From NCBI RefSeq assembly GCF_902506065.1, contig NZ_LR732912.1:2970842-3034841 (forward strand): 64,000 nt of DNA, written 5' to 3'. Source of the stretch: Arthrobacter sp. 9V (lineage in GTDB: Bacteria > Actinomycetota > Actinomycetes > Actinomycetales > Micrococcaceae). The notes beneath the pieces were generated by a model. It saw only the letters and a list, made by a program, of their open reading frames with translations, searched no databases and had not been told where the DNA came from. Made by a program: the position numbers and the translations under genes. Shown piece after piece: positions 1 to 64,000 of the stretch (position 1 is the first letter of the stretch; the number at the start of each line of letters is the position of its first letter).

Positions 1-89
1 GGAAAACAACCCCACAACCCCCCAAAACCACCCCAAAAACCCACCAACAACTTCCCGTGAAGCCCATCACACAACCAACCACCCACACA

Positions 90-117
90 CCCGCCCCCAA
101 ACCCAAACCCCAAACCC
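90..117 (-). other. Potential G-quadruplex tract
   Basis: Read on the minus strand, the tract has runs of 3 or more G (3-4-3-5) separated by TTT loops, followed by C and a further GGG. This meets the usual G3+N1-7 quadruplex rule. It lies past the tyrS terminator, outside any gene. Quadruplex formation is inferred from sequence only. Confidence 0.55.
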
Positions 118-169
118 AACCACCGCCGTCGAACCCTTAAACCACAACGCTCCCCCACCAAAAGTGAGA

Positions 170-273
170 GAGCGTCCAGACCAAACCCGAGGGAAATGAG
201 CGAGCGTCGACAACAAGCCCGAGGGACCTGCACGAGCGTCCAGACCAAACCCGAGGGAAGTGAGCGAGCGTCG
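170..273. repeat. 32-bp tandem repeat, three copies plus a partial fourth
   Basis: Units begin at 170, 202, 234 and 266, each with GAGCGTC, and end in GAGGGA followed by TGAGC or a variant. Copies 1 and 3 are nearly identical and copy 2 is diverged. The same family recurs at 6421-6504, where the unit matches copy 1 at 25 of 32 positions in a by-eye alignment. Both arrays are extragenic and beside gene 3' ends. Function is unknown. Confidence 0.75.
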
Positions 274-435
274 GAAGGGGCGGTCATCCGGCAGCGCGCG
301 TCCAAGGGAAGAATGACCGAGCGCGCAGAGGATGACCGCCGCCCTCAACACAGGCTGCCGCCACCACAGCCCAGACGCCACCGCCGCCCTCAACCACCGG
401 CGGCAACCTCTGCACTCGGAAGCACGTTGGAACGC

Positions 436-470
436 AAAGGGCCGGCACCTGTGAAGGTGCCGGCCCTTTT
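436..470 (-). terminator. Intrinsic terminator of tyrS
   Basis: A 15-bp perfect stem (436-450 with 455-469) closes a GTGA loop. Its GC-rich core is flanked by A and T runs, so it can act in both directions. It lies 23 bases past the tyrS stop. Confidence 0.85.
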
Positions 471-492
471 GGAACGGAATGGAAACGAGAAC

Positions 493-1803
493 CTAGGCTG
501 TGACCTCAATGGTGGCCAGGTTCTTCTTGCCACGGCGAAGGAGCAAGTAGCGCCCGAGAAGCAGTTCATCGCGGGCAATGACGGCGTCGGGATCGGAAAC
601 CTTGGTGTTGTTCACGTATGCACCGCCTTCGCCAACTGTTCTACGAGCTGCCGATTTGCTGTCCGAAAGGCCCGAAGCGACCAGGAGGTCGATGATGCCG
701 AGGCCGTCCGCACCGATCGTCGCGGAGGGAAGCTCGGCAGTGGCTGCTTCAAGAGTCCGCTCGTCCAATACGGTGAGGTCGCCGTTGCCGAAAAGTGCAG
801 CCGAAGCGGCGATGACCTTTTCGGTAGCGTCGACTCCGTGCACCAGGGACGTCACTTCGAAGGCGAGCTTCTTCTGGCCTTCACGGGCAAACGGACGCTC
901 TTCCACGGTCTGGCCAAGGGCTTCAATTTCGGCGCGGGACAGGAAGGTGAACACCTTCAGACGATCAACCACATCAGCATCAGCAGTGTTCAGCCAGAAC
1001 TGGTAGAACGTGTACGGGCTGCACATGTCCGGGTCCAGCCAGATGGCGTTGCCTTCGCTCTTGCCGAACTTGGTGCCGTCGGAGTTGGTGATGAGCGGCG
1101 TACCCAGGGCATGCACGCTCTTGCCTTCCACCTTGCGGATCAGTTCGGTTCCACTGGTGAGGTTGCCCCACTGGTCCGAGCCACCGGTCTGCAGAGCGCA
1201 GCCGTAGTCGCGGAAGAGCTGAAGGTAGTCCATGCCCTGGAGGATCTGGTAGCTGAACTCCGTGTAACTGATGCCTTCGTCGGAGTTCAGCCGCGACGCG
1301 ACGGCATCCTTGCGGAGCATGGTGCCAACGCGGAAGTGCTTGCCGATTTCCCGAAGGAAATCGATCGCGCTCAGGGGTGCAGTCCAGTCGAGGTTGTTCA
1401 CCATGCGGGCAGAATTTTCGCCCTCAAAGCTGAGGAAGCGGCGCACCTGGCCCTGAAGGTAGCCAACCCACTCAGCAACCGTGTCCTTGGTGTTCAAGGT
1501 GCGTTCCGCCGTCGGACGCGGGTCGCCGATCAGGCCGGTGGAGCCGCCAACCAAACCCAGCGGCTTGTGCCCGGCAAGCTGCAGTCGACGCATCACCAGC
1601 AGCTGCACCAAGTTGCCCAGGTGCAGCGATGGCGCCGTGGGATCGAAGCCACAGTAATACGTGATCGGGTCCCCGGCGAGCAGTTTTTCCAGTTCAGTTT
1701 CATCAGTGGAAACGTGGACCAGGCCGCGCCATTTGAGCTCCTGCCAGACGTTGGCAAAGGCGGGATCGTTGTGCTGGGACTCGAGGTTGTTTACGTGTGA
1801 CAC
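493..1803 (-). CDS. tyrS: Tyrosyl-tRNA synthetase
   Basis: A cytosolic class I aminoacyl-tRNA synthetase that charges tRNA-Tyr. From the GTG at 1803 it is 436 residues, a normal bacterial TyrRS length. The HIGH-type motif is HLGN near residue 61 and the KMSKS-type motif is KFGKS near 244; between them are Tyr/ATP-site segments such as GGSTGLIGDP. The C-terminus looks like the S4-like tRNA-binding domain. A TTG at 1836 would add 11 residues of non-conserved sequence (DPSTGANLDL), so I prefer the GTG opening VSHVNNLE. It is probably transcribed alone and ends in a strong terminator. Confidence 0.95.
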   Translation of the reverse strand: MSHVNNLESQHNDPAFANVWQELKWRGLVHVSTDETELEKLLAGDPITYYCGFDPTAPSLHLGNLVQLLVMRRLQLAGHKPLGLVGGSTGLIGDPRPTAERTLNTKDTVAEWVGYLQGQVRRFLSFEGENSARMVNNLDWTAPLSAIDFLREIGKHFRVGTMLRKDAVASRLNSDEGISYTEFSYQILQGMDYLQLFRDYGCALQTGGSDQWGNLTSGTELIRKVEGKSVHALGTPLITNSDGTKFGKSEGNAIWLDPDMCSPYTFYQFWLNTADADVVDRLKVFTFLSRAEIEALGQTVEERPFAREGQKKLAFEVTSLVHGVDATEKVIAASAALFGNGDLTVLDERTLEAATAELPSATIGADGLGIIDLLVASGLSDSKSAARRTVGEGGAYVNNTKVSDPDAVIARDELLLGRYLLLRRGKKNLATIEVTA

Positions 1804-1841
1804 GAGATCTAAGTTAGCACCGGTTGAAGGGTCCAATTTTC

Positions 1842-4070
1842 TTAGCGCTCGATGCCGGCGGGCACCGGTGCGGCTGCGATGAGGCGCAGACGCTGCGTTG
1901 CCCGGGTCATGGCGACGTAGAGGTCGCCCACCTTACCGTGCTCGTGGTTCAACATGGCGGCCGGTTCCAGGACCACAACGCCGTCGAATTCCAGGCCCTT
2001 GGCTTCCTTGGGGCTGATCACCACGATGTCTTGTTGGTAGCTGCCTGCGCCGCTGCCGATGCGGCGTCCGTAGACCTCGCGCAGCGCGGCGGTGGCCTGC
2101 GGCAGCAATGGTCCGTCGGCGATGACAGCCAGCAGGCCGCCGTCGATCGCTTCCACTTCCTCCGGCAGGACTTCAACCAGGCGCCTGACGATTTCACCCT
2201 CGGCCACATGGTCCACAACGGGCGACCATTTGCCTTCGCGGACGGCCTTGGGGGCCGAGACAACCAGGCCGGCGCGGTTGGCCATTCGGACAGCAGCTTC
2301 GGCGATCTGCGAGGGCGTGCGGTAGTTGACGGTGAGTTCTTCCAGCGTCCAGCGGTCACCGAACGACGGCGCCAGTGCGCTCTGCCACGAGTTCGCACCG
2401 GCCGCTGCACTCGTTTGGGCGATGTCGCCCACAATCGTGAAGGACTTCAGCGGGCAACGCCGCACCAGAAGCCGCCATTGCATGGGCGAGAGTTCCTGTG
2501 CCTCGTCAACCACGATGTGCCCGAACGCCCAGGACCGGTCGCTCGTGGCACGTTCGGCAGCGGTCAGCCGACCTTCACGTTCCTGGTTCTGCTCGGCAAG
2601 TTCTTCAGCCGTGACCAGCACATCCACGCCCATCGCTTCCATGTTGGCGAGGGTCTGCTTCGCGTTGGCCAGATCGCGGGCGCGGTCGGCTTCCTGCTGG
2701 GCCAGTCCCCTGCCGGCGGCCGGATCCAGCTCACCCAGCAACTCTGCAGCCTCGTCCAGCAGCGGAACATCTGCTTCGGTCCACGGCGCATCCACCGGAC
2801 GCTGCAGCAGGGCGCGCTGTTCCGGGGTCAGGTGCGGGGTGCAGGCTTCCAGGATGGCCGGCTTGCTGAAGAGCTCAGAGATGAGCTTCTCAGGCGTCAT
2901 CGGCATCCAGCAGAGATTCAGCGCAATGCGCACGTCACGGGCGGAACGAACATCTTCTGCCAAGTAGGCGCGATCAGCGTTGTTGCCAATGTTGCCTTCC
3001 TCCACGAGGTCCGTCAGCTGTTCGGTGAGCTCACGCAGGAGAATCTTGACGAACGTGAGCCGCGCTTCGTTGTGTGGCTTTCCCGTGGCCCGGGCCTTTT
3101 CCCGGGCTCGGCGTACCTGACGTACTGACAGTGTCAGCTTCCGCGAATCCACTTCGAGGATGCGGTCCTCCGCAGGTGTCCGCTGCCGGTTGGCCACGGC
3201 GTTAGCCACCACGGTTGCCATGTCCAGCTTGCCTTTGAGGGCGGCAACATCGGCATCTTCCTCGGGGATGGCGTTGATGCCGGGCATGAGGCGTCCGAGG
3301 CTGGCCATGACCACTCCGGTCTCACCGAGGGACGGCAGCACGCGCTCGATGTAGTGCATGAAGGACGACGACGGCCCCACGAGCAGGACACCGGCGCTCT
3401 TGAGCCGCTCGCGGTGCGTATACAACAGGTAAGCGGCGCGGTGCAGGGCCACGGCCGTTTTGCCTGTTCCGGGACCGCCTTGGACTACCAACGCGCCCGA
3501 AATGGAGGAACGGATGATCCGGTCCTGCTCGGACTGAATGGTGCCCACGATGTCCGACATCCGGCCGGTGCGCTTGGAATTGAGCGCGGCCAGCAGCGCG
3601 CCTTCGCCCTGGAGGGAGTCGTTGTCAGCAAGCATCCCGGCGTCCAGGACGTCGTCTTCAATCGCTTTCACGTCGCGCCCCTGCAGGATCAGGTGGCGAC
3701 GACGGCGCACGCCTTGGCGGTCGAACGCGGTGGCTTGGTAGAAGTGCCCGGCTTCCGGGGCGCGCCAGTCGACCATAAGACGCTGCAGATCGGCAGTTGA
3801 GAGCCCGATGCGGCCGATGTACTGCGCCTCGCCGGAGTCGAGGTCGAGGCGGCCGAAGACCAGGCGGTCATCGACGGCGTCGAGCTGGGCCAGGCGGTCT
3901 TCGTACAGCGCCGCGAAGGCGTCCCGCTCTGAGACGTTCTGCATGGTTCCCACCGCGCCGGCCTTGCGCACCTGCGCCAGCTGGGCGCGCTTTTCAGCGC
4001 GCAGCTCATCGAGCCGGGCGTACAGCCCGGCAACATATTCCTGCTCGTGGACCAAATCAGCGTCGTGCAT
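1842..4070 (-). CDS. HelD/HelR-like RNA polymerase-remodelling ATPase (UvrD/Rep superfamily)
   Basis: A 742-residue superfamily 1 helicase-like ATPase. The N-terminus (about 1-70) is a charged helical region of the kind HelD inserts into RNA polymerase. The segment DWRAPEAGHFYQA near 101-113 is typical of HelD. Walker A GGPGTGKT is at 198-205 and Walker B VDEAQE near 521, with a UvrD-like C-terminal helicase domain. Actinobacterial relatives release stalled RNA polymerase, and some protect it from rifampicin; that is family knowledge, not visible here. The ATG at 4070 follows an AGGGG about 9 nt upstream. Its stop is close to the tyrS start. Confidence 0.85.
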   Translation of the reverse strand: MHDADLVHEQEYVAGLYARLDELRAEKRAQLAQVRKAGAVGTMQNVSERDAFAALYEDRLAQLDAVDDRLVFGRLDLDSGEAQYIGRIGLSTADLQRLMVDWRAPEAGHFYQATAFDRQGVRRRRHLILQGRDVKAIEDDVLDAGMLADNDSLQGEGALLAALNSKRTGRMSDIVGTIQSEQDRIIRSSISGALVVQGGPGTGKTAVALHRAAYLLYTHRERLKSAGVLLVGPSSSFMHYIERVLPSLGETGVVMASLGRLMPGINAIPEEDADVAALKGKLDMATVVANAVANRQRTPAEDRILEVDSRKLTLSVRQVRRAREKARATGKPHNEARLTFVKILLRELTEQLTDLVEEGNIGNNADRAYLAEDVRSARDVRIALNLCWMPMTPEKLISELFSKPAILEACTPHLTPEQRALLQRPVDAPWTEADVPLLDEAAELLGELDPAAGRGLAQQEADRARDLANAKQTLANMEAMGVDVLVTAEELAEQNQEREGRLTAAERATSDRSWAFGHIVVDEAQELSPMQWRLLVRRCPLKSFTIVGDIAQTSAAAGANSWQSALAPSFGDRWTLEELTVNYRTPSQIAEAAVRMANRAGLVVSAPKAVREGKWSPVVDHVAEGEIVRRLVEVLPEEVEAIDGGLLAVIADGPLLPQATAALREVYGRRIGSGAGSYQQDIVVISPKEAKGLEFDGVVVLEPAAMLNHEHGKVGDLYVAMTRATQRLRLIAAAPVPAGIER

Positions 4071-4147
4071 CGAACCGTAACCCCTATCGCAAAAGACAGA
4101 CCGTCCATTCTACAGCGATTTTGGTAAACGTGTGGGGTCGGTGAACG

Positions 4148-4816
4148 TCACACGGCAGTGTTACGGGTCCTGGGCCTGGCTGCCTTGTACTTGGACACCG
4201 TGGGATCGTCTTCAATCCAAAAGCGCCACGGGTATTCAGTGCTTCCTCCCGGACCGGCAACGCCCACCCGTGGTCCGCTGGCGACGGCAGCTGCGGGGGT
4301 CGCCGGCAACCATAAGCCAAAGGGTGGGGCGAGCGCGTCACGTCCAGTGTCCGCCGTCGTGAGTCCCAATGCGGAGGCGAGCCGGGCAGGTCCGCTCGCC
4401 AGATCCTTGTGGGCCTTGGATGCCGGCCTGCGAAGGGCGGCCAGCCCCTCCCCGTCCACAATTTCGCCGGCCCGGAGGAGCAATGCTGACGCTGATCCAT
4501 CGGGACCGCAGACTATGTTGGCGCAGTAGTGCATGCCATAAGTGAAGTAGACATAAAGGAATCCCGGCGGTCCGAACATGGGCGCGTTCCGGGCGGTGGG
4601 TCCACCAAAGGTGTGAGAGCCGGGGTCCGGGTGTTCTGAATCGCGCGGTCCCATATACGCCTCAACCTCGGTAAGCCTCACCGAAACGGGACCGGCCTCC
4701 GAGTGATGAGTCAGGACCGCACCAAGTAACTGCGGGGCGATGATCCGGGGATCGCCCTCGAGGAATCTGCGTACCTCGGCCGGTTTGCTGACTTCGTTGG
4801 GAATGGACGAACTCAT
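4148..4816 (-). CDS. 3-methyladenine DNA glycosylase (Mpg/AAG family)
   Basis: A 222-residue monofunctional base-excision glycosylase of the Mpg/AAG fold, expected to remove alkylated purines such as 3-methyladenine. The signature is LTEVEAYMGPRD at about 48-59, with the presumed catalytic Glu in VEAY, then a GSHTFGGPT segment and the FYVYFTYGMHYC-like core (here LYVYFTYGMHYC). Length and motif order match bacterial Mpg. It diverges from the Ada-AlkA fusion at 4900 across 83 bp, so two unrelated alkylation-repair glycosylases may share a promoter region. Confidence 0.92.
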   Translation of the reverse strand: MSSSIPNEVSKPAEVRRFLEGDPRIIAPQLLGAVLTHHSEAGPVSVRLTEVEAYMGPRDSEHPDPGSHTFGGPTARNAPMFGPPGFLYVYFTYGMHYCANIVCGPDGSASALLLRAGEIVDGEGLAALRRPASKAHKDLASGPARLASALGLTTADTGRDALAPPFGLWLPATPAAAVASGPRVGVAGPGGSTEYPWRFWIEDDPTVSKYKAARPRTRNTAV

Positions 4817-4899
4817 GACCAGACACTAGCAAGAAACCCACTAACGGCCATGTCCGATTTCCGCTAGCACGGGCTTCGCGCGGCTGGCAGGATGAAGGC

Positions 4900-6420
4900 A
4901 TGGACTTCTGGCAGCGCTACCGGGCAATCGACGCACGGGATACCCGGTTCGACGGTCAATTCTTCACAGCCGTCAGCTCCACCGGCATCTACTGCCGGCC
5001 ATCGTGCCCGGCCCGCACGCCCAAGGCTGCCAACGTCACCTTCTATGAAACGTCCGCAGCTGCCCACGAAGCCGGCTACCGCGCCTGCAAGCGATGCCTG
5101 CCCGAGGCTGTCCCGGGAACGCCGGCATGGAATATTCGCTCCGACATCGCCGGCCGCGCCATGAGGCTGATCAACGACGGCGTGATCACACGCGAGGGCG
5201 TCGACGGCCTCGCACACCGCCTCGGCTACTCCGCCCGTCAACTCAACCGCATCCTGAGCAACGAGCTCGGCGCCGGTCCATTGTCGCTGGCGCGGGCAAG
5301 CAGGGCACAAACAGCCAGGACCCTGCTGGTCTCCACTGACATGTTGCTGGCCGACGTTGCCTTCGCATCCGGATTCAACAGCGTGCGGCAATTCAACGAC
5401 ACCATCGGCGAGGTTTTTGCGATGACGCCGACGGCGGTGCGGGCCAGCGGTGCGAAGGCCGGCACTCGCCGGGTTACCGGCGCTTCCGGGCGGGCCCCGG
5501 TGGCGCTGACGCTGAACCTGCCCTACAGGGAACCCTTCGATCCGGGCATCTTCGATTTCCTGGCAGTTCGAGCGGTGGCCGGCATCGAGTCAGCGGGAAT
5601 GGAAGCGACCGGCACCTCGACCGATGGAACCGAGTCCTACGGACGCCGGACCTATGCCCGTACCCTGCGCTTACCGCGGGGCAGCGCCTCCTTCTCAGTC
5701 TCCTACGATCCCTCAGCTACCGGGAAACCGCTGCAACTCACGGCCACCGCCTTGGACCTTCACGACCTCCCGGCACTGTTGAGCAGGGTCCGGAGGTTGT
5801 TCGACTCGGACGCCGATCCCCAGGCAATCGATGCGGCCCTGGCAACGGATCCGCGGCTGAGGGACAGCGTCGCCGCGACTCCGGGGATGCGGGTTCCCGG
5901 GGCTGTGGATCCCCACGAACTGCTCATCCGGGCCATGATCGGACAACAGATAACCGTGGCTGCTGCCCGGACCGCCCTCACCCAATTGTCCGCAGCCGGC
6001 TCCCCCGTGGATGGCCCGGGGCCGGGCTTGGAGCGCTTGTTCCCGACGGCGGTTGAGCTCGCCGAACACGGCCGCGCCCTTCTCCGTGGGCCACAACGGC
6101 GGATCGACTCCATCGTGGCCGCGGCCGAAGCCATGGCCTGCGGAACACTTGATTTCGGCTACGGCGACGACCTGCCAGGCCTTGAGCGGAAGCTGCTTCC
6201 CCTACCGGGCGTGGGGCCGTGGACTGTTGGCTACGTGGCAATGCGCGTCCTCGGGGCCCCCGATGTGTTCCTGGCCAATGACGCCGCGGTCCGGAACGGC
6301 TTGAAGGCCCTGCCGGCGGGCGCCGGGCTCAGCCCGGACTTCACCGAGGTGGGCCCGTGGCGTTCATACGCAACCATGCACCTGTGGCGGGCAGCAGCGA
6401 CGAAGAGCAAGGGCAAATAA
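4900..6420 (+). CDS. Ada N-terminal/AraC/AlkA fusion: alkylation sensor and DNA-3-methyladenine glycosylase II
   Basis: A 506-residue three-part protein. Residues 1-75 are the Ada methylphosphotriester domain with zinc ligands C32, C36, C63 and C66; C32 corresponds to the methyl acceptor of E. coli Ada. An AraC-type helix-turn-helix region follows (about 85-185), then an AlkA N-terminal domain (about 205-300) and a HhH-GPD glycosylase domain. The hairpin is LPGVGPWT and the presumed catalytic Asp is D461 in FLANDAAVR. It lacks Ada's O6-methyltransferase domain, so it probably combines damage-sensing transcription control with base excision. AGGATGAAGGC precedes the ATG. Confidence 0.93.
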
Positions 6421-6504
6421 CGCGGGACGTGAGCGAGCGACCAGCTCAAACACGCGGGACGTGAGCGAGCGACCAGCTCAAACACGCGGGACGTGAGCGT
6501 GCGA
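6421..6504. repeat. 32-bp tandem repeat array, second locus
   Basis: Two full units (6435-6466 and 6467-6498) are identical, with a partial unit on each side; the core reads GGGACGTGAGCGAGCGACC. The array starts at the base after the fusion-gene stop and runs up to the 3' end of the next, convergent gene. It belongs to the same family as 170-273. It forms no strong hairpin, so it is not an obvious terminator. Confidence 0.8.
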
Positions 6505-6506
6505 TG

Positions 6507-7244
6507 TCAGCGGGGCGCGGGTTGGGGTGCCGGCCAGGGCAGGAGCTCCGGCAGATCTACTCCATCAGCGGCTGCGGTGGCACGCAGGCTTCCAAGGTTG
6601 GGCTCGCGGCCGGCAAGCCACGCGGCGATGTCGGTCAGCATGCCGGTGATGGCAATGGAGGTCCCGCCGTTACCGATGCTCAGTTGCGGCAGTCCCGTGG
6701 GTTGCAGGACAAATTTGTAGGAATCAGGAACGCGTGCGGCGAGGAACCCGATCAGGTGTTCGCAGAACGGCCGGCTCCAGGTCTCCGGTCCGAAGCCCAA
6801 ACCCAGATCAGAGGCATGGATGGTCAGTTCGCGCCACAGCGCCAGCCCGCCGTCGAACACGGTCCCGTCCCGGTAGGCGATGCGCGCTTGCCAATCGTCC
6901 GGTCCCAAACTGTCAAAAGCAGCGACCGCCGCATCCACGGCAGCGGTAACAGCCTCAGTATGTTTGGCGAGGCTGTGTCCAGCGGCAAGTTCTATAGCCT
7001 TGTTACGGCCGTCCATGCCGCCGTCGTACAGTTCCACGGTTTCGCCGCGCCGGGCGAATTCGAGCTGCCGCGTCATGGCGTTGGAGATGCCCGTCAGGTG
7101 GGCCAGGACGTGGCCCCGAGTCCAGCTTGGAAGCTTCGACTGTTCAGCAACGGATGAGTCGTCCAGTTTGGCAAGGAGGCGGGTGACGGTGCCGGCGGCT
7201 TTGTGAAGCTCTGCGGGCAACGCCTCAGGGGTGATCTGAGTCAT
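6507..7244 (-). CDS. Maleylpyruvate isomerase family (mycothiol-dependent, DinB fold) protein
   Basis: A 245-residue protein of the DinB/MDMPI metalloenzyme fold. The N-terminal helical segment has GHVLAHL (H45 and H49) and the metal-site pair is E139-x3-H143 in WRELTIH, the spacing known for mycothiol-dependent maleylpyruvate isomerase. The C-terminal half resembles the small alpha/beta domain of that family. Members are thought to catalyse mycothiol-linked isomerisation, conjugation or detoxification. No gentisate-pathway genes lie nearby, so the substrate cannot be predicted. It is convergent with the Ada-AlkA gene and runs up to the repeat array. Confidence 0.85.
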   Translation of the reverse strand: MTQITPEALPAELHKAAGTVTRLLAKLDDSSVAEQSKLPSWTRGHVLAHLTGISNAMTRQLEFARRGETVELYDGGMDGRNKAIELAAGHSLAKHTEAVTAAVDAAVAAFDSLGPDDWQARIAYRDGTVFDGGLALWRELTIHASDLGLGFGPETWSRPFCEHLIGFLAARVPDSYKFVLQPTGLPQLSIGNGGTSIAITGMLTDIAAWLAGREPNLGSLRATAAADGVDLPELLPWPAPQPAPR

Positions 7245-7271
7245 AGCGCCATGCTAACGCACGCTTAAACG

Positions 7272-7306
7272 CCTGTGGGACAGCACGTGGTGTGCCGTCC
7301 CACAGG
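7272..7306 (-). terminator. Terminator of argGH
   Basis: A 15-position stem (7272-7286 with 7292-7306) with one internal mismatch and a 5-nt loop lies just past the argH stop. On the minus strand it is followed by a short T run (CGTTTAAG). Confidence 0.75.
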
Positions 7307-7312
7307 AGCGTT

Positions 7313-9930
<2,618 letters not shown>

Positions 9931-9963
9931 GAGAGTGCTCCTTTGTTGTTGCTTGGTTCATTC

Positions 9964-9990
9964 GAATCAATGCTGTGTGAATCAATGCTG
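9964..9990 (-). promoter_or_regulatory. Candidate ArgR operator before argG
   Basis: A perfect 12-nt direct repeat (minus strand CAGCATTGATTC) occurs twice with a 3-nt spacer (plus-strand copies 9964-9975 and 9979-9990), 34-60 nt upstream of argG. The TTGATTC/ATTCGAAT character resembles AT-rich ARG-box half-sites. Assignment to ArgR is an inference from place and composition. Confidence 0.5.
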
Positions 9991-10001
9991 AAAAAGATCA
10001 A

Positions 10002-10538
10002 TTAGTTGCCAGGCCCGGCTTCTTCGGCCATGCGCAGGAAACGCGCCGCCAGTTCAGCCCCGCCATCAGGATCCCGTGCGACCAGCAGCAAAGTGTCGTC
10101 GCCTGCGATCGTACCCAATACTGACGGCATCACCGAGTGGTCCACCGCCAGGGCCAGGAAGTTGGCAGCTCCGGGCGGGGTGCGGAGCACCACGATGTTG
10201 CCCGAAGCTTCTGCGGTGACCAGGAGTTCGCCACAAAGCCGGGCCAGCCGCGCGTCCAGGATTTCCTGAGTCACGCCGCTCTTGGCGTTGCGGTCGCCGC
10301 CTTCCCCTGGGACAGCGTAAACGAGGGCTCCCTCTTTGCCCCGGACCCGGACTGCGCCCAGTTCCACGAGGTCGCGGGACAACGTGGCTTGGGTGACCAT
10401 GACGCCGTCGTCCGCCAACAGAGCTGCAAGCTCTGCCTGGGAACGCACGGACTCACCAGTCAGGATCGCCGTGATGCGCGCCTGGCGGGCAGTCTTGGTG
10501 GCCGGGCTGGCGCCCGGGACGGACGGGTTGGTGGACAC
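10002..10538 (-). CDS. argR: Arginine repressor
   Basis: A 178-residue ArgR. Residues to about 90 form the winged helix ([33 protein letters not shown]) and the C-terminus is the oligomerisation/arginine-binding domain with [15 protein letters not shown]. It binds ARG boxes with arginine as corepressor, so it probably represses its own operon and argGH. The GTG at 10538 shares its first base with the argF stop (TAGTG). A much longer upstream frame exists but would run through argF coding sequence. Confidence 0.95.
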
Positions 10539-11542
10539 TAGAACGTGCTCTCTCCGGTACCCTCTACCGGCGAGAGACCGTCTACAAAGGCCAGACCGGA
10601 GCGGTGCATCAGCCAAGCCATCAGGGCCTTCTGGGCGTGCAGGCGGTTCTCCGCCTCGTCCCAAACGATCGATTGCGGCCCGTCAATCACACCAGCAGAA
10701 ATTTCATAGCCGCGGTATGCAGGGAGGCAATGAAGCACCACGGCGTCCGGTGCCGCCTGTGCCATGGCGGCCTCATCCACTGAGTAGTCGCGGAACAACT
10801 GCAGCCGGGCTTCCTTCTCAGCTTCCTGTCCCATGGAAACCCACGTGTCTGTTGCCACCACGTCTGCGCCTTTAAGGGCTTCAGCGGCGTCGCTGGTGAT
10901 CAACACGGAACCGCCGGTCTCTGCAGCGCGTTCTTCCGCTGCAGCCACGATTTCCGGCGCCGGCAGGTAGCCCTCGGGGCCCGAGATGCGCACGTGCATT
11001 CCGGCCGTGACACCTGCCAGCAGGTAGGAGTTGGCCATATTGTTCGCGGCATCACCCAGGTACGCCATGCTCAACCCGGCTAGCTCGCCCTTGTGCTCTT
11101 TGACGGCCAGGAGGTCAGCCAGGAGTTGGCAAGGGTGGTAGTCATCGCACAGGGCATTGATGACGGGAACCTTGGAGTTTTCCGCCATGGCCACCAGGCC
11201 CGAATGCGCACCCGTCCGCCACACAATGGTGGAGACCATGCGCTCAAGGACCTTCGCGGTGTCCTCTACGGATTCTTTGTGGCCGATCTGCGCTTCACCG
11301 GGGTTGATGATCAGGGCATTGCCGCCCATATCCGCAATGCCGGTGGCAAAAGAAACACGCGTGCGGGTGGAGGTCTTGTCAAAGATCACGGCCACCGTTT
11401 TGCGGCCGTTGCCCTCCGCTGCGAAGGGCTGCACGCTGTAGGGCGCGGCCTTCATCCGGACTGCGAGTTCCAGGACCTCAGCCTGCTCGGCAGGGCTCAG
11501 GTCCGTATCCTTCAGGAAATGACGGGTGGTTGACGTGCTCAC
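10538..11542 (-). CDS. argF: Ornithine carbamoyltransferase
   Basis: Transfers the carbamoyl group from carbamoyl phosphate to ornithine, giving citrulline. It is 334 residues. The carbamoyl-phosphate motif STRTRVSF is at 58-65 and HCLPA, with the ornithine-site Cys, near 269-273. The GTG at 11542 overlaps the argD stop as GTGA, and the argF stop touches the argR start, so the gene is embedded in a tightly coupled operon. Confidence 0.96.
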
Positions 11543-12873
11543 TGTGCGTCCTTAGCAGTCTGGGCGGTAGCCGTGGCTATCAAGGCGGGGAGAGCTTCCA
11601 GGAAGCGGTCCGCCTGATCGATGGTCAGGATCAGCGGAGGGGCGAGGCGGATGGTCCGCGGGCCCGGGCTGTTGATGATGAAGCCGGCATCCAAAGCAGC
11701 GGACACCATGGCGGGGGCGACGTCGGCGTTCACATCGAAACCAATCAGCAGACCCTCACCCCGGACTTCTGTAACAGCCTCGATCGCAGCCAGTCCCTCA
11801 CGAAGGTGAGCGCCCACCGTCAGCACGTTGTGAAGCACACCCTGGCTTTCGATGGCGTGCAGCGTGGCCAGTGCGGCGGCCGTTGCCACCGGGTTCCCAC
11901 CAAAAGTGGTGCCGTGCTGCCCTGCGGTGAGCAGGGCCGACGTCGCACTTCCGAAGGTGACCAAGGCACCCACCGGGAATCCGCCGCCAAGACCCTTGGC
12001 GAGCGTCACTGCGTCGGGAACAATTCCGGCGTCTTCGCTGGCGAGCCACTTGCCGGTGCGGCCGATGCCGGTCTGTACCTCGTCCAGGATCAACAGCGCG
12101 CCGGCCGCGGTGGTAGCTTCACGGGCTGCCTGCAGGTATTCGGCGCTCAGGGGCCGTACACCCGCTTCGCCCTGAATGGGCTCCAGGAAAACAGCTGCGG
12201 TGGAATCGTCGACGGCGGCACGCAAGGCCTCGATGTCACCGAACGGAAGGTGGACCACACCACCGGGCAGTGGTTCGAACGGCGCACGGTAAGCCTCTTT
12301 GGCTGTGAGCGCCAAAGCACCCATGGTCCGGCCGTGGAAGGCACCCTCCAGCGCGATGATCTTGGTGCGCTTACCGCCGTCATTGTTTCGGCGGGCCAGC
12401 TTGAACGCAGCCTCGTTGGCTTCAGTACCGGAGTTGGCAAAGAACACCTTGGAACCTGCAGGTGCGTTGGAGATGGCCAGTAGTTTTTCTGCGAGCGCGA
12501 TCTGCGTGGGGCTCGTGAAGAAGTTGGAGACGTGCCCCAGCGTAGCCAGCTGGCTGGAAATCACCGACGTGACAAAGGGGTGCGCGTGGCCCAGGGCATT
12601 CACTGCAATGCCGCCGAGGAGATCCAGGTATTCCTTGCCGTCAGCATCCCACACCAGGCAACCCGCACCACGCACCAGAACCCGCTGCGGAGTGCCAAAG
12701 ACACCCATGAGTGAGGACGAGTAACGGGCAAGCCACTCCGCGCCATTACTCACTCCAGTCATGACGGAAGCTTTGGCCTCCGATCCGGCGATGGACCCCC
12801 GGGTGTGGTCGGGCACCGCGAAGCGGGCGGGGGGTCCATCGCCGGTCGGGTTGAGGCCAACAGTTTCGCTCAT
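11539..12873 (-). CDS. argD: Acetylornithine aminotransferase
   Basis: A PLP-dependent class III aminotransferase that makes N-acetylornithine from N-acetylglutamate semialdehyde. It is 444 residues, a little long because of an N-terminal extension of about 40 residues before [15 protein letters not shown]. The PLP lysine is in LAKGLGGG near residue 291 and [10 protein letters not shown] is the phosphate-site segment. Its ATG overlaps the argB stop as ATGA. A start nearer residue 38 (MTGVSNG) is possible, but the overlap favours the longer form. Confidence 0.94.
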
Positions 12874-13820
12874 GCGTTCACTTCCTCGTCGGGTACTACT
12901 TGGGTGCCGATGCCCGCTGTTGTGAAGGTTTCCAGCAACATGGAGTGGGCCAGGCGGCCGTCCACTATGTGTGCGCGTTCCACGCCTTCATCGATTGCCT
13001 TGAGGCAGGCGGCCATCTTGGGGATCATCCCGGATTCGAGTTTGGGCAGCATTGCGCGAAGTTCTGTTGCCGTCAACGAGGAAATCAGCGATGATTTGTC
13101 CGGCCAGTTGGCGTACAGGCCCTCGACGTCGGTCAGGATGACGAGCTTGCTGGCACCCAAGGCCGAAGCGACGGCAGCGGCCGCGGTATCGGCGTTGACG
13201 TTGAGGACTTGACCCGTCGTAGGACCGGAGCCGGTTCCGTCGTCGAGAATTTCGGGGGCTACCGTTGAGATCACCGGAATACGGCCGGCGTCGAGAATGT
13301 CTGTGATGCCGTCGGGATCCACGCCCACTACTTCACCCACCAGGCCGAGGTCCACCTCTTCGCCATCAACCACGGTTCCGGTGCGAACGGCGCGCAGGAG
13401 GCCGCCGTCTTCCCCGGACATGCCCACGGCGTAGGGACCATGCGAGTTAATCAGGCCTACCAGTTCGCGGCCCACCTGGCCGGTGAGAACCATACGGACC
13501 ACGTCCATGGCCTCGGGCGTAGTGACGCGGAGGCCGCCCTTGAACTCGGATTCGATGCCAAGCCTCCCCAGCATCGCGTTGATCTGGGGTCCGCCGCCAT
13601 GGACCACCACGGGATGGATGCCTACATGGTGGAGGAACACGATGTCCTCCGCGAAGGCACGGCGGAGGTCCTCGTTGACCATGGCGTTTCCGCCGTACTT
13701 GATCACCATGGTGGTGCCGGCAAAACGTTGGATCCAAGGCAGGGCTTCAATCAGGGTGCCGGCTTTGTCCTGGGCGTCGCTCATCGAGTTCGTTTCGCGG
13801 GTGTGCGCAGTCATTGTCAT
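12870..13820 (-). CDS. argB: Acetylglutamate kinase
   Basis: Phosphorylates N-acetylglutamate, the usual feedback-controlled step of the acetylated pathway. It belongs to the amino-acid kinase fold, with VIKYGGNAM (Lys-Gly-Gly phosphate site), [10 protein letters not shown] and a C-terminal ESGMIPKM segment. From the ATG at 13820 it is 316 residues; in-frame ATGs at 13814 and 13784 are also possible. The argJ stop is only 4 nt upstream. The extra N-terminal residues ([11 protein letters not shown]) are unlikely to matter for catalysis. Confidence 0.93.
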
Positions 13821-13824
13821 CCGC

Positions 13825-14991
13825 TCAGCTCGAGTATGCGCTGTTCTCGTGCACGTAATCGTGCGTGAGGTCATTGGTCCAAATGGTGGCCTCGGCGTCC
13901 CCGGCCTGCAGGTCGATTTCGACCAAAACTTCGCGCGGTTCCAAGTCCACCAGATTGCGGTCATCGCCGATTGCGCCGTTACGGCAAATCTGCACACCGT
14001 TCATGGCGACGTTGAGCTGGTCCGCCTCGAAGACGGCGTCAGTGGTTCCCACGGCGGAGAGTACGCGACCCCAATTGGGGTCCTTGCCGAAGATCGCGGC
14101 CTTGAAGAGGTTGGAGCGAGCAACACTGCGGCTGACGATTTCAGCGTCGCGCTCACTGGCGGCATTGAAGGTACGGATAGCGATGTCGTGGCTGGCGCCC
14201 TCGGCATCCCCGATGAGCTTGCGTGCCAGTTCCGCGCAAACGTTGGTGACCGCCTCGCTCAACTGCTCGGCAGAAGGCAGAGCCTCGGAGGCCCCTGATG
14301 CCAGCAGCACTACGGTGTCGTTGGTGGACATGCAGCCGTCCGAGTCCGCCCGGTCAAAGGTGACCCGCGTGGCGTCGCGAAGGACGACGTCGAGCTCGTT
14401 GGCCGGAACCTCGGCGTCTGTAGTCAGAACCACCAGCATCGTCGCCAGCCCGGGCGCCAACATGCCGGCACCCTTGGCGATGCCTCCCACGGTGAACTGC
14501 TTGCCCTGGGCGTCCGTGCCGGTGAACACGGCTTGCTTGGAAACACTGTCCGTGGTCATGATCGCTGTGGCAGCCGCAGAGCCACCATCCTCGGACAGTT
14601 CGCGGAAAGCAGCCTCGACGCCAGGCAGAATCTTGTCCATGGGCAACTGCTCACCGATCAGCCCGGTTGAGCACACCACGACGTCCGAAGCTGAGACTCC
14701 CAGCACGTCTGCCACTTTCTCGGCGGTGGCGTGGGTGTTCTGGAAACCCTGCGGACCGGTGCAGGCGTTGGCCCCTCCGGAGTTCAGGACCACGGCATCC
14801 ACACGGCCGTCGCTGACTACTTGGCGAGACCAGTGAACCGGGGCAGCAGCCACTCGATTGGAGGTAAAGACCGCAGCTGCGGACTTCTGAGGTCCGTCAT
14901 TGACTACCAGGGCCAGGTCCGGGTTGCCCGAGGCTTTGATGCCGGCTTTGATGCCGGCGGCGCGGAATCCCTTGGGGGCGGTAATGGTCAC
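13825..14991 (-). CDS. argJ: Glutamate N-acetyltransferase/ornithine acetyltransferase
   Basis: Recycles the acetyl group from N-acetylornithine to glutamate, making the pathway cyclic. It is 388 residues from the GTG at 14991. ArgJ self-cleaves between Ala and Thr; the expected site is the LAT-MLV segment near residue 183, preceded by GIAKGAGM. The GTG overlaps the argC stop (GTGA). The upstream in-frame extension to 15102 falls inside argC and is not conserved-looking. Confidence 0.95.
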
Positions 14992-16019
14992 GGTGCAACT
15001 CCCTGCAGGTTCAGGCCGGCGGTTTCGTCCAGGCCGAGAGCAATGTTCATGGACTGCACGGCTCCGCCGGCGGTCCCCTTGGTGAGGTTGTCGATGGCGC
15101 ACGTGACAATCACGCGGCCGGTGTGGGAGTCAAAGGCCAACTGCATCACAGCGTGGTTGGAGCCCTGAACCGACTTGGTGGTGGGCCACTGGCCTTCCGG
15201 GAGAAGGTGCACGAACGGTTCGTCGTCGTAGGCATCCGCCCAGGCCTGGCGAAGTTCGGCTTCGGTCACACCGTGCCCCACTTTGGCCGTGGCCGTGGTG
15301 AGGATGCCCCGGCTCATCGGGGCCAGCGTGGGAGTGAAGGACACCGTGACGGGCTCCCCGGCAGCATTGGACAGGCCCTGTTCGATTTCCGGCGTGTGGC
15401 GATGACCGCCACCCACGCCGTAGGGGCTCATGGAACCCATGACCTCACTGCCAATCAGATTGACCTTGGCAGCCTTGCCGGCACCGGAGGTCCCGGAGGC
15501 GGCGACAATCACGACGTCGTCAGTCAGGAGCAGATTGTTGGCGAACCCGGGCGTCAGCGCCAGCAGGGCCGACGTCGGGTAGCACCCGGGAACGGCGATG
15601 CGCGTTGCACCCTTCAGCGCTTCACGTTGGCCCGGGAGTTCCGGAAGACCATAGGGCCAGGTACCCGCGTGGGCAGAACCGTAGAACTTTTCCCACGCCG
15701 CGGAGTCCTCCAAGCGGTGGTCGGCGCCGGCGTCGATCACTACAGTCCCCTCCGGCAACTGTGCAGCGATCTCAGCTGAAGCACCGTGCGGCAACGCCAG
15801 GAACACGACGTCATGGCCGGACAAGTTCTCCACCGTGGTCTCTTCCAGAATCCGGCTGGCCAAACCGTGGAGATGAGGCTGCAACTCCCCTAGTCTGGAA
15901 CCGGCGTTGCTGTGAGCTGTGATGGCACCGATGGTGACATCCGGGTGGCCTGCCAGCAGACGCAGCACTTCTCCCCCGGCGTAGCCGCTGGCACCTGAGA
16001 CCGCAACAGAAATAGTCAT
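14988..16019 (-). CDS. argC: N-acetyl-gamma-glutamyl-phosphate reductase
   Basis: NADPH-dependent reduction of N-acetylglutamyl phosphate to the semialdehyde. It is 343 residues from the ATG at 16019. The Rossmann motif [10 protein letters not shown] is at the N-terminus and the catalytic Cys is in VPGCYPTS near 146. GTGGAG lies just upstream of the ATG. As first gene of argCJBDFR it should carry the operon promoter, and AT-rich ARG-box-like sequence lies at 16036-16067. An earlier in-frame TTG-type start at 16037 would overlap that operator. Confidence 0.95.
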
Positions 16020-16035
16020 GACTCCACTGTACAGC

Positions 16036-16067
16036 AAGAATATTCACGCTGTCCGATATTTATGCAT
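16036..16067 (-). promoter_or_regulatory. Candidate paired ARG boxes before argC
   Basis: On the minus strand, two AT-rich sites contain TGCATAAATAT and TGAATATTC. Their TG starts are 20 bp apart, about two helical turns, as expected for adjacent ArgR boxes of the TGAAT-W4-ATTCA type. The second half-sites match the consensus only partly. They end 17 nt upstream of the argC ATG. Confidence 0.55.
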
Positions 16068-16186
16068 GCGGTTGTGAGAAGTCTCATTATTTTGGAGATT
16101 AGCCGTATGCTTAGTGGAGGGTGATCCAGACCGTGCAGTCCGAACGTCGGCTGCAGCGTTGCCCGTTAGCGATACGGGGCACATTT

Positions 16187-17275
16187 ATGTCACCCACGTC
16201 CACCGCTGAGCGCCCCAAAGCTCGCGCAATTCAACCAAATCCCGTCGTCCAGAGCTACTCGGAGCTCCTCAAGAGCGTCAAAGCAGCAGGACTCCTCGAA
16301 CGCCGTAGCGGCTTCTACATCTGGGTCTTCGTGGCTTTGGTGCTTCTCATGGCAGGCACCTGGCTGGGCTTCGCACTGATCGGCGAGTCCTGGTACCAGC
16401 TCCTGATCGCAGCAGCCGTTGGCATTCTGTGCACGCAGCTCAGCTTCCTTGCCCACGAGGCAGGCCACAAGCAGATCTTTGCTTCGCGCCGGGCCAATGA
16501 CTGGTCCGCCCGCCTTCTTGCCACCGGAGTTGCCGGCATCAGCTACTCCTGGTGGGAACAGAAGCACGGAGCCCACCACAACCACCCCAACGTCATCTCC
16601 AAGGATCCGGACATCCGGAACAATGCCTTGGTGTTCTACGAAGACGCTGCAGCCGAGCGTAAAGGCCGCCTGGCTTTCCTCACCAAGAAGCAGGGCTGGT
16701 TCTTCTTCCCGCTCCTGACCCTCCTGGGCTTGAGCCTGCAGTTCGACTCCCTTCGCTTTGTCTTCGGCAAGCAAAAAGTACGCCACCGCTGGGTAGAGAC
16801 GCCCATCCTGGTCACCAGGCTTGCCGCCCTCCCGGTTCTGGCGTTCACCTTCCTGCCCATTGGAATGGCATTCGCCTTCCTGGGTGTACAGATTATGGTT
16901 TACGGCTTCTACATGGGTGCCTCGTTCGCCCCGAACCACAAGGGCATGCCTGTCCTCCCCAAGGACAGCCGGGTGGACTTCCTCAACCGCCAGATCCTCA
17001 CCTCGCGGAATATCTCCGGTGGCATCTTCATGGACTTCCTCCTGGGTGGACTGAACCGTCAGGTGGAGCACCACTTGTTCCCGGACATGGCTCGTCCCCA
17101 CTTGTACAAGGCCACAAAAATCGTGCGCGAGTTCTGCGCCAAGCACTCCATCACCTATACGGAAACCACGCTGATGCAGTCCTACGGGATCGTAGTCAGA
17201 TACCTCAATGACGTAGGCCTGGCAGCAGGCCGCGGCTTCGACTGCCCCGTCGCTTCGACGCACGGACGCTTCTAG
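16187..17275 (+). CDS. Membrane fatty acid desaturase
   Basis: A di-iron membrane desaturase of 362 residues. The three histidine boxes are HEAGH at about 90, HGAHH at about 127 and QVEHH at about 292; the Q-x2-HH form is typical of front-end and related acyl-lipid desaturases. Hydrophobic pairs lie before box 1 and between boxes 2 and 3. It has no cytochrome b5 domain, so it needs an external electron donor. I chose the ATG at 16187 with GGGG upstream; an earlier ATG at 16121 would add 22 non-conserved residues. It diverges from argC across 167 bp. Regiospecificity cannot be read from the sequence. Confidence 0.88.
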   Translation: MSPTSTAERPKARAIQPNPVVQSYSELLKSVKAAGLLERRSGFYIWVFVALVLLMAGTWLGFALIGESWYQLLIAAAVGILCTQLSFLAHEAGHKQIFASRRANDWSARLLATGVAGISYSWWEQKHGAHHNHPNVISKDPDIRNNALVFYEDAAAERKGRLAFLTKKQGWFFFPLLTLLGLSLQFDSLRFVFGKQKVRHRWVETPILVTRLAALPVLAFTFLPIGMAFAFLGVQIMVYGFYMGASFAPNHKGMPVLPKDSRVDFLNRQILTSRNISGGIFMDFLLGGLNRQVEHHLFPDMARPHLYKATKIVREFCAKHSITYTETTLMQSYGIVVRYLNDVGLAAGRGFDCPVASTHGRF

Positions 17276-17360
17276 GCGTTCACCACCAGAGGCCCCAACC
17301 TCCCTAGGATGGATTCTGAAACCGGGCACCGGAAGGACCGCCCCGGAGTGAGGAGCCACC

Positions 17361-18326
17361 ATGACGCACGCCATCGTTGCACAGCAGCCCGGAGGACCTG
17401 AGGTCCTCGAGTACGCCTCTGTGGAAATACCGAAGCCTGGCCCCGGCCAGCTGTTGATCAAGGTCGCAGCTGCCGGGGTCAACTTCATTGAGACCTACCA
17501 ACGCAACGGCACGTACAAAGTGGAATACCCTTTCACCCCGGGCGCCGAAGCTGCCGGCACAGTGGAGGCGGTGGGCGAAGGCGTCGAGGAATTCCGGATC
17601 GGCCAACGCATTGCCACGGCCGAGGGTTCCCGCACGTACGCGGAGTACGCCCTCGTGGAGGCGGGCAAGGCACTTCCGGTTCCTGACGGCGTCGACGACC
17701 ACACTGCCGCAGCTTTGCCACTGCAGGGCATCACCGCTCACTATTTGATGAACTCATCGTTCCGGGTAGAGCCGGGCCACACTGTTCTGCTCCACGCAGG
17801 TGCAGGTGGCGTTGGTCTGCTGCTGACGCAACTGCTGAAGGCCCGCGGAGCCCGTGTGATCACTACCGTGTCCTCGGATGAAAAAGCGGATCTGTCCACC
17901 CTGGCCGGCGCCGATGAAGTCCTGCGCTACGAAGGTTTCGCTGACCGGGTCCGGGAGCTGACCGACGGCGAGGGCGTCAACGTGGTGTACGACGGCGTCG
18001 GCAAGGACACCTTTGACGATTCCCTGAAGAGCCTGCGAATCCGTGGCGCCATGGTGCTCTTCGGTGCCGCTTCCGGCCCCGTGCCGCCTTTCGATCCCCA
18101 GCGTTTGAACGCGGCGGGATCACTGACGCTGACCAGGCCAACCATGGCGCACTTCGTTCAGAATGCCCAGGAACGCCGGTGGCGTTCCGCGGAAATTTTC
18201 GACGCCGCCGCCAACGGCACTCTCGCTGTCAGGGTAGGTGCCACGTATCCGCTCGCGGAAGCCGCCCAAGCGCACAGGGACCTTGAAGGCCGCCGGACCA
18301 CCGGAAAAGTACTGCTGGTTCCCTGA
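17361..18326 (+). CDS. NADPH:quinone oxidoreductase (zinc-free MDR family)
   Basis: A 321-residue medium-chain dehydrogenase/reductase of the quinone oxidoreductase (Qor/zeta-crystallin) branch. The N-terminus has the AGVNFIETYQRNG segment and the nucleotide-binding motif is GAGGVG at 147-152. The structural-zinc cysteines of alcohol dehydrogenases are absent. Expected to reduce quinones or other electrophiles with NADPH. GAGGAG lies 7 nt before the ATG. It ends 110 nt before the synthetase start on the same strand, so cotranscription is possible, but nothing ties it to that pathway. Confidence 0.9.
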   Translation: MTHAIVAQQPGGPEVLEYASVEIPKPGPGQLLIKVAAAGVNFIETYQRNGTYKVEYPFTPGAEAAGTVEAVGEGVEEFRIGQRIATAEGSRTYAEYALVEAGKALPVPDGVDDHTAAALPLQGITAHYLMNSSFRVEPGHTVLLHAGAGGVGLLLTQLLKARGARVITTVSSDEKADLSTLAGADEVLRYEGFADRVRELTDGEGVNVVYDGVGKDTFDDSLKSLRIRGAMVLFGAASGPVPPFDPQRLNAAGSLTLTRPTMAHFVQNAQERRWRSAEIFDAAANGTLAVRVGATYPLAEAAQAHRDLEGRRTTGKVLLVP

Positions 18327-18436
18327 TCGCTTATTGAACGCCATATGTGCAAAAAGCGAATTGCAGGTCAACAAGGCGTGACTGCCAGGAAACGCCGGAC
18401 ACCTTCTGTTCATCTTTCTGCGGAAAGCTGACCAAC

Positions 18437-21400
18437 GTGAGCACAGAACATCCCGCTGGGGCCGGCACGACGCCTGCCCTGATGACGTACCGTCCCCAGC
18501 TACCGGGCGGCCCCTTGGCCCCGGTCGAGCGCACCCTCGTGGACATCCTGGAAGAGACCGCGGCATCTTTCCCGGAGGCTTCGGCACTGGATGATGGTCA
18601 CAAGTCATTGAGCTACACCGAGCTGCTCAAGGCGGTCCGCGCCTTTGCCGCGCAGCTGAACAGCGCAGGGCTCGGCCCAAGGGACAAAATTGGCGTCCGC
18701 ATCCCGTCCGGCACCAACGAGCTCTACGTCGCGATCCTGGGTATTCTTGTGGCGGGTGCAGCGTATGTTCCCGTGGATGCTGACGACCCCGACGAGCGGG
18801 CGCGTTTGGTGTTCGGTGAAGCCAAGGTTGGTGCGATCATCGCTGCAGGCCTGGACATCCAGCTAACAGGTCCAGCCCGGGAAGCTGTTTCCATGCCCGC
18901 CCAGCCGGGGTTGGACGACGACTCATGGATCATTTTCACGTCCGGATCCACCGGCACTCCCAAGGGCGTTGCGGTCAAGCACCGTTCCTCGGCCGCATTC
19001 GTCGATGCTGAAGCCCGCATCTTCCTCCAAGCGGATCCCATCGGACCCCAGGACCGTGTGCTGGCCGGCCTGTCCGTAGCCTTCGACGCTTCCTGCGAGG
19101 AGATGTGGCTGGCTTGGCGTCACGGAGCTTGTTTGGTACCCGCGCCACGGGCCCTTGTTCGCACCGGCATGGACCTGGGGCCATGGCTCATCAACCACGG
19201 CATCACCGTAGTTTCCACCGTGCCTACCCTTGCCGCCCTCTGGCCTGCGGAGGCGCTGGAAAACGTTCGCCTGCTCATCTTCGGCGGTGAAGCATGCCCG
19301 CCTGAACTGGCCGAACGCCTTGCAGTGGACGGCCGTGAAGTCTGGAACACCTACGGTCCCACCGAGGCCACAGTCGTTGCCTGCGCCGCTCCGCTGGGCG
19401 GACCCGGCCCCGTGCGGATTGGACTTCCGCTGGACGGTTGGGACCTCGCCGTCGTCGATTCGCAGGGAGTCCCGGTCGCTGAAGGTGAGATCGGAGAACT
19501 GATTATTGGCGGGGTAGGGTTGGCCCGCTACCTGGATCCTGCCAAGGACGCCGAGAAGTACGCCCCCATGACCACCCTTGGATGGGATCGCGCCTACCGT
19601 TCGGGCGACTTGGTGCGATTCGAAGCTGAGGGCCTGATCTTCATGGGCAGGGCCGATGAACAGGTCAAACTCGGCGGACGCCGGATCGAACTTGGCGAAG
19701 TGGACGCGGCGCTTCAGTCCTTGCCGGGTGTTGCCGGCGCGGCTGCGGCAGTGCAGACGACGGCAGCCGGCAACCAGATCCTGGTTGGATATCTGGCCCC
19801 GGTTGACGGTTATGAACTGTCAATGGATGAGGCCCGCCGTCTTCTGGGCGAGAGCCTCCCGGCTGCTTTGATCCCCTTGCTGACCGTGGTGGATTCGCTT
19901 CCCACCAAAACCAGCGGCAAAGTGGATCGCCATGCGCTCCCGTGGCCACTGGCAGGAGCCGGCGCCACCGAGGCAGGCAACGCCCCGCTGAACCTGCCCG
20001 ACGACTCCCGCTGGGTGGTGGAGCAGTGGGAGTCTGTACTGGGCAGTCCCGTCAGTTCGCTGGACGCTGATTTCTTCGCCTACGGTGGCGGGTCCCTGGC
20101 TGCAGCCCAACTCGTCTCGGCGCTCCGGGTCCGCTACCCCACCATCACCGTTGCTGAAATCTATGCCACGCCGCGGGTCGGCGCGCTGATCGACACGGCC
20201 CGCCAATCACTCCCCGACGGCGGCTTGCCTGGGCCCGCTGCTGAGCGCACCGTCCGCCCTACCGCGTTGAAGTCCCAAATTTTCCAGGTTCTGATGGGCG
20301 TCCCATTGCACATCTTGGTGGGGATGCGCTGGCTGACTTACCTCATGGCAGCCAACAGGCTGCTTGCCGACTTTGCGGGCTTCGCTGCGGCGCCCGTGGT
20401 CTCATGGTGGTGGATAGCAGCATCATGGCTCGTCTTTGTCAGCCCCTTGGGCCGAATGGCGATCTCCGTAGTTGCTGCCAAACTCCTGCTTGGCAGAATC
20501 CAACCCGGGACCTACCCGCGTTCCGGCAAAACCCACCTGCGGTTGTGGCTGGCCGAACAGATTCAAGACCTGTCGGGCGCCATCGGCCTGGCCAGCGCGC
20601 CCTTTGTTCCCTATTACGCACGCGCATTGGGTGCGAAGATCGGCAAGGACGTCCACCTGCACTCCTTGCCTCCGGTCACGGGTCTGCTGTCCCTGGGCAG
20701 CGGAGCGAATATCGAGCCCGAAGTGGACCTTTCCGGCTGGTGGGTTGACGGAGATTCAGTCCACATCGGGCAAATTCATGTGGGTGCCGGCGCCGTTGTA
20801 GGCGCACGCAGCACCCTCATGCCCGGAGCCACCATCGGCGCGGGCGCGCACGTAGAGGCGGGATCCGCTGTGTTGGGCAAGGTGAAAGCCGGACACCTGG
20901 TGGCCGGCTCTCCCGCGGAGCGCCGCGGTAAGGCCAAACACGAATGGCCGGAAACCGTCAGCCGGCGGCCCTTGGCTGACCGGCTCTGGTTCTCAGCCTT
21001 CACCAGCGCTTCGGCTCTGCTGGCACTTATCCCCTATGTCTCTGCGTTCGCCGGCGCGCTGGTGGTCCTGGCTTTCATCCAGGGCCACGAGTCGCTGCAA
21101 ACAGCCCTCCCACAGATTGCCCTGTCCGTCCCGCTGGCCGCCCTGGTGTGGTTCTTTGGCAACCTGGTTCTCATCCTGATTGTTGCCAGGCTCCTGGGCT
21201 TGGGGCTCAAAGAGGGGTACTACCGGGTGCGCAGCCGCATCGGTTGGCAGGTCTGGGCCACGGAACGCCTCCTGGACATGGCCCGGGACCTCCTCTTCCC
21301 CGTCTACGCGAGCCTCTTCACACCCCTTTGGCTGCGACTCCTCGGCGCCAAGGTAGGCAAAAACGTGGAAGCCTCAACCGTGCTTCTTGTTCCTAAAATG

Positions 21401-22393
21401 ACCACCATCGGCGACGGCGCCTTCCTTGCCGACGACACCATGGTGGCCTCGTACGAGCTTGGCGGCGGATGGATGAAGATCGCTCCAGCCAAGATCGGGA
21501 AGCGTTCCTTCCTGGGAAACTCAGGGATGACCGCCGCAGGACGGAACGTTCCCAAGAACTCCCTCGTCGCGGTGCTCTCTGCCACACCTGCCAAAGCAAA
21601 GTCAGGCACCTCCTGGCTGGGCAGCCCGCCCGTCAGGTTGCGCCGCACCGCCGTCGATGCTGACCAGACCCGAACCTTCCGCCCGGCTTTCAAGCTGAAG
21701 ATCGCACGGGCATTGTGGGAACTGGGCCGCCTGGTTCCGGTCATCCTCACCGTGGCCATCGCCGTCAGCGTGATGCTGGTCCTGGACTGGATCGCCCGCG
21801 GATGGGGTTACTGGATCGCTGCTGTCCTTGGTGGCGTGGTGATGCTGGTGGCTGGAGGTGTTGCAGCCCTGAGCTCCATCCTGGCCAAGTGGGTTCTGGT
21901 GGGGACCATTCGCTCAGGCGAACATCCGCTCTGGAGCTCGTTCATTTGGCGCAACGAGGTGGTGGATACTTTCATAGAGATGGTGAGTGCACCGTGGTTT
22001 GCCCGGTCCGCCGCCGGAACTCCTGCCCTGGTGTGGTGGTTGCGCGGACTCGGAGCCAAGATCGGCCGCGGAACGTGGTGCGAAAGCTATTGGTTGCCCG
22101 AAGCAGACCTCGTAACTCTGGGCGAGAACTCCACCGTCAACCGTGGCTGCGTGATCCAAACGCATCTCTTCCACGACCGTGTGATGAGCCTGGATACCGT
22201 GACGCTCGGCAACGGAGCCACCATGGGACCTCACGGGGTCATCCTCCCCGCAGCGAGCATCGGCGACGGCGGTACTGTTGGTCCGGCGTCGTTGGTTATG
22301 CGCGGCGAAACCGTCCCGGCCGGGACATACTGGATGGGCAACCCAGTGAGCCCGTGGGTGGGTCCGTCGGCACAAGCGCCGCGCCTGAAGTAG
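18437..22393 (+). CDS. Pls/PosA-type membrane non-ribosomal peptide synthetase (A-T-membrane/hexapeptide domains)
   Basis: A 1318-residue synthetase, close to the length of the Streptomyces poly-epsilon-L-lysine synthetase Pls. Residues about 20-520 are an adenylation domain: FTSGSTGTPKG near 167, FDASCEE with D217, NTYGPTE, and catalytic K495 in SGKVDRH. The carrier domain has YGGGSL with phosphopantetheine Ser S553. The C-terminus is membrane-embedded, with hydrophobic pairs separated by three soluble segments bearing left-handed beta-helix (hexapeptide) character, such as IGAGAHV, IGDGAFL and LGENSTV. It has no canonical condensation or thioesterase domain. In Pls the C-terminal part links amino acids iteratively. 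The GTG at 18437 has GGAAAG upstream. An M1 peptidase follows after 11 nt. Confidence 0.9.
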   Translation: MSTEHPAGAGTTPALMTYRPQLPGGPLAPVERTLVDILEETAASFPEASALDDGHKSLSYTELLKAVRAFAAQLNSAGLGPRDKIGVRIPSGTNELYVAILGILVAGAAYVPVDADDPDERARLVFGEAKVGAIIAAGLDIQLTGPAREAVSMPAQPGLDDDSWIIFTSGSTGTPKGVAVKHRSSAAFVDAEARIFLQADPIGPQDRVLAGLSVAFDASCEEMWLAWRHGACLVPAPRALVRTGMDLGPWLINHGITVVSTVPTLAALWPAEALENVRLLIFGGEACPPELAERLAVDGREVWNTYGPTEATVVACAAPLGGPGPVRIGLPLDGWDLAVVDSQGVPVAEGEIGELIIGGVGLARYLDPAKDAEKYAPMTTLGWDRAYRSGDLVRFEAEGLIFMGRADEQVKLGGRRIELGEVDAALQSLPGVAGAAAAVQTTAAGNQILVGYLAPVDGYELSMDEARRLLGESLPAALIPLLTVVDSLPTKTSGKVDRHALPWPLAGAGATEAGNAPLNLPDDSRWVVEQWESVLGSPVSSLDADFFAYGGGSLAAAQLVSALRVRYPTITVAEIYATPRVGALIDTARQSLPDGGLPGPAAERTVRPTALKSQIFQVLMGVPLHILVGMRWLTYLMAANRLLADFAGFAAAPVVSWWWIAASWLVFVSPLGRMAISVVAAKLLLGRIQPGTYPRSGKTHLRLWLAEQIQDLSGAIGLASAPFVPYYARALGAKIGKDVHLHSLPPVTGLLSLGSGANIEPEVDLSGWWVDGDSVHIGQIHVGAGAVVGARSTLMPGATIGAGAHVEAGSAVLGKVKAGHLVAGSPAERRGKAKHEWPETVSRRPLADRLWFSAFTSASALLALIPYVSAFAGALVVLAFIQGHESLQTALPQIALSVPLAALVWFFGNLVLILIVARLLGLGLKEGYYRVRSRIGWQVWATERLLDMARDLLFPVYASLFTPLWLRLLGAKVGKNVEASTVLLVPKMTTIGDGAFLADDTMVASYELGGGWMKIAPAKIGKRSFLGNSGMTAAGRNVPKNSLVAVLSATPAKAKSGTSWLGSPPVRLRRTAVDADQTRTFRPAFKLKIARALWELGRLVPVILTVAIAVSVMLVLDWIARGWGYWIAAVLGGVVMLVAGGVAALSSILAKWVLVGTIRSGEHPLWSSFIWRNEVVDTFIEMVSAPWFARSAAGTPALVWWLRGLGAKIGRGTWCESYWLPEADLVTLGENSTVNRGCVIQTHLFHDRVMSLDTVTLGNGATMGPHGVILPAASIGDGGTVGPASLVMRGETVPAGTYWMGNPVSPWVGPSAQAPRLK

Positions 22394-22404
22394 ATTGGAC
22401 GGAT

Positions 22405-23748
22405 ATGGCCGCACCAATCCCCACTCCCGTGACCGAAGCCGACCCCTACGCCTTGAACCACGGCAGCAGCAGTTACCGCGTGGACCGGTACGAGTTGGAC
22501 CTCGACGTCAGGCTGGGCAGCAACAAGCTGATCGGCAAGGCTGTCCTGCGATGCACGGCCTTGGAGCCCATGGCTCAGATCGTCCTTGACTTGGTTGGCC
22601 TGAAGGCCGGCAAAGTTCAGCTGGACGGCAAGAAGGTCCAGAAGTTCAGTCACCGGGCCGAGCACCTGGTGCTGACGCCCGCTTCCGCGCTCAAGGCCGG
22701 CCAGCAGTTTTCCTTGGAGATCCGCTACGACGGCAACCCCCAGCCGCGCCGTGGCCTGTGGGGCGATGTTGGATGGGAAGAACTGAACGACGGCGTCCTG
22801 GTGGCCGGACAGCCCAACGGTGCAGCGTCCTGGTTCCCCTGCAACGACCACCCCCGCTACAAGTCGAGTTTTCTCATCTCCGTGACCACGGACGACAACT
22901 ACCGTCCGGTGTGCAACGGCACCTTGATCTCCCACTCGCGCAAGTCCAGCAGGGAGACCTGGGTTTACGAACAAACTGAACCCATGGCCACCTACCTTGC
23001 CACGGTTCAGATCGGCCGCTACGTCAAGGTTCCCTTGCACGTGGACGATACCCATCTCAGGGTCCCCCAGTTCGTGGCAGTCACGCCCGAAATGGCAGTT
23101 GACGCGCTCCAGGGCCTGCGCCGGCAGCCGGATATGATGCGGACCTTCGAGGATTGCTTCGGCCCGTATCCGTTCGCGGATTACACCTCAGTGGTAACCG
23201 AGGACGAGCTGGAAATTCCCCTCGAAGCCCAGACGGTCTCTATTTTCGGCCGAAACCATATGCGTGATGCCTGGGATTCGCAGCGACTGATAGCCCACGA
23301 ACTTTCCCACCAGTGGTTCGGTAACTCCCTAACGGTTACCAGCTGGAAAGATATCTGGCTGCACGAAGGCTTTGCCTGCTATGCCGAGTGGTTGTGGTCC
23401 GAAGAATCCCGCACTATGACGGTTACTGCCAGGGCGACAGCCGCGTGGAAAAGGCTCGACGCCGAGCCGCAGGACTTGCTGGTGGGAGATCCCGGTCCGG
23501 AGCTGATGTTTGACGACCGCGTCTACAAGCGGGGAGCCCTTGCTGTCCACGCCGTGCGGATGGCGGCCGGCGATGAAGCGTTCTTTGGCTTCCTGCAGCA
23601 CTGGACTACCACCAACCGGCATGGCTCAGTGTCAACGGAGACGTTCATTGAGGCCGCGGATTCGTTCATTCCGGGTTTTGATTGTGCCTCGACTATCCGG
23701 CCGTGGCTGTATGAAGTTTCGCTGCCTCCGCTTCCCTCGGCACGTTAA
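22405..23748 (+). CDS. M1 family zinc metallopeptidase
   Basis: A 447-residue M1 peptidase lacking the long C-terminal domain of PepN. The zinc motif is HELSHQWFGN at 298-307 with third ligand E321 (HExxH-x18-E). The GAMEN exopeptidase motif is degenerate; PLEAQTVS lies at its place, keeping the Glu. No signal peptide is evident, so it is probably cytosolic. GGACGG precedes the ATG at 22405, 11 nt after the synthetase stop, so it is probably cotranscribed. A role in trimming or degrading that enzyme's product is inference from position. It overlaps the convergent phosphopantetheinyl transferase by 4 bp. Confidence 0.88.
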   Translation: MAAPIPTPVTEADPYALNHGSSSYRVDRYELDLDVRLGSNKLIGKAVLRCTALEPMAQIVLDLVGLKAGKVQLDGKKVQKFSHRAEHLVLTPASALKAGQQFSLEIRYDGNPQPRRGLWGDVGWEELNDGVLVAGQPNGAASWFPCNDHPRYKSSFLISVTTDDNYRPVCNGTLISHSRKSSRETWVYEQTEPMATYLATVQIGRYVKVPLHVDDTHLRVPQFVAVTPEMAVDALQGLRRQPDMMRTFEDCFGPYPFADYTSVVTEDELEIPLEAQTVSIFGRNHMRDAWDSQRLIAHELSHQWFGNSLTVTSWKDIWLHEGFACYAEWLWSEESRTMTVTARATAAWKRLDAEPQDLLVGDPGPELMFDDRVYKRGALAVHAVRMAAGDEAFFGFLQHWTTTNRHGSVSTETFIEAADSFIPGFDCASTIRPWLYEVSLPPLPSAR

Positions 23749-24383
23749 TCGAGGGCCAGGGCGGCAACCAATCCTTCAGGCAGTTCCCTTTCGGTGACAT
23801 CCCTCAGTCCGGGCAGTTCCAGCACGTCCAGCTCTGCGGGGTTCCGCCTCAGGCCTTCCCCTGTCATCTTCAGCCACGCCTCTTTGCGTGCCCACAGGCG
23901 GGCCCTCTGGCTGGCTTGATCCTGCGCCGGGACGGACGCCAGATAGTTTTTCTCGTTGGTGGTTAATGCGACGTCGTCAAAGCCCTCAAAGACAACCCCG
24001 CTTATCACTTCAAGGTCCACGCCCAGCCTCAGGCCCTCCGCTGGATTTACGACGGCGGCCAGCAACACCCAGCCGGACGCCCGGGAGGCGCTCAGCACCA
24101 AAGGCGCAGGGCCGCCGTCGAGCATGAAACCGGGGCGGCCGTGGTCCTGGCGGGGGCCGCACTGCGGGCAATGATAATCCGGCATGAGGCGGCGGGACTC
24201 CACTCCCAGGAGCGTCGCCGCGAAGTGCATTGCGGCCAACCGACCGGCCACGAACTCTTCACGGTCTGCAGGGTTGGCGTAGCGGAGGGCGCGCCCCTGG
24301 GCGGGTTCACCCAGCACCTGAAGGCTGGCGTCAGGAATGCGGGGGTCATGGAGCTCGCGCAGCTCAAGCACCGGGTTATCCAT
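23745..24383 (-). CDS. 4'-phosphopantetheinyl transferase (Sfp type)
   Basis: A 212-residue Sfp/AcpT-superfamily enzyme, expected to move phosphopantetheine from CoA to a carrier-protein serine. Motifs are GVDLE (D123, E125) for Mg2+ and WARKEAWLK at 164-172; HCPQCG at 71-76 is a CxxC patch seen in many actinobacterial relatives. The ATG at 24383 follows AAAGGGG; a GTG 15 nt upstream is less well placed. It is convergent with the synthetase-peptidase pair and is the natural candidate to activate S553 of the synthetase, though it could also serve other carriers. Confidence 0.9.
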   Translation of the reverse strand: MDNPVLELRELHDPRIPDASLQVLGEPAQGRALRYANPADREEFVAGRLAAMHFAATLLGVESRRLMPDYHCPQCGPRQDHGRPGFMLDGGPAPLVLSASRASGWVLLAAVVNPAEGLRLGVDLEVISGVVFEGFDDVALTTNEKNYLASVPAQDQASQRARLWARKEAWLKMTGEGLRRNPAELDVLELPGLRDVTERELPEGLVAALALD

Positions 24384-24454
24384 CACGACCCCTTTCACAG
24401 CTTTGTCCCCTGCAAACTGTAGCTTGTGTCTTGCGGGCTCCTACCCGGAAAGCA

Positions 24455-24493
24455 AGTGTTCCCCGCAGCCATGAATCTGCTGCGGGGAACACT
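24455..24493. terminator. Strong hairpin downstream of the secreted protease
   Basis: A 15-bp perfect stem (24455-24469 with 24479-24493) with a 9-nt loop lies 24 bp past the protease stop and in front of the phosphopantetheinyl transferase gene. It lacks a long T run on either side but is well placed as a terminator for the protease gene. Confidence 0.7.
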
Positions 24494-24517
24494 GTCGGCT
24501 GGGTTAACCCATCCGGG

Positions 24518-25384
24518 CTACTTTACCGACGTCAAGTAGTTCGCCAGCGTCGGGGTGATGCGGGTGCCGGAGTTGAAGCTGCCTCCGTTGGTGTGGATGG
24601 CCACGATAGTGCTGGAGCTGTTGTAGACGGGGGCGCCGCTCTGGCCGCCGTAGGTGTCCATCTTGTAGAAGACCTTCTCGGTTTGAGTGCTCTCAATAGC
24701 GCCGGTCATGGACCACATGGTGCCGAATGCCTTGTCCCCCGGATAACCGCGGACAGTGGCGCTGGTCCCGGTCAGGCTTGCAGTGGTTCCCGTGTAGTTA
24801 AGCCAGCCCGTCGTGTTGCCAATAGTGCAGTCGAGCTTGATGATGCCCCAGTCGGCATTGGTGTTGGCCGAGTCGATCCAACGCTGGTCCGTCAGGAGTT
24901 GCGTGGCGCCACAGGTACCGTAAGGGTCCGTGGCTCCATTGCGGCCCGGCGCCACTTTCACGCCCCAGGAGTAATCCGCCGTTGAACCTGTGCCGCCTTC
25001 ATGGACGCAGTGACCTGCGGTCAACACAGTGTCGTCGGAGATCAGCGCGCCGGAGCAAATGTATCCGCCGTTAAATTCGATCTGAACGATGGACTTGTTC
25101 GGCGACGCCGTGGTGTTGGTGATCCGAACGCGGCCATCAGCGCCGATGACGGAGTCCGTGGAGGCGCCGCCGCTCTTGGCGGGCGCAGAGATGGTGTATT
25201 TGTCAGCCAGTGGTGAGGCCGCAGAACCGGAAACCTGCGACCTGTCTACTGTGTGGGATACAGGCTGGACCTCGGCGGTGGTTGCTTGCGGCGTCGACTC
25301 TGACGCTACTGCGGCTCCACCAAGCGAGGACGTCAAAGCCATTACTGCAGCCCCGACAAGCAAAGCAACGTTCTGCCTTTTCAT
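24518..25384 (-). CDS. Secreted trypsin-like serine protease (V8/glutamyl endopeptidase type)
   Basis: A 288-residue secreted protease. Residues 1-28 form a signal peptide (KR, hydrophobic core, AVA cut site), followed by a propeptide-like region to about 80. The catalytic triad is H125 in TAGHC, D178 in NADWGIIKL and S249 in GGQSGAP, the S1B/V8 arrangement. Two Cys pairs (C110/C126 and C158/C186) could form disulfides. AAAGG precedes the ATG. A near-perfect inverted repeat 60-90 nt upstream may control it. The secreted substrate is unknown. It stands alone between the phosphopantetheinyl transferase gene and pheT. Confidence 0.9.
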   Translation of the reverse strand: MKRQNVALLVGAAVMALTSSLGGAAVASESTPQATTAEVQPVSHTVDRSQVSGSAASPLADKYTISAPAKSGGASTDSVIGADGRVRITNTTASPNKSIVQIEFNGGYICSGALISDDTVLTAGHCVHEGGTGSTADYSWGVKVAPGRNGATDPYGTCGATQLLTDQRWIDSANTNADWGIIKLDCTIGNTTGWLNYTGTTASLTGTSATVRGYPGDKAFGTMWSMTGAIESTQTEKVFYKMDTYGGQSGAPVYNSSSTIVAIHTNGGSFNSGTRITPTLANYLTSVK

Positions 25385-25443
25385 GGGTACCTTTCAAGGG
25401 ACGGCTCTCAGCGAACCGTGCGAGGGATGTGATACACAGGTTT

Positions 25444-25475
25444 CATATGTGCATGACAGAACTGTCATGCATATG
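25444..25475. promoter_or_regulatory. Inverted repeat upstream of the protease gene
   Basis: Left arm CATATGTGCATGACAG (25444-25459) and right arm CTGTCATGCATATG (25462-25475) are complementary except for a 2-nt bulge, around an AA centre. The position, 60-91 nt before the protease ATG, fits an operator for an unknown dimeric regulator. No following T run suggests a terminator. Confidence 0.5.
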
Positions 25476-25523
25476 TGACTATGCTGTCAAGATGCTGGGA
25501 GTTCAATCTCAATAGGAAAAGAA

Positions 25524-25553
25524 AATCCCCGGAACCATCAGGTCCCGGGGATT
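25524..25553 (-). terminator. Terminator of pheST
   Basis: A 13-position stem (25524-25536 with 25541-25553), with one mismatch and an ATCA loop, is followed on the minus strand by a T-rich tail (TTTCTTTTCC). It lies 17 bp past the pheT stop. Confidence 0.85.
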
Positions 25554-25569
25554 CACTTGGTATTGGCGT

Positions 25570-28113
25570 TTAGCGCTGGACGGCGCCAAACCGCTCGGCC
25601 GCAACAGCAACCGCTGCAGCACGGGCTTCAGAAGCCTCGTCCGCAGTCAGCGTCCGGTCGTCGGCGCGGAAACGCAAGCCGAAGGCCAGTGACTTCTTGC
25701 CTTCCTCGATGCCTGCTCCCGCATAGACATCGAACAACGCGACGTCTTCAAGGAGCTCGCCAGCACCTTCACGCAGTGCCGAGAGGACCTGGTCCGCCGG
25801 CACGTCCTGCGGGACAACCAAGGCAACGTCCTGCGTCGCTACGGGAAAGCCGGAAATGTGCTTGGCCACAATCACGTCAGCAGCAGCTTCGAACAACGCT
25901 TCCACGTTGATCTCGAGCGCAACGGAGCGGGCCGGCATGTCGTGCGCGGCCAGCAGCTTCGGGTGAAGCTCTCCGGCGTAGCCGACCACATCGCCGTTGC
26001 GCAGCGCAAGCTGCGCGGCACGGCCAGGGTGGAACGCCTGGTGGCTCCCCTGGCTGACAACCAGCTCAACGCCCAGGACGTCTGCAATAAGACGCGCAAC
26101 GTCCAAGCCATCCGCCCAATCCCACGCACGCGGCGTGTGAGTGGCAGCAGCCGGAGAATCATGGCCAGTAAGAACTGCGCCGACGTGCAGCGGCTGGTAC
26201 GGGACGCCGTCGTACAGGGCATCAAGCACCTCATCGGCAGGCTTGACGCCCAGCGGCGGGATGGATTCCGTGCCCAACTTCTCGCCTGGAAGGAAGACCG
26301 AACCGGCTTCATAAAGAGCAAGATCGCGGAAGCCGCGGGAGTGATTGCGGCGGGCAACCTCGATCAAGCCCGGCAGGATAGACGTGCGAAGGAAGCCGTT
26401 TTCCTCGCTGATGGGATTCGCCAGCTTCAGGGCAGGACGCGCTTCACCCTCAGTGGCAACACCGAAAGTATCGTTTGCTGCCTTGGAGACGAACGGGTAG
26501 GACAGCACCTCGGTGAGCCCAGCATCCGCCAGCGCCTGGACAACCCGGCGCTTCTGCTGCTGGCTGCGGCTCAGGCCACGGCCCGGAGGGGCCACGGGAA
26601 GCGTAGCGGGGATGTTGTCATAGCCAACCAGGCGGGCGATTTCCTCGGAGAGGTCTTCCTTGGTTTCGAGGTCATTGCGCCAGCTTGGAGCAGTAACCCT
26701 GTAACCAGTGGCGGTCTTTTCAACCACGGCGCCAAGGTCCTCAAGGGACGTCGTGATCTGCTCTTCAGTGAAGTCGATACCAATCCGGGCAGAGGCGAAC
26801 TCTGCAGGAAGGTCGATGGTCACGGGCTCAGGCGCGGTTCCGACGTCGGTCCCGGACTCATCCGCGATGCCACCGGCGAGTTCCACAAGGAGGTCCACGA
26901 CGCGCTGGGCGGCAATGTTGGCAACGTGCCAGTCCACGCCACGCTCAAAGCGCTTGGAAGCTTCGGACGGCAGCTTGTGGCGGCGACGGGAACGGGCGAT
27001 CGAGACTTCGTCGAAGTGTGCTGCCTCCACAAGAATGTTCGTGGTGGAATCGGACACCTCAGTGTGGGCACCGCCCATCACGCCGGCGATGCCAATGGCG
27101 CCGGAGTCATCGGTGATCAGCAAATCCTCGGCGTCGAGCTTGCGCTCCTTGGCGTCCAGGGTGGTGATCTTCTCCCCCGCCACGGCACGACGCACCACGA
27201 TGTCGCCCGAGAGCTTGTCGAGGTCGTAGCAGTGGTTTGGCTGCCCGAGCTCAAGCATGACGTAGTTGGAGATATCAACCGGCAGCGAGATGGAACGAAC
27301 GCCGGCCAGACGAAGACGCGCGGACATCCACGGCGGGGTGGGTCGCGAAGCATCCACGCCACGAACCGTGCGGGCCACGAAGCGGTCGCAGCCGGGCTTG
27401 CCGTAGATGGGAGCGTCGTCGTTGAGCTTGACGCCGTAGCCGCCCTGCAGGGTGGCCGGAGCCATGACTTTCGACGCCGGATCCACGAAGGTAGTTCCGG
27501 TGGCGTGGGCGTACTCACGTGCCACGCCACGGATGGAGAAGGCATAGCCGCGGTCCGGCGTGACGTTGATTTCCGCCGCTTGATCGTAGAGACCAAGGAG
27601 TTCCATCGCGTCGGTGCCGATTTCCGGATCCAGGCCGATGCTCGAGAGCACCAGGATGCCGTCGTGGTCATCGCCGATGCCCAGCTCACGGACGGAAGCG
27701 ATCATGCCGGCAGACAGGTGGCCGTAGGTCTTCCGGGCAGAGATCTGGAAGTTTCCGGGCAGCACTGCCCCGGGAAGGGTGACAACAACTTTGTCGCCTT
27801 CCACGAAGTTGTGTGCACCGCAGATGATGCCCTGCACTCCGGAAGGATCTATGCCCTTGCCGCTGAGTGTCTGCTCCTGCCCCTCGGGAACCACGCGGAC
27901 CTGGCACCAGTTGATGGTCTTGCCATTGGTCTGCGGTTCCTTGACCAGGCTCAGGACCTGGCCCACCACAACGGGGCCGGTGAGCTCGTCCGTGGGACGG
28001 TGGACGTCTTCTTCTTCAAAGCCGACCTTGACCAAGTCAGCCATAACGTCTTCGGCCGTAGCATCGGCCGGTACCTGCGCGAATTCACGCAGCCAGGAAA
28101 GTGGGATACGCAC
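25570..28113 (-). CDS. pheT: Phenylalanyl-tRNA synthetase beta subunit
   Basis: An 847-residue beta chain of the alpha2-beta2 PheRS. The N-terminus has the EMAP/OB-like tRNA-binding domain (WCQVRVV, GIICGAHNF), then B3/B4 editing domains and a B5 domain. The catalytic-like fold and a ferredoxin-like anticodon-binding domain (FPVATQDVALVV and beyond) lie at the C-terminus. The GTG at 28113 starts 2 nt after the pheS stop, so the two are translated together. It ends in a clear terminator. Confidence 0.96.
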   Translation of the reverse strand: MRIPLSWLREFAQVPADATAEDVMADLVKVGFEEEDVHRPTDELTGPVVVGQVLSLVKEPQTNGKTINWCQVRVVPEGQEQTLSGKGIDPSGVQGIICGAHNFVEGDKVVVTLPGAVLPGNFQISARKTYGHLSAGMIASVRELGIGDDHDGILVLSSIGLDPEIGTDAMELLGLYDQAAEINVTPDRGYAFSIRGVAREYAHATGTTFVDPASKVMAPATLQGGYGVKLNDDAPIYGKPGCDRFVARTVRGVDASRPTPPWMSARLRLAGVRSISLPVDISNYVMLELGQPNHCYDLDKLSGDIVVRRAVAGEKITTLDAKERKLDAEDLLITDDSGAIGIAGVMGGAHTEVSDSTTNILVEAAHFDEVSIARSRRRHKLPSEASKRFERGVDWHVANIAAQRVVDLLVELAGGIADESGTDVGTAPEPVTIDLPAEFASARIGIDFTEEQITTSLEDLGAVVEKTATGYRVTAPSWRNDLETKEDLSEEIARLVGYDNIPATLPVAPPGRGLSRSQQQKRRVVQALADAGLTEVLSYPFVSKAANDTFGVATEGEARPALKLANPISEENGFLRTSILPGLIEVARRNHSRGFRDLALYEAGSVFLPGEKLGTESIPPLGVKPADEVLDALYDGVPYQPLHVGAVLTGHDSPAAATHTPRAWDWADGLDVARLIADVLGVELVVSQGSHQAFHPGRAAQLALRNGDVVGYAGELHPKLLAAHDMPARSVALEINVEALFEAAADVIVAKHISGFPVATQDVALVVPQDVPADQVLSALREGAGELLEDVALFDVYAGAGIEEGKKSLAFGLRFRADDRTLTADEASEARAAAVAVAAERFGAVQR

Positions 28114-28115
28114 TG

Positions 28116-29177
28116 TTAGATCTCCATCCCGAAGTGCTCGCTGAAACGTACGTCGCCTTCGATCATGTCGCGCATGTCGCGAACCTCGTTGCGGAACATG
28201 AGCGTGCGCTCAATGCCCATCCCGAAGGCAAAACCTGAATAGATGTCTGGGTCGATCCCGGCCGCCCGCAGGACGTTGGGATTGACCATGCCGCAGCCGC
28301 CCCATTCGATCCAGCGGGGTCCGCCCTTGGCACCCGGGTGCCAGATGTCCAGCTCAGCGGAGGGCTCCGTGAACGGGAAGTAGTTGGGGCGGAGGCGAAT
28401 GGAGGCTTCATCGCCGAACATCTGGCGGGCGAAGTGCTCCAACGTGCCGCGCAGGTCCGCCATGCTCAGGTCCTTGTCGATCGCCAGTCCCTCGAACTGG
28501 TGGAAGACAGGGGTATGCGTAGCGTCCAGTTCATCCGTCCGGAAGACTTTGCCGGGGCACAGGACATAAATGGGCACTTCACGTTCCAGCATGGAACGGA
28601 CCTGCACCGGGGACGTGTGGGTGCGCATGAGCAGGTGCGCCTCGGGAGGCTCCACGAAGAATGTGTCCTGCATTTCGCGTGCAGGGTGATCCGGCTTGAA
28701 GTTCAAGGCATCGAAGTTGAACCACTCGGACTCCACCTCAGGGCCTTCGGCAATTTCCCAGCCCATGCCAACAAAGATGTCAGAGACGCGGTCCTGCAAC
28801 GTGGACAGCGGGTGGCGGGCACCGGCTTGACGGCGACGCGGAGCGGCCGTCACGTCAACGGTTTCCTCCACCAGGATGCGGGCGTCATTCTCTGCTTCGA
28901 GAACTTCGGTCCGGGCTGCGAGCGCCTTGTTAACCCGGCCACGGGATGAGCCCATAAGCTTGCCGGCGGCAGCCTTGTGTTCCTTGGCCAGGCCACCGAT
29001 TTCACGGTTGGCCAGGCTCAGCGGCGACTTCTCACCGGTGTGGGCGAGGCGGACAGCCTTGAGTTCCTCGAGGGAGGAGGCTGCCGAAATGGCGGCAATA
29101 GCGTCTTCGACGGCGGCGGTGATGGCGGCTTCATCCAGCGGATTCGGGATGGCAGCGCCTGGCAAAGTGTCAGTCAT
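28116..29177 (-). CDS. pheS: Phenylalanyl-tRNA synthetase alpha subunit
   Basis: The 353-residue catalytic alpha chain of PheRS. An N-terminal coiled coil (about 1-95) binds tRNA. Class II motif 2 is around [17 protein letters not shown] and motif 3 is [13 protein letters not shown] near the C-terminus. The Phe pocket includes the FTEPSAE segment. A leader hairpin resembling an attenuator sits 57 nt upstream. pheT follows directly. Confidence 0.97.
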
Positions 29178-29233
29178 CTACTGTTCTTAGCTACGAGTAG
29201 GGAGCGGCCCGGCAAGGCAGACCTGCAAAACGA

Positions 29234-29271
29234 AAGGGTAGTGCTCACCGCGGAGGGCGGGCACTACCCTT
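29234..29271 (-). promoter_or_regulatory. Candidate attenuator hairpin in the pheS leader
   Basis: An 11-bp perfect stem (29234-29244 with 29261-29271) encloses a 16-nt GC-rich loop. On the minus strand, toward pheS, it is followed by CTTTCGTTTTG, a terminator-like tail. No Phe-rich leader peptide is found upstream. The gene on the other side diverges, so this is not a downstream terminator of another gene. Confidence 0.5.
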
Positions 29272-29408
29272 CAGTCTAGTTGAACCTCACAGGCCGGATT
29301 TAACCGCGGTGTTTTTGTACAGCTCGTGACCTCATTGGAGCTGCAAAAGGGCAGCATTTGTACGAAAGCTCCGGAAGTGCGTGGACGGATCGGGCTTAGC
29401 ATGGCTTC

Positions 29409-29855
29409 ATGACTCCGGCGCAACGCTTACGGCAGATCGCAAACGTCCTCAACCTGTCCACACCGCTGGGACTGGCAGTGGCAGCCGCAGCCCGCTGCCC
29501 CGTCTCCATCGGGCCGCGTGGTCTCCTGATTGCGGCCGCTTATGACTGGAAGCTTCCCCATGCCGGCGCTTTCACCTTGGGAAATGTCATCCTTTACCGG
29601 GCCCCGCGCGACATGGCAGGAATGAACCCCGTGCTTTTAGGGCATGAAGAACGGCACAGCACCCAGTATGCATACTGTCTCGGCCTTCCTTTTCTCGCCC
29701 TCTACGGCGTCGCGGCGGGTTGGTCCATGATTCGAAGCGGTAATCCGGGGTCAAGGAATTTCTTTGAAAGGCAAGCCGGCCTCGCTGCCGGCGGCTACGT
29801 TGACACTGACCAGCGCCGGCAGGAAAGCCCTGCAGGCCAGCGAATCGAGGCCTGA
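29409..29855 (+). CDS. Small membrane-associated protein with HExxH motif, unknown function
   Basis: 148 residues, not recognised as a named family. HEERH at 79-83 fits the zincin HExxH pattern, and E120 in NFFERQAG could be a third ligand. A hydrophobic stretch at about 91-107 (LGLPFLALYGVAAGWSM) follows at once, and another lies near 17-30. The motif could be a real metallopeptidase site or chance. The SIMPL-domain gene starts 2 nt after its stop, so the two probably form an operon. It diverges from pheS. Confidence 0.7.
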   Translation: MTPAQRLRQIANVLNLSTPLGLAVAAAARCPVSIGPRGLLIAAAYDWKLPHAGAFTLGNVILYRAPRDMAGMNPVLLGHEERHSTQYAYCLGLPFLALYGVAAGWSMIRSGNPGSRNFFERQAGLAAGGYVDTDQRRQESPAGQRIEA

Positions 29856-29857
29856 GC

Positions 29858-30487
29858 ATGAACCGAACCATAACCGTCACCGGGACCGCGAGCGCAAAGG
29901 CCGTTCCGGACATGGTCACGCTGACGCTGGGTGTGGAAACGCGCCGCGGCACAGCCGCTGAGGCTTATGACGACGCCGGCAAAGCGGCCGGCGCTGTTGC
30001 GGCCAGTCTGCGGGAAGTCGGGGTTTCCGCCGTAGACCTTCGGACGAGCGGGTTGAACCTTCGGGCGGAACTGTTGTGGGTGGAGGGGCAAGGTCAGAAA
30101 GTGACAGCCTATGTGGCATCCACCAGCCTGCAAGTGGGAATCCGTTCACAGGCGGATGCCCCGGCGGCCATTGCTGCCGCGGTTGCTGCCGGCGGAGACG
30201 ACATTCGAATCAACGGGGTCGAACAGGGCTTCGCGGATTCGTCACCGGTTATCGCCCAGGCACAGGAGGCTGCATGGCAGGACGCTGTAGCGCGAGCCGA
30301 ACAATACTCAGCCCTGGCTTCGGCCCGGCTTGGGAAGGTGGTGTCCATCACCCAGGAGCCGCTGCACAGCGGGCCGATTCCCATGGGCGGAATGGTGCGG
30401 GCTTCCTTCACGGCGGAGGCCATGCCCATGGAAGCCGGGGAGTCCTCAGTTTCAGCGAGCATCAAGGTGGAATGGGAACTTGTTTAG
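29858..30487 (+). CDS. SIMPL domain (DUF541) protein
   Basis: A 209-residue SIMPL protein. It has the N-terminal ITVTGTASAKAVPDMVTLTLGVE segment in parts (ITVTGTA, PDMVTL) and the Ala-rich central helix. No signal peptide is evident, unlike many members that are periplasmic or exported. Known members are linked to oxidative-stress tolerance or signalling, but no biochemical activity is settled. It starts 2 nt after the HExxH gene and its stop overlaps the convergent pcp stop by 4 bp. Confidence 0.85.
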   Translation: MNRTITVTGTASAKAVPDMVTLTLGVETRRGTAAEAYDDAGKAAGAVAASLREVGVSAVDLRTSGLNLRAELLWVEGQGQKVTAYVASTSLQVGIRSQADAPAAIAAAVAAGGDDIRINGVEQGFADSSPVIAQAQEAAWQDAVARAEQYSALASARLGKVVSITQEPLHSGPIPMGGMVRASFTAEAMPMEAGESSVSASIKVEWELV

Positions 30488-31125
30488 CGGATAGCCCCGG
30501 CTGAAAGTTTCACGTCCGAAGCTGTGCGCAGGGCGGACCTGACAATAATGGCGATTCCTTCTGCCATGGTTTTCAGGGGCATGGAAGGTGTCGCACTGCC
30601 CTCCGGAAGTTGTTCCGGCAGGTAGGGGACGTGGACAAATCCACCCCGGACACCGGGTTTTGATGCCAGGGAGTGCATCAGGGCATAGAAAAGGTGGTTG
30701 CACACGTAAGTGCCCGCAGACTGCGATACTTCTCCCCTGATTCCCGCGATCTGAAGGTCTCTGAGCGCAGCCTTGATGGGCAGGCTTGAGAAGTACGCCG
30801 CAGGTCCGCCGGGAACCACCTCTTCGTCGATGGGGCGCTGGCCCTTGTTGTCCGGTATTCGTGCATCATCGCAATTGATGGCAACGCGTTCCAGGGATAG
30901 GCGCCCGCGGCCTCCAGCCAGCCCCGTAGAAACAACGATGTCCGGGTTAAGGCGGGTTATGGCATCCGTGAGCGCGGTTGGGGCTTCACCAAAGACGCAG
31001 GGCAGCTCGACCGCTTCGACGGCGAGACCGTCCACCGCGAGGAACTCCACTGCCTGCCGCACCGCCAGCCATGATGGATTCACGGTGTCCTCGCCAAAGG
31101 GTTCAAAGCCAGTCAGGAGAATCAT
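30484..31125 (-). CDS. pcp: Pyroglutamyl-peptidase I
   Basis: A 213-residue cysteine peptidase (family C15) that removes N-terminal pyroglutamate. It opens with the typical ILLTGFEPFG. The triad is E79 (LSLERVA), C142 (GTYVCNH) and H165 (FVHVPYLP). Length and motif spacing match bacterial Pcp. It lies alone on the minus strand between two plus-strand genes, with no obvious partner. Confidence 0.95.
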   Translation of the reverse strand: MILLTGFEPFGEDTVNPSWLAVRQAVEFLAVDGLAVEAVELPCVFGEAPTALTDAITRLNPDIVVSTGLAGGRGRLSLERVAINCDDARIPDNKGQRPIDEEVVPGGPAAYFSSLPIKAALRDLQIAGIRGEVSQSAGTYVCNHLFYALMHSLASKPGVRGGFVHVPYLPEQLPEGSATPSMPLKTMAEGIAIIVRSALRTASDVKLSAGAIR

Positions 31126-31190
31126 GGCCCAACCCTAGCAACGCCGGGGGCTTCATTGGCCTCTTTGGATCAGCGGGCCTTGACATTCGT

Positions 31191-31206
31191 TCGAACATAC
31201 CTTCGA
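31191..31206 (+). promoter_or_regulatory. Candidate LexA (SOS) box before the radical SAM gene
   Basis: TCGAACATACCTTCGA fits the actinobacterial SOS box TCGAAC-N4-GTTCGA with one mismatch (C for G). It ends 9 nt before the chosen ATG, so LexA binding would block transcription or initiation. Confidence 0.7.
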
Positions 31207-31215
31207 ATGGAGTCC

Positions 31216-32307
31216 ATGAGATGGGACGCACAAGCACTTTCGCCAACGCATGGATCGGCGTCAGATGTCAGTGAAATCGAGGCTCCGGGCCCTGCCCCGG
31301 CTTTGGACGCCTTGCTGCCACTTGCCGGACTTGTGCGTTCCATCTCCACACCCGAATTCTCCGGAGTCACCTTCCATGAGGTCACCGCAAAGTCAGTGCT
31401 CAACAAGGTGCCTTCCGGTTCCAATATGCCCTTTGAGTGGACGGTTAATCCGTATCGCGGATGCAGCCATGCCTGCGTGTACTGTTTCGCCCGCAAAAGC
31501 CACACGTACCTGGAATTCGACGCCGGACGGGACTTCGATTCGCAGGTGGTGGTTAAGATCAACGCCGCTGATGTTCTTCGCAAAGAACTGGCAAAGCCCT
31601 CCTGGAAGCGGCATCAGGTGGCCCTCGGCACCAACACCGATCCTTATCAGCGCGCAGAGGGCCGCTATGCCCTCATGCCTGGAATCATCCGGGCCTTGGC
31701 CGATTCCGGCACCCCCTTCTCCATCCTGACCAAGGGCACATTGCTGGCCCGGGATATTCCCCTGCTCAAGCACGCTGCTACGCAGGTGCCTGTGGATCTG
31801 GGCATCTCGCTGGCCATGACAAACCAGGACCTCGCAGAACTCATAGAACCGGGCACGCCTTCACCCAGGGCCAGGCTCAAGCTCATAGCCCGGCTTCGCG
31901 ATGCCGGGCTGGGTTGCGGCGTCATGGCCATGCCCATCCTGCCGTGGCTCACGGACTCAGATGAGGCCCTCGATTCCCTGTTCTCCGAACTGACCAAGGC
32001 CGGGGCCACAGGAGTTACGGCCGGCGCCCTCTACCTCAAGCCGGGAACCAGGGAGTGGTACATGAACTGGCTGGCTGCCCAACACCCCGAACTGGTGGGT
32101 AAGTACCGGCGGCTCTATGGCCAAGGGGCTTATGCCTCCAAGGAATACCGTTCCTGGCTCACCGGTCGGATCACTTTCTTCAAGGCGAAGTACGGCTTCA
32201 CAGGGACGTCCGGATTCAGTCACCGCAATGCGCGAGCTACCGGTGGTTCCGCAGAGGCCCCCGTAGCAGCCTCCGCTCCCCTGCCAGGACAACAGCCTCT
32301 CTTCTAA
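31216..32307 (+). CDS. Radical SAM protein, Rv2578c/SplB-like
   Basis: A 363-residue radical SAM enzyme. The iron-sulfur cysteines are C83, C87 and C90 in CSHACVYCF, followed by a TIM-barrel-like core (ALGTNTDPYQ, PFSILTKGTL). It resembles the Rv2578c group, distantly related to spore photoproduct lyase; substrate unknown. The C-terminal 40 residues are low-complexity. The ATG at 31216 has GGAG close upstream, and an in-frame ATG at 31207 is an alternative. The LexA box just upstream indicates damage induction; as I recall, Rv2578c is also SOS-induced in M. tuberculosis. Confidence 0.85.
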   Translation: MRWDAQALSPTHGSASDVSEIEAPGPAPALDALLPLAGLVRSISTPEFSGVTFHEVTAKSVLNKVPSGSNMPFEWTVNPYRGCSHACVYCFARKSHTYLEFDAGRDFDSQVVVKINAADVLRKELAKPSWKRHQVALGTNTDPYQRAEGRYALMPGIIRALADSGTPFSILTKGTLLARDIPLLKHAATQVPVDLGISLAMTNQDLAELIEPGTPSPRARLKLIARLRDAGLGCGVMAMPILPWLTDSDEALDSLFSELTKAGATGVTAGALYLKPGTREWYMNWLAAQHPELVGKYRRLYGQGAYASKEYRSWLTGRITFFKAKYGFTGTSGFSHRNARATGGSAEAPVAASAPLPGQQPLF

Positions 32308-32316
32308 GTGCCGTGT

Positions 32317-32751
32317 TCACGCCGGAGCGGCAACCCTCTGCAGCAAGGCCCGGACTATGGGCAGGTCTGCCGGGATCCACGGAAGGCTGAGAACCTGGTC
32401 TTCGTCATCCAACGGCACCCACATCAGCTCATCGTGATCTTCCAAGGGTTGCGGCTCCCCCGTTGTCAGTTCCACAAACCACACCCGCATGGCAGCGCGA
32501 TTATTGAGCGTCCAGCCAGTGGACTCGCCGGAGTCAAGCTCCGAACCCAGCTGCACGTGAACTCCCAGTTCTTCAGCGAGTTCACGATGCAGGGCCGCCT
32601 CCGCAGTTTCTCCGGCTTCCACCTTGCCGCCGGGAAACTCCCACATTCCGGCAAATTGGGGTGGCGCTGTTCGGCGTGCGGCCAGAAGCCGGGTGGGAGC
32701 TTCCAAGGAGTCGACAATGGCGGCGCCCACGACGTTGATCAGTGCAGTCAC
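32317..32751 (-). CDS. MutT-like Nudix nucleoside triphosphate pyrophosphohydrolase
   Basis: A 144-residue Nudix hydrolase. The full Nudix box runs from G42 to V64 (G-x5-E48-x7-R56-E57-x2-E60-E61). The N-terminal LLAARRTAPPQFAGMWEFP segment is typical of MutT-type enzymes that sanitise oxidised or damaged nucleotides such as 8-oxo-dGTP. It starts with GTG. It is convergent with the SOS-linked radical SAM gene, with 9 bp between stops. Confidence 0.9.
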   Translation of the reverse strand: MTALINVVGAAIVDSLEAPTRLLAARRTAPPQFAGMWEFPGGKVEAGETAEAALHRELAEELGVHVQLGSELDSGESTGWTLNNRAAMRVWFVELTTGEPQPLEDHDELMWVPLDDEDQVLSLPWIPADLPIVRALLQRVAAPA

Positions 32752-32885
32752 TCCAATAGTCTAGGGCGGCCCGGGCAATGGGCATCGTCACAAAGCGGCG
32801 TCAAGTCGCTGGCCCGGGACTAAGCTTGTTATCGGATTTTCTCCGCATTCCCCCGGCCCTCAAGGCACCTTCAAGAAGCAGGCTT

Positions 32886-34094
32886 ATGACTACCACCGTG
32901 TCCCCATCCGCCACCGCCAAAGCGGCAAAGAACCACCTTGGCCTGGCCATTCTGGCCTTGGCCATGGGCGGGTTCGCAATCGGTACAACCGAGTTCGCCA
33001 TGATGGGCTTGCTGAAGGAGATTGAAGAGGGCCTGGGCATCAGTACCCCGGAAGCCGGGAACCTTATCTCCGCCTATGCCTTGGGTGTCGTCATAGGTGC
33101 CCCGGTCTTCGCCGCTTTCGGGGCGAAGCTTCCACGTAAACACCTGGCCCTGGTCCTCATGTTGTTCTTGTCCTTGGCGAACCTGACGTCCTTCATCGCG
33201 CCCGACTACGGTCTTATGCTGCTCTCCCGCTTCGCTTCCGGCCTGCCTCACGGGGCATTTTTCGGAGTGGCAGCCGTTATTGCAGCCGGCCTCGTGGCCC
33301 CCACCAAGAGGGGCTGGGCGATCTCCATGGTGATGGCGGGCCTCACCGTCTCCAACGTCATCGGGGTACCAGTGGCCACGTGGGTAGGCCAGACGTTCGG
33401 GTGGCGCCTACTCTTTGTGATCGTGGGAGCAATCGGGTTGCTGACTGTTGCCATGGTGTGGAAGTTCGTGCCCTTCGAGGCAGCCCACCCCGAGGCAAGC
33501 ATTCGGCGCGAACTGGGCGCCCTCAAACGGCTCCAGGTTTGGCTCGCGCTGCTGATCGGCATCATTGGATTCGGCGGCTTCTTTGCCGTGTACACCTACA
33601 TCGCCCACACCATGACATCCGTGGCGGGAATACCGGAAACCCTGATCCCTGCCGTTGTGGCCCTCTACGGACTGGGCATGGTGGCTGGAAACATTCTCGG
33701 TGGACGCCTCGCCGATAAGTCCGTGATGGGAACCATCTACTGGGTCATGCCCGGAATCGCCGTGGCCCTGGTGGTCTACGCCATTGCAGCGCACTGGGCG
33801 TGGGCTGCTTTCATCATGGCGTTCGTGGTGGGCGGTGTCGGCTCAATGTTGACTCCCGCCCTTCAAACACGGCTCCTGGACGCTGCGCCCGGCGCCGCAT
33901 CGCTGGCATCCTCGCTGAACCACTCAGCCCTCAACATTGCCAACGCGCTCGGCGCCTTCCTGGGCGGCACCGTGATTGCCTGGGGTTGGGGCTACGTGGC
34001 TCCTGCCTTGGTGGGCGCCGTCCTGGCCATCCTGGGCCTCGGAGTAGCACTGCTCAGCGGCCTGCTGGAGCGGAAGAAGCCACTGGCCACCTGA
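32886..34094 (+). CDS. MFS transporter, sugar/drug efflux type (AraJ/SotB-like)
   Basis: A 402-residue inner-membrane transporter with about 12 hydrophobic segments. The N-terminus reads GGFAIGTTEFAMMGLL, the hallmark of the DHA1 branch that includes AraJ, SotB and Cmx-type chloramphenicol exporters. A loop with LPRKHLAL follows TM2. The ATG at 32886 has AAGCAGG upstream; an upstream frame opening at 32778 lacks hydrophobic character. Substrate cannot be predicted. It is convergent with the CDF gene. Confidence 0.88.
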   Translation: MTTTVSPSATAKAAKNHLGLAILALAMGGFAIGTTEFAMMGLLKEIEEGLGISTPEAGNLISAYALGVVIGAPVFAAFGAKLPRKHLALVLMLFLSLANLTSFIAPDYGLMLLSRFASGLPHGAFFGVAAVIAAGLVAPTKRGWAISMVMAGLTVSNVIGVPVATWVGQTFGWRLLFVIVGAIGLLTVAMVWKFVPFEAAHPEASIRRELGALKRLQVWLALLIGIIGFGGFFAVYTYIAHTMTSVAGIPETLIPAVVALYGLGMVAGNILGGRLADKSVMGTIYWVMPGIAVALVVYAIAAHWAWAAFIMAFVVGGVGSMLTPALQTRLLDAAPGAASLASSLNHSALNIANALGAFLGGTVIAWGWGYVAPALVGAVLAILGLGVALLSGLLERKKPLAT

Positions 34095-34114
34095 TCATCC
34101 CCAGCACTAATGAA

Positions 34115-35041
34115 CTAATTCTGTGGTGCCTGGACCCGCTCAATGTCGGGTTCAAGGTAGATGACCCGGGCAATGGGGACAGCCTCGCGGATCCGCTGCT
34201 CCGCGTCGTCGATCCCTCTAGCGATCTCTTGGCCTGTCTCCGAGGCTCCCATGGAGATTTTCGCGGCAACCAGCAACTCTTCGGGGCCCAGGTGCATTGT
34301 CTTGAGGTGGATGATGCGCGTTCCGTCCGCCATCAGCGCCTCTGTGATCTTCTGCACATCTTCCCTGGTGGCTGACTCACCCAGCAGCAATGATTTGGTT
34401 TCCATGGCCAGGATCACCGCGATAGCCACCAACAGCAGGCCGATCATGGCGGTCCCGAACGCGTCCCAAACACCGTTGCCCGTCACCAGGGTCATGCTGA
34501 CACCAAAGAGTGCAAATAACAGACCCAGCAAGGCGCCAAAGTCTTCCAGGAGAATTACGGGCAGCTCAGGCTGCTTGGCGTTCCGGACAAACTTGACCCA
34601 TGATTGCTTGCCGCGGGTGTGGTTCGACTCGATGATGGCGGTGCGGAACGAGAACGACTCAGCGATGATGGCACCCACCAGGACGGCCAGCGGAACCCAC
34701 CAGAAGATCCCTTCAATGCCATGCGGGTGCTGGAACTTCTCCCACGCCTCGTACAAGGCAAACAGGCCGCCAACACTGAACAGCACGATCGAGACGATGA
34801 ACGCATAGATGTACCGCTCCCGCCCATAACCAAAGGGATGCTCCGGGCTGGCGGCCTTCTTGGCACGCTTACCACCCACAAGCAGCAGAATCTGGTTGCC
34901 GGAGTCAGCCACAGAGTGGATCGCTTCGGCCAGCATGGACGACGACGCGGTCAGGAAGAACGCAACGAACTTTAAGACAGCTATGGTCAAGTTGGCGGCG
35001 AGGGCCGCCACAATCGCTTTGGTACCGCCACCTGCAGCCAC
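34115..35041 (-). CDS. Cation diffusion facilitator (CDF) transporter
   Basis: A 308-residue CDF-family metal exporter with about six membrane segments and a short cytoplasmic C-terminal domain. The first metal pair is HSVAD in TM2. In TM5 the usual HxxxD is replaced by LLEDFGAL, so one histidine ligand is missing; this is seen in the ZNT9-like subgroup and may mean altered metal choice. GTG start with GAGGTG upstream. Metal specificity (Zn, Mn, Co or Fe) is open. Confidence 0.88.
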   Translation of the reverse strand: MAAGGGTKAIVAALAANLTIAVLKFVAFFLTASSSMLAEAIHSVADSGNQILLLVGGKRAKKAASPEHPFGYGRERYIYAFIVSIVLFSVGGLFALYEAWEKFQHPHGIEGIFWWVPLAVLVGAIIAESFSFRTAIIESNHTRGKQSWVKFVRNAKQPELPVILLEDFGALLGLLFALFGVSMTLVTGNGVWDAFGTAMIGLLLVAIAVILAMETKSLLLGESATREDVQKITEALMADGTRIIHLKTMHLGPEELLVAAKISMGASETGQEIARGIDDAEQRIREAVPIARVIYLEPDIERVQAPQN

Positions 35042-35141
35042 GAAAGCTTCACCTCTTCGGGTTCGGGAAATTTTGGAATTGGCGAAGAAGAGTCGTCATC
35101 GTCTGATCTTGCAAGCAATACCGTACCCGCGGACGTGCTTT

Positions 35142-36053
35142 TTACACATTCCCCACTCTGGCGCCCTGTTGGGAACGTGCACTGGCGTAGAGGCACACGG
35201 TGGCTGCCGTGCCCAGGTTCAGGCTCTCAGCTGCCCCATAGACCGGCACCGCCACCCGGTGATCAGCCAGCGCAAGCTCAGCATCAGACAAGCCTTGCGC
35301 TTCGTTGCCGAACAGCCACGCCGTAGCTGACTCAAGGGCGTAGGCCGAGGCCACAGATTCGTTTCCCAGCCTCCGCGCAGCATTCTCATCCTGCAGAGTG
35401 TCCAGGTTGACCGTTCCATAACCGTCCGCAGCCAGGACACCTATGCCACGATCGCGACAGAGCGCCACCAACTCCTCAACATCGGCACCCAACACCACCG
35501 GAAGGTGGAAGAGTGAGCCAGCTGTGGAACGGACAGCTTTTGGGTTGTAGATGTCCACACTCGAGCCGGTGAGGACCACGGCATCGGCACCGGCAGCATC
35601 TGCCGCGCGAAGCACAGTCCCTGCGTTGCCGGGGTCCCGAACCTGGCACATCACGGCAATCAGGCGGGGACCGGCGTCGAGAACCGATTCAAGGCTGACG
35701 TCCACGAAACTGCACACGGCCACAATCCCCTGGGGGTTCACTGTGTCCGCCATGGCTGCCAGGACTTCGTCACTGGCAAACCGCAGCAATGTCCCCTGGG
35801 CGAGGTCAGCAAGCTCAGGAAGGCGCTCCAGGCACGCTTCACTGGCAAAAACTTCATGCACGACGTCGGACCCTCCCGCCGCTGTGCGCTCACGGTGCAG
35901 GGTCAACGCCTCACGCACCGCTTGCGGACCCTCTGCAAGGAAGCGTCCGCGCTTTAAACGGGCCGGGCGCCCGGCAAGCTTGGCGACGTCCCTCACCCGA
36001 TCAGCTCGGGGGTTGGTCATCGGAAAGTCTTGCGGGCGCCCGGTTTCGTTCAT
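35142..36053 (-). CDS. SpoU/TrmH family RNA 2'-O-methyltransferase
   Basis: A 303-residue SPOUT methyltransferase. The N-terminal part is the substrate-binding domain (LKRGRFLAEGPQAVREAL). The three SpoU motifs follow in order: VRDPGNAGTVLRAADA, LFGNEAQGLS and AESLNLGTAA. It probably methylates a ribose of rRNA (TsnR/RlmB-like) or tRNA. It follows rplT by 26 bp, the common actinobacterial position, so it may belong to that operon. The ATG at 36053 has a poor ribosome site; M12 is an alternative. Confidence 0.9.
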   Translation of the reverse strand: MNETGRPQDFPMTNPRADRVRDVAKLAGRPARLKRGRFLAEGPQAVREALTLHRERTAAGGSDVVHEVFASEACLERLPELADLAQGTLLRFASDEVLAAMADTVNPQGIVAVCSFVDVSLESVLDAGPRLIAVMCQVRDPGNAGTVLRAADAAGADAVVLTGSSVDIYNPKAVRSTAGSLFHLPVVLGADVEELVALCRDRGIGVLAADGYGTVNLDTLQDENAARRLGNESVASAYALESATAWLFGNEAQGLSDAELALADHRVAVPVYGAAESLNLGTAATVCLYASARSQQGARVGNV

Positions 36054-36079
36054 ATAAAGAACTTTAGTGGCAGTTGCGA

Positions 36080-36748
36080 CTAGTTCTTGATCTGCTGGCG
36101 GGCTTCGCCACCTGCAGGCTCAAAGCCGGCAGCCTTTGCAGCCTCAACAGTGGAGAACCAGTACTCAGCAGCAGTGGTGTTGTACCAGGTGGAACCCGGA
36201 ACGTGGTACTTCTTGGACTCTGCGTTGCCCTTGATGGCGTAGCCTTCCGGAGCTTCGTCGCCGTCAGCAGCAACTGCGCCGTCGATGGCCGGCTTCTCGG
36301 AAACGGTAGCCTTGACAGCCGTTGCGGTGGCAGCAGCCGGAGCAACCTTTGCAGCCTTGGGAGCAGCAGCGGCAGCCGGAGCTGACGTGTCAGCCGGAAG
36401 TGCAGCCTTGGCGATGTTCACCAGAGCGGCGAAAGCGTTGGCGTCGGAGACGGCCAGCTCGGCCAGCATGCGGCGGTCAACCTCAACCTCAGCGGCCTTC
36501 AGGCCCTGGATCAGACGGTTGTAGGTGAGGCCGTTGGCGCGGGATGCAGCGTTGATGCGCTGGATCCAGAGGCGACGGAAGTCACCCTTCTTCTTGCGGC
36601 GGTCACCGTAGCTGTACACAAACGAGTGCAGCAGCTGCTCTTTGGCCTTGCGGTACAGGCGCGAACGCTGTCCGCGGTAACCCTTTGCGCGTTCAAGGAC
36701 AACCCGGCGCTTCTTGTGGGCGTTTACCGCCCGCTTCACACGTGCCAC
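36080..36748 (-). CDS. rplT: Ribosomal protein bL20 with C-terminal extra domain
   Basis: Residues 1-118 are a complete bL20 (opens [14 protein letters not shown]), which binds 23S rRNA early in 50S assembly. The protein continues to 222 residues, against about 120 to 130 usually. An Ala/Pro/Lys-rich linker (119-165) leads to a folded-looking module at 168-212 with [15 protein letters not shown] and [14 protein letters not shown]. That pattern resembles the small secreted-protein module called a sunset domain. The reading frame is continuous with normal codon use, so this is not a frameshift. It ends the infC-rpmI-rplT operon. Confidence 0.95.
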
Positions 36749-36867
36749 GTGCGTACTCCTTCAGAAATCTTTATCCCAAGCTGCTACTGCCGGAAACCCG
36801 GCCGGCCTGAGAAGGCTTTTGGTGTAGTCGGTCCCTGCCGGATGGCAGTAACCAAAGAACTTGGAAC

Positions 36868-37062
36868 TTAGACGCCGAGCATCTTCTTGATGACCTTGGC
36901 ATCGCCCTTGAAGACGAGCTTGTCACCGGCGAGGCGACGGGTCAGCCTGGAGGACTTGTGCTCCAGGTAGTGACGGCGGTTGGCCTGCTGACGCTTCAGC
37001 TTGCCGGTACCGGTCAACTTGAAGCGCTTCTTAGCACCGCTGTGGGTCTTCATCTTCGGCAT
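36868..37062 (-). CDS. rpmI: Ribosomal protein bL35
   Basis: A 64-residue basic 50S protein opening [20 protein letters not shown]. Full usual length. It lies between infC and rplT in the conserved order, with about 120-bp gaps on either side. Confidence 0.96.
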
Positions 37063-37179
37063 GGGAACCGATCTCCTTACGTATCCACGGACAAGTCCGC
37101 GATTCTTTCGCGCAGCCGGCCTACGAGGGCCGGCGTGCTGGTTGCTTGCCGATGGAGGCGGGGCCTCCGCGGCGTTGAA

Positions 37180-38277
37180 CTAGTTGGTCTTGCGTGATGC
37201 AGGCTTAGGTGCAGCTTTGGGGGCCGCTGGCCGAGCTGCCGGCTTCGGAGCTGCCGGCTTGGCGACGGGCTTCGGAGCCGAGGGAACGGCAGGCTTCGGA
37301 GCTGCTGCCGGAACCGCTGGCCTGGGAGCAGCTTGCGCTGGCGCGGCCTTGGCGGCAGGTGCCGCCTTGGCGGGAGCCGGCGCTGCCTTGGCTGCAGGAG
37401 CCTCAACGACGGGTGCCTTTTCAGCAACCGGAGCAGGGGCTTCTTCAACAACCGGAGCTTCTTCGGCGACGGCAGCTTCCTCAGCAGCCGGAGCCTCTTC
37501 CACAACCGGAGCTTCCTCAGCAGCGGGAGCCTCGTCAGCGACCGATGCCTCAGCAGCAACGGACGCCTGAGCCTCGGGGGCTTCAGCAGTTTCCTGCGTG
37601 GTCTCCTCGTCGGTGACGTTGAAGCCTTCGGGAAGAAGGTCAGCGAGGCTCTGAGTCAACGGAGCCTGCTCGCCCGTGGTGTCAACTCGTCCGGATGCCT
37701 TGGCTTCATTCTGCGCCTTGGCCTCGGCACGCTGAGTAGCGCGGCGGGCTTCAGCCTTGGCTTCAGCCTTGTTCTTCAACGGGCCGATTACCATGACCAT
37801 GTTGCGGCCATCGATGCGCGGGCTGGACTCGATGATGCCAACCTCGGCAACGTCTTCAGCGAAGCGCTGCAGAAGGCGGATACCCATCTCGGGACGCTGC
37901 TGCTCACGGCCACGGAACTGGATCATGGCCTTGACTTTGTCGCCGGCACCCAGGAACCGAAGTGCGTGTCCGCGCTTGGTTTCGTAGTCGTGCTTGTCGA
38001 TCTTCAGGCGGAAGCGAATTTCCTTCAGAACCGTGTTGGTCTGGTTCTTGCGGGCTTCACGGGCCTTCACTGCTGCTTCGTACTTGTACTTACCGAAGTC
38101 CATCAACTTGCAAACAGGAGGCTTAGCCTGCGGGGCAACTTCAACGAGATCGAGATCGGACTCGGCAGCAAGACGCAGCGCGTCCTCGATGCGGACAATT
38201 CCTACCTGTTCGCCGGCAGGACCGACCAACCGCACCTCGGGGACGCGGATACGCTCATTGATTCTTGGCTCGCTAAT
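37180..38277 (-). CDS. infC: Translation initiation factor IF-3 with non-ATG (ATT) start and long tail
   Basis: IF-3 binds the 30S subunit and checks start codons. Upstream of the first GTG (38235) the frame continues with [14 protein letters not shown], the conserved IF-3 N-terminus, to an ATT at 38277 preceded by AGGAG. ATT is the known autoregulatory start of infC in other bacteria, so I place the start there (365 residues). The core ends near 170. It is followed by about 190 low-complexity residues: first acidic ([16 protein letters not shown]), then Ala/Pro/Lys-rich to the end. This tail doubles the protein. An approximately 236-nt leader precedes it. Confidence 0.93.
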
Positions 38278-38525
38278 GTTAAAGCTCCTGTGGTTGTGGT
38301 GATGTCACCGGCAAATAGAGAAGGCCCCCAATTGCTGGTGCAATCGAAGGCCTCGAAGATCGGCTGCACTTCCTTGTAGGAAGCACGCACTTCCGGAGGC
38401 CATGCCTCCAAAAATGTCCGACCAGGTACCCGGCAACCTCTTGTCCCAAAAGGGATCATGTCCCCGAGGGGAACGGCTGACGCGGGTGGGAGAGAACTCC
38501 GCTTGCAAACTGAAAGTCAATTCTA
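38278..38525 (-). promoter_or_regulatory. infC promoter and structured leader
   Basis: A good -10 (TAGAAT with upstream TG) lies at 38520-38525, giving a leader of about 236 nt. The leader has several hairpins: GGAGGC-CAT-GCCTCC at 38395-38409, TCCCC-GA-GGGGA at 38461-38472, and CTTCC/GGAAG at 38369-38383. No clear -35 is seen. Control by L20 or IF-3, as in other bacteria, is plausible but inferred. Confidence 0.5.
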
Positions 38526-38628
38526 CAGAAACATCCCGCCAAGTGCACATTGCACGCGGCGGGGAGCATTACTGCTGATGTATTCCGTGAATAACGACTT
38601 CCAGTCGGTCTGTGACAAGCTTACCAGT

Positions 38629-39027
38629 ATGAGCACTGAAGACAGCAATTCCCGCAACTCCTACAGCGAAGACGCCGCACCTGCCGCCGACTCCGGGGTC
38701 TCCCAACAGATCCGTGACATCGCTGAAGTTCCGGCCGTGGAAGTCATCACCACCGGAGCCGTTCACCTTATGAGCGCGGCCGCCGTGAAGGTTGGCCTGG
38801 CCGATGACCCCAATGCCGAGGACCTTAAGGATTTGGACGAGGCCCGCAAGCTCATCACCGCCCTCGCCGGCTTGGTGTCCGCAGCGGCCCCGGAGATTGG
38901 CTCACAGCACGCCGGACCGTTGCGCGACGGCCTGCGCTCCCTGCAGCTGGCTTTCCGCGAAGCTTCACTGATCCCGGATGCCCCGGGCAAAGGCCCGGGT
39001 GAGAAGTTCACCGGCCCGGTGAACTAA
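38629..39027 (+). CDS. DUF1844 family protein
   Basis: A 132-residue soluble protein of the DUF1844 family, recognised by IRDIAEVPAVEVITTGAVHL-like sequence, the VGLADDP segment and a helical C-terminal half that ends FREAS. Function unknown. Actinobacterial members sit, as here, divergent from infC. The ATG at 38629 starts a Ser/Asn/acidic disordered stretch of about 30 residues. It shares the 38530-38630 region with the infC promoter and ends at a strong terminator. Confidence 0.85.
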   Translation: MSTEDSNSRNSYSEDAAPAADSGVSQQIRDIAEVPAVEVITTGAVHLMSAAAVKVGLADDPNAEDLKDLDEARKLITALAGLVSAAAPEIGSQHAGPLRDGLRSLQLAFREASLIPDAPGKGPGEKFTGPVN

Positions 39028-39049
39028 CTTCCAACTGAGGCAAGAATCA

Positions 39050-39088
39050 ACGACGGCGGGTGGACCACATGTGGCCCCCCGCCGTCGT
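39050..39088. terminator. Bidirectional terminator
   Basis: An 11-bp GC-rich stem (39050-39060 with 39078-39088) lies between two convergent genes. On the plus strand a T-containing tail (TCTGTTCAGGTTTCTTT) follows. Confidence 0.75.
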
Positions 39089-39105
39089 CGTCTGTTCAGG
39101 TTTCT

Positions 39106-40410
39106 TTAGACGCGCGCTGCACGGCGGCGCATGGATGTGAGAATGAGTCCCGCAGCGCAGAGGACCACTCCGGCAATTCCAACTGCCGCGAAGCCGCCCG
39201 AAGGACCCACGGTGTCAATGAAGACTCCGGCCAGGGGTGCGCCGAGCGCGACTCCTGCTGTCAGCGCAGAGCCATACCAGCCCATGGCTTCACCACGGCG
39301 CTCCTCCTCAACGAGGTCAGCCACTTTTTCCGAGGAAGCAGACAGGACCGGGGCGCACAGCAGGCCCGGCAGCAGTGACAGGAACGCCAGTGTCCAGGTG
39401 TCCTGGGCAAAGCCCATGGGAATGGTAAGTGCCGCCATGCCCAGCAGCAGGAGCATGGGCGAGATGGAGCGCTTCATTGACCCGTAGATGAGGCCGCCAA
39501 CTACCGACGCTGCGCACCAGAAAAAGAACACGATGCCGATTTGGTTCTGGTGCCCGCCACGCTCCAATAGCCCCACAATGCTGACGTCGGAACCGCTCAG
39601 TACCATGCCGGATCCGGCGGCCACCGTGAAAAGAGCCGCGACAGAAACCGTGAACCAGGTGAAGTTCCTGGCGACGCGATTCCGCAGAGCCGCAGTTCGG
39701 GAAGTAGACGACGCCATTTCCGACGCCGCTTCCTGGACATGGGCAGGTGCTGACGCCACCATGGCAGCCTCGGCAGCTGCAAGGTCAGCTGCTGCCCGGT
39801 CCGCGGATTCCTGCGGGGTGCAGATGACCTCGCTGCGGGTGGGCGGGTTGAACCACATCAGGAACAGCCCTGCCACGGAGACGGAAATACCCACGGCTGT
39901 CAGCCCAACGGCCGAGAATCCGCTGGTGGCAACGATTGCGCCAACAGCCGGCCCGATCATGAAGACCAACTCGGTGGCAATGGAATCGAGGGCGAACGCC
40001 GAACGCCGCTGCTCGCCGTCCACCATGACGCCCAGTGACTGCCGGACGACGCTGAAGATGGGCAGCGTGAAAAGGCCGCCGATAAATACCAGCGGCAGCA
40101 GCCACTCATACGACACGTGGGGAACGATCGACCAAATGACAGTCTCCGAGACGACTGAGGGGATCAGCGCCTTTCTGAGGCCCACCATGTCCACCCGGCG
40201 GCCACGCCACGGGGCGCCCAGCGCAATGCCAATGGTCATGACGGCGGCTGCCGCACCGGCCGCGGCGTACCCTTGGCCGAGGGTCAGCACGATGTGCAGG
40301 GTGAGGAGGACACCCGCTGCCGAGTGCGGGATGCGGGCAATCATGCCTACTACCAGCAAGCGCCGGACAGGACGGATGGACAGCATCTCTTTGTAGAGAG
40401 CAAAGTTCAC
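39106..40410 (-). CDS. MFS transporter
   Basis: A 434-residue membrane protein with about 12 hydrophobic segments and the MFS loop GAPWRGRRVDMVGLR after TM2. A charged, Ala-rich cytoplasmic loop (about 205-255) divides the two halves. It starts with GTG. The gene follows the SseB-like gene by 51 bp on the same strand, at the end of the histidine gene run. Substrate unknown; no specific subfamily motif recognised. Confidence 0.85.
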   Translation of the reverse strand: MNFALYKEMLSIRPVRRLLVVGMIARIPHSAAGVLLTLHIVLTLGQGYAAAGAAAAVMTIGIALGAPWRGRRVDMVGLRKALIPSVVSETVIWSIVPHVSYEWLLPLVFIGGLFTLPIFSVVRQSLGVMVDGEQRRSAFALDSIATELVFMIGPAVGAIVATSGFSAVGLTAVGISVSVAGLFLMWFNPPTRSEVICTPQESADRAAADLAAAEAAMVASAPAHVQEAASEMASSTSRTAALRNRVARNFTWFTVSVAALFTVAAGSGMVLSGSDVSIVGLLERGGHQNQIGIVFFFWCAASVVGGLIYGSMKRSISPMLLLLGMAALTIPMGFAQDTWTLAFLSLLPGLLCAPVLSASSEKVADLVEEERRGEAMGWYGSALTAGVALGAPLAGVFIDTVGPSGGFAAVGIAGVVLCAAGLILTSMRRRAARV

Positions 40411-40461
40411 TGGCTAATTCCTCTTGTTCCCCAGGGCAGCCCCGGGAAACCGGCACTGCCA

Positions 40462-41373
40462 TTAATGCCGCGCGGGCTCCTGTGCTGCGCGCTGCAGTTT
40501 TACTTCCATGGAATCTACGCCCTCGGCAAAGGAATCCATCCGCGCCCAAGCATCATTCAGCTGGGCAACGAGTGTCTGCACAGCCACGGCGTCGAGTCCG
40601 TCTTCGAGGAAGAGGACCACACGCAGTTCCGGCCCTGCACCGCCCCCGGATACCTGACGGCCATCCGCCGTCAACGACACAACGCCACCACCGGGCTGCG
40701 TCTCAAGGCGACGGACCGTACGAAATTCTGAAACCGTTGAAGCGAGAGCTGTCTCCAGTTGATCATCAAGGTAGGACGGGGTCCAGTTTTTCTGCTGGGC
40801 CAGCGCCCACATAGCAGGCCGGCGCACCACAAATGCGAAATCGGAGCCGGGGTCGATAACCAGAAGCTGCGCGCCCTCAGACACAGCAGAAAGCGCTGCA
40901 CGGGCGGCATAAACGGCCACTGGGCGCGCCTCCGAATGCCACGCCTCAAGGGCAGCAGCGGAGGTAAAGACCGGCATGGCCGTCCGACCATCCGGAGCCT
41001 TGAGTGTGACCAACGCCATATCGGCTTGCTTGTCAGCGTGCAGGCCGTCTACGCCTTCTGCTTCCTCAGCCAACTGAGCAATAACGGGAACGAAAACCCG
41101 TGCCGTGGCCAGTGAAGCTACAACGTCAGCCTCACTGCCCGTCCCATTGATGAGTTTTGCGATGGCGGCAACGTAGCCCGCATCCGCCGAGCCGTCGTCG
41201 TCTTCAAAATTGTGAATTTTGGCGTCGTCACCGCTAAGACTCCTACCGGACCATGGCTGGCCGGCAGAGTCGGCGGCTCCCCCGGCGCCAGCCAATGCGG
41301 CCGCGATGTGGCCCGGAAGCTGGCGCCCTGCGTGGCCGTGTCCGCCGTGCTGGTGATCTGCGCTGTGCGGCAT
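40462..41373 (-). CDS. SseB family protein
   Basis: A 303-residue protein with an SseB-type N-terminal domain (VPVIAQLAEE, AMPVFTSAAALEAW, GAQLLVIDPGSDF) and a C-terminal SseB-like half (VVLFLEDGLD and beyond). The first 50 residues are His/Gly/Ala-rich and probably disordered; the early His residues might bind metal. Function is not established. Its ATG overlaps the priA stop by one base (TGATG), so it is translated with the histidine genes, as commonly seen in Micrococcales. Confidence 0.85.
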   Translation of the reverse strand: MPHSADHQHGGHGHAGRQLPGHIAAALAGAGGAADSAGQPWSGRSLSGDDAKIHNFEDDDGSADAGYVAAIAKLINGTGSEADVVASLATARVFVPVIAQLAEEAEGVDGLHADKQADMALVTLKAPDGRTAMPVFTSAAALEAWHSEARPVAVYAARAALSAVSEGAQLLVIDPGSDFAFVVRRPAMWALAQQKNWTPSYLDDQLETALASTVSEFRTVRRLETQPGGGVVSLTADGRQVSGGGAGPELRVVLFLEDGLDAVAVQTLVAQLNDAWARMDSFAEGVDSMEVKLQRAAQEPARH

Positions 41374-42116
41374 CAGCGGCGGCCGGCAACGTCCAGCGCT
41401 TCGGGCAGCGTAAAGGCACCGGCGTAGAGTGCCTTGCCCACAATCGCGCCCTCAACGCCCAGCGGTACCAGTTCACGCAGAACGCGGAGGTCTTCCAGGC
41501 TTGAGATACCGCCGGAGGCCACCACAGGCTTGCCGGTCTTTTCCACCATCTGGCGGAGAAGTTCAACGTTAGGGCCCTGAAGCGTTCCGTCTTTGGTGAC
41601 GTCGGTGACAACGTAGCGGGCACAGCCGGCATCCTCAAGGCGTGCCAGAACCTCCCAGAGGTCGCCGCCTTCCTTGGTCCAACCGCGTCCGGCGAGCGTT
41701 GTGCCGCGGACATCGAGGCCGACGGCGATCTTGTCGCCAAAGCGGCTGATCGCACTGCGCGTCCACTCAGGGTTTTCCAACGCTGCCGTTCCAAGGTTCA
41801 CGCGCGCAACACCCAGTTCCAGTGCACGCTCCAGGGACTCGTCGTCGCGCAATCCGCCCGAAAGTTCTACTTTCACGTTGAGCTGGGAGACAACTTCACT
41901 GATCAGCGCCGCATTGTCCCCACGGCCGAAGGCGGCATCGAGGTCCACCATATGCACCCATTCGGCACCGGCATCCTGCCAGTTCAGTGCTGCTTCCAGC
42001 GGTGTTCCGTAGCTGGTTTCCGAGCCGGCTTCTCCCTGCAGGAGGCGGACCGCTTGGCCGTCAACAATGTCAACGGCGGGCAGGAGTTCCAGAACGGACT
42101 GGGCGGAGGAGGTCAT
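41373..42116 (-). CDS. priA: Bifunctional HisA/TrpF isomerase PriA
   Basis: A 247-residue (beta/alpha)8 isomerase. In actinobacteria the HisA homologue PriA acts on both ProFAR (histidine) and PRA (tryptophan). Motifs are [15 protein letters not shown] with the catalytic Asp, [19 protein letters not shown] with the second Asp, and VVASGGIS. The bifunctional call rests on lineage and overall sequence; no separate trpF lies in the window. GGAGGT lies just before the ATG. It is coupled to the SseB-like gene downstream. Confidence 0.93.
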
Positions 42117-42164
42117 GTGTGTCCTAGGAGTTCGAGAAGTAACGCGGCTTATGGAGCGACTGGT

Positions 42165-42323
42165 TCAGTTACCCAGCGTCAGGAGATAGGCGGCCAGCAG
42201 GGACATCCCGGCCAGCACGTAGAAAGAGATGGACACCCACCGCGGCTTCTTCTGCTGGTGGAAGGAGATGCCCCCACCCACCAGCAGGCCGGCAAGGCCC
42301 ATCAGTAGTACCGACCACAACAT
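42165..42323 (-). CDS. Small two-helix membrane protein between hisH and priA
   Basis: A 52-residue protein whose ATG directly follows the hisH stop (TAGATG), so it should be translationally coupled. It has two hydrophobic segments: residues 2-20 (MLWSVLLMGLAGLLVGGGI) and about 31-50 (ISFYVLAGMSLLAAYLLTLG). They are joined by a basic loop, HQQKKPRW. A hairpin topology with the basic loop inside is likely. No family recognised. Its size and place argue for a real gene; codon use is GC-rich like its neighbours. priA starts 48 bp downstream. Confidence 0.8.
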   Translation of the reverse strand: MLWSVLLMGLAGLLVGGGISFHQQKKPRWVSISFYVLAGMSLLAAYLLTLGN

Positions 42324-43067
42324 CTAGGCGGCACCGCTTCCGGAGGCATCCGGAGCCGGCTTGCGGAGACTGTCCACCCAGTTCCGCAGGAGCCTGGCTC
42401 CGGCATCGCCCGACTTCTCAGGGTGGAACTGCGTAGCGCAGAGCGGGCCGTTCTCCACCGCGGCAATGAAGCGTGCACCATGCTCGGACCAGGTGACCAT
42501 GGGAGGAGCCATGCGGGGCTGGACGACGTCGAAGTTCCACTCTTGAACACCATAAGAGTGCACAAAGTAGAAACGTTCCTCTTCAACGCCCTCGAACAGC
42601 TTGGAACCTTCCGGGACGTCCACGGTGTTCCAACCCATGTGGGGAACCACGGGAGCGGGAAGGAGCTCAACCTTGCCTGGCCACTCGGCCATACCCTCGG
42701 ATTCTGTGCCATGCTCAACGCCGGCCTCGAAGAGGACCTGCAAGCCTACGCAGATAGCCAGCACAGGACGGCCTCCGGCAACCCGGCGCCCGATCATGCG
42801 GATGGCATCAACAGACTTTAGTTCCTTCATCACGGTCTCGTAGGCACCAACACCGGGCACCACCAGACCGTCAGCGTTGAGGACGTCCTCAGGCTTGGAA
42901 CTGAGCAACACGTGCGCACCCGCGCGTTCAAGGGCACGAACAGCGGAGCGAACATTGCCCGATCCATAGTCAAGAACGGTGACCGTAGGCTTGCCTTCGG
43001 GCGACTCCGGCTTCACGGATGCAGCAGCGTCAACCACTGCCCCATCCTTCAAGAACTGGCCACTCAT
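42324..43067 (-). CDS. hisH: Imidazole glycerol phosphate synthase, glutaminase subunit
   Basis: A 247-residue class I glutamine amidotransferase that supplies ammonia to HisF. The catalytic triad is C106 (AICVGLQ), H215 and E217 (FHPEKS), with the oxyanion-type PGVGAY segment. An N-terminal extension of about 25 residues precedes [11 protein letters not shown]. Its ATG overlaps the hisB stop as ATGA. The HisF partner is not in this window. Confidence 0.95.
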
Positions 43068-43690
43068 AGCGCCCCCTTGGTGGACGGGATGCCCTCAACA
43101 CGGGGATCGGATTCAACAGCTGCACGCAGCGCGCGGGCAAAGGCCTTGAACTGCGCCTCCACGATGTGGTGGGGGTCGCGCCCGGCCAAGACATTCATGT
43201 GCAGGCAAATTCCAGCATGCAGCGTGATGGCTTCAAAGACGTGACGTGTCAGCGAGCCCGTGAAGTGCCCACCGATCAAGTGGTACTCCTGTCCGGCGGG
43301 CTCGCCCCCGTGTACCAAATAGGGACGCCCGGAGACATCCACGACGGCGTGCGCCAAGGCTTCGTCCAACGGAACCGTCGCTTCACCGAAACGACGAATA
43401 CCCGCCTTGTTGCCCAAGGCCGTGCGGAGAACTTCGCCGAACGTGATGGCGACGTCCTCCACCGTGTGGTGCGCGTCAATGTGGGTGTCGCCAGTGGCCT
43501 TGACGGTCATGTCTATCAAGGAGTGCTTGCACAGGGCCGTGAGCATGTGGTCATAGAACGGAACCGAGGTGCTGATGTCCGATACACCAGAGCCGTCCAG
43601 GTTAATCTCCACAAGCACCGAAGATTCGCTGGTGGTGCGCTCCATGCGCGCAGTGCGGGCAGCGGTCAGCTTGGCGCCGGATTCGCTCAT
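43064..43690 (-). CDS. hisB: Imidazoleglycerol-phosphate dehydratase
   Basis: A 208-residue monofunctional dehydratase for the sixth histidine step. The metal-binding repeats are visible: [22 protein letters not shown] and the later [17 protein letters not shown]. It lacks the histidinol-phosphatase domain of E. coli HisB, as usual in actinobacteria. It lies 46 bp after hisC. Confidence 0.96.
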
Positions 43691-43736
43691 TGGGACGTCC
43701 TTATACAGGGAGGGTGGGTTGGGTCTACTAACAAGT

Positions 43737-44858
43737 TTAGGCGCGGTGTGACTCTGTGCCGTTCAGCAAGGCTTCCAAGGCCTCCAGGAAGGCTGTTGTT
43801 TCCGGCTCGGTTCCAGCGGTGACACGCAAATGCCCGGGAATGCCGACGTCGCGAATCAGCACGCCGGCGTCCAGCAGGCCCTGCCAGATTGCGTGTGGTT
43901 CCTCAAGGCCGCCAAAGAAGACGTAATTGGAGTCGGAAGCAGCGGGCTTGAGGCCCATACGCAGCAGCTCAGTAACAATGCGGTCGCGTTGGACCTTGAT
44001 GTCCTCGACGTCGGCCATGAGCGCTTCGCGGTGGGTCAGCGCAGCAAGGGCAGTCGCCTGGGTAACAGCGGAGAGGTGGTAGGGCAGGCGAACCAGCCGG
44101 ATAGCGTCTGTGACCTCAGGTGCGGCAGCCATGTAACCGAGCCTGGCACCGGCGAGGGCAAACGCCTTGCTCATGGTCCGTGAGACGATCAACCGCTGAC
44201 GGCCGGGCAGCAGGGTCAAAGCACTCGGAGTATTGTCGTGCGCAAACTCGTGATAAGCCTCATCCACGATCACGATGGCCTGGCTGGCTTCGCCCGCCTC
44301 GTAGACCGCCTCGACGACGTCCAGGCTCAGCCCTGTACCAGTCGGATTGTTCGGTGAGCACAGGAACACAATGTTGGCTCCCGTTTCCCGGACCTGGGAA
44401 GCCGCCGATTCGGCGTCCAGCCCGTAGTCATCAGCGCGGACTCCCCGGACATACTCAGTGTCAGTACCACTGGCGAGAAGGGGGTACATGGAGTACGTGG
44501 GAGGGAAGCCGAGGGCCTTGCGTCCGGGTCCACCGAAAGCTTGGAGAATCTGCTGCAGGACTTCATTGGAACCGTTGGCGGCCCAGATGTTGTCAGGCGA
44601 AAGTCCGTGACCCAGGTATTCGGCCAAAGCTTCACGGAGTTCGGTGAACTCGCGGTCCGGGTAGCGATTCAGCCCTGTAGCTGCAGCGGCAACGGCCTCG
44701 GTGATGGCGGCTTGAACATCCGCGGGGACGCCATGGGTGTTCTCGTTGACATTGAGCAAAATGGGGACATCAAGCTGCGGTGCGCCATAGGGGCTCAGTC
44801 CACGCAGGTTGGTCCGGAGGGGAAGTCGGTCAAGTCGCTCAAGCTGGTCACTCACCAT
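43737..44858 (-). CDS. hisC: Histidinol-phosphate aminotransferase
   Basis: A 373-residue PLP-dependent class I/II aminotransferase. The PLP lysine is K231 in SRTMSKAFA, with SPNNPTGT and VDEAYHEF as conserved pocket segments. The N-terminal [11 protein letters not shown] is typical of HisC. It is the first visible gene of the hisC-hisB-hisH-(small ORF)-priA run; hisD is not upstream here. A GTG one codon downstream is an alternative start. Confidence 0.95.
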
Positions 44859-44934
44859 CCCAGTTTAAGGGGCCGCAGCGACTGCCGACTAACTGTGACG
44901 CCCCGCCCCAGGTCCCGGCAGGCCTGAAAGGGAC

Positions 44935-45294
44935 TCAGTTTGCAGGGACGAACAGCTGCTGGCCAGGCAGGATGCGGCCACCTCGGAGGTCGTTGAGCTG
45001 GATGATCTCGGCGATTACATCGCGAGGGTCCCGCTCCGGAGCAGCCGCACCGGCGATGCCCCACAGGGACTGGCCGGGTTGGACCGTGACCGTGACGGCC
45101 ACAGGCGGCCGCAGCTGCGATTGTGAGTCGGCCGCCTTGGCCGGGGAGTTGATGAAACCGGCAAGACTCAGCAACGCCGCTACCAACAACATGGCGGGAA
45201 TGCCAAAGAAGACGATTCGTCCCCGGCGGGTCAGACGCAGGCGAGCTGGTGCCTGAGTAGTGCGAAAATCAGCGAACGTGGTGACTGCGGACAT
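44935..45294 (-). CDS. LysM membrane protein beside lexA; probable SOS cell-division inhibitor
   Basis: A 119-residue protein with one membrane helix at about 28-48 after a basic N-terminus, and a LysM domain at about 68-117 (VTVQPGQSLWGIAG, IIQLNDLRGG, ILPGQQLFVP). It diverges from lexA, with three candidate LexA boxes between. YneA of Bacillus, DivS of Corynebacterium and Rv2719c of mycobacteria are lexA-adjacent SOS division inhibitors; YneA and Rv2719c have LysM domains. By position and architecture this is the equivalent. No catalytic hydrolase domain is visible. Confidence 0.85.
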   Translation of the reverse strand: MSAVTTFADFRTTQAPARLRLTRRGRIVFFGIPAMLLVAALLSLAGFINSPAKAADSQSQLRPPVAVTVTVQPGQSLWGIAGAAAPERDPRDVIAEIIQLNDLRGGRILPGQQLFVPAN

Positions 45295-45381
45295 GAGCTG
45301 AGCCCTTCTGAGCTATTGCCACGCTCCGGGATACCCGGTGCTTGGCTGCCAATTCTTAGTGTTCCCCTCGCCGGCCCCGGA

Positions 45382-45408
45382 GATGTTCGAACGCTATGTT
45401 CGAACATC
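45382..45408. promoter_or_regulatory. Perfect inverted repeat in the lexA/LysM control region
   Basis: 11-bp arms GATGTTCGAAC and GTTCGAACATC flank a 5-nt centre (GCTAT). Each arm contains the SOS half-site GTTCGAAC. Spacing is one base longer than the standard GAAC-N4-GTTC box, so it may be an atypical LexA site serving the LysM gene. Confidence 0.6.
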
Positions 45409-45428
45409 CGGCTACAGCATCAGGTTTA

Positions 45429-45444
45429 TAGAACACATATTCGA
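45429..45444. promoter_or_regulatory. Candidate LexA box 1 (lexA side)
   Basis: TAGAACACATATTCGA matches TCGAAC-N4-GTTCGA with two mismatches and correct spacing. It lies about 200 nt before the lexA start. Confidence 0.65.
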
Positions 45445-45495
45445 ACCTTGCTATGACATTTTTAGCACTTATCAACGAACGGTGTCGAGACTCGC

Positions 45496-45511
45496 TAGAA
45501 CAAATGTTTGA
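45496..45511. promoter_or_regulatory. Candidate LexA box 2 (lexA side)
   Basis: TAGAACAAATGTTTGA matches the Gram-positive SOS box CGAAC-RNRY-GTTYG at all but the first base. It is nearest to lexA and the most likely autoregulatory site. Confidence 0.75.
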
Positions 45512-45643
45512 TAAACGCCTGTGCCTGCCCTACGTTTGAGTGAAGAAACAGCACTGTTTCAGTGGAACAGGAGGGTCTGACATTTTTTGCAGACCCTCGC
45601 AGCCCCGGCATTCATCGGGCGGAACGGAAAGGCGTTGGCGAAC

Positions 45644-46387
45644 ATGGCAGCGAAAGCCACAGGCGGCGGGGCACCCCTGCGGAGCCAACAGCCTCAGAAG
45701 AGTCCCAAAAGCCTGACTGTCCGGCAGAAAAAAATCCTGGAGACCATCCAGCGGTCGGTTAATGACAATGGCTACCCGCCCAGCATGCGTGAAATCGGCG
45801 ACACCGTGGGCCTGGCCAGTTTGTCCAGTGTCACGCATCAATTGTCCCAACTGGAGAAGCTGGGCTACCTCCGAAGGGATCCCAAGCGCCCCCGCGCCAT
45901 GGAAGTCCTGATGCCTTTGACCCTGGATGGCGGTTCCATTCCCGGAGTGGAAGCCCCTGCCACTCTTCGCAGCGCTGGTGGCCTTGCCGTTACCGAGCTG
46001 GCCAGCTCCAGTGACACCGCCATGGTGCCGCTGGTGGGCCGCATTGCAGCCGGCGGTCCGATCCTGGCTGACCAAACGGTGGAAGACGTCGTTGCACTCC
46101 CCCGGCAACTCGTGGGGCATGGTGAACTGTTCATGCTCAAAGTTGCCGGCGATTCGATGATTGACGCCGCCATTTGTGACGGCGACTGGGTAGTGGTCCG
46201 GCGACAGAACGATGCCATCAACGGCGACATCGTTGCTGCATTGCTGGATGACGAAGCAACCGTGAAGACATTCCGGCAGCGGGACGGTCACACGTGGCTG
46301 TTGCCGCAAAACACCCAGTACGAGCCCATCCTCGGTGATCAAGCCACCATCATGGGCAAGGTCGTTTCGGTACTGCGGTCCCTCTAG
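45644..46387 (+). CDS. lexA: LexA repressor
   Basis: A 247-residue SOS repressor. The N-terminal winged helix is at about 22-90 ([31 protein letters not shown]). The self-cleavage site is A136-G137 in RIAAGGP, and the Ser-Lys dyad is S171 (GDSM) and K208 (TVKTF). RecA filaments trigger cleavage. The ATG at 45644 has GGAAAGG about 11 nt upstream; an in-frame earlier start at 45587 would add 19 residues. Boxes upstream indicate autorepression. It also likely controls recA, the LysM gene and the radical SAM gene in this window. Confidence 0.96.
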
Positions 46388-46439
46388 GGGCTTTACAAAC
46401 CTTCCCGCCCGTTTTGGGGCTCGTACGTTTCAGCGCTCG

Positions 46440-48500
46440 TTACGGGGCTTTGCTTGACCCCAGACGCTCCAAAACGCCACGAACCACTGCTCGGTCCGTC
46501 GTAGCCCAGAACGGTGGCAGGGCGGCCCGCAGGAAGGCCCCGTAGCGTTCTGTCGAAAGCCTGGAGTCGAGCACCGCAACAACGCCCTTGTCTCCGGTGG
46601 AACGAATGAGACGGCCTGCACCTTGTGCCAGCCGAATTGCGGCGTGGGTTGCTGACACTGCCATGAAGCCGTTCCCACCCGATTGAGCCACTGCCCGGGA
46701 ACGGGCAGTCATCAGGGGATCATCGGGGCGCGGGAAGGGTATGCGGTCAATCACCACCAAACGGCACGAGCCACCCGGAACATCTACGCCCTGCCATAGG
46801 GACATGGTTCCGAAGAGGCAGGTGTCAGGCTCATCCGCGAATTGCTTCACCAAGGCTGCCATGGTGGATTCCCCCTGGCAGAGGATGTCTACGTCCAGTC
46901 GAAGCCGCATGGCATCGGCGGCCTCTTCTGCGGCGCGCCGTGAGGAGAACAGGCACAGGGCTCCGCCTCCGGATGCACGGATCAGGTCTTCGAGCTCATC
47001 CAGCGCCTCAGGGGAGGTACCACGGCCGGGTTTGGGCAGGTGCTTCGCCACGTACAGGACGCCCTGCCTGGGGTAGTCGAAGGGTGATCCGACGTCGATA
47101 CCGGTCCAGCTCGGTGCACCGTCTCCGATGAGGCCCAGGCCACCTGCCGCCGGCTCGAAGGCCGAGCCGATGGCCAGTGTTGCGGAGGTCAGCACCACGG
47201 TGTGTCCGGCGAAGAGGCCCTCACGAAGCCGTCCGGCCACGCTCAGCGGTGCGATGTTGATCAAAGCAGGAGCAGTCTCATCGGGTGGCGAATAGCCTTG
47301 CTGGGGATCGAACGTGCTGTTCCGGGAGAACCAGACCACTTCGCGGTTCTCCTTGGCGGCCAGCATCCGCTCGCACAGTTCCAGGATGAGCATCAGGCGT
47401 GAACGGGCCAGCTGCCGTCCGCCGTCCACTGCGTTTGAGGAATCCGTTTTCGAATCCGAGAGTGCGGCGCGTGTGGCCTCCCGCAGTTGATCCAGGCAAT
47501 CAAGCTGTTCGTCATTGAGGCCGTTGGGCAACAAGCCATTGGGCACGCCGGCTATGGCCATGTCCAGACGGTCGGCAGCGGCGTTCAGGGCATCCACGGT
47601 GATGGCCGTGTGCTTGCGGGCGCTTGAGGCCGCCGCATGGACCATAGCCACGGACAACTGCCCTGAAACGGCTCCCGTAACGCGGTCCTGAAGCTCGTGG
47701 GCCTCGTCAACCACCACGACGTCGTACTCAGGCAGAACAGCCAAGCCCTCAAAGGCGCTGACGGCCAGCATGGCATGGTTGGTGACTACCACATCTGCCT
47801 CAGCTGCCCGGGAGCGGGCCAACTCGCTGAAGCACTCTTCTGCCATGGGGCACTTTTGGGCGCCCAAGCACTCCATGGACGTCACGGATACCTGCCGCCA
47901 AGCTCGGTCAGTGACGCCGGGCATGAGTTCGTCGCGGTCCCCGGTAGTGGTCTTTTCCGCCCATTCCCGCAGGCGGACCACTTCTTTGCCGAGTTGAGAT
48001 TGCGGTCCACCCATGGAGGCGGCGAAGTGGGGGACGCTGGTGTCCTCCCCCAGGGAGAACAGCTGGCCTTCGGAGGGCTCTTCGCTGGGGAACCCGCCTT
48101 CGAGTTTCTGCAGGCACACGTAATTGGCCCTGCCCTTGACCAACGCCACGTTAACGGGGCGCTCAAGTGCAGGGTTGATGTTCTCCAGCAGGCGTGGCAG
48201 GTCCCGTCCCACGATCTGGGTCTGGAGGGCCAAAGTGGCGGTGGACACCAGCGTCGGTTTGTCGCTGTCCATGGAATGGGCAATCAACGGAATCAGGTAT
48301 GCCAAGGACTTACCGGTTCCGGTTCCCGCCTGGACCAGCAGATGTTCCCCGGTTTCTATGGCCCGGGTGACATGCTTGGCCATTTCATGCTGGCCGGCAC
48401 GGCTTTGTCCGCCCATGCCGGCAACAGCCCGATCCAACAACTCGAGGGTGACCTTCTCCCCCACCGACTCGACGACGTCCGCCGCCACTTTCTCAACCAT
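46440..48500 (-). CDS. DinG-like ATP-dependent DNA helicase (XPD family)
   Basis: A 686-residue superfamily 2 helicase of the DinG/XPD group. Walker A is QAGTGTGKS near residue 62, and the DEAH-type box is VVVVDEAHEL. C-terminal motifs include LFGTMSLWQGVD and GRLIRS. Cysteines between motifs I and II (CLQK, CLGAQKCPMAEEC) could hold the iron-sulfur cluster of this family. Its ATG at 48500 overlaps the hflX stop by 8 nt. No LexA box is seen at the hflX-dinG promoter, so SOS control is not indicated here. Confidence 0.92.
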   Translation of the reverse strand: MVEKVAADVVESVGEKVTLELLDRAVAGMGGQSRAGQHEMAKHVTRAIETGEHLLVQAGTGTGKSLAYLIPLIAHSMDSDKPTLVSTATLALQTQIVGRDLPRLLENINPALERPVNVALVKGRANYVCLQKLEGGFPSEEPSEGQLFSLGEDTSVPHFAASMGGPQSQLGKEVVRLREWAEKTTTGDRDELMPGVTDRAWRQVSVTSMECLGAQKCPMAEECFSELARSRAAEADVVVTNHAMLAVSAFEGLAVLPEYDVVVVDEAHELQDRVTGAVSGQLSVAMVHAAASSARKHTAITVDALNAAADRLDMAIAGVPNGLLPNGLNDEQLDCLDQLREATRAALSDSKTDSSNAVDGGRQLARSRLMLILELCERMLAAKENREVVWFSRNSTFDPQQGYSPPDETAPALINIAPLSVAGRLREGLFAGHTVVLTSATLAIGSAFEPAAGGLGLIGDGAPSWTGIDVGSPFDYPRQGVLYVAKHLPKPGRGTSPEALDELEDLIRASGGGALCLFSSRRAAEEAADAMRLRLDVDILCQGESTMAALVKQFADEPDTCLFGTMSLWQGVDVPGGSCRLVVIDRIPFPRPDDPLMTARSRAVAQSGGNGFMAVSATHAAIRLAQGAGRLIRSTGDKGVVAVLDSRLSTERYGAFLRAALPPFWATTDRAVVRGVLERLGSSKAP

Positions 48501-50052
48501 TACTGACGAATGACTCCAACTCGGCGGCCAGACCTTCGCGCACCATGACAACTACGCGGGTCCCGTTTTCCTCGTGTTCAAGGCTCAGGATTTCCGAGTC
48601 GGAATTGTGCAGCTTGTTGATCATTTCCCCGCGCTCGTAGGGAATGAGCAGTTCAAGGCGCACACCGGGCCGCGGAATGGACCGGCTGATCTCTTCCAGC
48701 AGTTCCGCGATGCCCTGGCCCGTACGGGTGGACACCACCGCGTGGCGGGGTTCTTTCTGCTTGAGACGCTCCACCACGAATGGATCCGCTACATCAACCT
48801 TGTTGAGGACGATGATTTCAGGAACCTTGCGGGCATCCACTTCAGTGAAAACGGACCGGACCGCTGCAATCTGGCCCTCAGGATCCGGGTGCGATGCATC
48901 CACAACGTGGAGAATCAGGTCCGCATCCGCAACTTCCTCCAACGTAGAGCGGAAAGCCTCAATCAGTTGGGTAGGCAAGGAACGAACGAAGCCCACAGTG
49001 TCCGCAAGGGTGTAGCCGATGCCGTCCGGTGTCTGAGCCTTACGGACCGTGGGATCGAGAGTGGCGAACAGGGCGTTCTCCACCAGGACGCCGGCGTCAG
49101 TGAGCCGGTTGAGCAGCGAGGACTTACCGGCGTTCGTGTAACCGGCGATTGCCACCGAAGGAACTGCGTTACGACGGCGGTTGGCCCGCTTGGTCTCGCG
49201 CGCAGGCTTCATAGCGGCGATCTCGCGACGCAGCTTGGCCATGCGGGTGCGGATCCGACGCCGATCGAGCTCGATCTTGGTTTCACCTGGACCACGTGAG
49301 CCCATTCCGGCACCTGCTCCACCCACCTGGCCACCAGCTTGGCGGGACATGGAGTCACCCCAACCACGAAGCCTCGGGAGCAGGTATTCGAGCTGTGCCA
49401 GCTCAACCTGGGCCTTGCCTTCGCGGCTCTTGGCGTGCTGGGCAAAGATGTCCAGGATCAGCGTGGTGCGGTCAACAACCTTGACCTTCACGATGTCTTC
49501 AAGGCCACGTCGTTGCGAGGGTGCCAGCTCGGTGTCCACCACCACAGTGTCCGCGCCGGTGGCGGCAACGATGTCCTTGAGCTCCTGGGCCTTACCCGAC
49601 CCGAGGAACGTCCCGGGGTCCGGCTTCTGCCGGCGCTGAACCAGGCCGTCCAGTACTTCTGATCCGGCAGTCTCGGCCAGCGCAGCGAGCTCGCGGAGGG
49701 AGTTCTCCGCATCGGCAAGAGTCCCCTCGGTCCACAGTCCAGCCAGTACTACGCGTTCGAGGCGCAGCTGCCGGTATTCAACCTCTGTGACGTCCTCAAG
49801 TTCGGTGGACATGCCCGCGGTGCGGCGAAGGGCGCGGCGTTCGGCCAAATCTTCCTGGTCGCCGTCGTAGATGCTGTGTTCCTGGTCCAGCGTGGAAATT
49901 GCCTGCGCCTTGCCGAACACGCCGGCGTCGTTGTCCTCGGATGCCTGCGCAGGTACATCCTTGGAAAGAATCCGGTCGATCACGGCCTGGATTTGTTCAG
50001 GACTCATGTCCTGGGCGTCGGAATCGGATCCGGAGTGCTTCTGGGTGGTCAT
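48493..50052 (-). CDS. hflX: GTPase HflX
   Basis: A 519-residue ribosome-associated GTPase that splits or rescues stalled ribosomes. The N-terminal HflX domain (about 120-290) contains the Gly-rich loop GGAGAGMGSRGPGETK. The G domain has G1 GYTNAGKS, G3 DTVGF and G4 NKVD. The ATG at 50052 has AAGGAG at ideal spacing, although the frame stays open upstream to 50346. The first 75 residues are acidic and variable. dinG follows with an 8-nt overlap. Confidence 0.93.
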   Translation of the reverse strand: MTTQKHSGSDSDAQDMSPEQIQAVIDRILSKDVPAQASEDNDAGVFGKAQAISTLDQEHSIYDGDQEDLAERRALRRTAGMSTELEDVTEVEYRQLRLERVVLAGLWTEGTLADAENSLRELAALAETAGSEVLDGLVQRRQKPDPGTFLGSGKAQELKDIVAATGADTVVVDTELAPSQRRGLEDIVKVKVVDRTTLILDIFAQHAKSREGKAQVELAQLEYLLPRLRGWGDSMSRQAGGQVGGAGAGMGSRGPGETKIELDRRRIRTRMAKLRREIAAMKPARETKRANRRRNAVPSVAIAGYTNAGKSSLLNRLTDAGVLVENALFATLDPTVRKAQTPDGIGYTLADTVGFVRSLPTQLIEAFRSTLEEVADADLILHVVDASHPDPEGQIAAVRSVFTEVDARKVPEIIVLNKVDVADPFVVERLKQKEPRHAVVSTRTGQGIAELLEEISRSIPRPGVRLELLIPYERGEMINKLHNSDSEILSLEHEENGTRVVVMVREGLAAELESFVSNG

Positions 50053-50567
50053 GGTCTCCTTAGACTGTTTGGCAATTCCAGAATAGTGCTGTTTGCTGCT
50101 CGATGGGGCGCTCTTCGCGCTGGGCTGACGGGCATCGGCCAAAAGGGCCTCCTCTGTCCTGAACGGCCGCCCCGTACCAAGGAGGCGGCTGCTGTAAATG
50201 TGGCGTGATGGAATCCGCGGGAGGTCCTTGGGCCGAGGTGAGGATGCTTTGCCAGTGGTACTGCAGGGGCCGTGGTCAACGCGGCGGTTCACTGCAAATG
50301 AACTGACGGGATCTTCAGAGTGTCCGGCTCCATGAAGCGGAGCCAACGGACTTAGCCTGAGGGACCGCCGGGCGGAATGGCCGGAATAGGCGAAATGCCA
50401 AAACCGGCCTGCGTCGCGGGCGGTGCCAATAACGCCCGATGGCTCAGGCGTTAGGGCTGATTACTCAAAGATCAAGAACATGCATTCCACTTTAGCAGCC
50501 GCTGTCAAACGTGCTGAGGAAGGAGGCGGTTTCCCAAGCAGACGATAGCCAACTAATCTGGCAAATT
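50053..50567. other. Intergenic region hflX to methyltransferase
   Basis: About 515 bp without a convincing gene. It holds a 7-bp inverted repeat (50430-50436 with 50447-50453) and GGCTCC/GGAGCC arms near 50327-50345. A 22-codon ATG frame (50480-50548) contains a strong ribosome-site sequence, GAGGAAGGAGG, at 50515-50525 that has no start codon at normal spacing. Promoters for the divergent genes must lie here, but I cannot place them. Confidence 0.4.
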
Positions 50568-51182
50568 ATGGAGTCTGCTCACTATTTCAGCGCCCAACCG
50601 GCCGGACCATTTACGCGCAAGCCACTGACAGTGGAACTTGCTGGAGCCACGCGCCGGCTGCAGACCTCGTCAGGTATCTTCAGCCCGGACGGCGTGGACA
50701 AAGGTACGGCAGTACTGTTCGCCGAGGTTCCCGCGCCGTCACCGACGGGGAATTTGCTGGACATCGGCTGCGGCTGGGGCCCGATTGCCCTTACTTTGGG
50801 CCTCATGGCACCGCATGCCCGTGTTTACGCCGTGGACGTCAATGAGCGTTGCATCACGTTGACTAACGAGAACGCTGCGGCGCTCGGTCTCAGTAATGTC
50901 ACCGCCAGCCTCCCGCACGAGGTAGATCCCGCCGTCGAATTCGACACCATCTGGTCCAACCCGCCCATCCGGATCGGCAAGGACGAACTTCACTCGCTGC
51001 TGCTGACCTGGCTGCCCCGGCTGGCGCCAGGAGGCAGCGCCTGGTTGGTTGTTCAGAAGAACCTGGGCTCGGATTCACTCCAGCGGTGGCTGGCCGCCGA
51101 GCTGGACAGCTCGTACACGGTCTCACGCGAAAGCACGTCCAAGACGTTCAGGATCATAAGGGTCAGGAAAGCGTCCCGGTAG
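50568..51182 (+). CDS. RsmC-like class I SAM-dependent methyltransferase
   Basis: A 204-residue methyltransferase like the catalytic half of RsmC/RlmG (guanine N2 of rRNA). It opens with HYFSAQPAG; motif I is [13 protein letters not shown] and motif IV is the catalytic WSNPPIRIG (NPP). No second, inactive domain is present. The start is uncertain: ATG 50568 fits the family N-terminus, while GTG 50511 adds 19 residues. Its last 20 bp overlap the 3' end of convergent dapF. Confidence 0.85.
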
Positions 51183-52131
51183 CCACAATGACGGCGGGGC
51201 CGCTGAGTTCTACATGCTCGCGTCCGCCTGCGCCGGGGAAGAACTTCACGGATACGACGCCGCCCGGTACGTTGACGTGCCAGTCGTTCGGGGCCGCGTC
51301 GCCGGCCCAGTGACGAATGGCGACGGCGGCGGCGCACGCACCGGTGCCACAGGACTGGGTCTCCCCCACACCGCGCTCATGAACGCGCATGGTGATGGTA
51401 CCTACGCCGTCCTCAACCAGTGGCTCGGCGGGAACAACGAACTCGACGTTGGTCCCGTTGGCCGGTTTGGGATCCACCACAGGAACTTTGAACAGTTGTG
51501 TAGCCGCGAGCTCCTTGAGTTCGGCGAGTGCAACTACCGTGTGAGGGTTGCCCATGCTGACTGAGAGGCCGGGCCTTGCTACTTCCAAGCCATCGGCACT
51601 GACCAGCGCATCCATGGCTTTGCTCTTGGCTTCGTCCGGGAAGATGAACTCCCACGGGCCCATATCCACGGCATAGCCGTTGGCCGTCCGCACAACCTTC
51701 TTCACGCCGCCGCGGGTTCCGATAGCAAGTGTCTGCCCGGGGCCAAGGTCCACCAGCCCTTCGGCGATCAGGAAATGGACGAAGACACGCACTCCGTTGC
51801 CGCACATTTCCGAGAGCGAACCGTCACCGTTGCGGTAGTCCATGAACCACTCTGCTTCGGGATCCTGTTCCAAGGCAACGCGGCCTTCAGGAAGGAAGCG
51901 GGAAGGGACCGCACGGATGAGCCCGTCGCCACCGATGCCAACGTGGCGGTCGCATAGCTGAACCACATGCTCCGCAGTGATCTCATGGGCATCGCCGGGA
52001 TCAGCAATCAGGACAAAGTCGTTGCCCGTTCCGTGGCCCTTTGAGAACGCCAGGCCAGCAAGACTGGAGGGTGTCACCGGAGCATCCGCATGTGCGGGCT
52101 GACGGGCGGGAACTGCGGCGGTTTGATCCAT
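51163..52131 (-). CDS. dapF: Diaminopimelate epimerase
   Basis: Converts LL- to meso-diaminopimelate for lysine and cell wall. It is 322 residues. The two active-site cysteines are in EMCGNGVR and QSCGTGAC. An N-terminal extension of about 27 residues precedes [14 protein letters not shown] at 52131. It lies 46 bp downstream of miaA on the same strand, as in other actinobacteria. Confidence 0.95.
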
Positions 52132-52177
52132 GGACCAAGGCTACCCGCCACGCGTGTTCGGTCAGAAATTGCGTGGG

Positions 52178-53122
52178 CTACTGTCCGACGGTCAGAACCG
52201 CTTCAACGGCCTTGGCGGTCAGCTCGGGATCCTTCCAGTCGAGCCACGTGATCCGGGGATCTGCCCTGAACCACGTCAGCTGCCGCCGTGCAAACTGCCG
52301 TGTTGCCACAATGGTTTCCTCTGCTGCAGCGTCGGCTGCCATCTCCCCGTCCAAAACCTTCAGAAACTGGGCATAACCCAAGGCCCGCGAAGCTGTCTTG
52401 CCTGTCCGCAACCCCATGGCATCCAGCCGTTCAACTTCCTGCAGGAGCCCATCCTCAACCATCCGGTGCACCCTTAGTGCCAGGCGTTCCCTCAGTTGTT
52501 CCCGATCGACGTCCAGCCCGATCTGCAGGGCTGGCTGGAAATACTCACGCTGCGGCATGAACGAACTGAAGGGACGGCCAGTGAGGCCGTGTACCTCCAA
52601 GGCACGGATCACGCGCCGGGCATCGCCAAGGCGGGCGGCCGAAACGGGATCCACCTCCTCAAGGCGAGCCCGCAGGGGCGCCAGCCCCTGCGTTTCGCAC
52701 TCTTCTTCCAAGCGTCTACGGAGTTCGGGATCAGTGCCCGGGAACTCCAGGACGTCCACGGCGGCTCGAACATACAGGCCTGAACCACCCACAAGAATGG
52801 CGCGCTTTCCGCGGGAGTGGATGTCAGCAATGGCTGTGCGGCATTCACTTTGGAAGTCCGCAACGCTGGCTTCCTGGGTGACGTCCATGATGTCCAGCAG
52901 GTGGTGCGGGACTCCCCTGCGCTCATCCTTGGTGATCTTGGCGGTCCCGATATCCATGCCACGGTAGAACTGCAAGGCGTCGGCGTTGATGACTTCGCCG
53001 TTCAAGGCCAGGGCCAGGTTAACTCCCAGATCCGACTTACCTGAGCCCGTGGGACCAACTACGGCAATGACAGGCTGGGTAAGTTCGGCGGGTTGTGTTA
53101 GTTCCTGGTTGGAGCGCGACAT
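52178..53122 (-). CDS. miaA: tRNA dimethylallyltransferase
   Basis: A 314-residue enzyme that adds a dimethylallyl group to A37 of UNN-reading tRNAs. The P-loop GPTGSGKS is at 23-30, with [17 protein letters not shown] and the [11 protein letters not shown] segment following. The ATG at 53122 has AGGAT just upstream. An upstream open frame to 53263 would run into miaB and is not conserved. It lies 19 bp after miaB, whose product thiomethylates the same base. Confidence 0.95.
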
Positions 53123-53141
53123 GTGATCCTGTGGTCCGCCC

Positions 53142-54725
53142 CTAAGCGCGGCGAACAGGCAGCGACGGCATACCCAAGGACACCCCGGCCTTGCCCGATG
53201 CAGCTCCTGCAGCCGGAACCCCACAGGAATCAGCCTGTGAGCGATCCCAAGCATCGCCTGCACGCGAGCGGCGCAAAATGTAGTCCTCCGGTGCTGCCGG
53301 ATCCGCTACGAGGTGGAACGCAGCGGCCTCGGTAATGGTCACCGTGACGAAGTCACCGGGCCGCGGAGTCTCAGCACCGTCCGGAACGGAGAAGTGAACC
53401 AACCTTTGGTCCTTGGATCGACCGGACAACCGATGTGTTTCGCCGGCTTTTCGTCCTGACTGCGCAGTGACCAGTACCTCTACTTTGCGTCCAAGCTGCT
53501 TGACGTTCTCTTCTGCAGCAATACGATCCTGCAGCGCGGTAAGGCGTTCGTAGCGCTCCTGCACCACAGACTTGGGCAGTTGCCCGGGAAGGTCGGCAGC
53601 CGGTGTGCCGGGACGCTTGGAGTACTGGAACGTGAAGGCGGAGGCAAACCGCGACTTCTCCACTACATCCAGGGTGGCTTGGAAATCTTCTTCGGTTTCG
53701 CCCGGGAAGCCAACAATGATGTCTGTGGTGATAGCGGCGTGCGGGATTCGTTCGCGTACCTTGTCCAGAATTCCCAGGAACTTGCTTGATCGGTAGGAAC
53801 GGCGCATGTCCTTGAGCACCTTGTCTGAGCCGGACTGCAGAGGCATGTGCAGCTGGGGCATGGCGTTGTGTGTCTCTGCCATGGCATCAATGACGTCGTC
53901 GGTGAAAGCCGCGGGATGCGGGCTGGTGAAACGAACGCGCTCCAGCCCTTCAATTTCTCCGCATGCCCGCAGGAGTTTGGAGAATGCCTGGCGGTCACCG
54001 AATTCCACACCATAGGAATTTACGTTCTGGCCCAGGAGCGTAACTTCAACAGCTCCGTCATCCACTAGCGCTTGGATTTCCGCCAGAATTTCTCCCGGGC
54101 GCCGGTCCTTCTCCTTGCCACGCAGTGAAGGAACAATGCAGAACGTGCACGTGTTGTTGCACCCCACCGAAATCGAAACCCAACCCGCGTACACAGAATC
54201 ACGCTTGGTGGGGAGCGTCGATGGAAAAACGTCCAGGGATTCGAGAATCTCCAGCTGTGCCTCGTTGTTGTGCCGTGCACGGTTCAGCAGGGCCGGCAGC
54301 GCCCCCACGTTGTGTGTACCGAACACGGCGTCCACCCACGGCGCCTTCTTGACGATGGTTTCGCGATCCTTCTGAGCCAGGCAACCGCCAACGGCAATCT
54401 GCATGGAGGGGTTGGCCTCTTTGACCTGCCGCAGCTGGCCAAGGTTTCCATAGAGTTTGTTGTCTGCATTTTCACGGACAGCACAGGTGTTGAACACCAC
54501 GACGTCCGCCACCTCACCATCAGCTGGCACGTACCCGGCTTCTTCGAGAAGTCCCGCCATGCGTTCTGAATCATGGACGTTCATCTGGCAGCCGAACGTC
54601 CGAACCTGGTAGGTCCGAGGCTCTGCAGTATTTCCCGGTACTGCAGTGGCACGTGGCTCTGCAGCAGTCCCGGGGTCAACAGAAGGAGAGGTGGCAGCTG
54701 ATGGGGAAGGAATGGTCAAACTCAC
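53142..54725 (-). CDS. miaB: tRNA-2-methylthio-N6-dimethylallyladenosine synthase
   Basis: A 527-residue radical SAM methylthiotransferase. The N-terminal domain carries three cluster cysteines ([20 protein letters not shown]). The radical SAM cluster is [13 protein letters not shown] domain follows ([10 protein letters not shown] to about 470). The N-terminal 38 residues are Ala/Pro-rich, and the C-terminal about 40 residues are also non-conserved. The GTG at 54725 shares a base with the recX stop. It acts after MiaA. Confidence 0.94.
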
Positions 54726-55267
54726 TACTCAAGGGTACCGGCTTCCGCAAGCACCTCACCGACGATCCTGAATGCCATGGAGGGGGCGTAGCCTTTGCGT
54801 GCAAGCATCGAGGCCAGCCGGCGGGTGTACTTTTCCCGCTCTGCCCGATCGCTTAGATCCATACTGGGCCGCAGCTTGCGCTGAACCAGCTCCCGGGCAG
54901 CCAATTCCTCGTCTTGGTCGCTGAGCTGCGATAGTGCTTCTTCAGCCGCATCCAGCTCGATGCCTTTGTCTGCCAGTTCGCGACGGATGGCGCCCTTCGC
55001 AAGCTTTTTGCTTTGGGAGCGGCTACGCACCCACATCCTGGCAAACTCGGCATCATCGATCAGCTGAACTTCTTCGAAGCGATCCAAGACTGCCTCAGCC
55101 ACGTCCTCGGGAACATTCCGCTCCGCGAGCTTACGGGACAACTGCAGCCGGCTCCGCGGCGCCATCGTCAACTGCCTCAAGACGATGGCACGCGCCACGG
55201 ATTCGGGATCAGGCTCAGGATCGGCCGATACGGAAGAATCCGGATCCGGCCGTCTTCTAGCCGTCAA
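54725..55267 (-). CDS. recX: Regulatory protein RecX
   Basis: A 180-residue RecX, which inhibits RecA filaments. It consists of repeated three-helix units: [41 protein letters not shown] and the C-terminal [14 protein letters not shown] segment. The proposed TTG at 55267 overlaps the recA stop by 11 nt and lies after AAGG. The disordered first 20 residues make the exact start uncertain. Order recA-recX-miaB is a conserved actinobacterial block. Confidence 0.9.
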
Positions 55268-56300
55268 CGGCCTTCAGCTTCGGGGAATCTTCTTCAGCCT
55301 TGGCGACGCCCACGCCGAGCTTTTCCTTGATCAGGCGCTCCAGCTCCTGGGCGAGCTCAGGGTTGTCGCGCAGGAAGCGACGCGAGTTCTCCATGCCCTG
55401 GCCCAATTGATCGCCATCATAGGTGAACCACGAACCCGATTTCTTGATGATGCCGTGCTCCACACCCATGTCAATGATGCCGCCCTCGCGGGAGATGCCC
55501 TGACCATAGATGATGTCGAACTCGGCGATCTTGAAGGGCGGTGCCATCTTGTTCTTGACGATCTTTGCCTTGGTGCGGTTCCCGACGGAGTCCGCGCCTT
55601 CCTTCAGGGTCTGAATGCGGCGAACGTCGATTCGCACTGACGCATAGAACTTCAGCGCCTTACCACCCGTGGTGGTTTCCGGGGATCCGAAGAACACGCC
55701 GATCTTTTCACGCAGCTGGTTGATGAAGATGGCAGTGGTCTTGGTCTGGCTCAAGCGACCGGTGATCTTTCGCAATGCCTGGCTCATGAGCCTGGCTTGG
55801 AGGCCAACGTGGGAGTCGCCCATTTCGCCTTCGATTTCAGCGCGGGGTACCAGGGCTGCCACGGAGTCGATGACCACGATGTCCAGCGAACCGGAGCCCA
55901 CCAGCATGTCCATGATTTCGAGGGCTTGCTCGCCGGTGTCCGGCTGGGAGACCAGGAGCGCGTCCGTATCCACGCCAAGCTTGGCGGCGTAGTCCGGATC
56001 AAGCGCGTGTTCGGCGTCGATGAAGGCCGCGATGCCGCCGGCGCGCTGTGCATTGGCTACGGCGTGAAGTGCCACGGTGGTTTTACCCGAGGATTCCGGA
56101 CCGTAGATTTCCACGACGCGGCCACGGGGCAGGCCACCAATGCCAAGGGCGACATCCAGTGCAATGGAGCCGGTGGGAATGACCTCAATCGGTGCCCGGG
56201 TGTCATCACCCAGACGCATGATAGAGCCTTTACCGAACTGCTTGTCGATCTGGGCAAGCGCTGCTTCGAGCGCCTTCTCACGATCCGGGGCTGCCGCCAT
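55257..56300 (-). CDS. recA: Recombinase RecA
   Basis: A 347-residue RecA that drives strand exchange and LexA self-cleavage. Walker A is GPESSGKTT near 65-73 and Walker B is [14 protein letters not shown]; loop L2 has [19 protein letters not shown] in parts. It contains no intein. It is preceded by about 190 nt of leader to a LexA box at 56490. recX overlaps its 3' end. Confidence 0.97.
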
Positions 56301-56559
56301 GGTTCACACCTCTGATGCTTTCTCGCTGTGGAGTGGCCTGAAAGGCCGCTTTCCTGTCATGTCAGACGCTATTACGGCGCCCTGACATTTTTACAAGCCA
56401 ACCCCTGCTATGTGGATAAACAGGACTGTCGGCATGCCCCGGACGCGTCGTTCAGGATCAATTTTCCTCTTTCAGGAGCATATCCCCATCCGAACAGATA
56501 TTCGAATGAAGGGCACGGTGTGTCTTCCAGGGCCCTTTACCCCAGCGAGACACAAGTGG
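56301..56559. promoter_or_regulatory. recA upstream region with a LexA box at 56490-56505
   Basis: CCGAACAGATATTCGA (56490-56505) matches CGAAC-RNRY-GTTYG with one mismatch. It sits about 190 nt before the recA ATG, implying a long recA leader or a distal promoter. The rest of the gap shows no gene. Confidence 0.65.
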
Positions 56560-56784
56560 TCAGTTTGAGGCGGGTCTGATGTCCTTGCCCAGCCTTCGCT
56601 CGGCCGGAACATCCTGAACCTCGCACACGGCCAACCACACCTCGCGGGGCTGGTAGCCGGAAGCCAATGCCTCCACCGCAGTCCGTCCGCCCACGCCTGC
56701 GAGTACCAGGGAGTTGGCCAGGACACGGGAGTAGCCTGCCCCGAATTCGTCGTCCATCAATCGCCAAAAGTCACTTGCCCTCAC
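56560..56784 (-). CDS. DUF3046 family protein
   Basis: A 74-residue protein of the DUF3046 family, recognised by its FWRLMDDEFGAGYSRVLA opening and the EALASGYQPREVWLAVC segment with one Cys. Function unknown; the gene sits next to recA across actinobacteria. Two other frames cover the same bases, but this one matches the family. It diverges from the MarR gene across 41 bp. Confidence 0.9.
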   Translation of the reverse strand: MRASDFWRLMDDEFGAGYSRVLANSLVLAGVGGRTAVEALASGYQPREVWLAVCEVQDVPAERRLGKDIRPASN

Positions 56785-56825
56785 GGATAGAGTCTCTCAT
56801 GGCACCGGACTCTAGAATGGTTGCC

Positions 56826-57365
56826 ATGAGCAATCCTCTCCAGAGCACGCCCGCCACGGCCGTGCCAGGCGACGCCGTGGACGACGCCCTCCAGCAGGTG
56901 GAACACCAGCTGAGCCTGCTCTGGCGCCGCGCCCGTTCGATCTCCCACCAATTGTCACGCCAGGTCCATCCGGACATGGAACCCGCCGCCTACGGGCTCC
57001 TTACCGTCATCCGCAGGGAAGGTCCCATCCGGCTTACGGACCTTGCCACCTGCATTGGGGTGGGCAAGCCTTCGGTAAGCCGTCAGATCGCCTTCCTGGA
57101 GGGCATCGGCCTTGTCTACAAGGAAGCGGATCCCCAGGACGGCAGGGCCCAATCCATTCGGTTGACGGACAAGGGCGAAGAGAAGATGCACCAGGTTCAG
57201 GACGCGCGGAGGCAAGTATTCCGTGAACGGCTGGGCGAATGGCCTCTTGAGGACGTCCAGACTCTTGCTGACTATATGGGGCGCCTCAATGCCATTTACG
57301 GCGATGGCGTCCTCAGCGTGAAGGAACCGGAAGCCGACCTCGAGGACAAACCCGACACCGTCTAA
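56826..57365 (+). CDS. MarR family transcriptional regulator
   Basis: A 179-residue winged-helix regulator. The dimerisation helices flank the core HTH (IRLTDLATCIGVGKPSVSRQ), with the wing DPQDGRAQSIRLTDKG; the RAQ...LT pattern is typical of MarR. The C-terminus is acidic. ATG 56826 lies 7 nt after a TAGAAT hexamer, so the mRNA may be leaderless; the in-frame ATG at 56799 is the alternative. Ligand and targets are unknown. It is followed by a terminator. Confidence 0.88.
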   Translation: MSNPLQSTPATAVPGDAVDDALQQVEHQLSLLWRRARSISHQLSRQVHPDMEPAAYGLLTVIRREGPIRLTDLATCIGVGKPSVSRQIAFLEGIGLVYKEADPQDGRAQSIRLTDKGEEKMHQVQDARRQVFRERLGEWPLEDVQTLADYMGRLNAIYGDGVLSVKEPEADLEDKPDTV

Positions 57366-57405
57366 GCGGCGCCCCCTCCAAGGCACCTTGCGCACACAAC
57401 GAAAA

Positions 57406-57430
57406 GGCCCCCAGCCTCAGGCTGGGGGCC
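57406..57430. terminator. Bidirectional terminator
   Basis: An 11-bp GC stem (57406-57416 with 57420-57430) with a TCA loop lies between convergent marR-like and clgR genes. AAAA on the left gives a T run for the minus-strand transcript. Confidence 0.85.
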
Positions 57431-57454
57431 ATTCTCATGACTATGGTGGAACGG

Positions 57455-57796
57455 CTACCGGGCCCCGGAGAGCATGCCCTGCGGGAAATCGTCCGTGAGG
57501 TCCAGATCGCGACCATAACGCTGGGAGAATTCCTGCGGAACGGTGTCCGGAACTGCAACACCTTCTGCGACGGCCACGCGATCGCTGACTTCACGAAGCA
57601 TGTGGGACAACGGAACATCCAGGGCTGTGCAGATAGAAGACAGGAGCTCGGAAGAAGCCTCCTTTTGGCCGCGTTCAACTTCACTCAAGTAACCGAGTGA
57701 CACGCGGGCGCTGTGCGAAACCTCGCGGAGGGTACGGCCCTGACGCTGGCGGACATCGCGCAGTACATCACCGATCTCGTGGCGTAGTACAACCAT
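57455..57796 (-). CDS. clgR: XRE family regulator ClgR (activator of clp genes)
   Basis: A 113-residue regulator opening [25 protein letters not shown], in pieces matching actinobacterial ClgR. The HTH is [18 protein letters not shown] with the conserved [10 protein letters not shown] after it. In related bacteria ClgR activates clpP, clpC and stress genes and is itself a Clp substrate. The ATG at 57796 has a perfect AAGGAG; an upstream ATG at 57889 has no ribosome site. Next to cinA-pgsA-ftsK, the usual place. Confidence 0.92.
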
Positions 57797-58026
57797 TTTG
57801 CGCTCCTTCTGCTCGCTCTGTGTCTGATCAGCCAAGCCCACATCCTTCCAGCGGACAACGCCGTTTACGGATACGGGCTGCTTTACCATCTGTATCGCCT
57901 TGCTCCCTCATTCATCCGGTTCGCTGGCTGGCGGACCGGGTTGGTTTTTACATCCTAGGCGCCCCGGCTCTTCCGAAGCGACACAATGACACAACTATTG
58001 GCAATCAGTTTTTGTTCCCGACTACT

Positions 58027-58539
58027 TTACGAACGGTAACCAACGTCACTCAGCGCAGCAAGCAGACGCGCCATGGCGGCTTCGCAAGCTTGTTCCCTGA
58101 TGGCATGCCTGTCCCCCGAAAAGCTGTATTCAAACGACTCTGCCCCGGATTCACGGGCAATTCCGATGAACACCGTTCCTACTGCCTTGCCGTCGTGTGG
58201 CTCAGGTCCCGCAACTCCCGTGGTGGAAATCCCGAGGTCCGCCCCGCAGACCCGCCGGGCGCCGTCGGCCATTGCCTCAGCCACTTGCCCGTCAACGGAA
58301 CCTACTGCGTCCAACAGCTCCTGCGAAACCCCCAGGACGCCGGCCTTCACCGAGTTCTGGTAGGCGACCACGCCGCCCTGAAGCATCCCGGATGCTCCCG
58401 GAGTGTTGGCCAGCCTTGAAGCAACCATTCCTGCTGTCAATGACTCCGCCGTAGCGACGGTGAGTTTGTTTCCGATTGCCATGGCGACCGCAGCGGTGGA
58501 GGTAAGTGCGGCCGCGGATGGACCTTCGTGGTCCGTCAT
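58027..58539 (-). CDS. CinA C-terminal-type nicotinamide-nucleotide amidohydrolase
   Basis: A 170-residue stand-alone CinA C-terminal (PncC) domain, expected to deamidate NMN. Recognised by LTVATAESLTAGMVASRLA in parts, GGVVAYQNSVK, GDRHAIREQA and the ISTTGVAGP segment. The N-terminal molybdopterin-binding-like half of full-length CinA is absent. Its ATG overlaps the pgsA stop as ATGA. It lies upstream of clgR. Confidence 0.92.
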   Translation of the reverse strand: MTDHEGPSAAALTSTAAVAMAIGNKLTVATAESLTAGMVASRLANTPGASGMLQGGVVAYQNSVKAGVLGVSQELLDAVGSVDGQVAEAMADGARRVCGADLGISTTGVAGPEPHDGKAVGTVFIGIARESGAESFEYSFSGDRHAIREQACEAAMARLLAALSDVGYRS

Positions 58540-59138
58540 GCACGCCGTCCTGCCGCACGCAGCTTCAGCGCCTGGACCACATATTCCACTCCGGTCCACA
58601 GCGTGATGGCAAGAGCCAGCATCATGACCCAGAAGGCGAGGTCCCCCAGCCATGGAGCGATCGCCTTCAGAGGAAGGATGTAGAGGAAGATGGCCACCGT
58701 TTGGATGACCGTTTTCAGTTTGCCGCCCCGTGAGGCGGGCATGACGCCGTACTTGATGACGACGAACCTGAGCGCGGTAATCCCCCATTCACGGACGAGG
58801 ATAAGGATGGTCACCCACCAGGGCAACTCTCCCACGATGGATAGGAGAACCAGCGCGGAACCGATCAGCAGTTTGTCGGCAATGGGATCGGCGATCTTGC
58901 CGAAATTGGTGATCAGGCCCCTGGCCCTGGCGATGTCGCCGTCGAGCTTGTCCGTATAGATCGCTACGGCGAAGGCTACAACGGCCGCCCAGCGCCAGAT
59001 ACCGTACTCGCCGTCATCGGCCACAAGGAACCATACAAAGAACGGAACCAAGGCGATGCGGAGCATGGTGAGGATGTTGGGCAGGTTCCAGACGTCGGAG
59101 CTGCTGGAAGTCGCGTTATCACCCTCGGCTGTAGTCAC
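58536..59138 (-). CDS. pgsA: CDP-diacylglycerol-glycerol-3-phosphate 3-phosphatidyltransferase
   Basis: A 200-residue integral membrane CDP-alcohol phosphatidyltransferase that makes phosphatidylglycerol phosphate. The family motif (D-G-x2-A-R...G...D...D) is seen in KLDGDIARARG with following FGKIADPIADK. About five to six hydrophobic segments. cinA overlaps its stop. It lies 23 bp after ftsK and may belong to the ftsK transcript. Confidence 0.93.
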   Translation of the reverse strand: MTTAEGDNATSSSSDVWNLPNILTMLRIALVPFFVWFLVADDGEYGIWRWAAVVAFAVAIYTDKLDGDIARARGLITNFGKIADPIADKLLIGSALVLLSIVGELPWWVTILILVREWGITALRFVVIKYGVMPASRGGKLKTVIQTVAIFLYILPLKAIAPWLGDLAFWVMMLALAITLWTGVEYVVQALKLRAAGRRA

Positions 59139-59161
59139 CCCACAAGGCTACCCTCTCTGGG

Positions 59162-62029
59162 CTACCTTCCCGTGAGCGACCAAGCGTCCTCGCCGCTGTC
59201 GTCGTCATCATTCGGTGCGTCGGCGCCGTCGTAATATTCGATCGCTTGCGTCCTATTGTCCAGGTCCGCCTGAACGAGGTCCTCGGCATAACCGCCGACG
59301 GCGATGTTCGAGTTTGCGTTCTCGCTCAGTGCCGCCGTGTGGGCGTCCGGCGCCGCAGGTGACTCCTGGCCCTTCATCGCGGCAAGAACAGCGGCGAGGT
59401 CATCAGGCTTGACAAGGACGTCACGGGCTTTGGACCCCTCGGATGGTCCCACAACCCCGCGGGATTCCAGGAGGTCCATGAGCCGGCCGGCCTTGGCAAA
59501 GCCCACGCGAAGCTTTCGCTGAAGCATGGACGTTGAACCGAACTGGGTGGTCACCACGAGTTCCGTTGCCTGAAGAAGGACCTCGAGGTCGTCTCCGATG
59601 TCGTCATCGATCTGCTTCTTGGGCGCCTCTGCAGCGACGTCGTCGCGGTAAACGGCCTGCAACTGCCCCTTGACGTGCTCCACAACTTTATGGATCTCTG
59701 ATTCGGTCACCCAGGCACCCTGGACACGCATGGCCTTGGAAGCGCCCATCGGGAGGAACAGCGCGTCACCTTGTCCGATCAGCTTCTCAGCGCCCGGCTG
59801 GTCCAACACAACACGGGAGTCAGTGACCGACGATGTGGCGAACGCCATACGGGATGGCACGTTCGCCTTGATCAGGCCCGTCACAACGTCCACGGATGGA
59901 CGCTGGGTTGCCAGCACCAAGTGGATGCCGGCGGCACGTGCGAGCTGGGTGATGCGGACGATCGAGTCTTCGACGTCCCGCGGTGCAACCATCATGAGGT
60001 CTGCGAGCTCGTCAACGATCACCAGCAGATACGGGTAAGGCTTGATGATGCGCTTTGAGTCCACGGGCGGCACAACCTTGCCTGCCCTGACCGCCTTGTT
60101 GAAATCGTCAATGTGCTTGTAGCCGTAATTGGCGAGGTCGTCGTAGCGGGCGTCCATCTCCCGGACCACCCATTGAAGGGCCTCGGCGGCCTTCTTGGGG
60201 TTGGTAATGATGGGCGTGATGAGGTGCGGCACACCCTCGTAGGCGGTGAGCTCCACACGCTTGGGGTCCACCATGACCATTCGCACCTCATCCGGCGTGG
60301 CCCGCATGAGGATGGAGGTGATCATGGAGTTCACGAAGCTGGACTTACCGGCACCGGTGGCACCGGCGACGAGCAAGTGGGGCATCTTGGCGAGGTTGGC
60401 TACGACGTAGCCGCCCTCAACATCCTTGCCGACGCCCATGACCATCGGGTGGTCCGTACGGCGCGCATTCTGGCTTCGAAGCACATCGCCCAGCGACACC
60501 GTTTCGCGGTCCGTGTTGGGAATCTCGATGCCGATGGCTGATTTGCCGGGGATGGGGCTCAGGATACGCACGTCACTGGACGCAACGGCGTAGGAAATGT
60601 TCTTGGACAGCGCCGTAACGCGCTCCACTTTGGTGCCGGGCGAGAGTTCGATCTCATAGCGCGTCACAGTAGGACCACGGCTGAAGCCCGTTACAGCGGC
60701 CTCAACATTGAACTGCGTGAGAGTGTCCGTCAAGGCCGCGACGACGGCGTCGTTGGCTTCCGTGCGCTCCTTCGGGATGGAGCCCGGCGTGAGGTAATCA
60801 GAGGCCGGCAAGGTGTAGGTGACGTCGCCGGCCAAGGAAAGCTGCTCTGTGCGTTGAGGGATGGGCGTTTGCGGGAGGGGTGCCCCTGTGGGCTTCGCCG
60901 GAACCTGCGCAACCTGAGGCGCGGGTGCAGAGATCTCCGGAGTAAGAATCGGGATGGCCTCGGTGGGGTTCTCGATCCCGGGGTTGGCACCCAGGCCCTG
61001 GGCGGCCTTGATCTTCCCGACGGCGATCTCCGCCTGGGTTGGACGACGCACACCCGGGGGAACCCGTGGTGCAGGCGTATCCGGGTTCTCGTCGTCGTCG
61101 ACTATTGCGTGCTCGAAAGCCTCGTCCCCGACGTAGCCCTCCAAGCCGGTGTCCGCTTCCTCGTCCTTGCCGAAGAAGCGCATGCGCTTTTTCTTCTTGG
61201 GCTTGGCGGCAGCTTCATTCTCATAGAGGTAGCTGCGGTCGTGGGCGTCCTTGCCGGACTCGTCCATAAGGTCCACGCCCATAAGGTGCTCGTAGGCGCC
61301 CCGGATACGGGACGGAATGGCACCGAACGGCGTGGCAGTCACGATCAGCACGGATACGAACGCCAGCAGTCCGTACAGAACAACGGGAACAGCCACGTGG
61401 ATCGCAGCCAAGGGAGCGGCCGCGAGGAAGCCCAACATTCCGCCGGCCTTGCGTAAGCCGTCGAAACCGTCCGCAACCGTGGGCAGCCCGCCGATCACAT
61501 GGGCCAGGCCGGAGCCGGCCAAGGTCATGATCATGAAGCCGATGCCCACACGGTTGTTGCCGCGTCCGTCCTGCGGCTTACGGAAGAGCCGGAAAGCACA
61601 GACGAACAGCATGAACGGCAGGATGAGGGACATCCATCCAAAAGTGCCGTTGACCACGCTGTAGACCATGTCCGGAAGCCAGCCTGTAAGACCCCACCAG
61701 GCAAAGGTGGCGATGGCGATGCCCAGCACCAAATTGAACAGGGCTGCACCATCCCGGCGATCAGCGGGGTCGAGATCGCTGACGTCGTAGCCGATTCGCC
61801 GGACCCCGGCGCCCACCACATGGCCTATGCCTTGCCAGAAACCTGACAGCATGCGCAGCGGCAGCGGCGCTTGGGGCTCGACGGCGGCCGCTTGCTTGGT
61901 GCGGGCAGTGCTGCCACGACCGCTTTTGCTGGCTGCGGCGCTGGTTTTGGATGCAGCTCCGCTTCGGCCTGTGCCGCCGGATTTGCTGCTTGAGCTGCCT
62001 CGTGGCGTGGAGGTAGTACGGGTCGCCAT
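59162..62029 (-). CDS. ftsK: DNA translocase FtsK
   Basis: A 955-residue septal DNA pump. A Ser/Ala/Lys-rich cytoplasmic start leads into about four membrane helices (about 95-240), then an acidic/Pro-rich linker. The motor domain has Walker A VAGATGAGKSS and Walker B LLVIVDELADLM. The C-terminal winged-helix gamma domain (TSMLQRKLRVGFAKAGRLMD) reads KOPS-type sites. I prefer the ATG at 62029; the frame stays open to 62092 but would pass through the terminator-like palindrome. No good ribosome site is visible before 62029. Confidence 0.94.
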   Translation of the reverse strand: MATRTTSTPRGSSSSKSGGTGRSGAASKTSAAASKSGRGSTARTKQAAAVEPQAPLPLRMLSGFWQGIGHVVGAGVRRIGYDVSDLDPADRRDGAALFNLVLGIAIATFAWWGLTGWLPDMVYSVVNGTFGWMSLILPFMLFVCAFRLFRKPQDGRGNNRVGIGFMIMTLAGSGLAHVIGGLPTVADGFDGLRKAGGMLGFLAAAPLAAIHVAVPVVLYGLLAFVSVLIVTATPFGAIPSRIRGAYEHLMGVDLMDESGKDAHDRSYLYENEAAAKPKKKKRMRFFGKDEEADTGLEGYVGDEAFEHAIVDDDENPDTPAPRVPPGVRRPTQAEIAVGKIKAAQGLGANPGIENPTEAIPILTPEISAPAPQVAQVPAKPTGAPLPQTPIPQRTEQLSLAGDVTYTLPASDYLTPGSIPKERTEANDAVVAALTDTLTQFNVEAAVTGFSRGPTVTRYEIELSPGTKVERVTALSKNISYAVASSDVRILSPIPGKSAIGIEIPNTDRETVSLGDVLRSQNARRTDHPMVMGVGKDVEGGYVVANLAKMPHLLVAGATGAGKSSFVNSMITSILMRATPDEVRMVMVDPKRVELTAYEGVPHLITPIITNPKKAAEALQWVVREMDARYDDLANYGYKHIDDFNKAVRAGKVVPPVDSKRIIKPYPYLLVIVDELADLMMVAPRDVEDSIVRITQLARAAGIHLVLATQRPSVDVVTGLIKANVPSRMAFATSSVTDSRVVLDQPGAEKLIGQGDALFLPMGASKAMRVQGAWVTESEIHKVVEHVKGQLQAVYRDDVAAEAPKKQIDDDIGDDLEVLLQATELVVTTQFGSTSMLQRKLRVGFAKAGRLMDLLESRGVVGPSEGSKARDVLVKPDDLAAVLAAMKGQESPAAPDAHTAALSENANSNIAVGGYAEDLVQADLDNRTQAIEYYDGADAPNDDDDSGEDAWSLTGR

Positions 62030-62046
62030 AAGTGCCACGCTACCGC

Positions 62047-62082
62047 AAGGGGGCCTGAAATCCGCGGATTTCAGGCCCCCTT
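62047..62082. terminator. 36-bp perfect palindrome between rnj and ftsK
   Basis: A gap-free perfect palindrome centred on CCGCGG, able to form a stem of about 16 bp. It follows the rnj stop by 22 bp and ends 17 bp before the ftsK ATG. Only TT follows the stem, so it may terminate rnj weakly, or protect or process the mRNA. Confidence 0.6.
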
Positions 62083-62104
62083 GGGCATTCATGTTGCTTG
62101 GCGG

Positions 62105-63796
62105 CTACGCCTCCAGGACTACCGGGATAATCATGGGGCGGCGGCGGAGCTTACGGTTGACCCAGGTTCCGATGATCCTGCGGACCACCTGCTGCAACTG
62201 GTGGTTGGTGTGATCCGTGTGGTTCAGCACAGCTTCTTCGAGCGCGGCGTTGATCTTGGGAATGATCTCGTCAAACACGGAATCATCCTCCGCTACGCCA
62301 CGTGCATGGATCTCCGGACCGGAGACGATCTTGCCGGTGGTGCGGCTGATGACAGTGATGACGGAAATGAAGCCCTCATCCCCCAGGACGCGACGATCCT
62401 TGAGGTCGGCGTCGGTAATTTCGCCCACGCTGGAACCGTCGACGTAGACGAAGCCGACTTCCACCTGGCCCACCACATTTGCCTTATGGTCCTTGAGGTC
62501 AATCACTGTGCCGTTGTCGCTCAGGATGATGCCCTCGGACGGAACGCCGGATTCGAGTGCAATGTTGCCATTGGCAATCAGGTGGCGTGTTTCACCGTGA
62601 ACGGGCATGGCATTGAGGGGCTCAAGGATGTTGTAGCAGTAAAGCAGTTCACCGGCCGCAGCGTGCCCGGACACGTGGACCTTGGCAGTGCCCTTGTGAA
62701 TCACGTCTGCGCCGAGCTTCAGGAGGCCGTTGATGATGCGGAAAACGGCGTTTTCATTGCCCGGGATAAGACTGGAAGCCAGGATCACGGTATCGCCCTT
62801 GCCCACAATCACGCGGTGATCGCCGTTGGCCATACGTGAGAGCGCTGCCATCGGCTCTCCCTGGGAACCCGTGGACATGAGGACTACGCGGTCGTCCGGC
62901 ATGTTGTCGATGTTCTTGATGTCCACCAGGATGCCTTCAGGCACATCCAAGTACCCGAGCTTGGCGGCGATGGCCATGTTGCGGACCATCGACCGGCCCA
63001 CGAAGGCCACCTTGCGGTTGTGCTTGGCTGCGGCATCCAGAACCTGCTGGACACGGTGGACGTGAGAGGAGAAGGAAGCCACGATGATGCGCTTCCTGGC
63101 CTGCCCGAACAACCGGTCCAGGGTGGGGCCGATTTCTTTTTCAGCCGTGGTGAATCCAGGCACGTCAGCGTTGGTGGAGTCCGCCATGAACAGGTCCACA
63201 CCCTCTTCGCCCAAACGGGCGAAGTGCCGAAGGTCCGTGATGCGGCCATCCAGCGGCAACTGATCCATCTTGAAGTCGCCGGTGTGAAGGACGTTTCCGC
63301 CTTCTGTGCGGATGAAAACTGCCAAGGCATCCGGAATGGAGTGGTTGACTGCCACAAACTCGCATTCGAACGGGCCGAACTGCTCCACCTGCCCTTCCGT
63401 GACGGTGAGCGTGTAGGGCTTGATCCGGTGTTCCTGAAGCTTGGCTTCCACCAGGGCAAGGGTCAGCTGCGATCCGATCAGAGGGATGTCAGCTTTGAGG
63501 CGCAGGAGGTACGGAACTGCACCAATGTGGTCCTCGTGACCATGGGTCAGCACGACGCCTACGATGTCCTGCAACCGGTTCTCGATGTACGAGAAATCAG
63601 GCAGGATCAAGTCGACGCCGGGCTGGGTCTCTTCGGGGAAGAGCACGCCGCAGTCAACCACCAGCAGTTTGCCGTCGATTTCGAAGACCGCCATGTTGCG
63701 GCCAATCTCTCCCAGTCCACCGAGCGGGACAATCCGCAACGTACCTTTGGGCAGTTTCGGCGGCGTAACCAGTCCGGGAAGGGCGGTTTGGGTCAT
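62105..63796 (-). CDS. rnj: Ribonuclease J
   Basis: A 563-residue beta-CASP metallo-beta-lactamase RNase with endo- and 5'-exonuclease activity in mRNA decay and rRNA maturation. The metal motif HGHEDH is near residue 86, with later HTGDFK and the ADSTNAD segment. The beta-CASP region has SSHVHRVQQ and the HVSGHAA motif. C-terminal domain complete. It lies directly downstream of dapA in the conserved actinobacterial order dapA-rnj-ftsK. Confidence 0.95.
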   Translation of the reverse strand: MTQTALPGLVTPPKLPKGTLRIVPLGGLGEIGRNMAVFEIDGKLLVVDCGVLFPEETQPGVDLILPDFSYIENRLQDIVGVVLTHGHEDHIGAVPYLLRLKADIPLIGSQLTLALVEAKLQEHRIKPYTLTVTEGQVEQFGPFECEFVAVNHSIPDALAVFIRTEGGNVLHTGDFKMDQLPLDGRITDLRHFARLGEEGVDLFMADSTNADVPGFTTAEKEIGPTLDRLFGQARKRIIVASFSSHVHRVQQVLDAAAKHNRKVAFVGRSMVRNMAIAAKLGYLDVPEGILVDIKNIDNMPDDRVVLMSTGSQGEPMAALSRMANGDHRVIVGKGDTVILASSLIPGNENAVFRIINGLLKLGADVIHKGTAKVHVSGHAAAGELLYCYNILEPLNAMPVHGETRHLIANGNIALESGVPSEGIILSDNGTVIDLKDHKANVVGQVEVGFVYVDGSSVGEITDADLKDRRVLGDEGFISVITVISRTTGKIVSGPEIHARGVAEDDSVFDEIIPKINAALEEAVLNHTDHTNHQLQQVVRRIIGTWVNRKLRRRPMIIPVVLEA

Positions 63797-63802
63797 GTTT
63801 TG

Positions 63803-64000
63803 CTACTTTCCGGCGGAACCGTCCTGGACGTCGAAGTCCATTCCGGCTTGCGCCAAATCCCCGCGGATGATGTCGATCTCGGCCGCGTCCGGCTCCACGA
63901 GGGGCAAACGGACAACCGAGTTGGGCAGGACTCCCTGCCACTTGAGAATCTGCTTGGCGGCTACTGCGCCTTGGACCCGCGTCATGGTTGCTCGTATGAC
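63803..64000 (-). CDS. dapA: 4-hydroxy-tetrahydrodipicolinate synthase, C-terminal part
   Basis: Only the last 65 residues are in the window; the gene continues past 64000. The fragment (TRVQGAVAAKQILKWQGVL, then NSVVRLPLVEP) matches the C-terminus of actinobacterial DapA, which condenses aspartate semialdehyde and pyruvate in the lysine/diaminopimelate pathway. The catalytic lysine is outside the window. Ends 6 bp before rnj. Confidence 0.85.
   Translation of the reverse strand, partial: VIRATMTRVQGAVAAKQILKWQGVLPNSVVRLPLVEPDAAEIDIIRGDLAQAGMDFDVQDGSAGK

What the first reader, a model, noticed from the sequence alone, without database searches (positions are those of the whole stretch)
18437..24383. 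Pls-type poly-amino-acid synthetase with M1 peptidase and its own phosphopantetheinyl transferase
The 1318-residue A-T protein with a membrane C-terminus built of hexapeptide-like soluble domains has the length and layout of Streptomyces poly-epsilon-lysine synthetase, an iterative enzyme. Here it is packed with a metallopeptidase 11 nt downstream that could trim or degrade a cationic polymer, and a convergent Sfp-type transferase that could activate S553. The block interrupts the usual argC-pheT neighbourhood. A small cationic homopolymer or oligopeptide from this group of soil bacteria could be a new compound.
Basis: partly seen in the sequence, partly recalled or inferred. Interest (0 to 1): 0.78.

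Follow-up and report, generated by a model that had tools for sequence, protein, structure and literature searches.

The report
Soil bacterium's polylysine synthetase gene block
This is the known kind of membrane enzyme that strings lysine into the antimicrobial polymer epsilon-polylysine, next to a likely polymer-cutting enzyme and the enzyme that probably switches the synthetase on; it is an ordinary member of a described family, and the activating-enzyme neighbour is its less documented feature.

Summary
In detail: a 1318-aa A-T-membrane synthetase (18437-22393), an M1 metallopeptidase 11 nt downstream (22405-23748) and a convergent Sfp-type PPTase whose stop overlaps the peptidase stop. 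The synthetase is Pls-type: Pls/PosA model 699 bits against a cut-off of 423; A domain 68% identical to solved epsilon-poly-L-lysine synthase 7WEW; pocket residues DAESIGTVVK, the same in 80 of 80 named relatives. An M1 gene follows pls on the same strand in all 80, as in the published pls-pldII operon. The expected product is therefore epsilon-poly-L-lysine, not a new compound; Pls homologs in Arthrobacter were reported in 2021 (PMC8117764). The less documented part is the PPTase: it is the genome's only Sfp-size PPTase, and the Pls T domain the only carrier detected besides an ACP-size one. A PPTase candidate was found in 113 of 114 family genomes with the synthetase, mostly downstream and convergent, and peptidase and PPTase are both missing from the pheT side in 20 of 20 synthetase-negative relatives examined. 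New member of a known kind; low to moderate interest. Production is untested.

The parts
18437..22393 (+). Pls-type synthetase, 1318 aa: A domain about residues 29-507, T domain 525-586 with S553, membrane C-terminal region 616-1304
   Evidence: TIGR02353 698.9 bits, cut-off 423.1; PF00501 and PF00550; 7wew A domain 664 bits
22405..23748 (+). M1 metallopeptidase, 447 aa, probable PldII counterpart
   Evidence: PF01433 83.4 bits and PF17900 71.2 bits; HExxH, downstream E and Y invariant in 81 of 81 sequences; after pls in 80 of 80 named loci
23745..24398 (-). Sfp-type phosphopantetheinyl transferase, 217 aa (212 aa if the ATG at 24383 is the start)
   Evidence: PF01648 45.1 bits, cut-off 25; G126, D128, W169, K172, E173, K177 invariant in 19 of 19 aligned sequences

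Best explanation
The block is an epsilon-poly-L-lysine module. The A domain activates L-lysine and loads it on the phosphopantetheine of S553 (inferred from pocket and family). The membrane C-terminal domains join lysines through the epsilon-amino group and the polymer leaves the cell (inferred from characterised Pls). The Sfp-type PPTase next door makes holo-Pls; genome content is shown, the reaction is inferred. The M1 peptidase is the PldII counterpart and breaks the polymer down, probably for self-protection or turnover (inferred). In relatives the genes are mostly kept together and are missing together from the site where pls is missing (shown for the genomes examined).
For: Pls/PosA model over its cut-off across its full length. 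Best solved relative is epsilon-poly-L-lysine synthase 7wew at 664 bits; the next chain has 373; 68% identity. Pocket DAESIGTVVK in 80 of 80 named relatives, and the same letters read in the 7wew alignment. Published pls-pldII pairs. Only two ACPS-superfamily frames and two PP-binding frames in this genome. PPTase candidate in 113 of 114 synthetase-positive family genomes.
Against: No product, expression or enzyme data. C. variabile, with a working pls, made no detectable polymer in culture. Hydropathy at the threshold used shows five, not six, membrane stretches in the C-terminal part. The peptidase shows no export signal by eye, whereas PldII is reported outside the membrane. PldII itself was not aligned. 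The PPTase is unlinked in 12 of 103 genomes, and 41 of 80 named loci have no PPTase in the fetched stretch.
Confidence: 0.85

Rival explanations
1. The synthetase makes a different cationic homopolymer or short oligopeptide (ornithine, diaminobutyrate, diaminopropionate, or a modified lysine oligomer).
For: The Pls/PosA family includes enzymes for other diamino acids (PosA: ornithine), and small pocket changes shift the preference. Product length cannot be read from sequence.
Against: Pocket identical to 7wew and to 80 of 80 relatives. The other known synthetases are described as 31-33% identical to Pls with a different gene context, whereas this protein is 57-58% identical to Pls-like proteins of three large genomes and 68% to the 7wew A domain.
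Confidence: 0.07
2. The PPTase is a general Sfp-type enzyme that happens to sit here and has no special tie to Pls.
For: 20 of 83 synthetase-negative family genomes have a PPTase hit; in 9 of those 20 no large carrier protein was found. It is unlinked in 12 of 103 genomes. Sfp-type enzymes often serve many carriers (recalled).
Against: In this genome no other non-ACP-size carrier was found. Presence follows the synthetase over 197 genomes (105 both, 9 synthetase only, 20 PPTase only, 63 neither). Linked within 8 kb in 84 of 103 plus 5 more. Where the linked copy is absent in six Arthrobacter loci, all six genomes have one elsewhere.
Confidence: 0.25
3. The M1 enzyme is a housekeeping aminopeptidase unrelated to the polymer.
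For: The closest solved structures are two-domain M1 zinc metalloproteases (6a8z, 6iff; Deinococcus M1dr by recall), for which I know of no link with a polymer.
Against: Next to pls in 80 of 80 named loci over several actinobacterial families; position matches the published polymer-degrading PldII; the genome has two other, larger M1 proteins.
Confidence: 0.08

Closest known systems
epsilon-poly-L-lysine synthetase Pls of Streptomyces (A domain in PDB 7wew; S. albulus origin by recall) and of Corynebacterium variabile (PMC8117764)
   Same: Domain order A-T-membrane region, full Pls/PosA model, pocket residues, downstream peptidase
   Different: Different host group; a convergent PPTase next to the peptidase, which I did not see mentioned for the Streptomyces or Corynebacterium loci in the passages read
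[quoted passage not shown] albulus (PMC9223678, PMC4361855, PMC8506220, PMC9205021: passages)
   Same: Peptidase encoded immediately after pls on the same strand
   Different: 11-nt gap here against a 4-bp overlap in S. albulus; PldII is reported outside the membrane, no export signal seen by eye here; sequences not compared directly
PosA, delta-poly-L-ornithine synthetase of Acinetobacter baumannii (PMC10522769: section 6 and passages)
   Same: Same NCBI family model, A-T-membrane layout
   Different: Ornithine preference; a single-gene operon without neighbours
Two-domain M1 zinc metalloproteases 6a8z/6iff
   Same: Full-length match of the peptidase, no C-terminal M1 domains
   Different: No known tie to a polymer synthetase (recalled)

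Membership tests
Pls (epsilon-poly-L-lysine synthetase) | Pls/PosA C-terminal model TIGR02353 over its curated cut-off | tested here: met
   698.9 bits, cut-off 423.1, model positions 2-695 of 695
Pls (epsilon-poly-L-lysine synthetase) | One A and one T domain, no condensation or thioesterase domain | tested here: met
   Pfam finds AMP-binding, PP-binding and two hexapeptide models only
Pls (epsilon-poly-L-lysine synthetase) | Lysine-type A-domain pocket as in confirmed Pls | tested here: met
   DAESIGTVVK in the window, in 80 of 80 named relatives and read in 7wew; the mapping of the ten positions is recalled
Pls (epsilon-poly-L-lysine synthetase) | Six transmembrane stretches around three soluble domains | tested here: inconclusive
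   Simple hydropathy gives five stretches in the C-terminal part; the whole-region model fits end to end
Pls (epsilon-poly-L-lysine synthetase) | Peptidase gene directly downstream | tested here: met
   11-nt gap here; 80 of 80 named loci
Pls (epsilon-poly-L-lysine synthetase) | Makes epsilon-poly-L-lysine | not testable with these tools
   Needs a culture or an enzyme assay
PldII | Adjacent to pls, metallopeptidase with intact catalytic residues | tested here: met
PldII | Sequence orthology with S. albulus PldII | not tested
PldII | Cleaves epsilon-polylysine | not testable with these tools
   Needs an assay
Sfp-type PPTase | ACPS superfamily, about 200 aa or more, with the GVD and WxxKE motifs | tested here: met
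   PF01648 45.1 bits, 217 aa; motifs in the alignment
M1 metallopeptidase | HExxH plus downstream Glu, catalytic Tyr | tested here: met
   H298, E299, H302, E321, Y374 in 81 of 81
M1 metallopeptidase | GAMEN exopeptidase motif (recalled) | tested here: not met
   Replaced by a motif with invariant P272 and E274 in 81 of 81; by eye 6a8z also lacks it, so it does not exclude the family

The most novel reading that the evidence does not exclude
In Micrococcales the epsilon-polylysine system is a three-gene module with its own dedicated PPTase: synthetase, degrading peptidase and activating enzyme are kept and lost together, so that activation of the synthetase is a private step and a handle for waking these apparently silent clusters.
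Probability: 0.6. Interest if true: 0.35.

Novelty: new member of a known kind. Interest (0 to 1): 0.27.

Why it matters
Epsilon-polylysine is a commercial food preservative, and Pls clusters of non-filamentous actinobacteria may be silent: C. variabile carries a working pls but no polymer was seen in culture (PMC8117764). A linked and apparently dedicated PPTase gives a testable reason to supply it in heterologous hosts, and a marker of intact modules. Beyond that the block is expected biology.

Tried and rejected
A new polymer or oligopeptide was considered and set aside because pocket and whole-protein similarity are those of Pls. The idea that the missing GAMEN motif marks a new kind of peptidase was set aside: by eye the solved two-domain M1 enzyme lacks it too. 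The idea that 9 synthetase-positive genomes without a PPTase profile hit speak against a tie was set aside: with the Pfam ACPS model 8 of 9 have a second frame of 185 aa or more, in 5 of them about 2.5 kb downstream of the synthetase and convergent; the ninth (G108) shows only a 58-aa frame at a contig end. Structure prediction and fold search were not used, as the sequence matches were decisive.

Paper searches: no paper; 3 papers; 4 papers; no paper; 2 papers. For a PPTase linked to pls, searches gave five papers; I read passages of three (PMC4361855, PMC4668381, PMC8949500) and saw no such report; the other two I judged unrelated from the listing. PMC8506220 and PMC10522769 hold no mention of phosphopantetheine transferases under the terms used. 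PMC8082909 was opened for passages and held nothing relevant. The library holds open-licence papers only, so print elsewhere is not excluded.

Limits of the counts. The linkage count rests on rows that I retyped. Both listings were cut by the tool; I also left out second and further synthetase copies of several genomes, the rows with frames of about 1040-1160 aa, and weak or second PPTase rows. 103 of the 114 positive genomes had a row that I used. The 114 include family members that are not of the lysine type; rows were not sorted by substrate. The script prints an upstream gene on the other strand as 'convergent'; it is in fact divergent (7 genomes). The Fisher test is not corrected for relatedness. 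The PPTase profile search scored at most 16 candidates per genome. The 20 synthetase-negative genomes were chosen by me, mostly larger ones, out of 83, and the 43 likewise (20 with PPTase, 23 of the 63 with neither).

Full report
What is there. The window lies on a 4.8-Mb contig of a genome whose closest named relatives by this protein are Paenarthrobacter: the synthetase is 95% identical to that of P. aurescens TC1 and 90-92% to three others. The synthetase runs 18437-22393 (1318 aa), the M1 peptidase 22405-23748 (447 aa) after an 11-nt gap, and the PPTase from 24398 or 24383 to 23745 on the other strand; the stop codons of the last two overlap in TTAA. S553 is the T-domain serine.

What the synthetase is. 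Pfam finds AMP-binding, PP-binding and hexapeptide repeats. NCBIfam finds TIGR02353, Pls/PosA family, 698.9 bits against 423.1, positions 2-695 of 695. The best solved relative is the A domain of epsilon-poly-L-lysine synthase, 7wew, at 664 bits; the next chain has 373; identity is 68%. The ten pocket residues read DAESIGTVVK in 80 of 80 named relatives, and the same letters can be read in 7wew; the mapping of the ten positions is recalled from the GrsA scheme. A simple hydropathy scan shows five, not six, strong membrane stretches in the C-terminal part, which I count as inconclusive. The expected substrate is L-lysine and the expected product epsilon-poly-L-lysine.

The peptidase. The zinc site and the catalytic tyrosine are intact in 81 of 81 sequences, and the usual GAMEN motif (recalled) is replaced in all. 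Its closest solved relatives are two-domain M1 zinc metalloproteases, matched over residues 20-445. It follows pls on the same strand in 80 of 80 named loci, from Arthrobacter to Nocardia, Rhodococcus, Kribbella, Brevibacterium and Amycolatopsis; in 76 within 200 bp, in the other four 602-2143 bp away. In three large genomes of another family (unnamed, 8.9-9.9 Mb) a 57-58% identical Pls is followed by a 47-48% identical M1 enzyme. This matches the published pair: pldII beside pls with a 4-bp overlap (PMC4361855, passage), an epsilon-PL-degrading aminopeptidase (PMC9223678, passages), and the pls-peptidase operon of Corynebacterium variabile, whose Pls makes epsilon-PL in S. coelicolor (PMC8117764, parts 1-2 of 4). 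That paper also lists Arthrobacter, Glutamicibacter and Micrococcus among Pls carriers. Loss of Pld and PldII is said to leave production and chain length unchanged (PMC8506220, passage), so turnover or self-protection is more likely than trimming of the product. PldII is reported outside the membrane; the window's peptidase shows no export signal by eye, and I cannot settle that.

The PPTase. The genome has two ACPS-superfamily matches, a 118-aa frame (AcpS size) and this one, and two PP-binding matches, a 90-aa frame (ACP size) and the Pls T domain. Within the reach of those Pfam models the pair is exclusive. Over 197 genomes of the family, 114 have a synthetase over the TIGR02353 cut-off and 133 have a hit to a PPTase profile of 19 sequences. 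Without 8 weak hits the table is 105 both, 9 synthetase only, 20 PPTase only, 63 neither; Fisher p 1e-23, not corrected for relatedness. Of the 9, 8 have a second ACPS-superfamily frame of 185 aa or more, so 113 of 114 have a candidate. Linkage: of 103 genomes with usable rows, 84 have the PPTase within 8 kb: 74 downstream and convergent, 7 upstream and divergent, 3 upstream on the same strand; in 12 it is present but not within 8 kb. Of the remaining 7, 5 have one about 2.5 kb downstream and convergent. In the 80 named loci, 34 have it within 1.5 kb of the peptidase, 33 of them convergent; 5 have it elsewhere in the fetched stretch; 41 have no hit there, several of them cut short, among them every Nocardia, Rhodococcus and Tsukamurella locus and six Arthrobacter loci. 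All six of those Arthrobacter genomes have a PPTase elsewhere. So the arrangement is shared by Micrococcaceae and some Microbacteriaceae and Intrasporangiaceae (family names by recall) and is not universal, even within Arthrobacter.

The site. I examined 13-16 kb on the 3' side of pheT in 20 of the 83 synthetase-negative family genomes. In 19 of 20 argC and the oxidoreductase gene are found there, with an argC-pheT gap under 3.3 kb in 12 and of 5.9-14.1 kb, filled by other sequence, in 7; in the window the gap is 9.55 kb. None of the 20 has a peptidase or PPTase match in the stretch at E up to 0.01. One (G112, L159) keeps about 80 residues of the pls start, 49% identical, followed by a stop, which reads as a remnant of a loss. 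A member of the same genus (G177) has argC, oxidoreductase and pheT with a 2.7-kb gap, no synthetase over the cut-off and no PPTase profile hit genome-wide. Joint absence fits a functional unit, though one deletion of neighbours needs no functional link. As a check of the PPTase logic, in 43 synthetase-negative genomes a large carrier protein (E below 1e-8, frame over 600 aa) occurs in 11 of 20 with PPTase and in 1 of 23 without (5 of 23 if weaker matches in frames of 550 aa or more are counted). PPTase presence tracks a client carrier, imperfectly.

Verdict. An ordinary Pls-PldII type locus with a conserved PPTase companion. The part I did not find in print, within and the passages read, is the PPTase linkage. 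Production is unproven.

Noticed in passing
L140:992-4603 (+) with L140:5281-7032 (+); L139:3272-6427 (-): Family genomes also hold Pls-like proteins without an A domain but with three (L139) or four (L140) tandem carrier domains before the Pls/PosA membrane region; in L140 an A-T protein follows on the same strand. One search lists 18 further-type rows with frames of 1037-1158 aa and the full model (L139 among them); only these two were looked at.
   Followed up: partly
L141:7108-11031 (-): A more distant A-T-membrane synthetase, 27% identical to the window's, with a visibly different pocket motif by eye; substrate unknown.
   Followed up: no
window 24518-25384 (-): Trypsin-like secreted-looking protease (PF00089, 44.9 bits) between the PPTase and pheT; matched in 5 of 80 named loci, four of them Paenarthrobacter.
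   Followed up: partly
L159:4763-5002 (-): Remnant of the first 80 or so residues of pls in a synthetase-negative relative, ending in a stop.
   Followed up: partly
window 16121-17275 (+): Desaturase-like gene (histidine boxes by eye, not scanned) between argC and the oxidoreductase gene; matched in many Arthrobacter relatives, not in others such as L017, L019 and L036.
   Followed up: no
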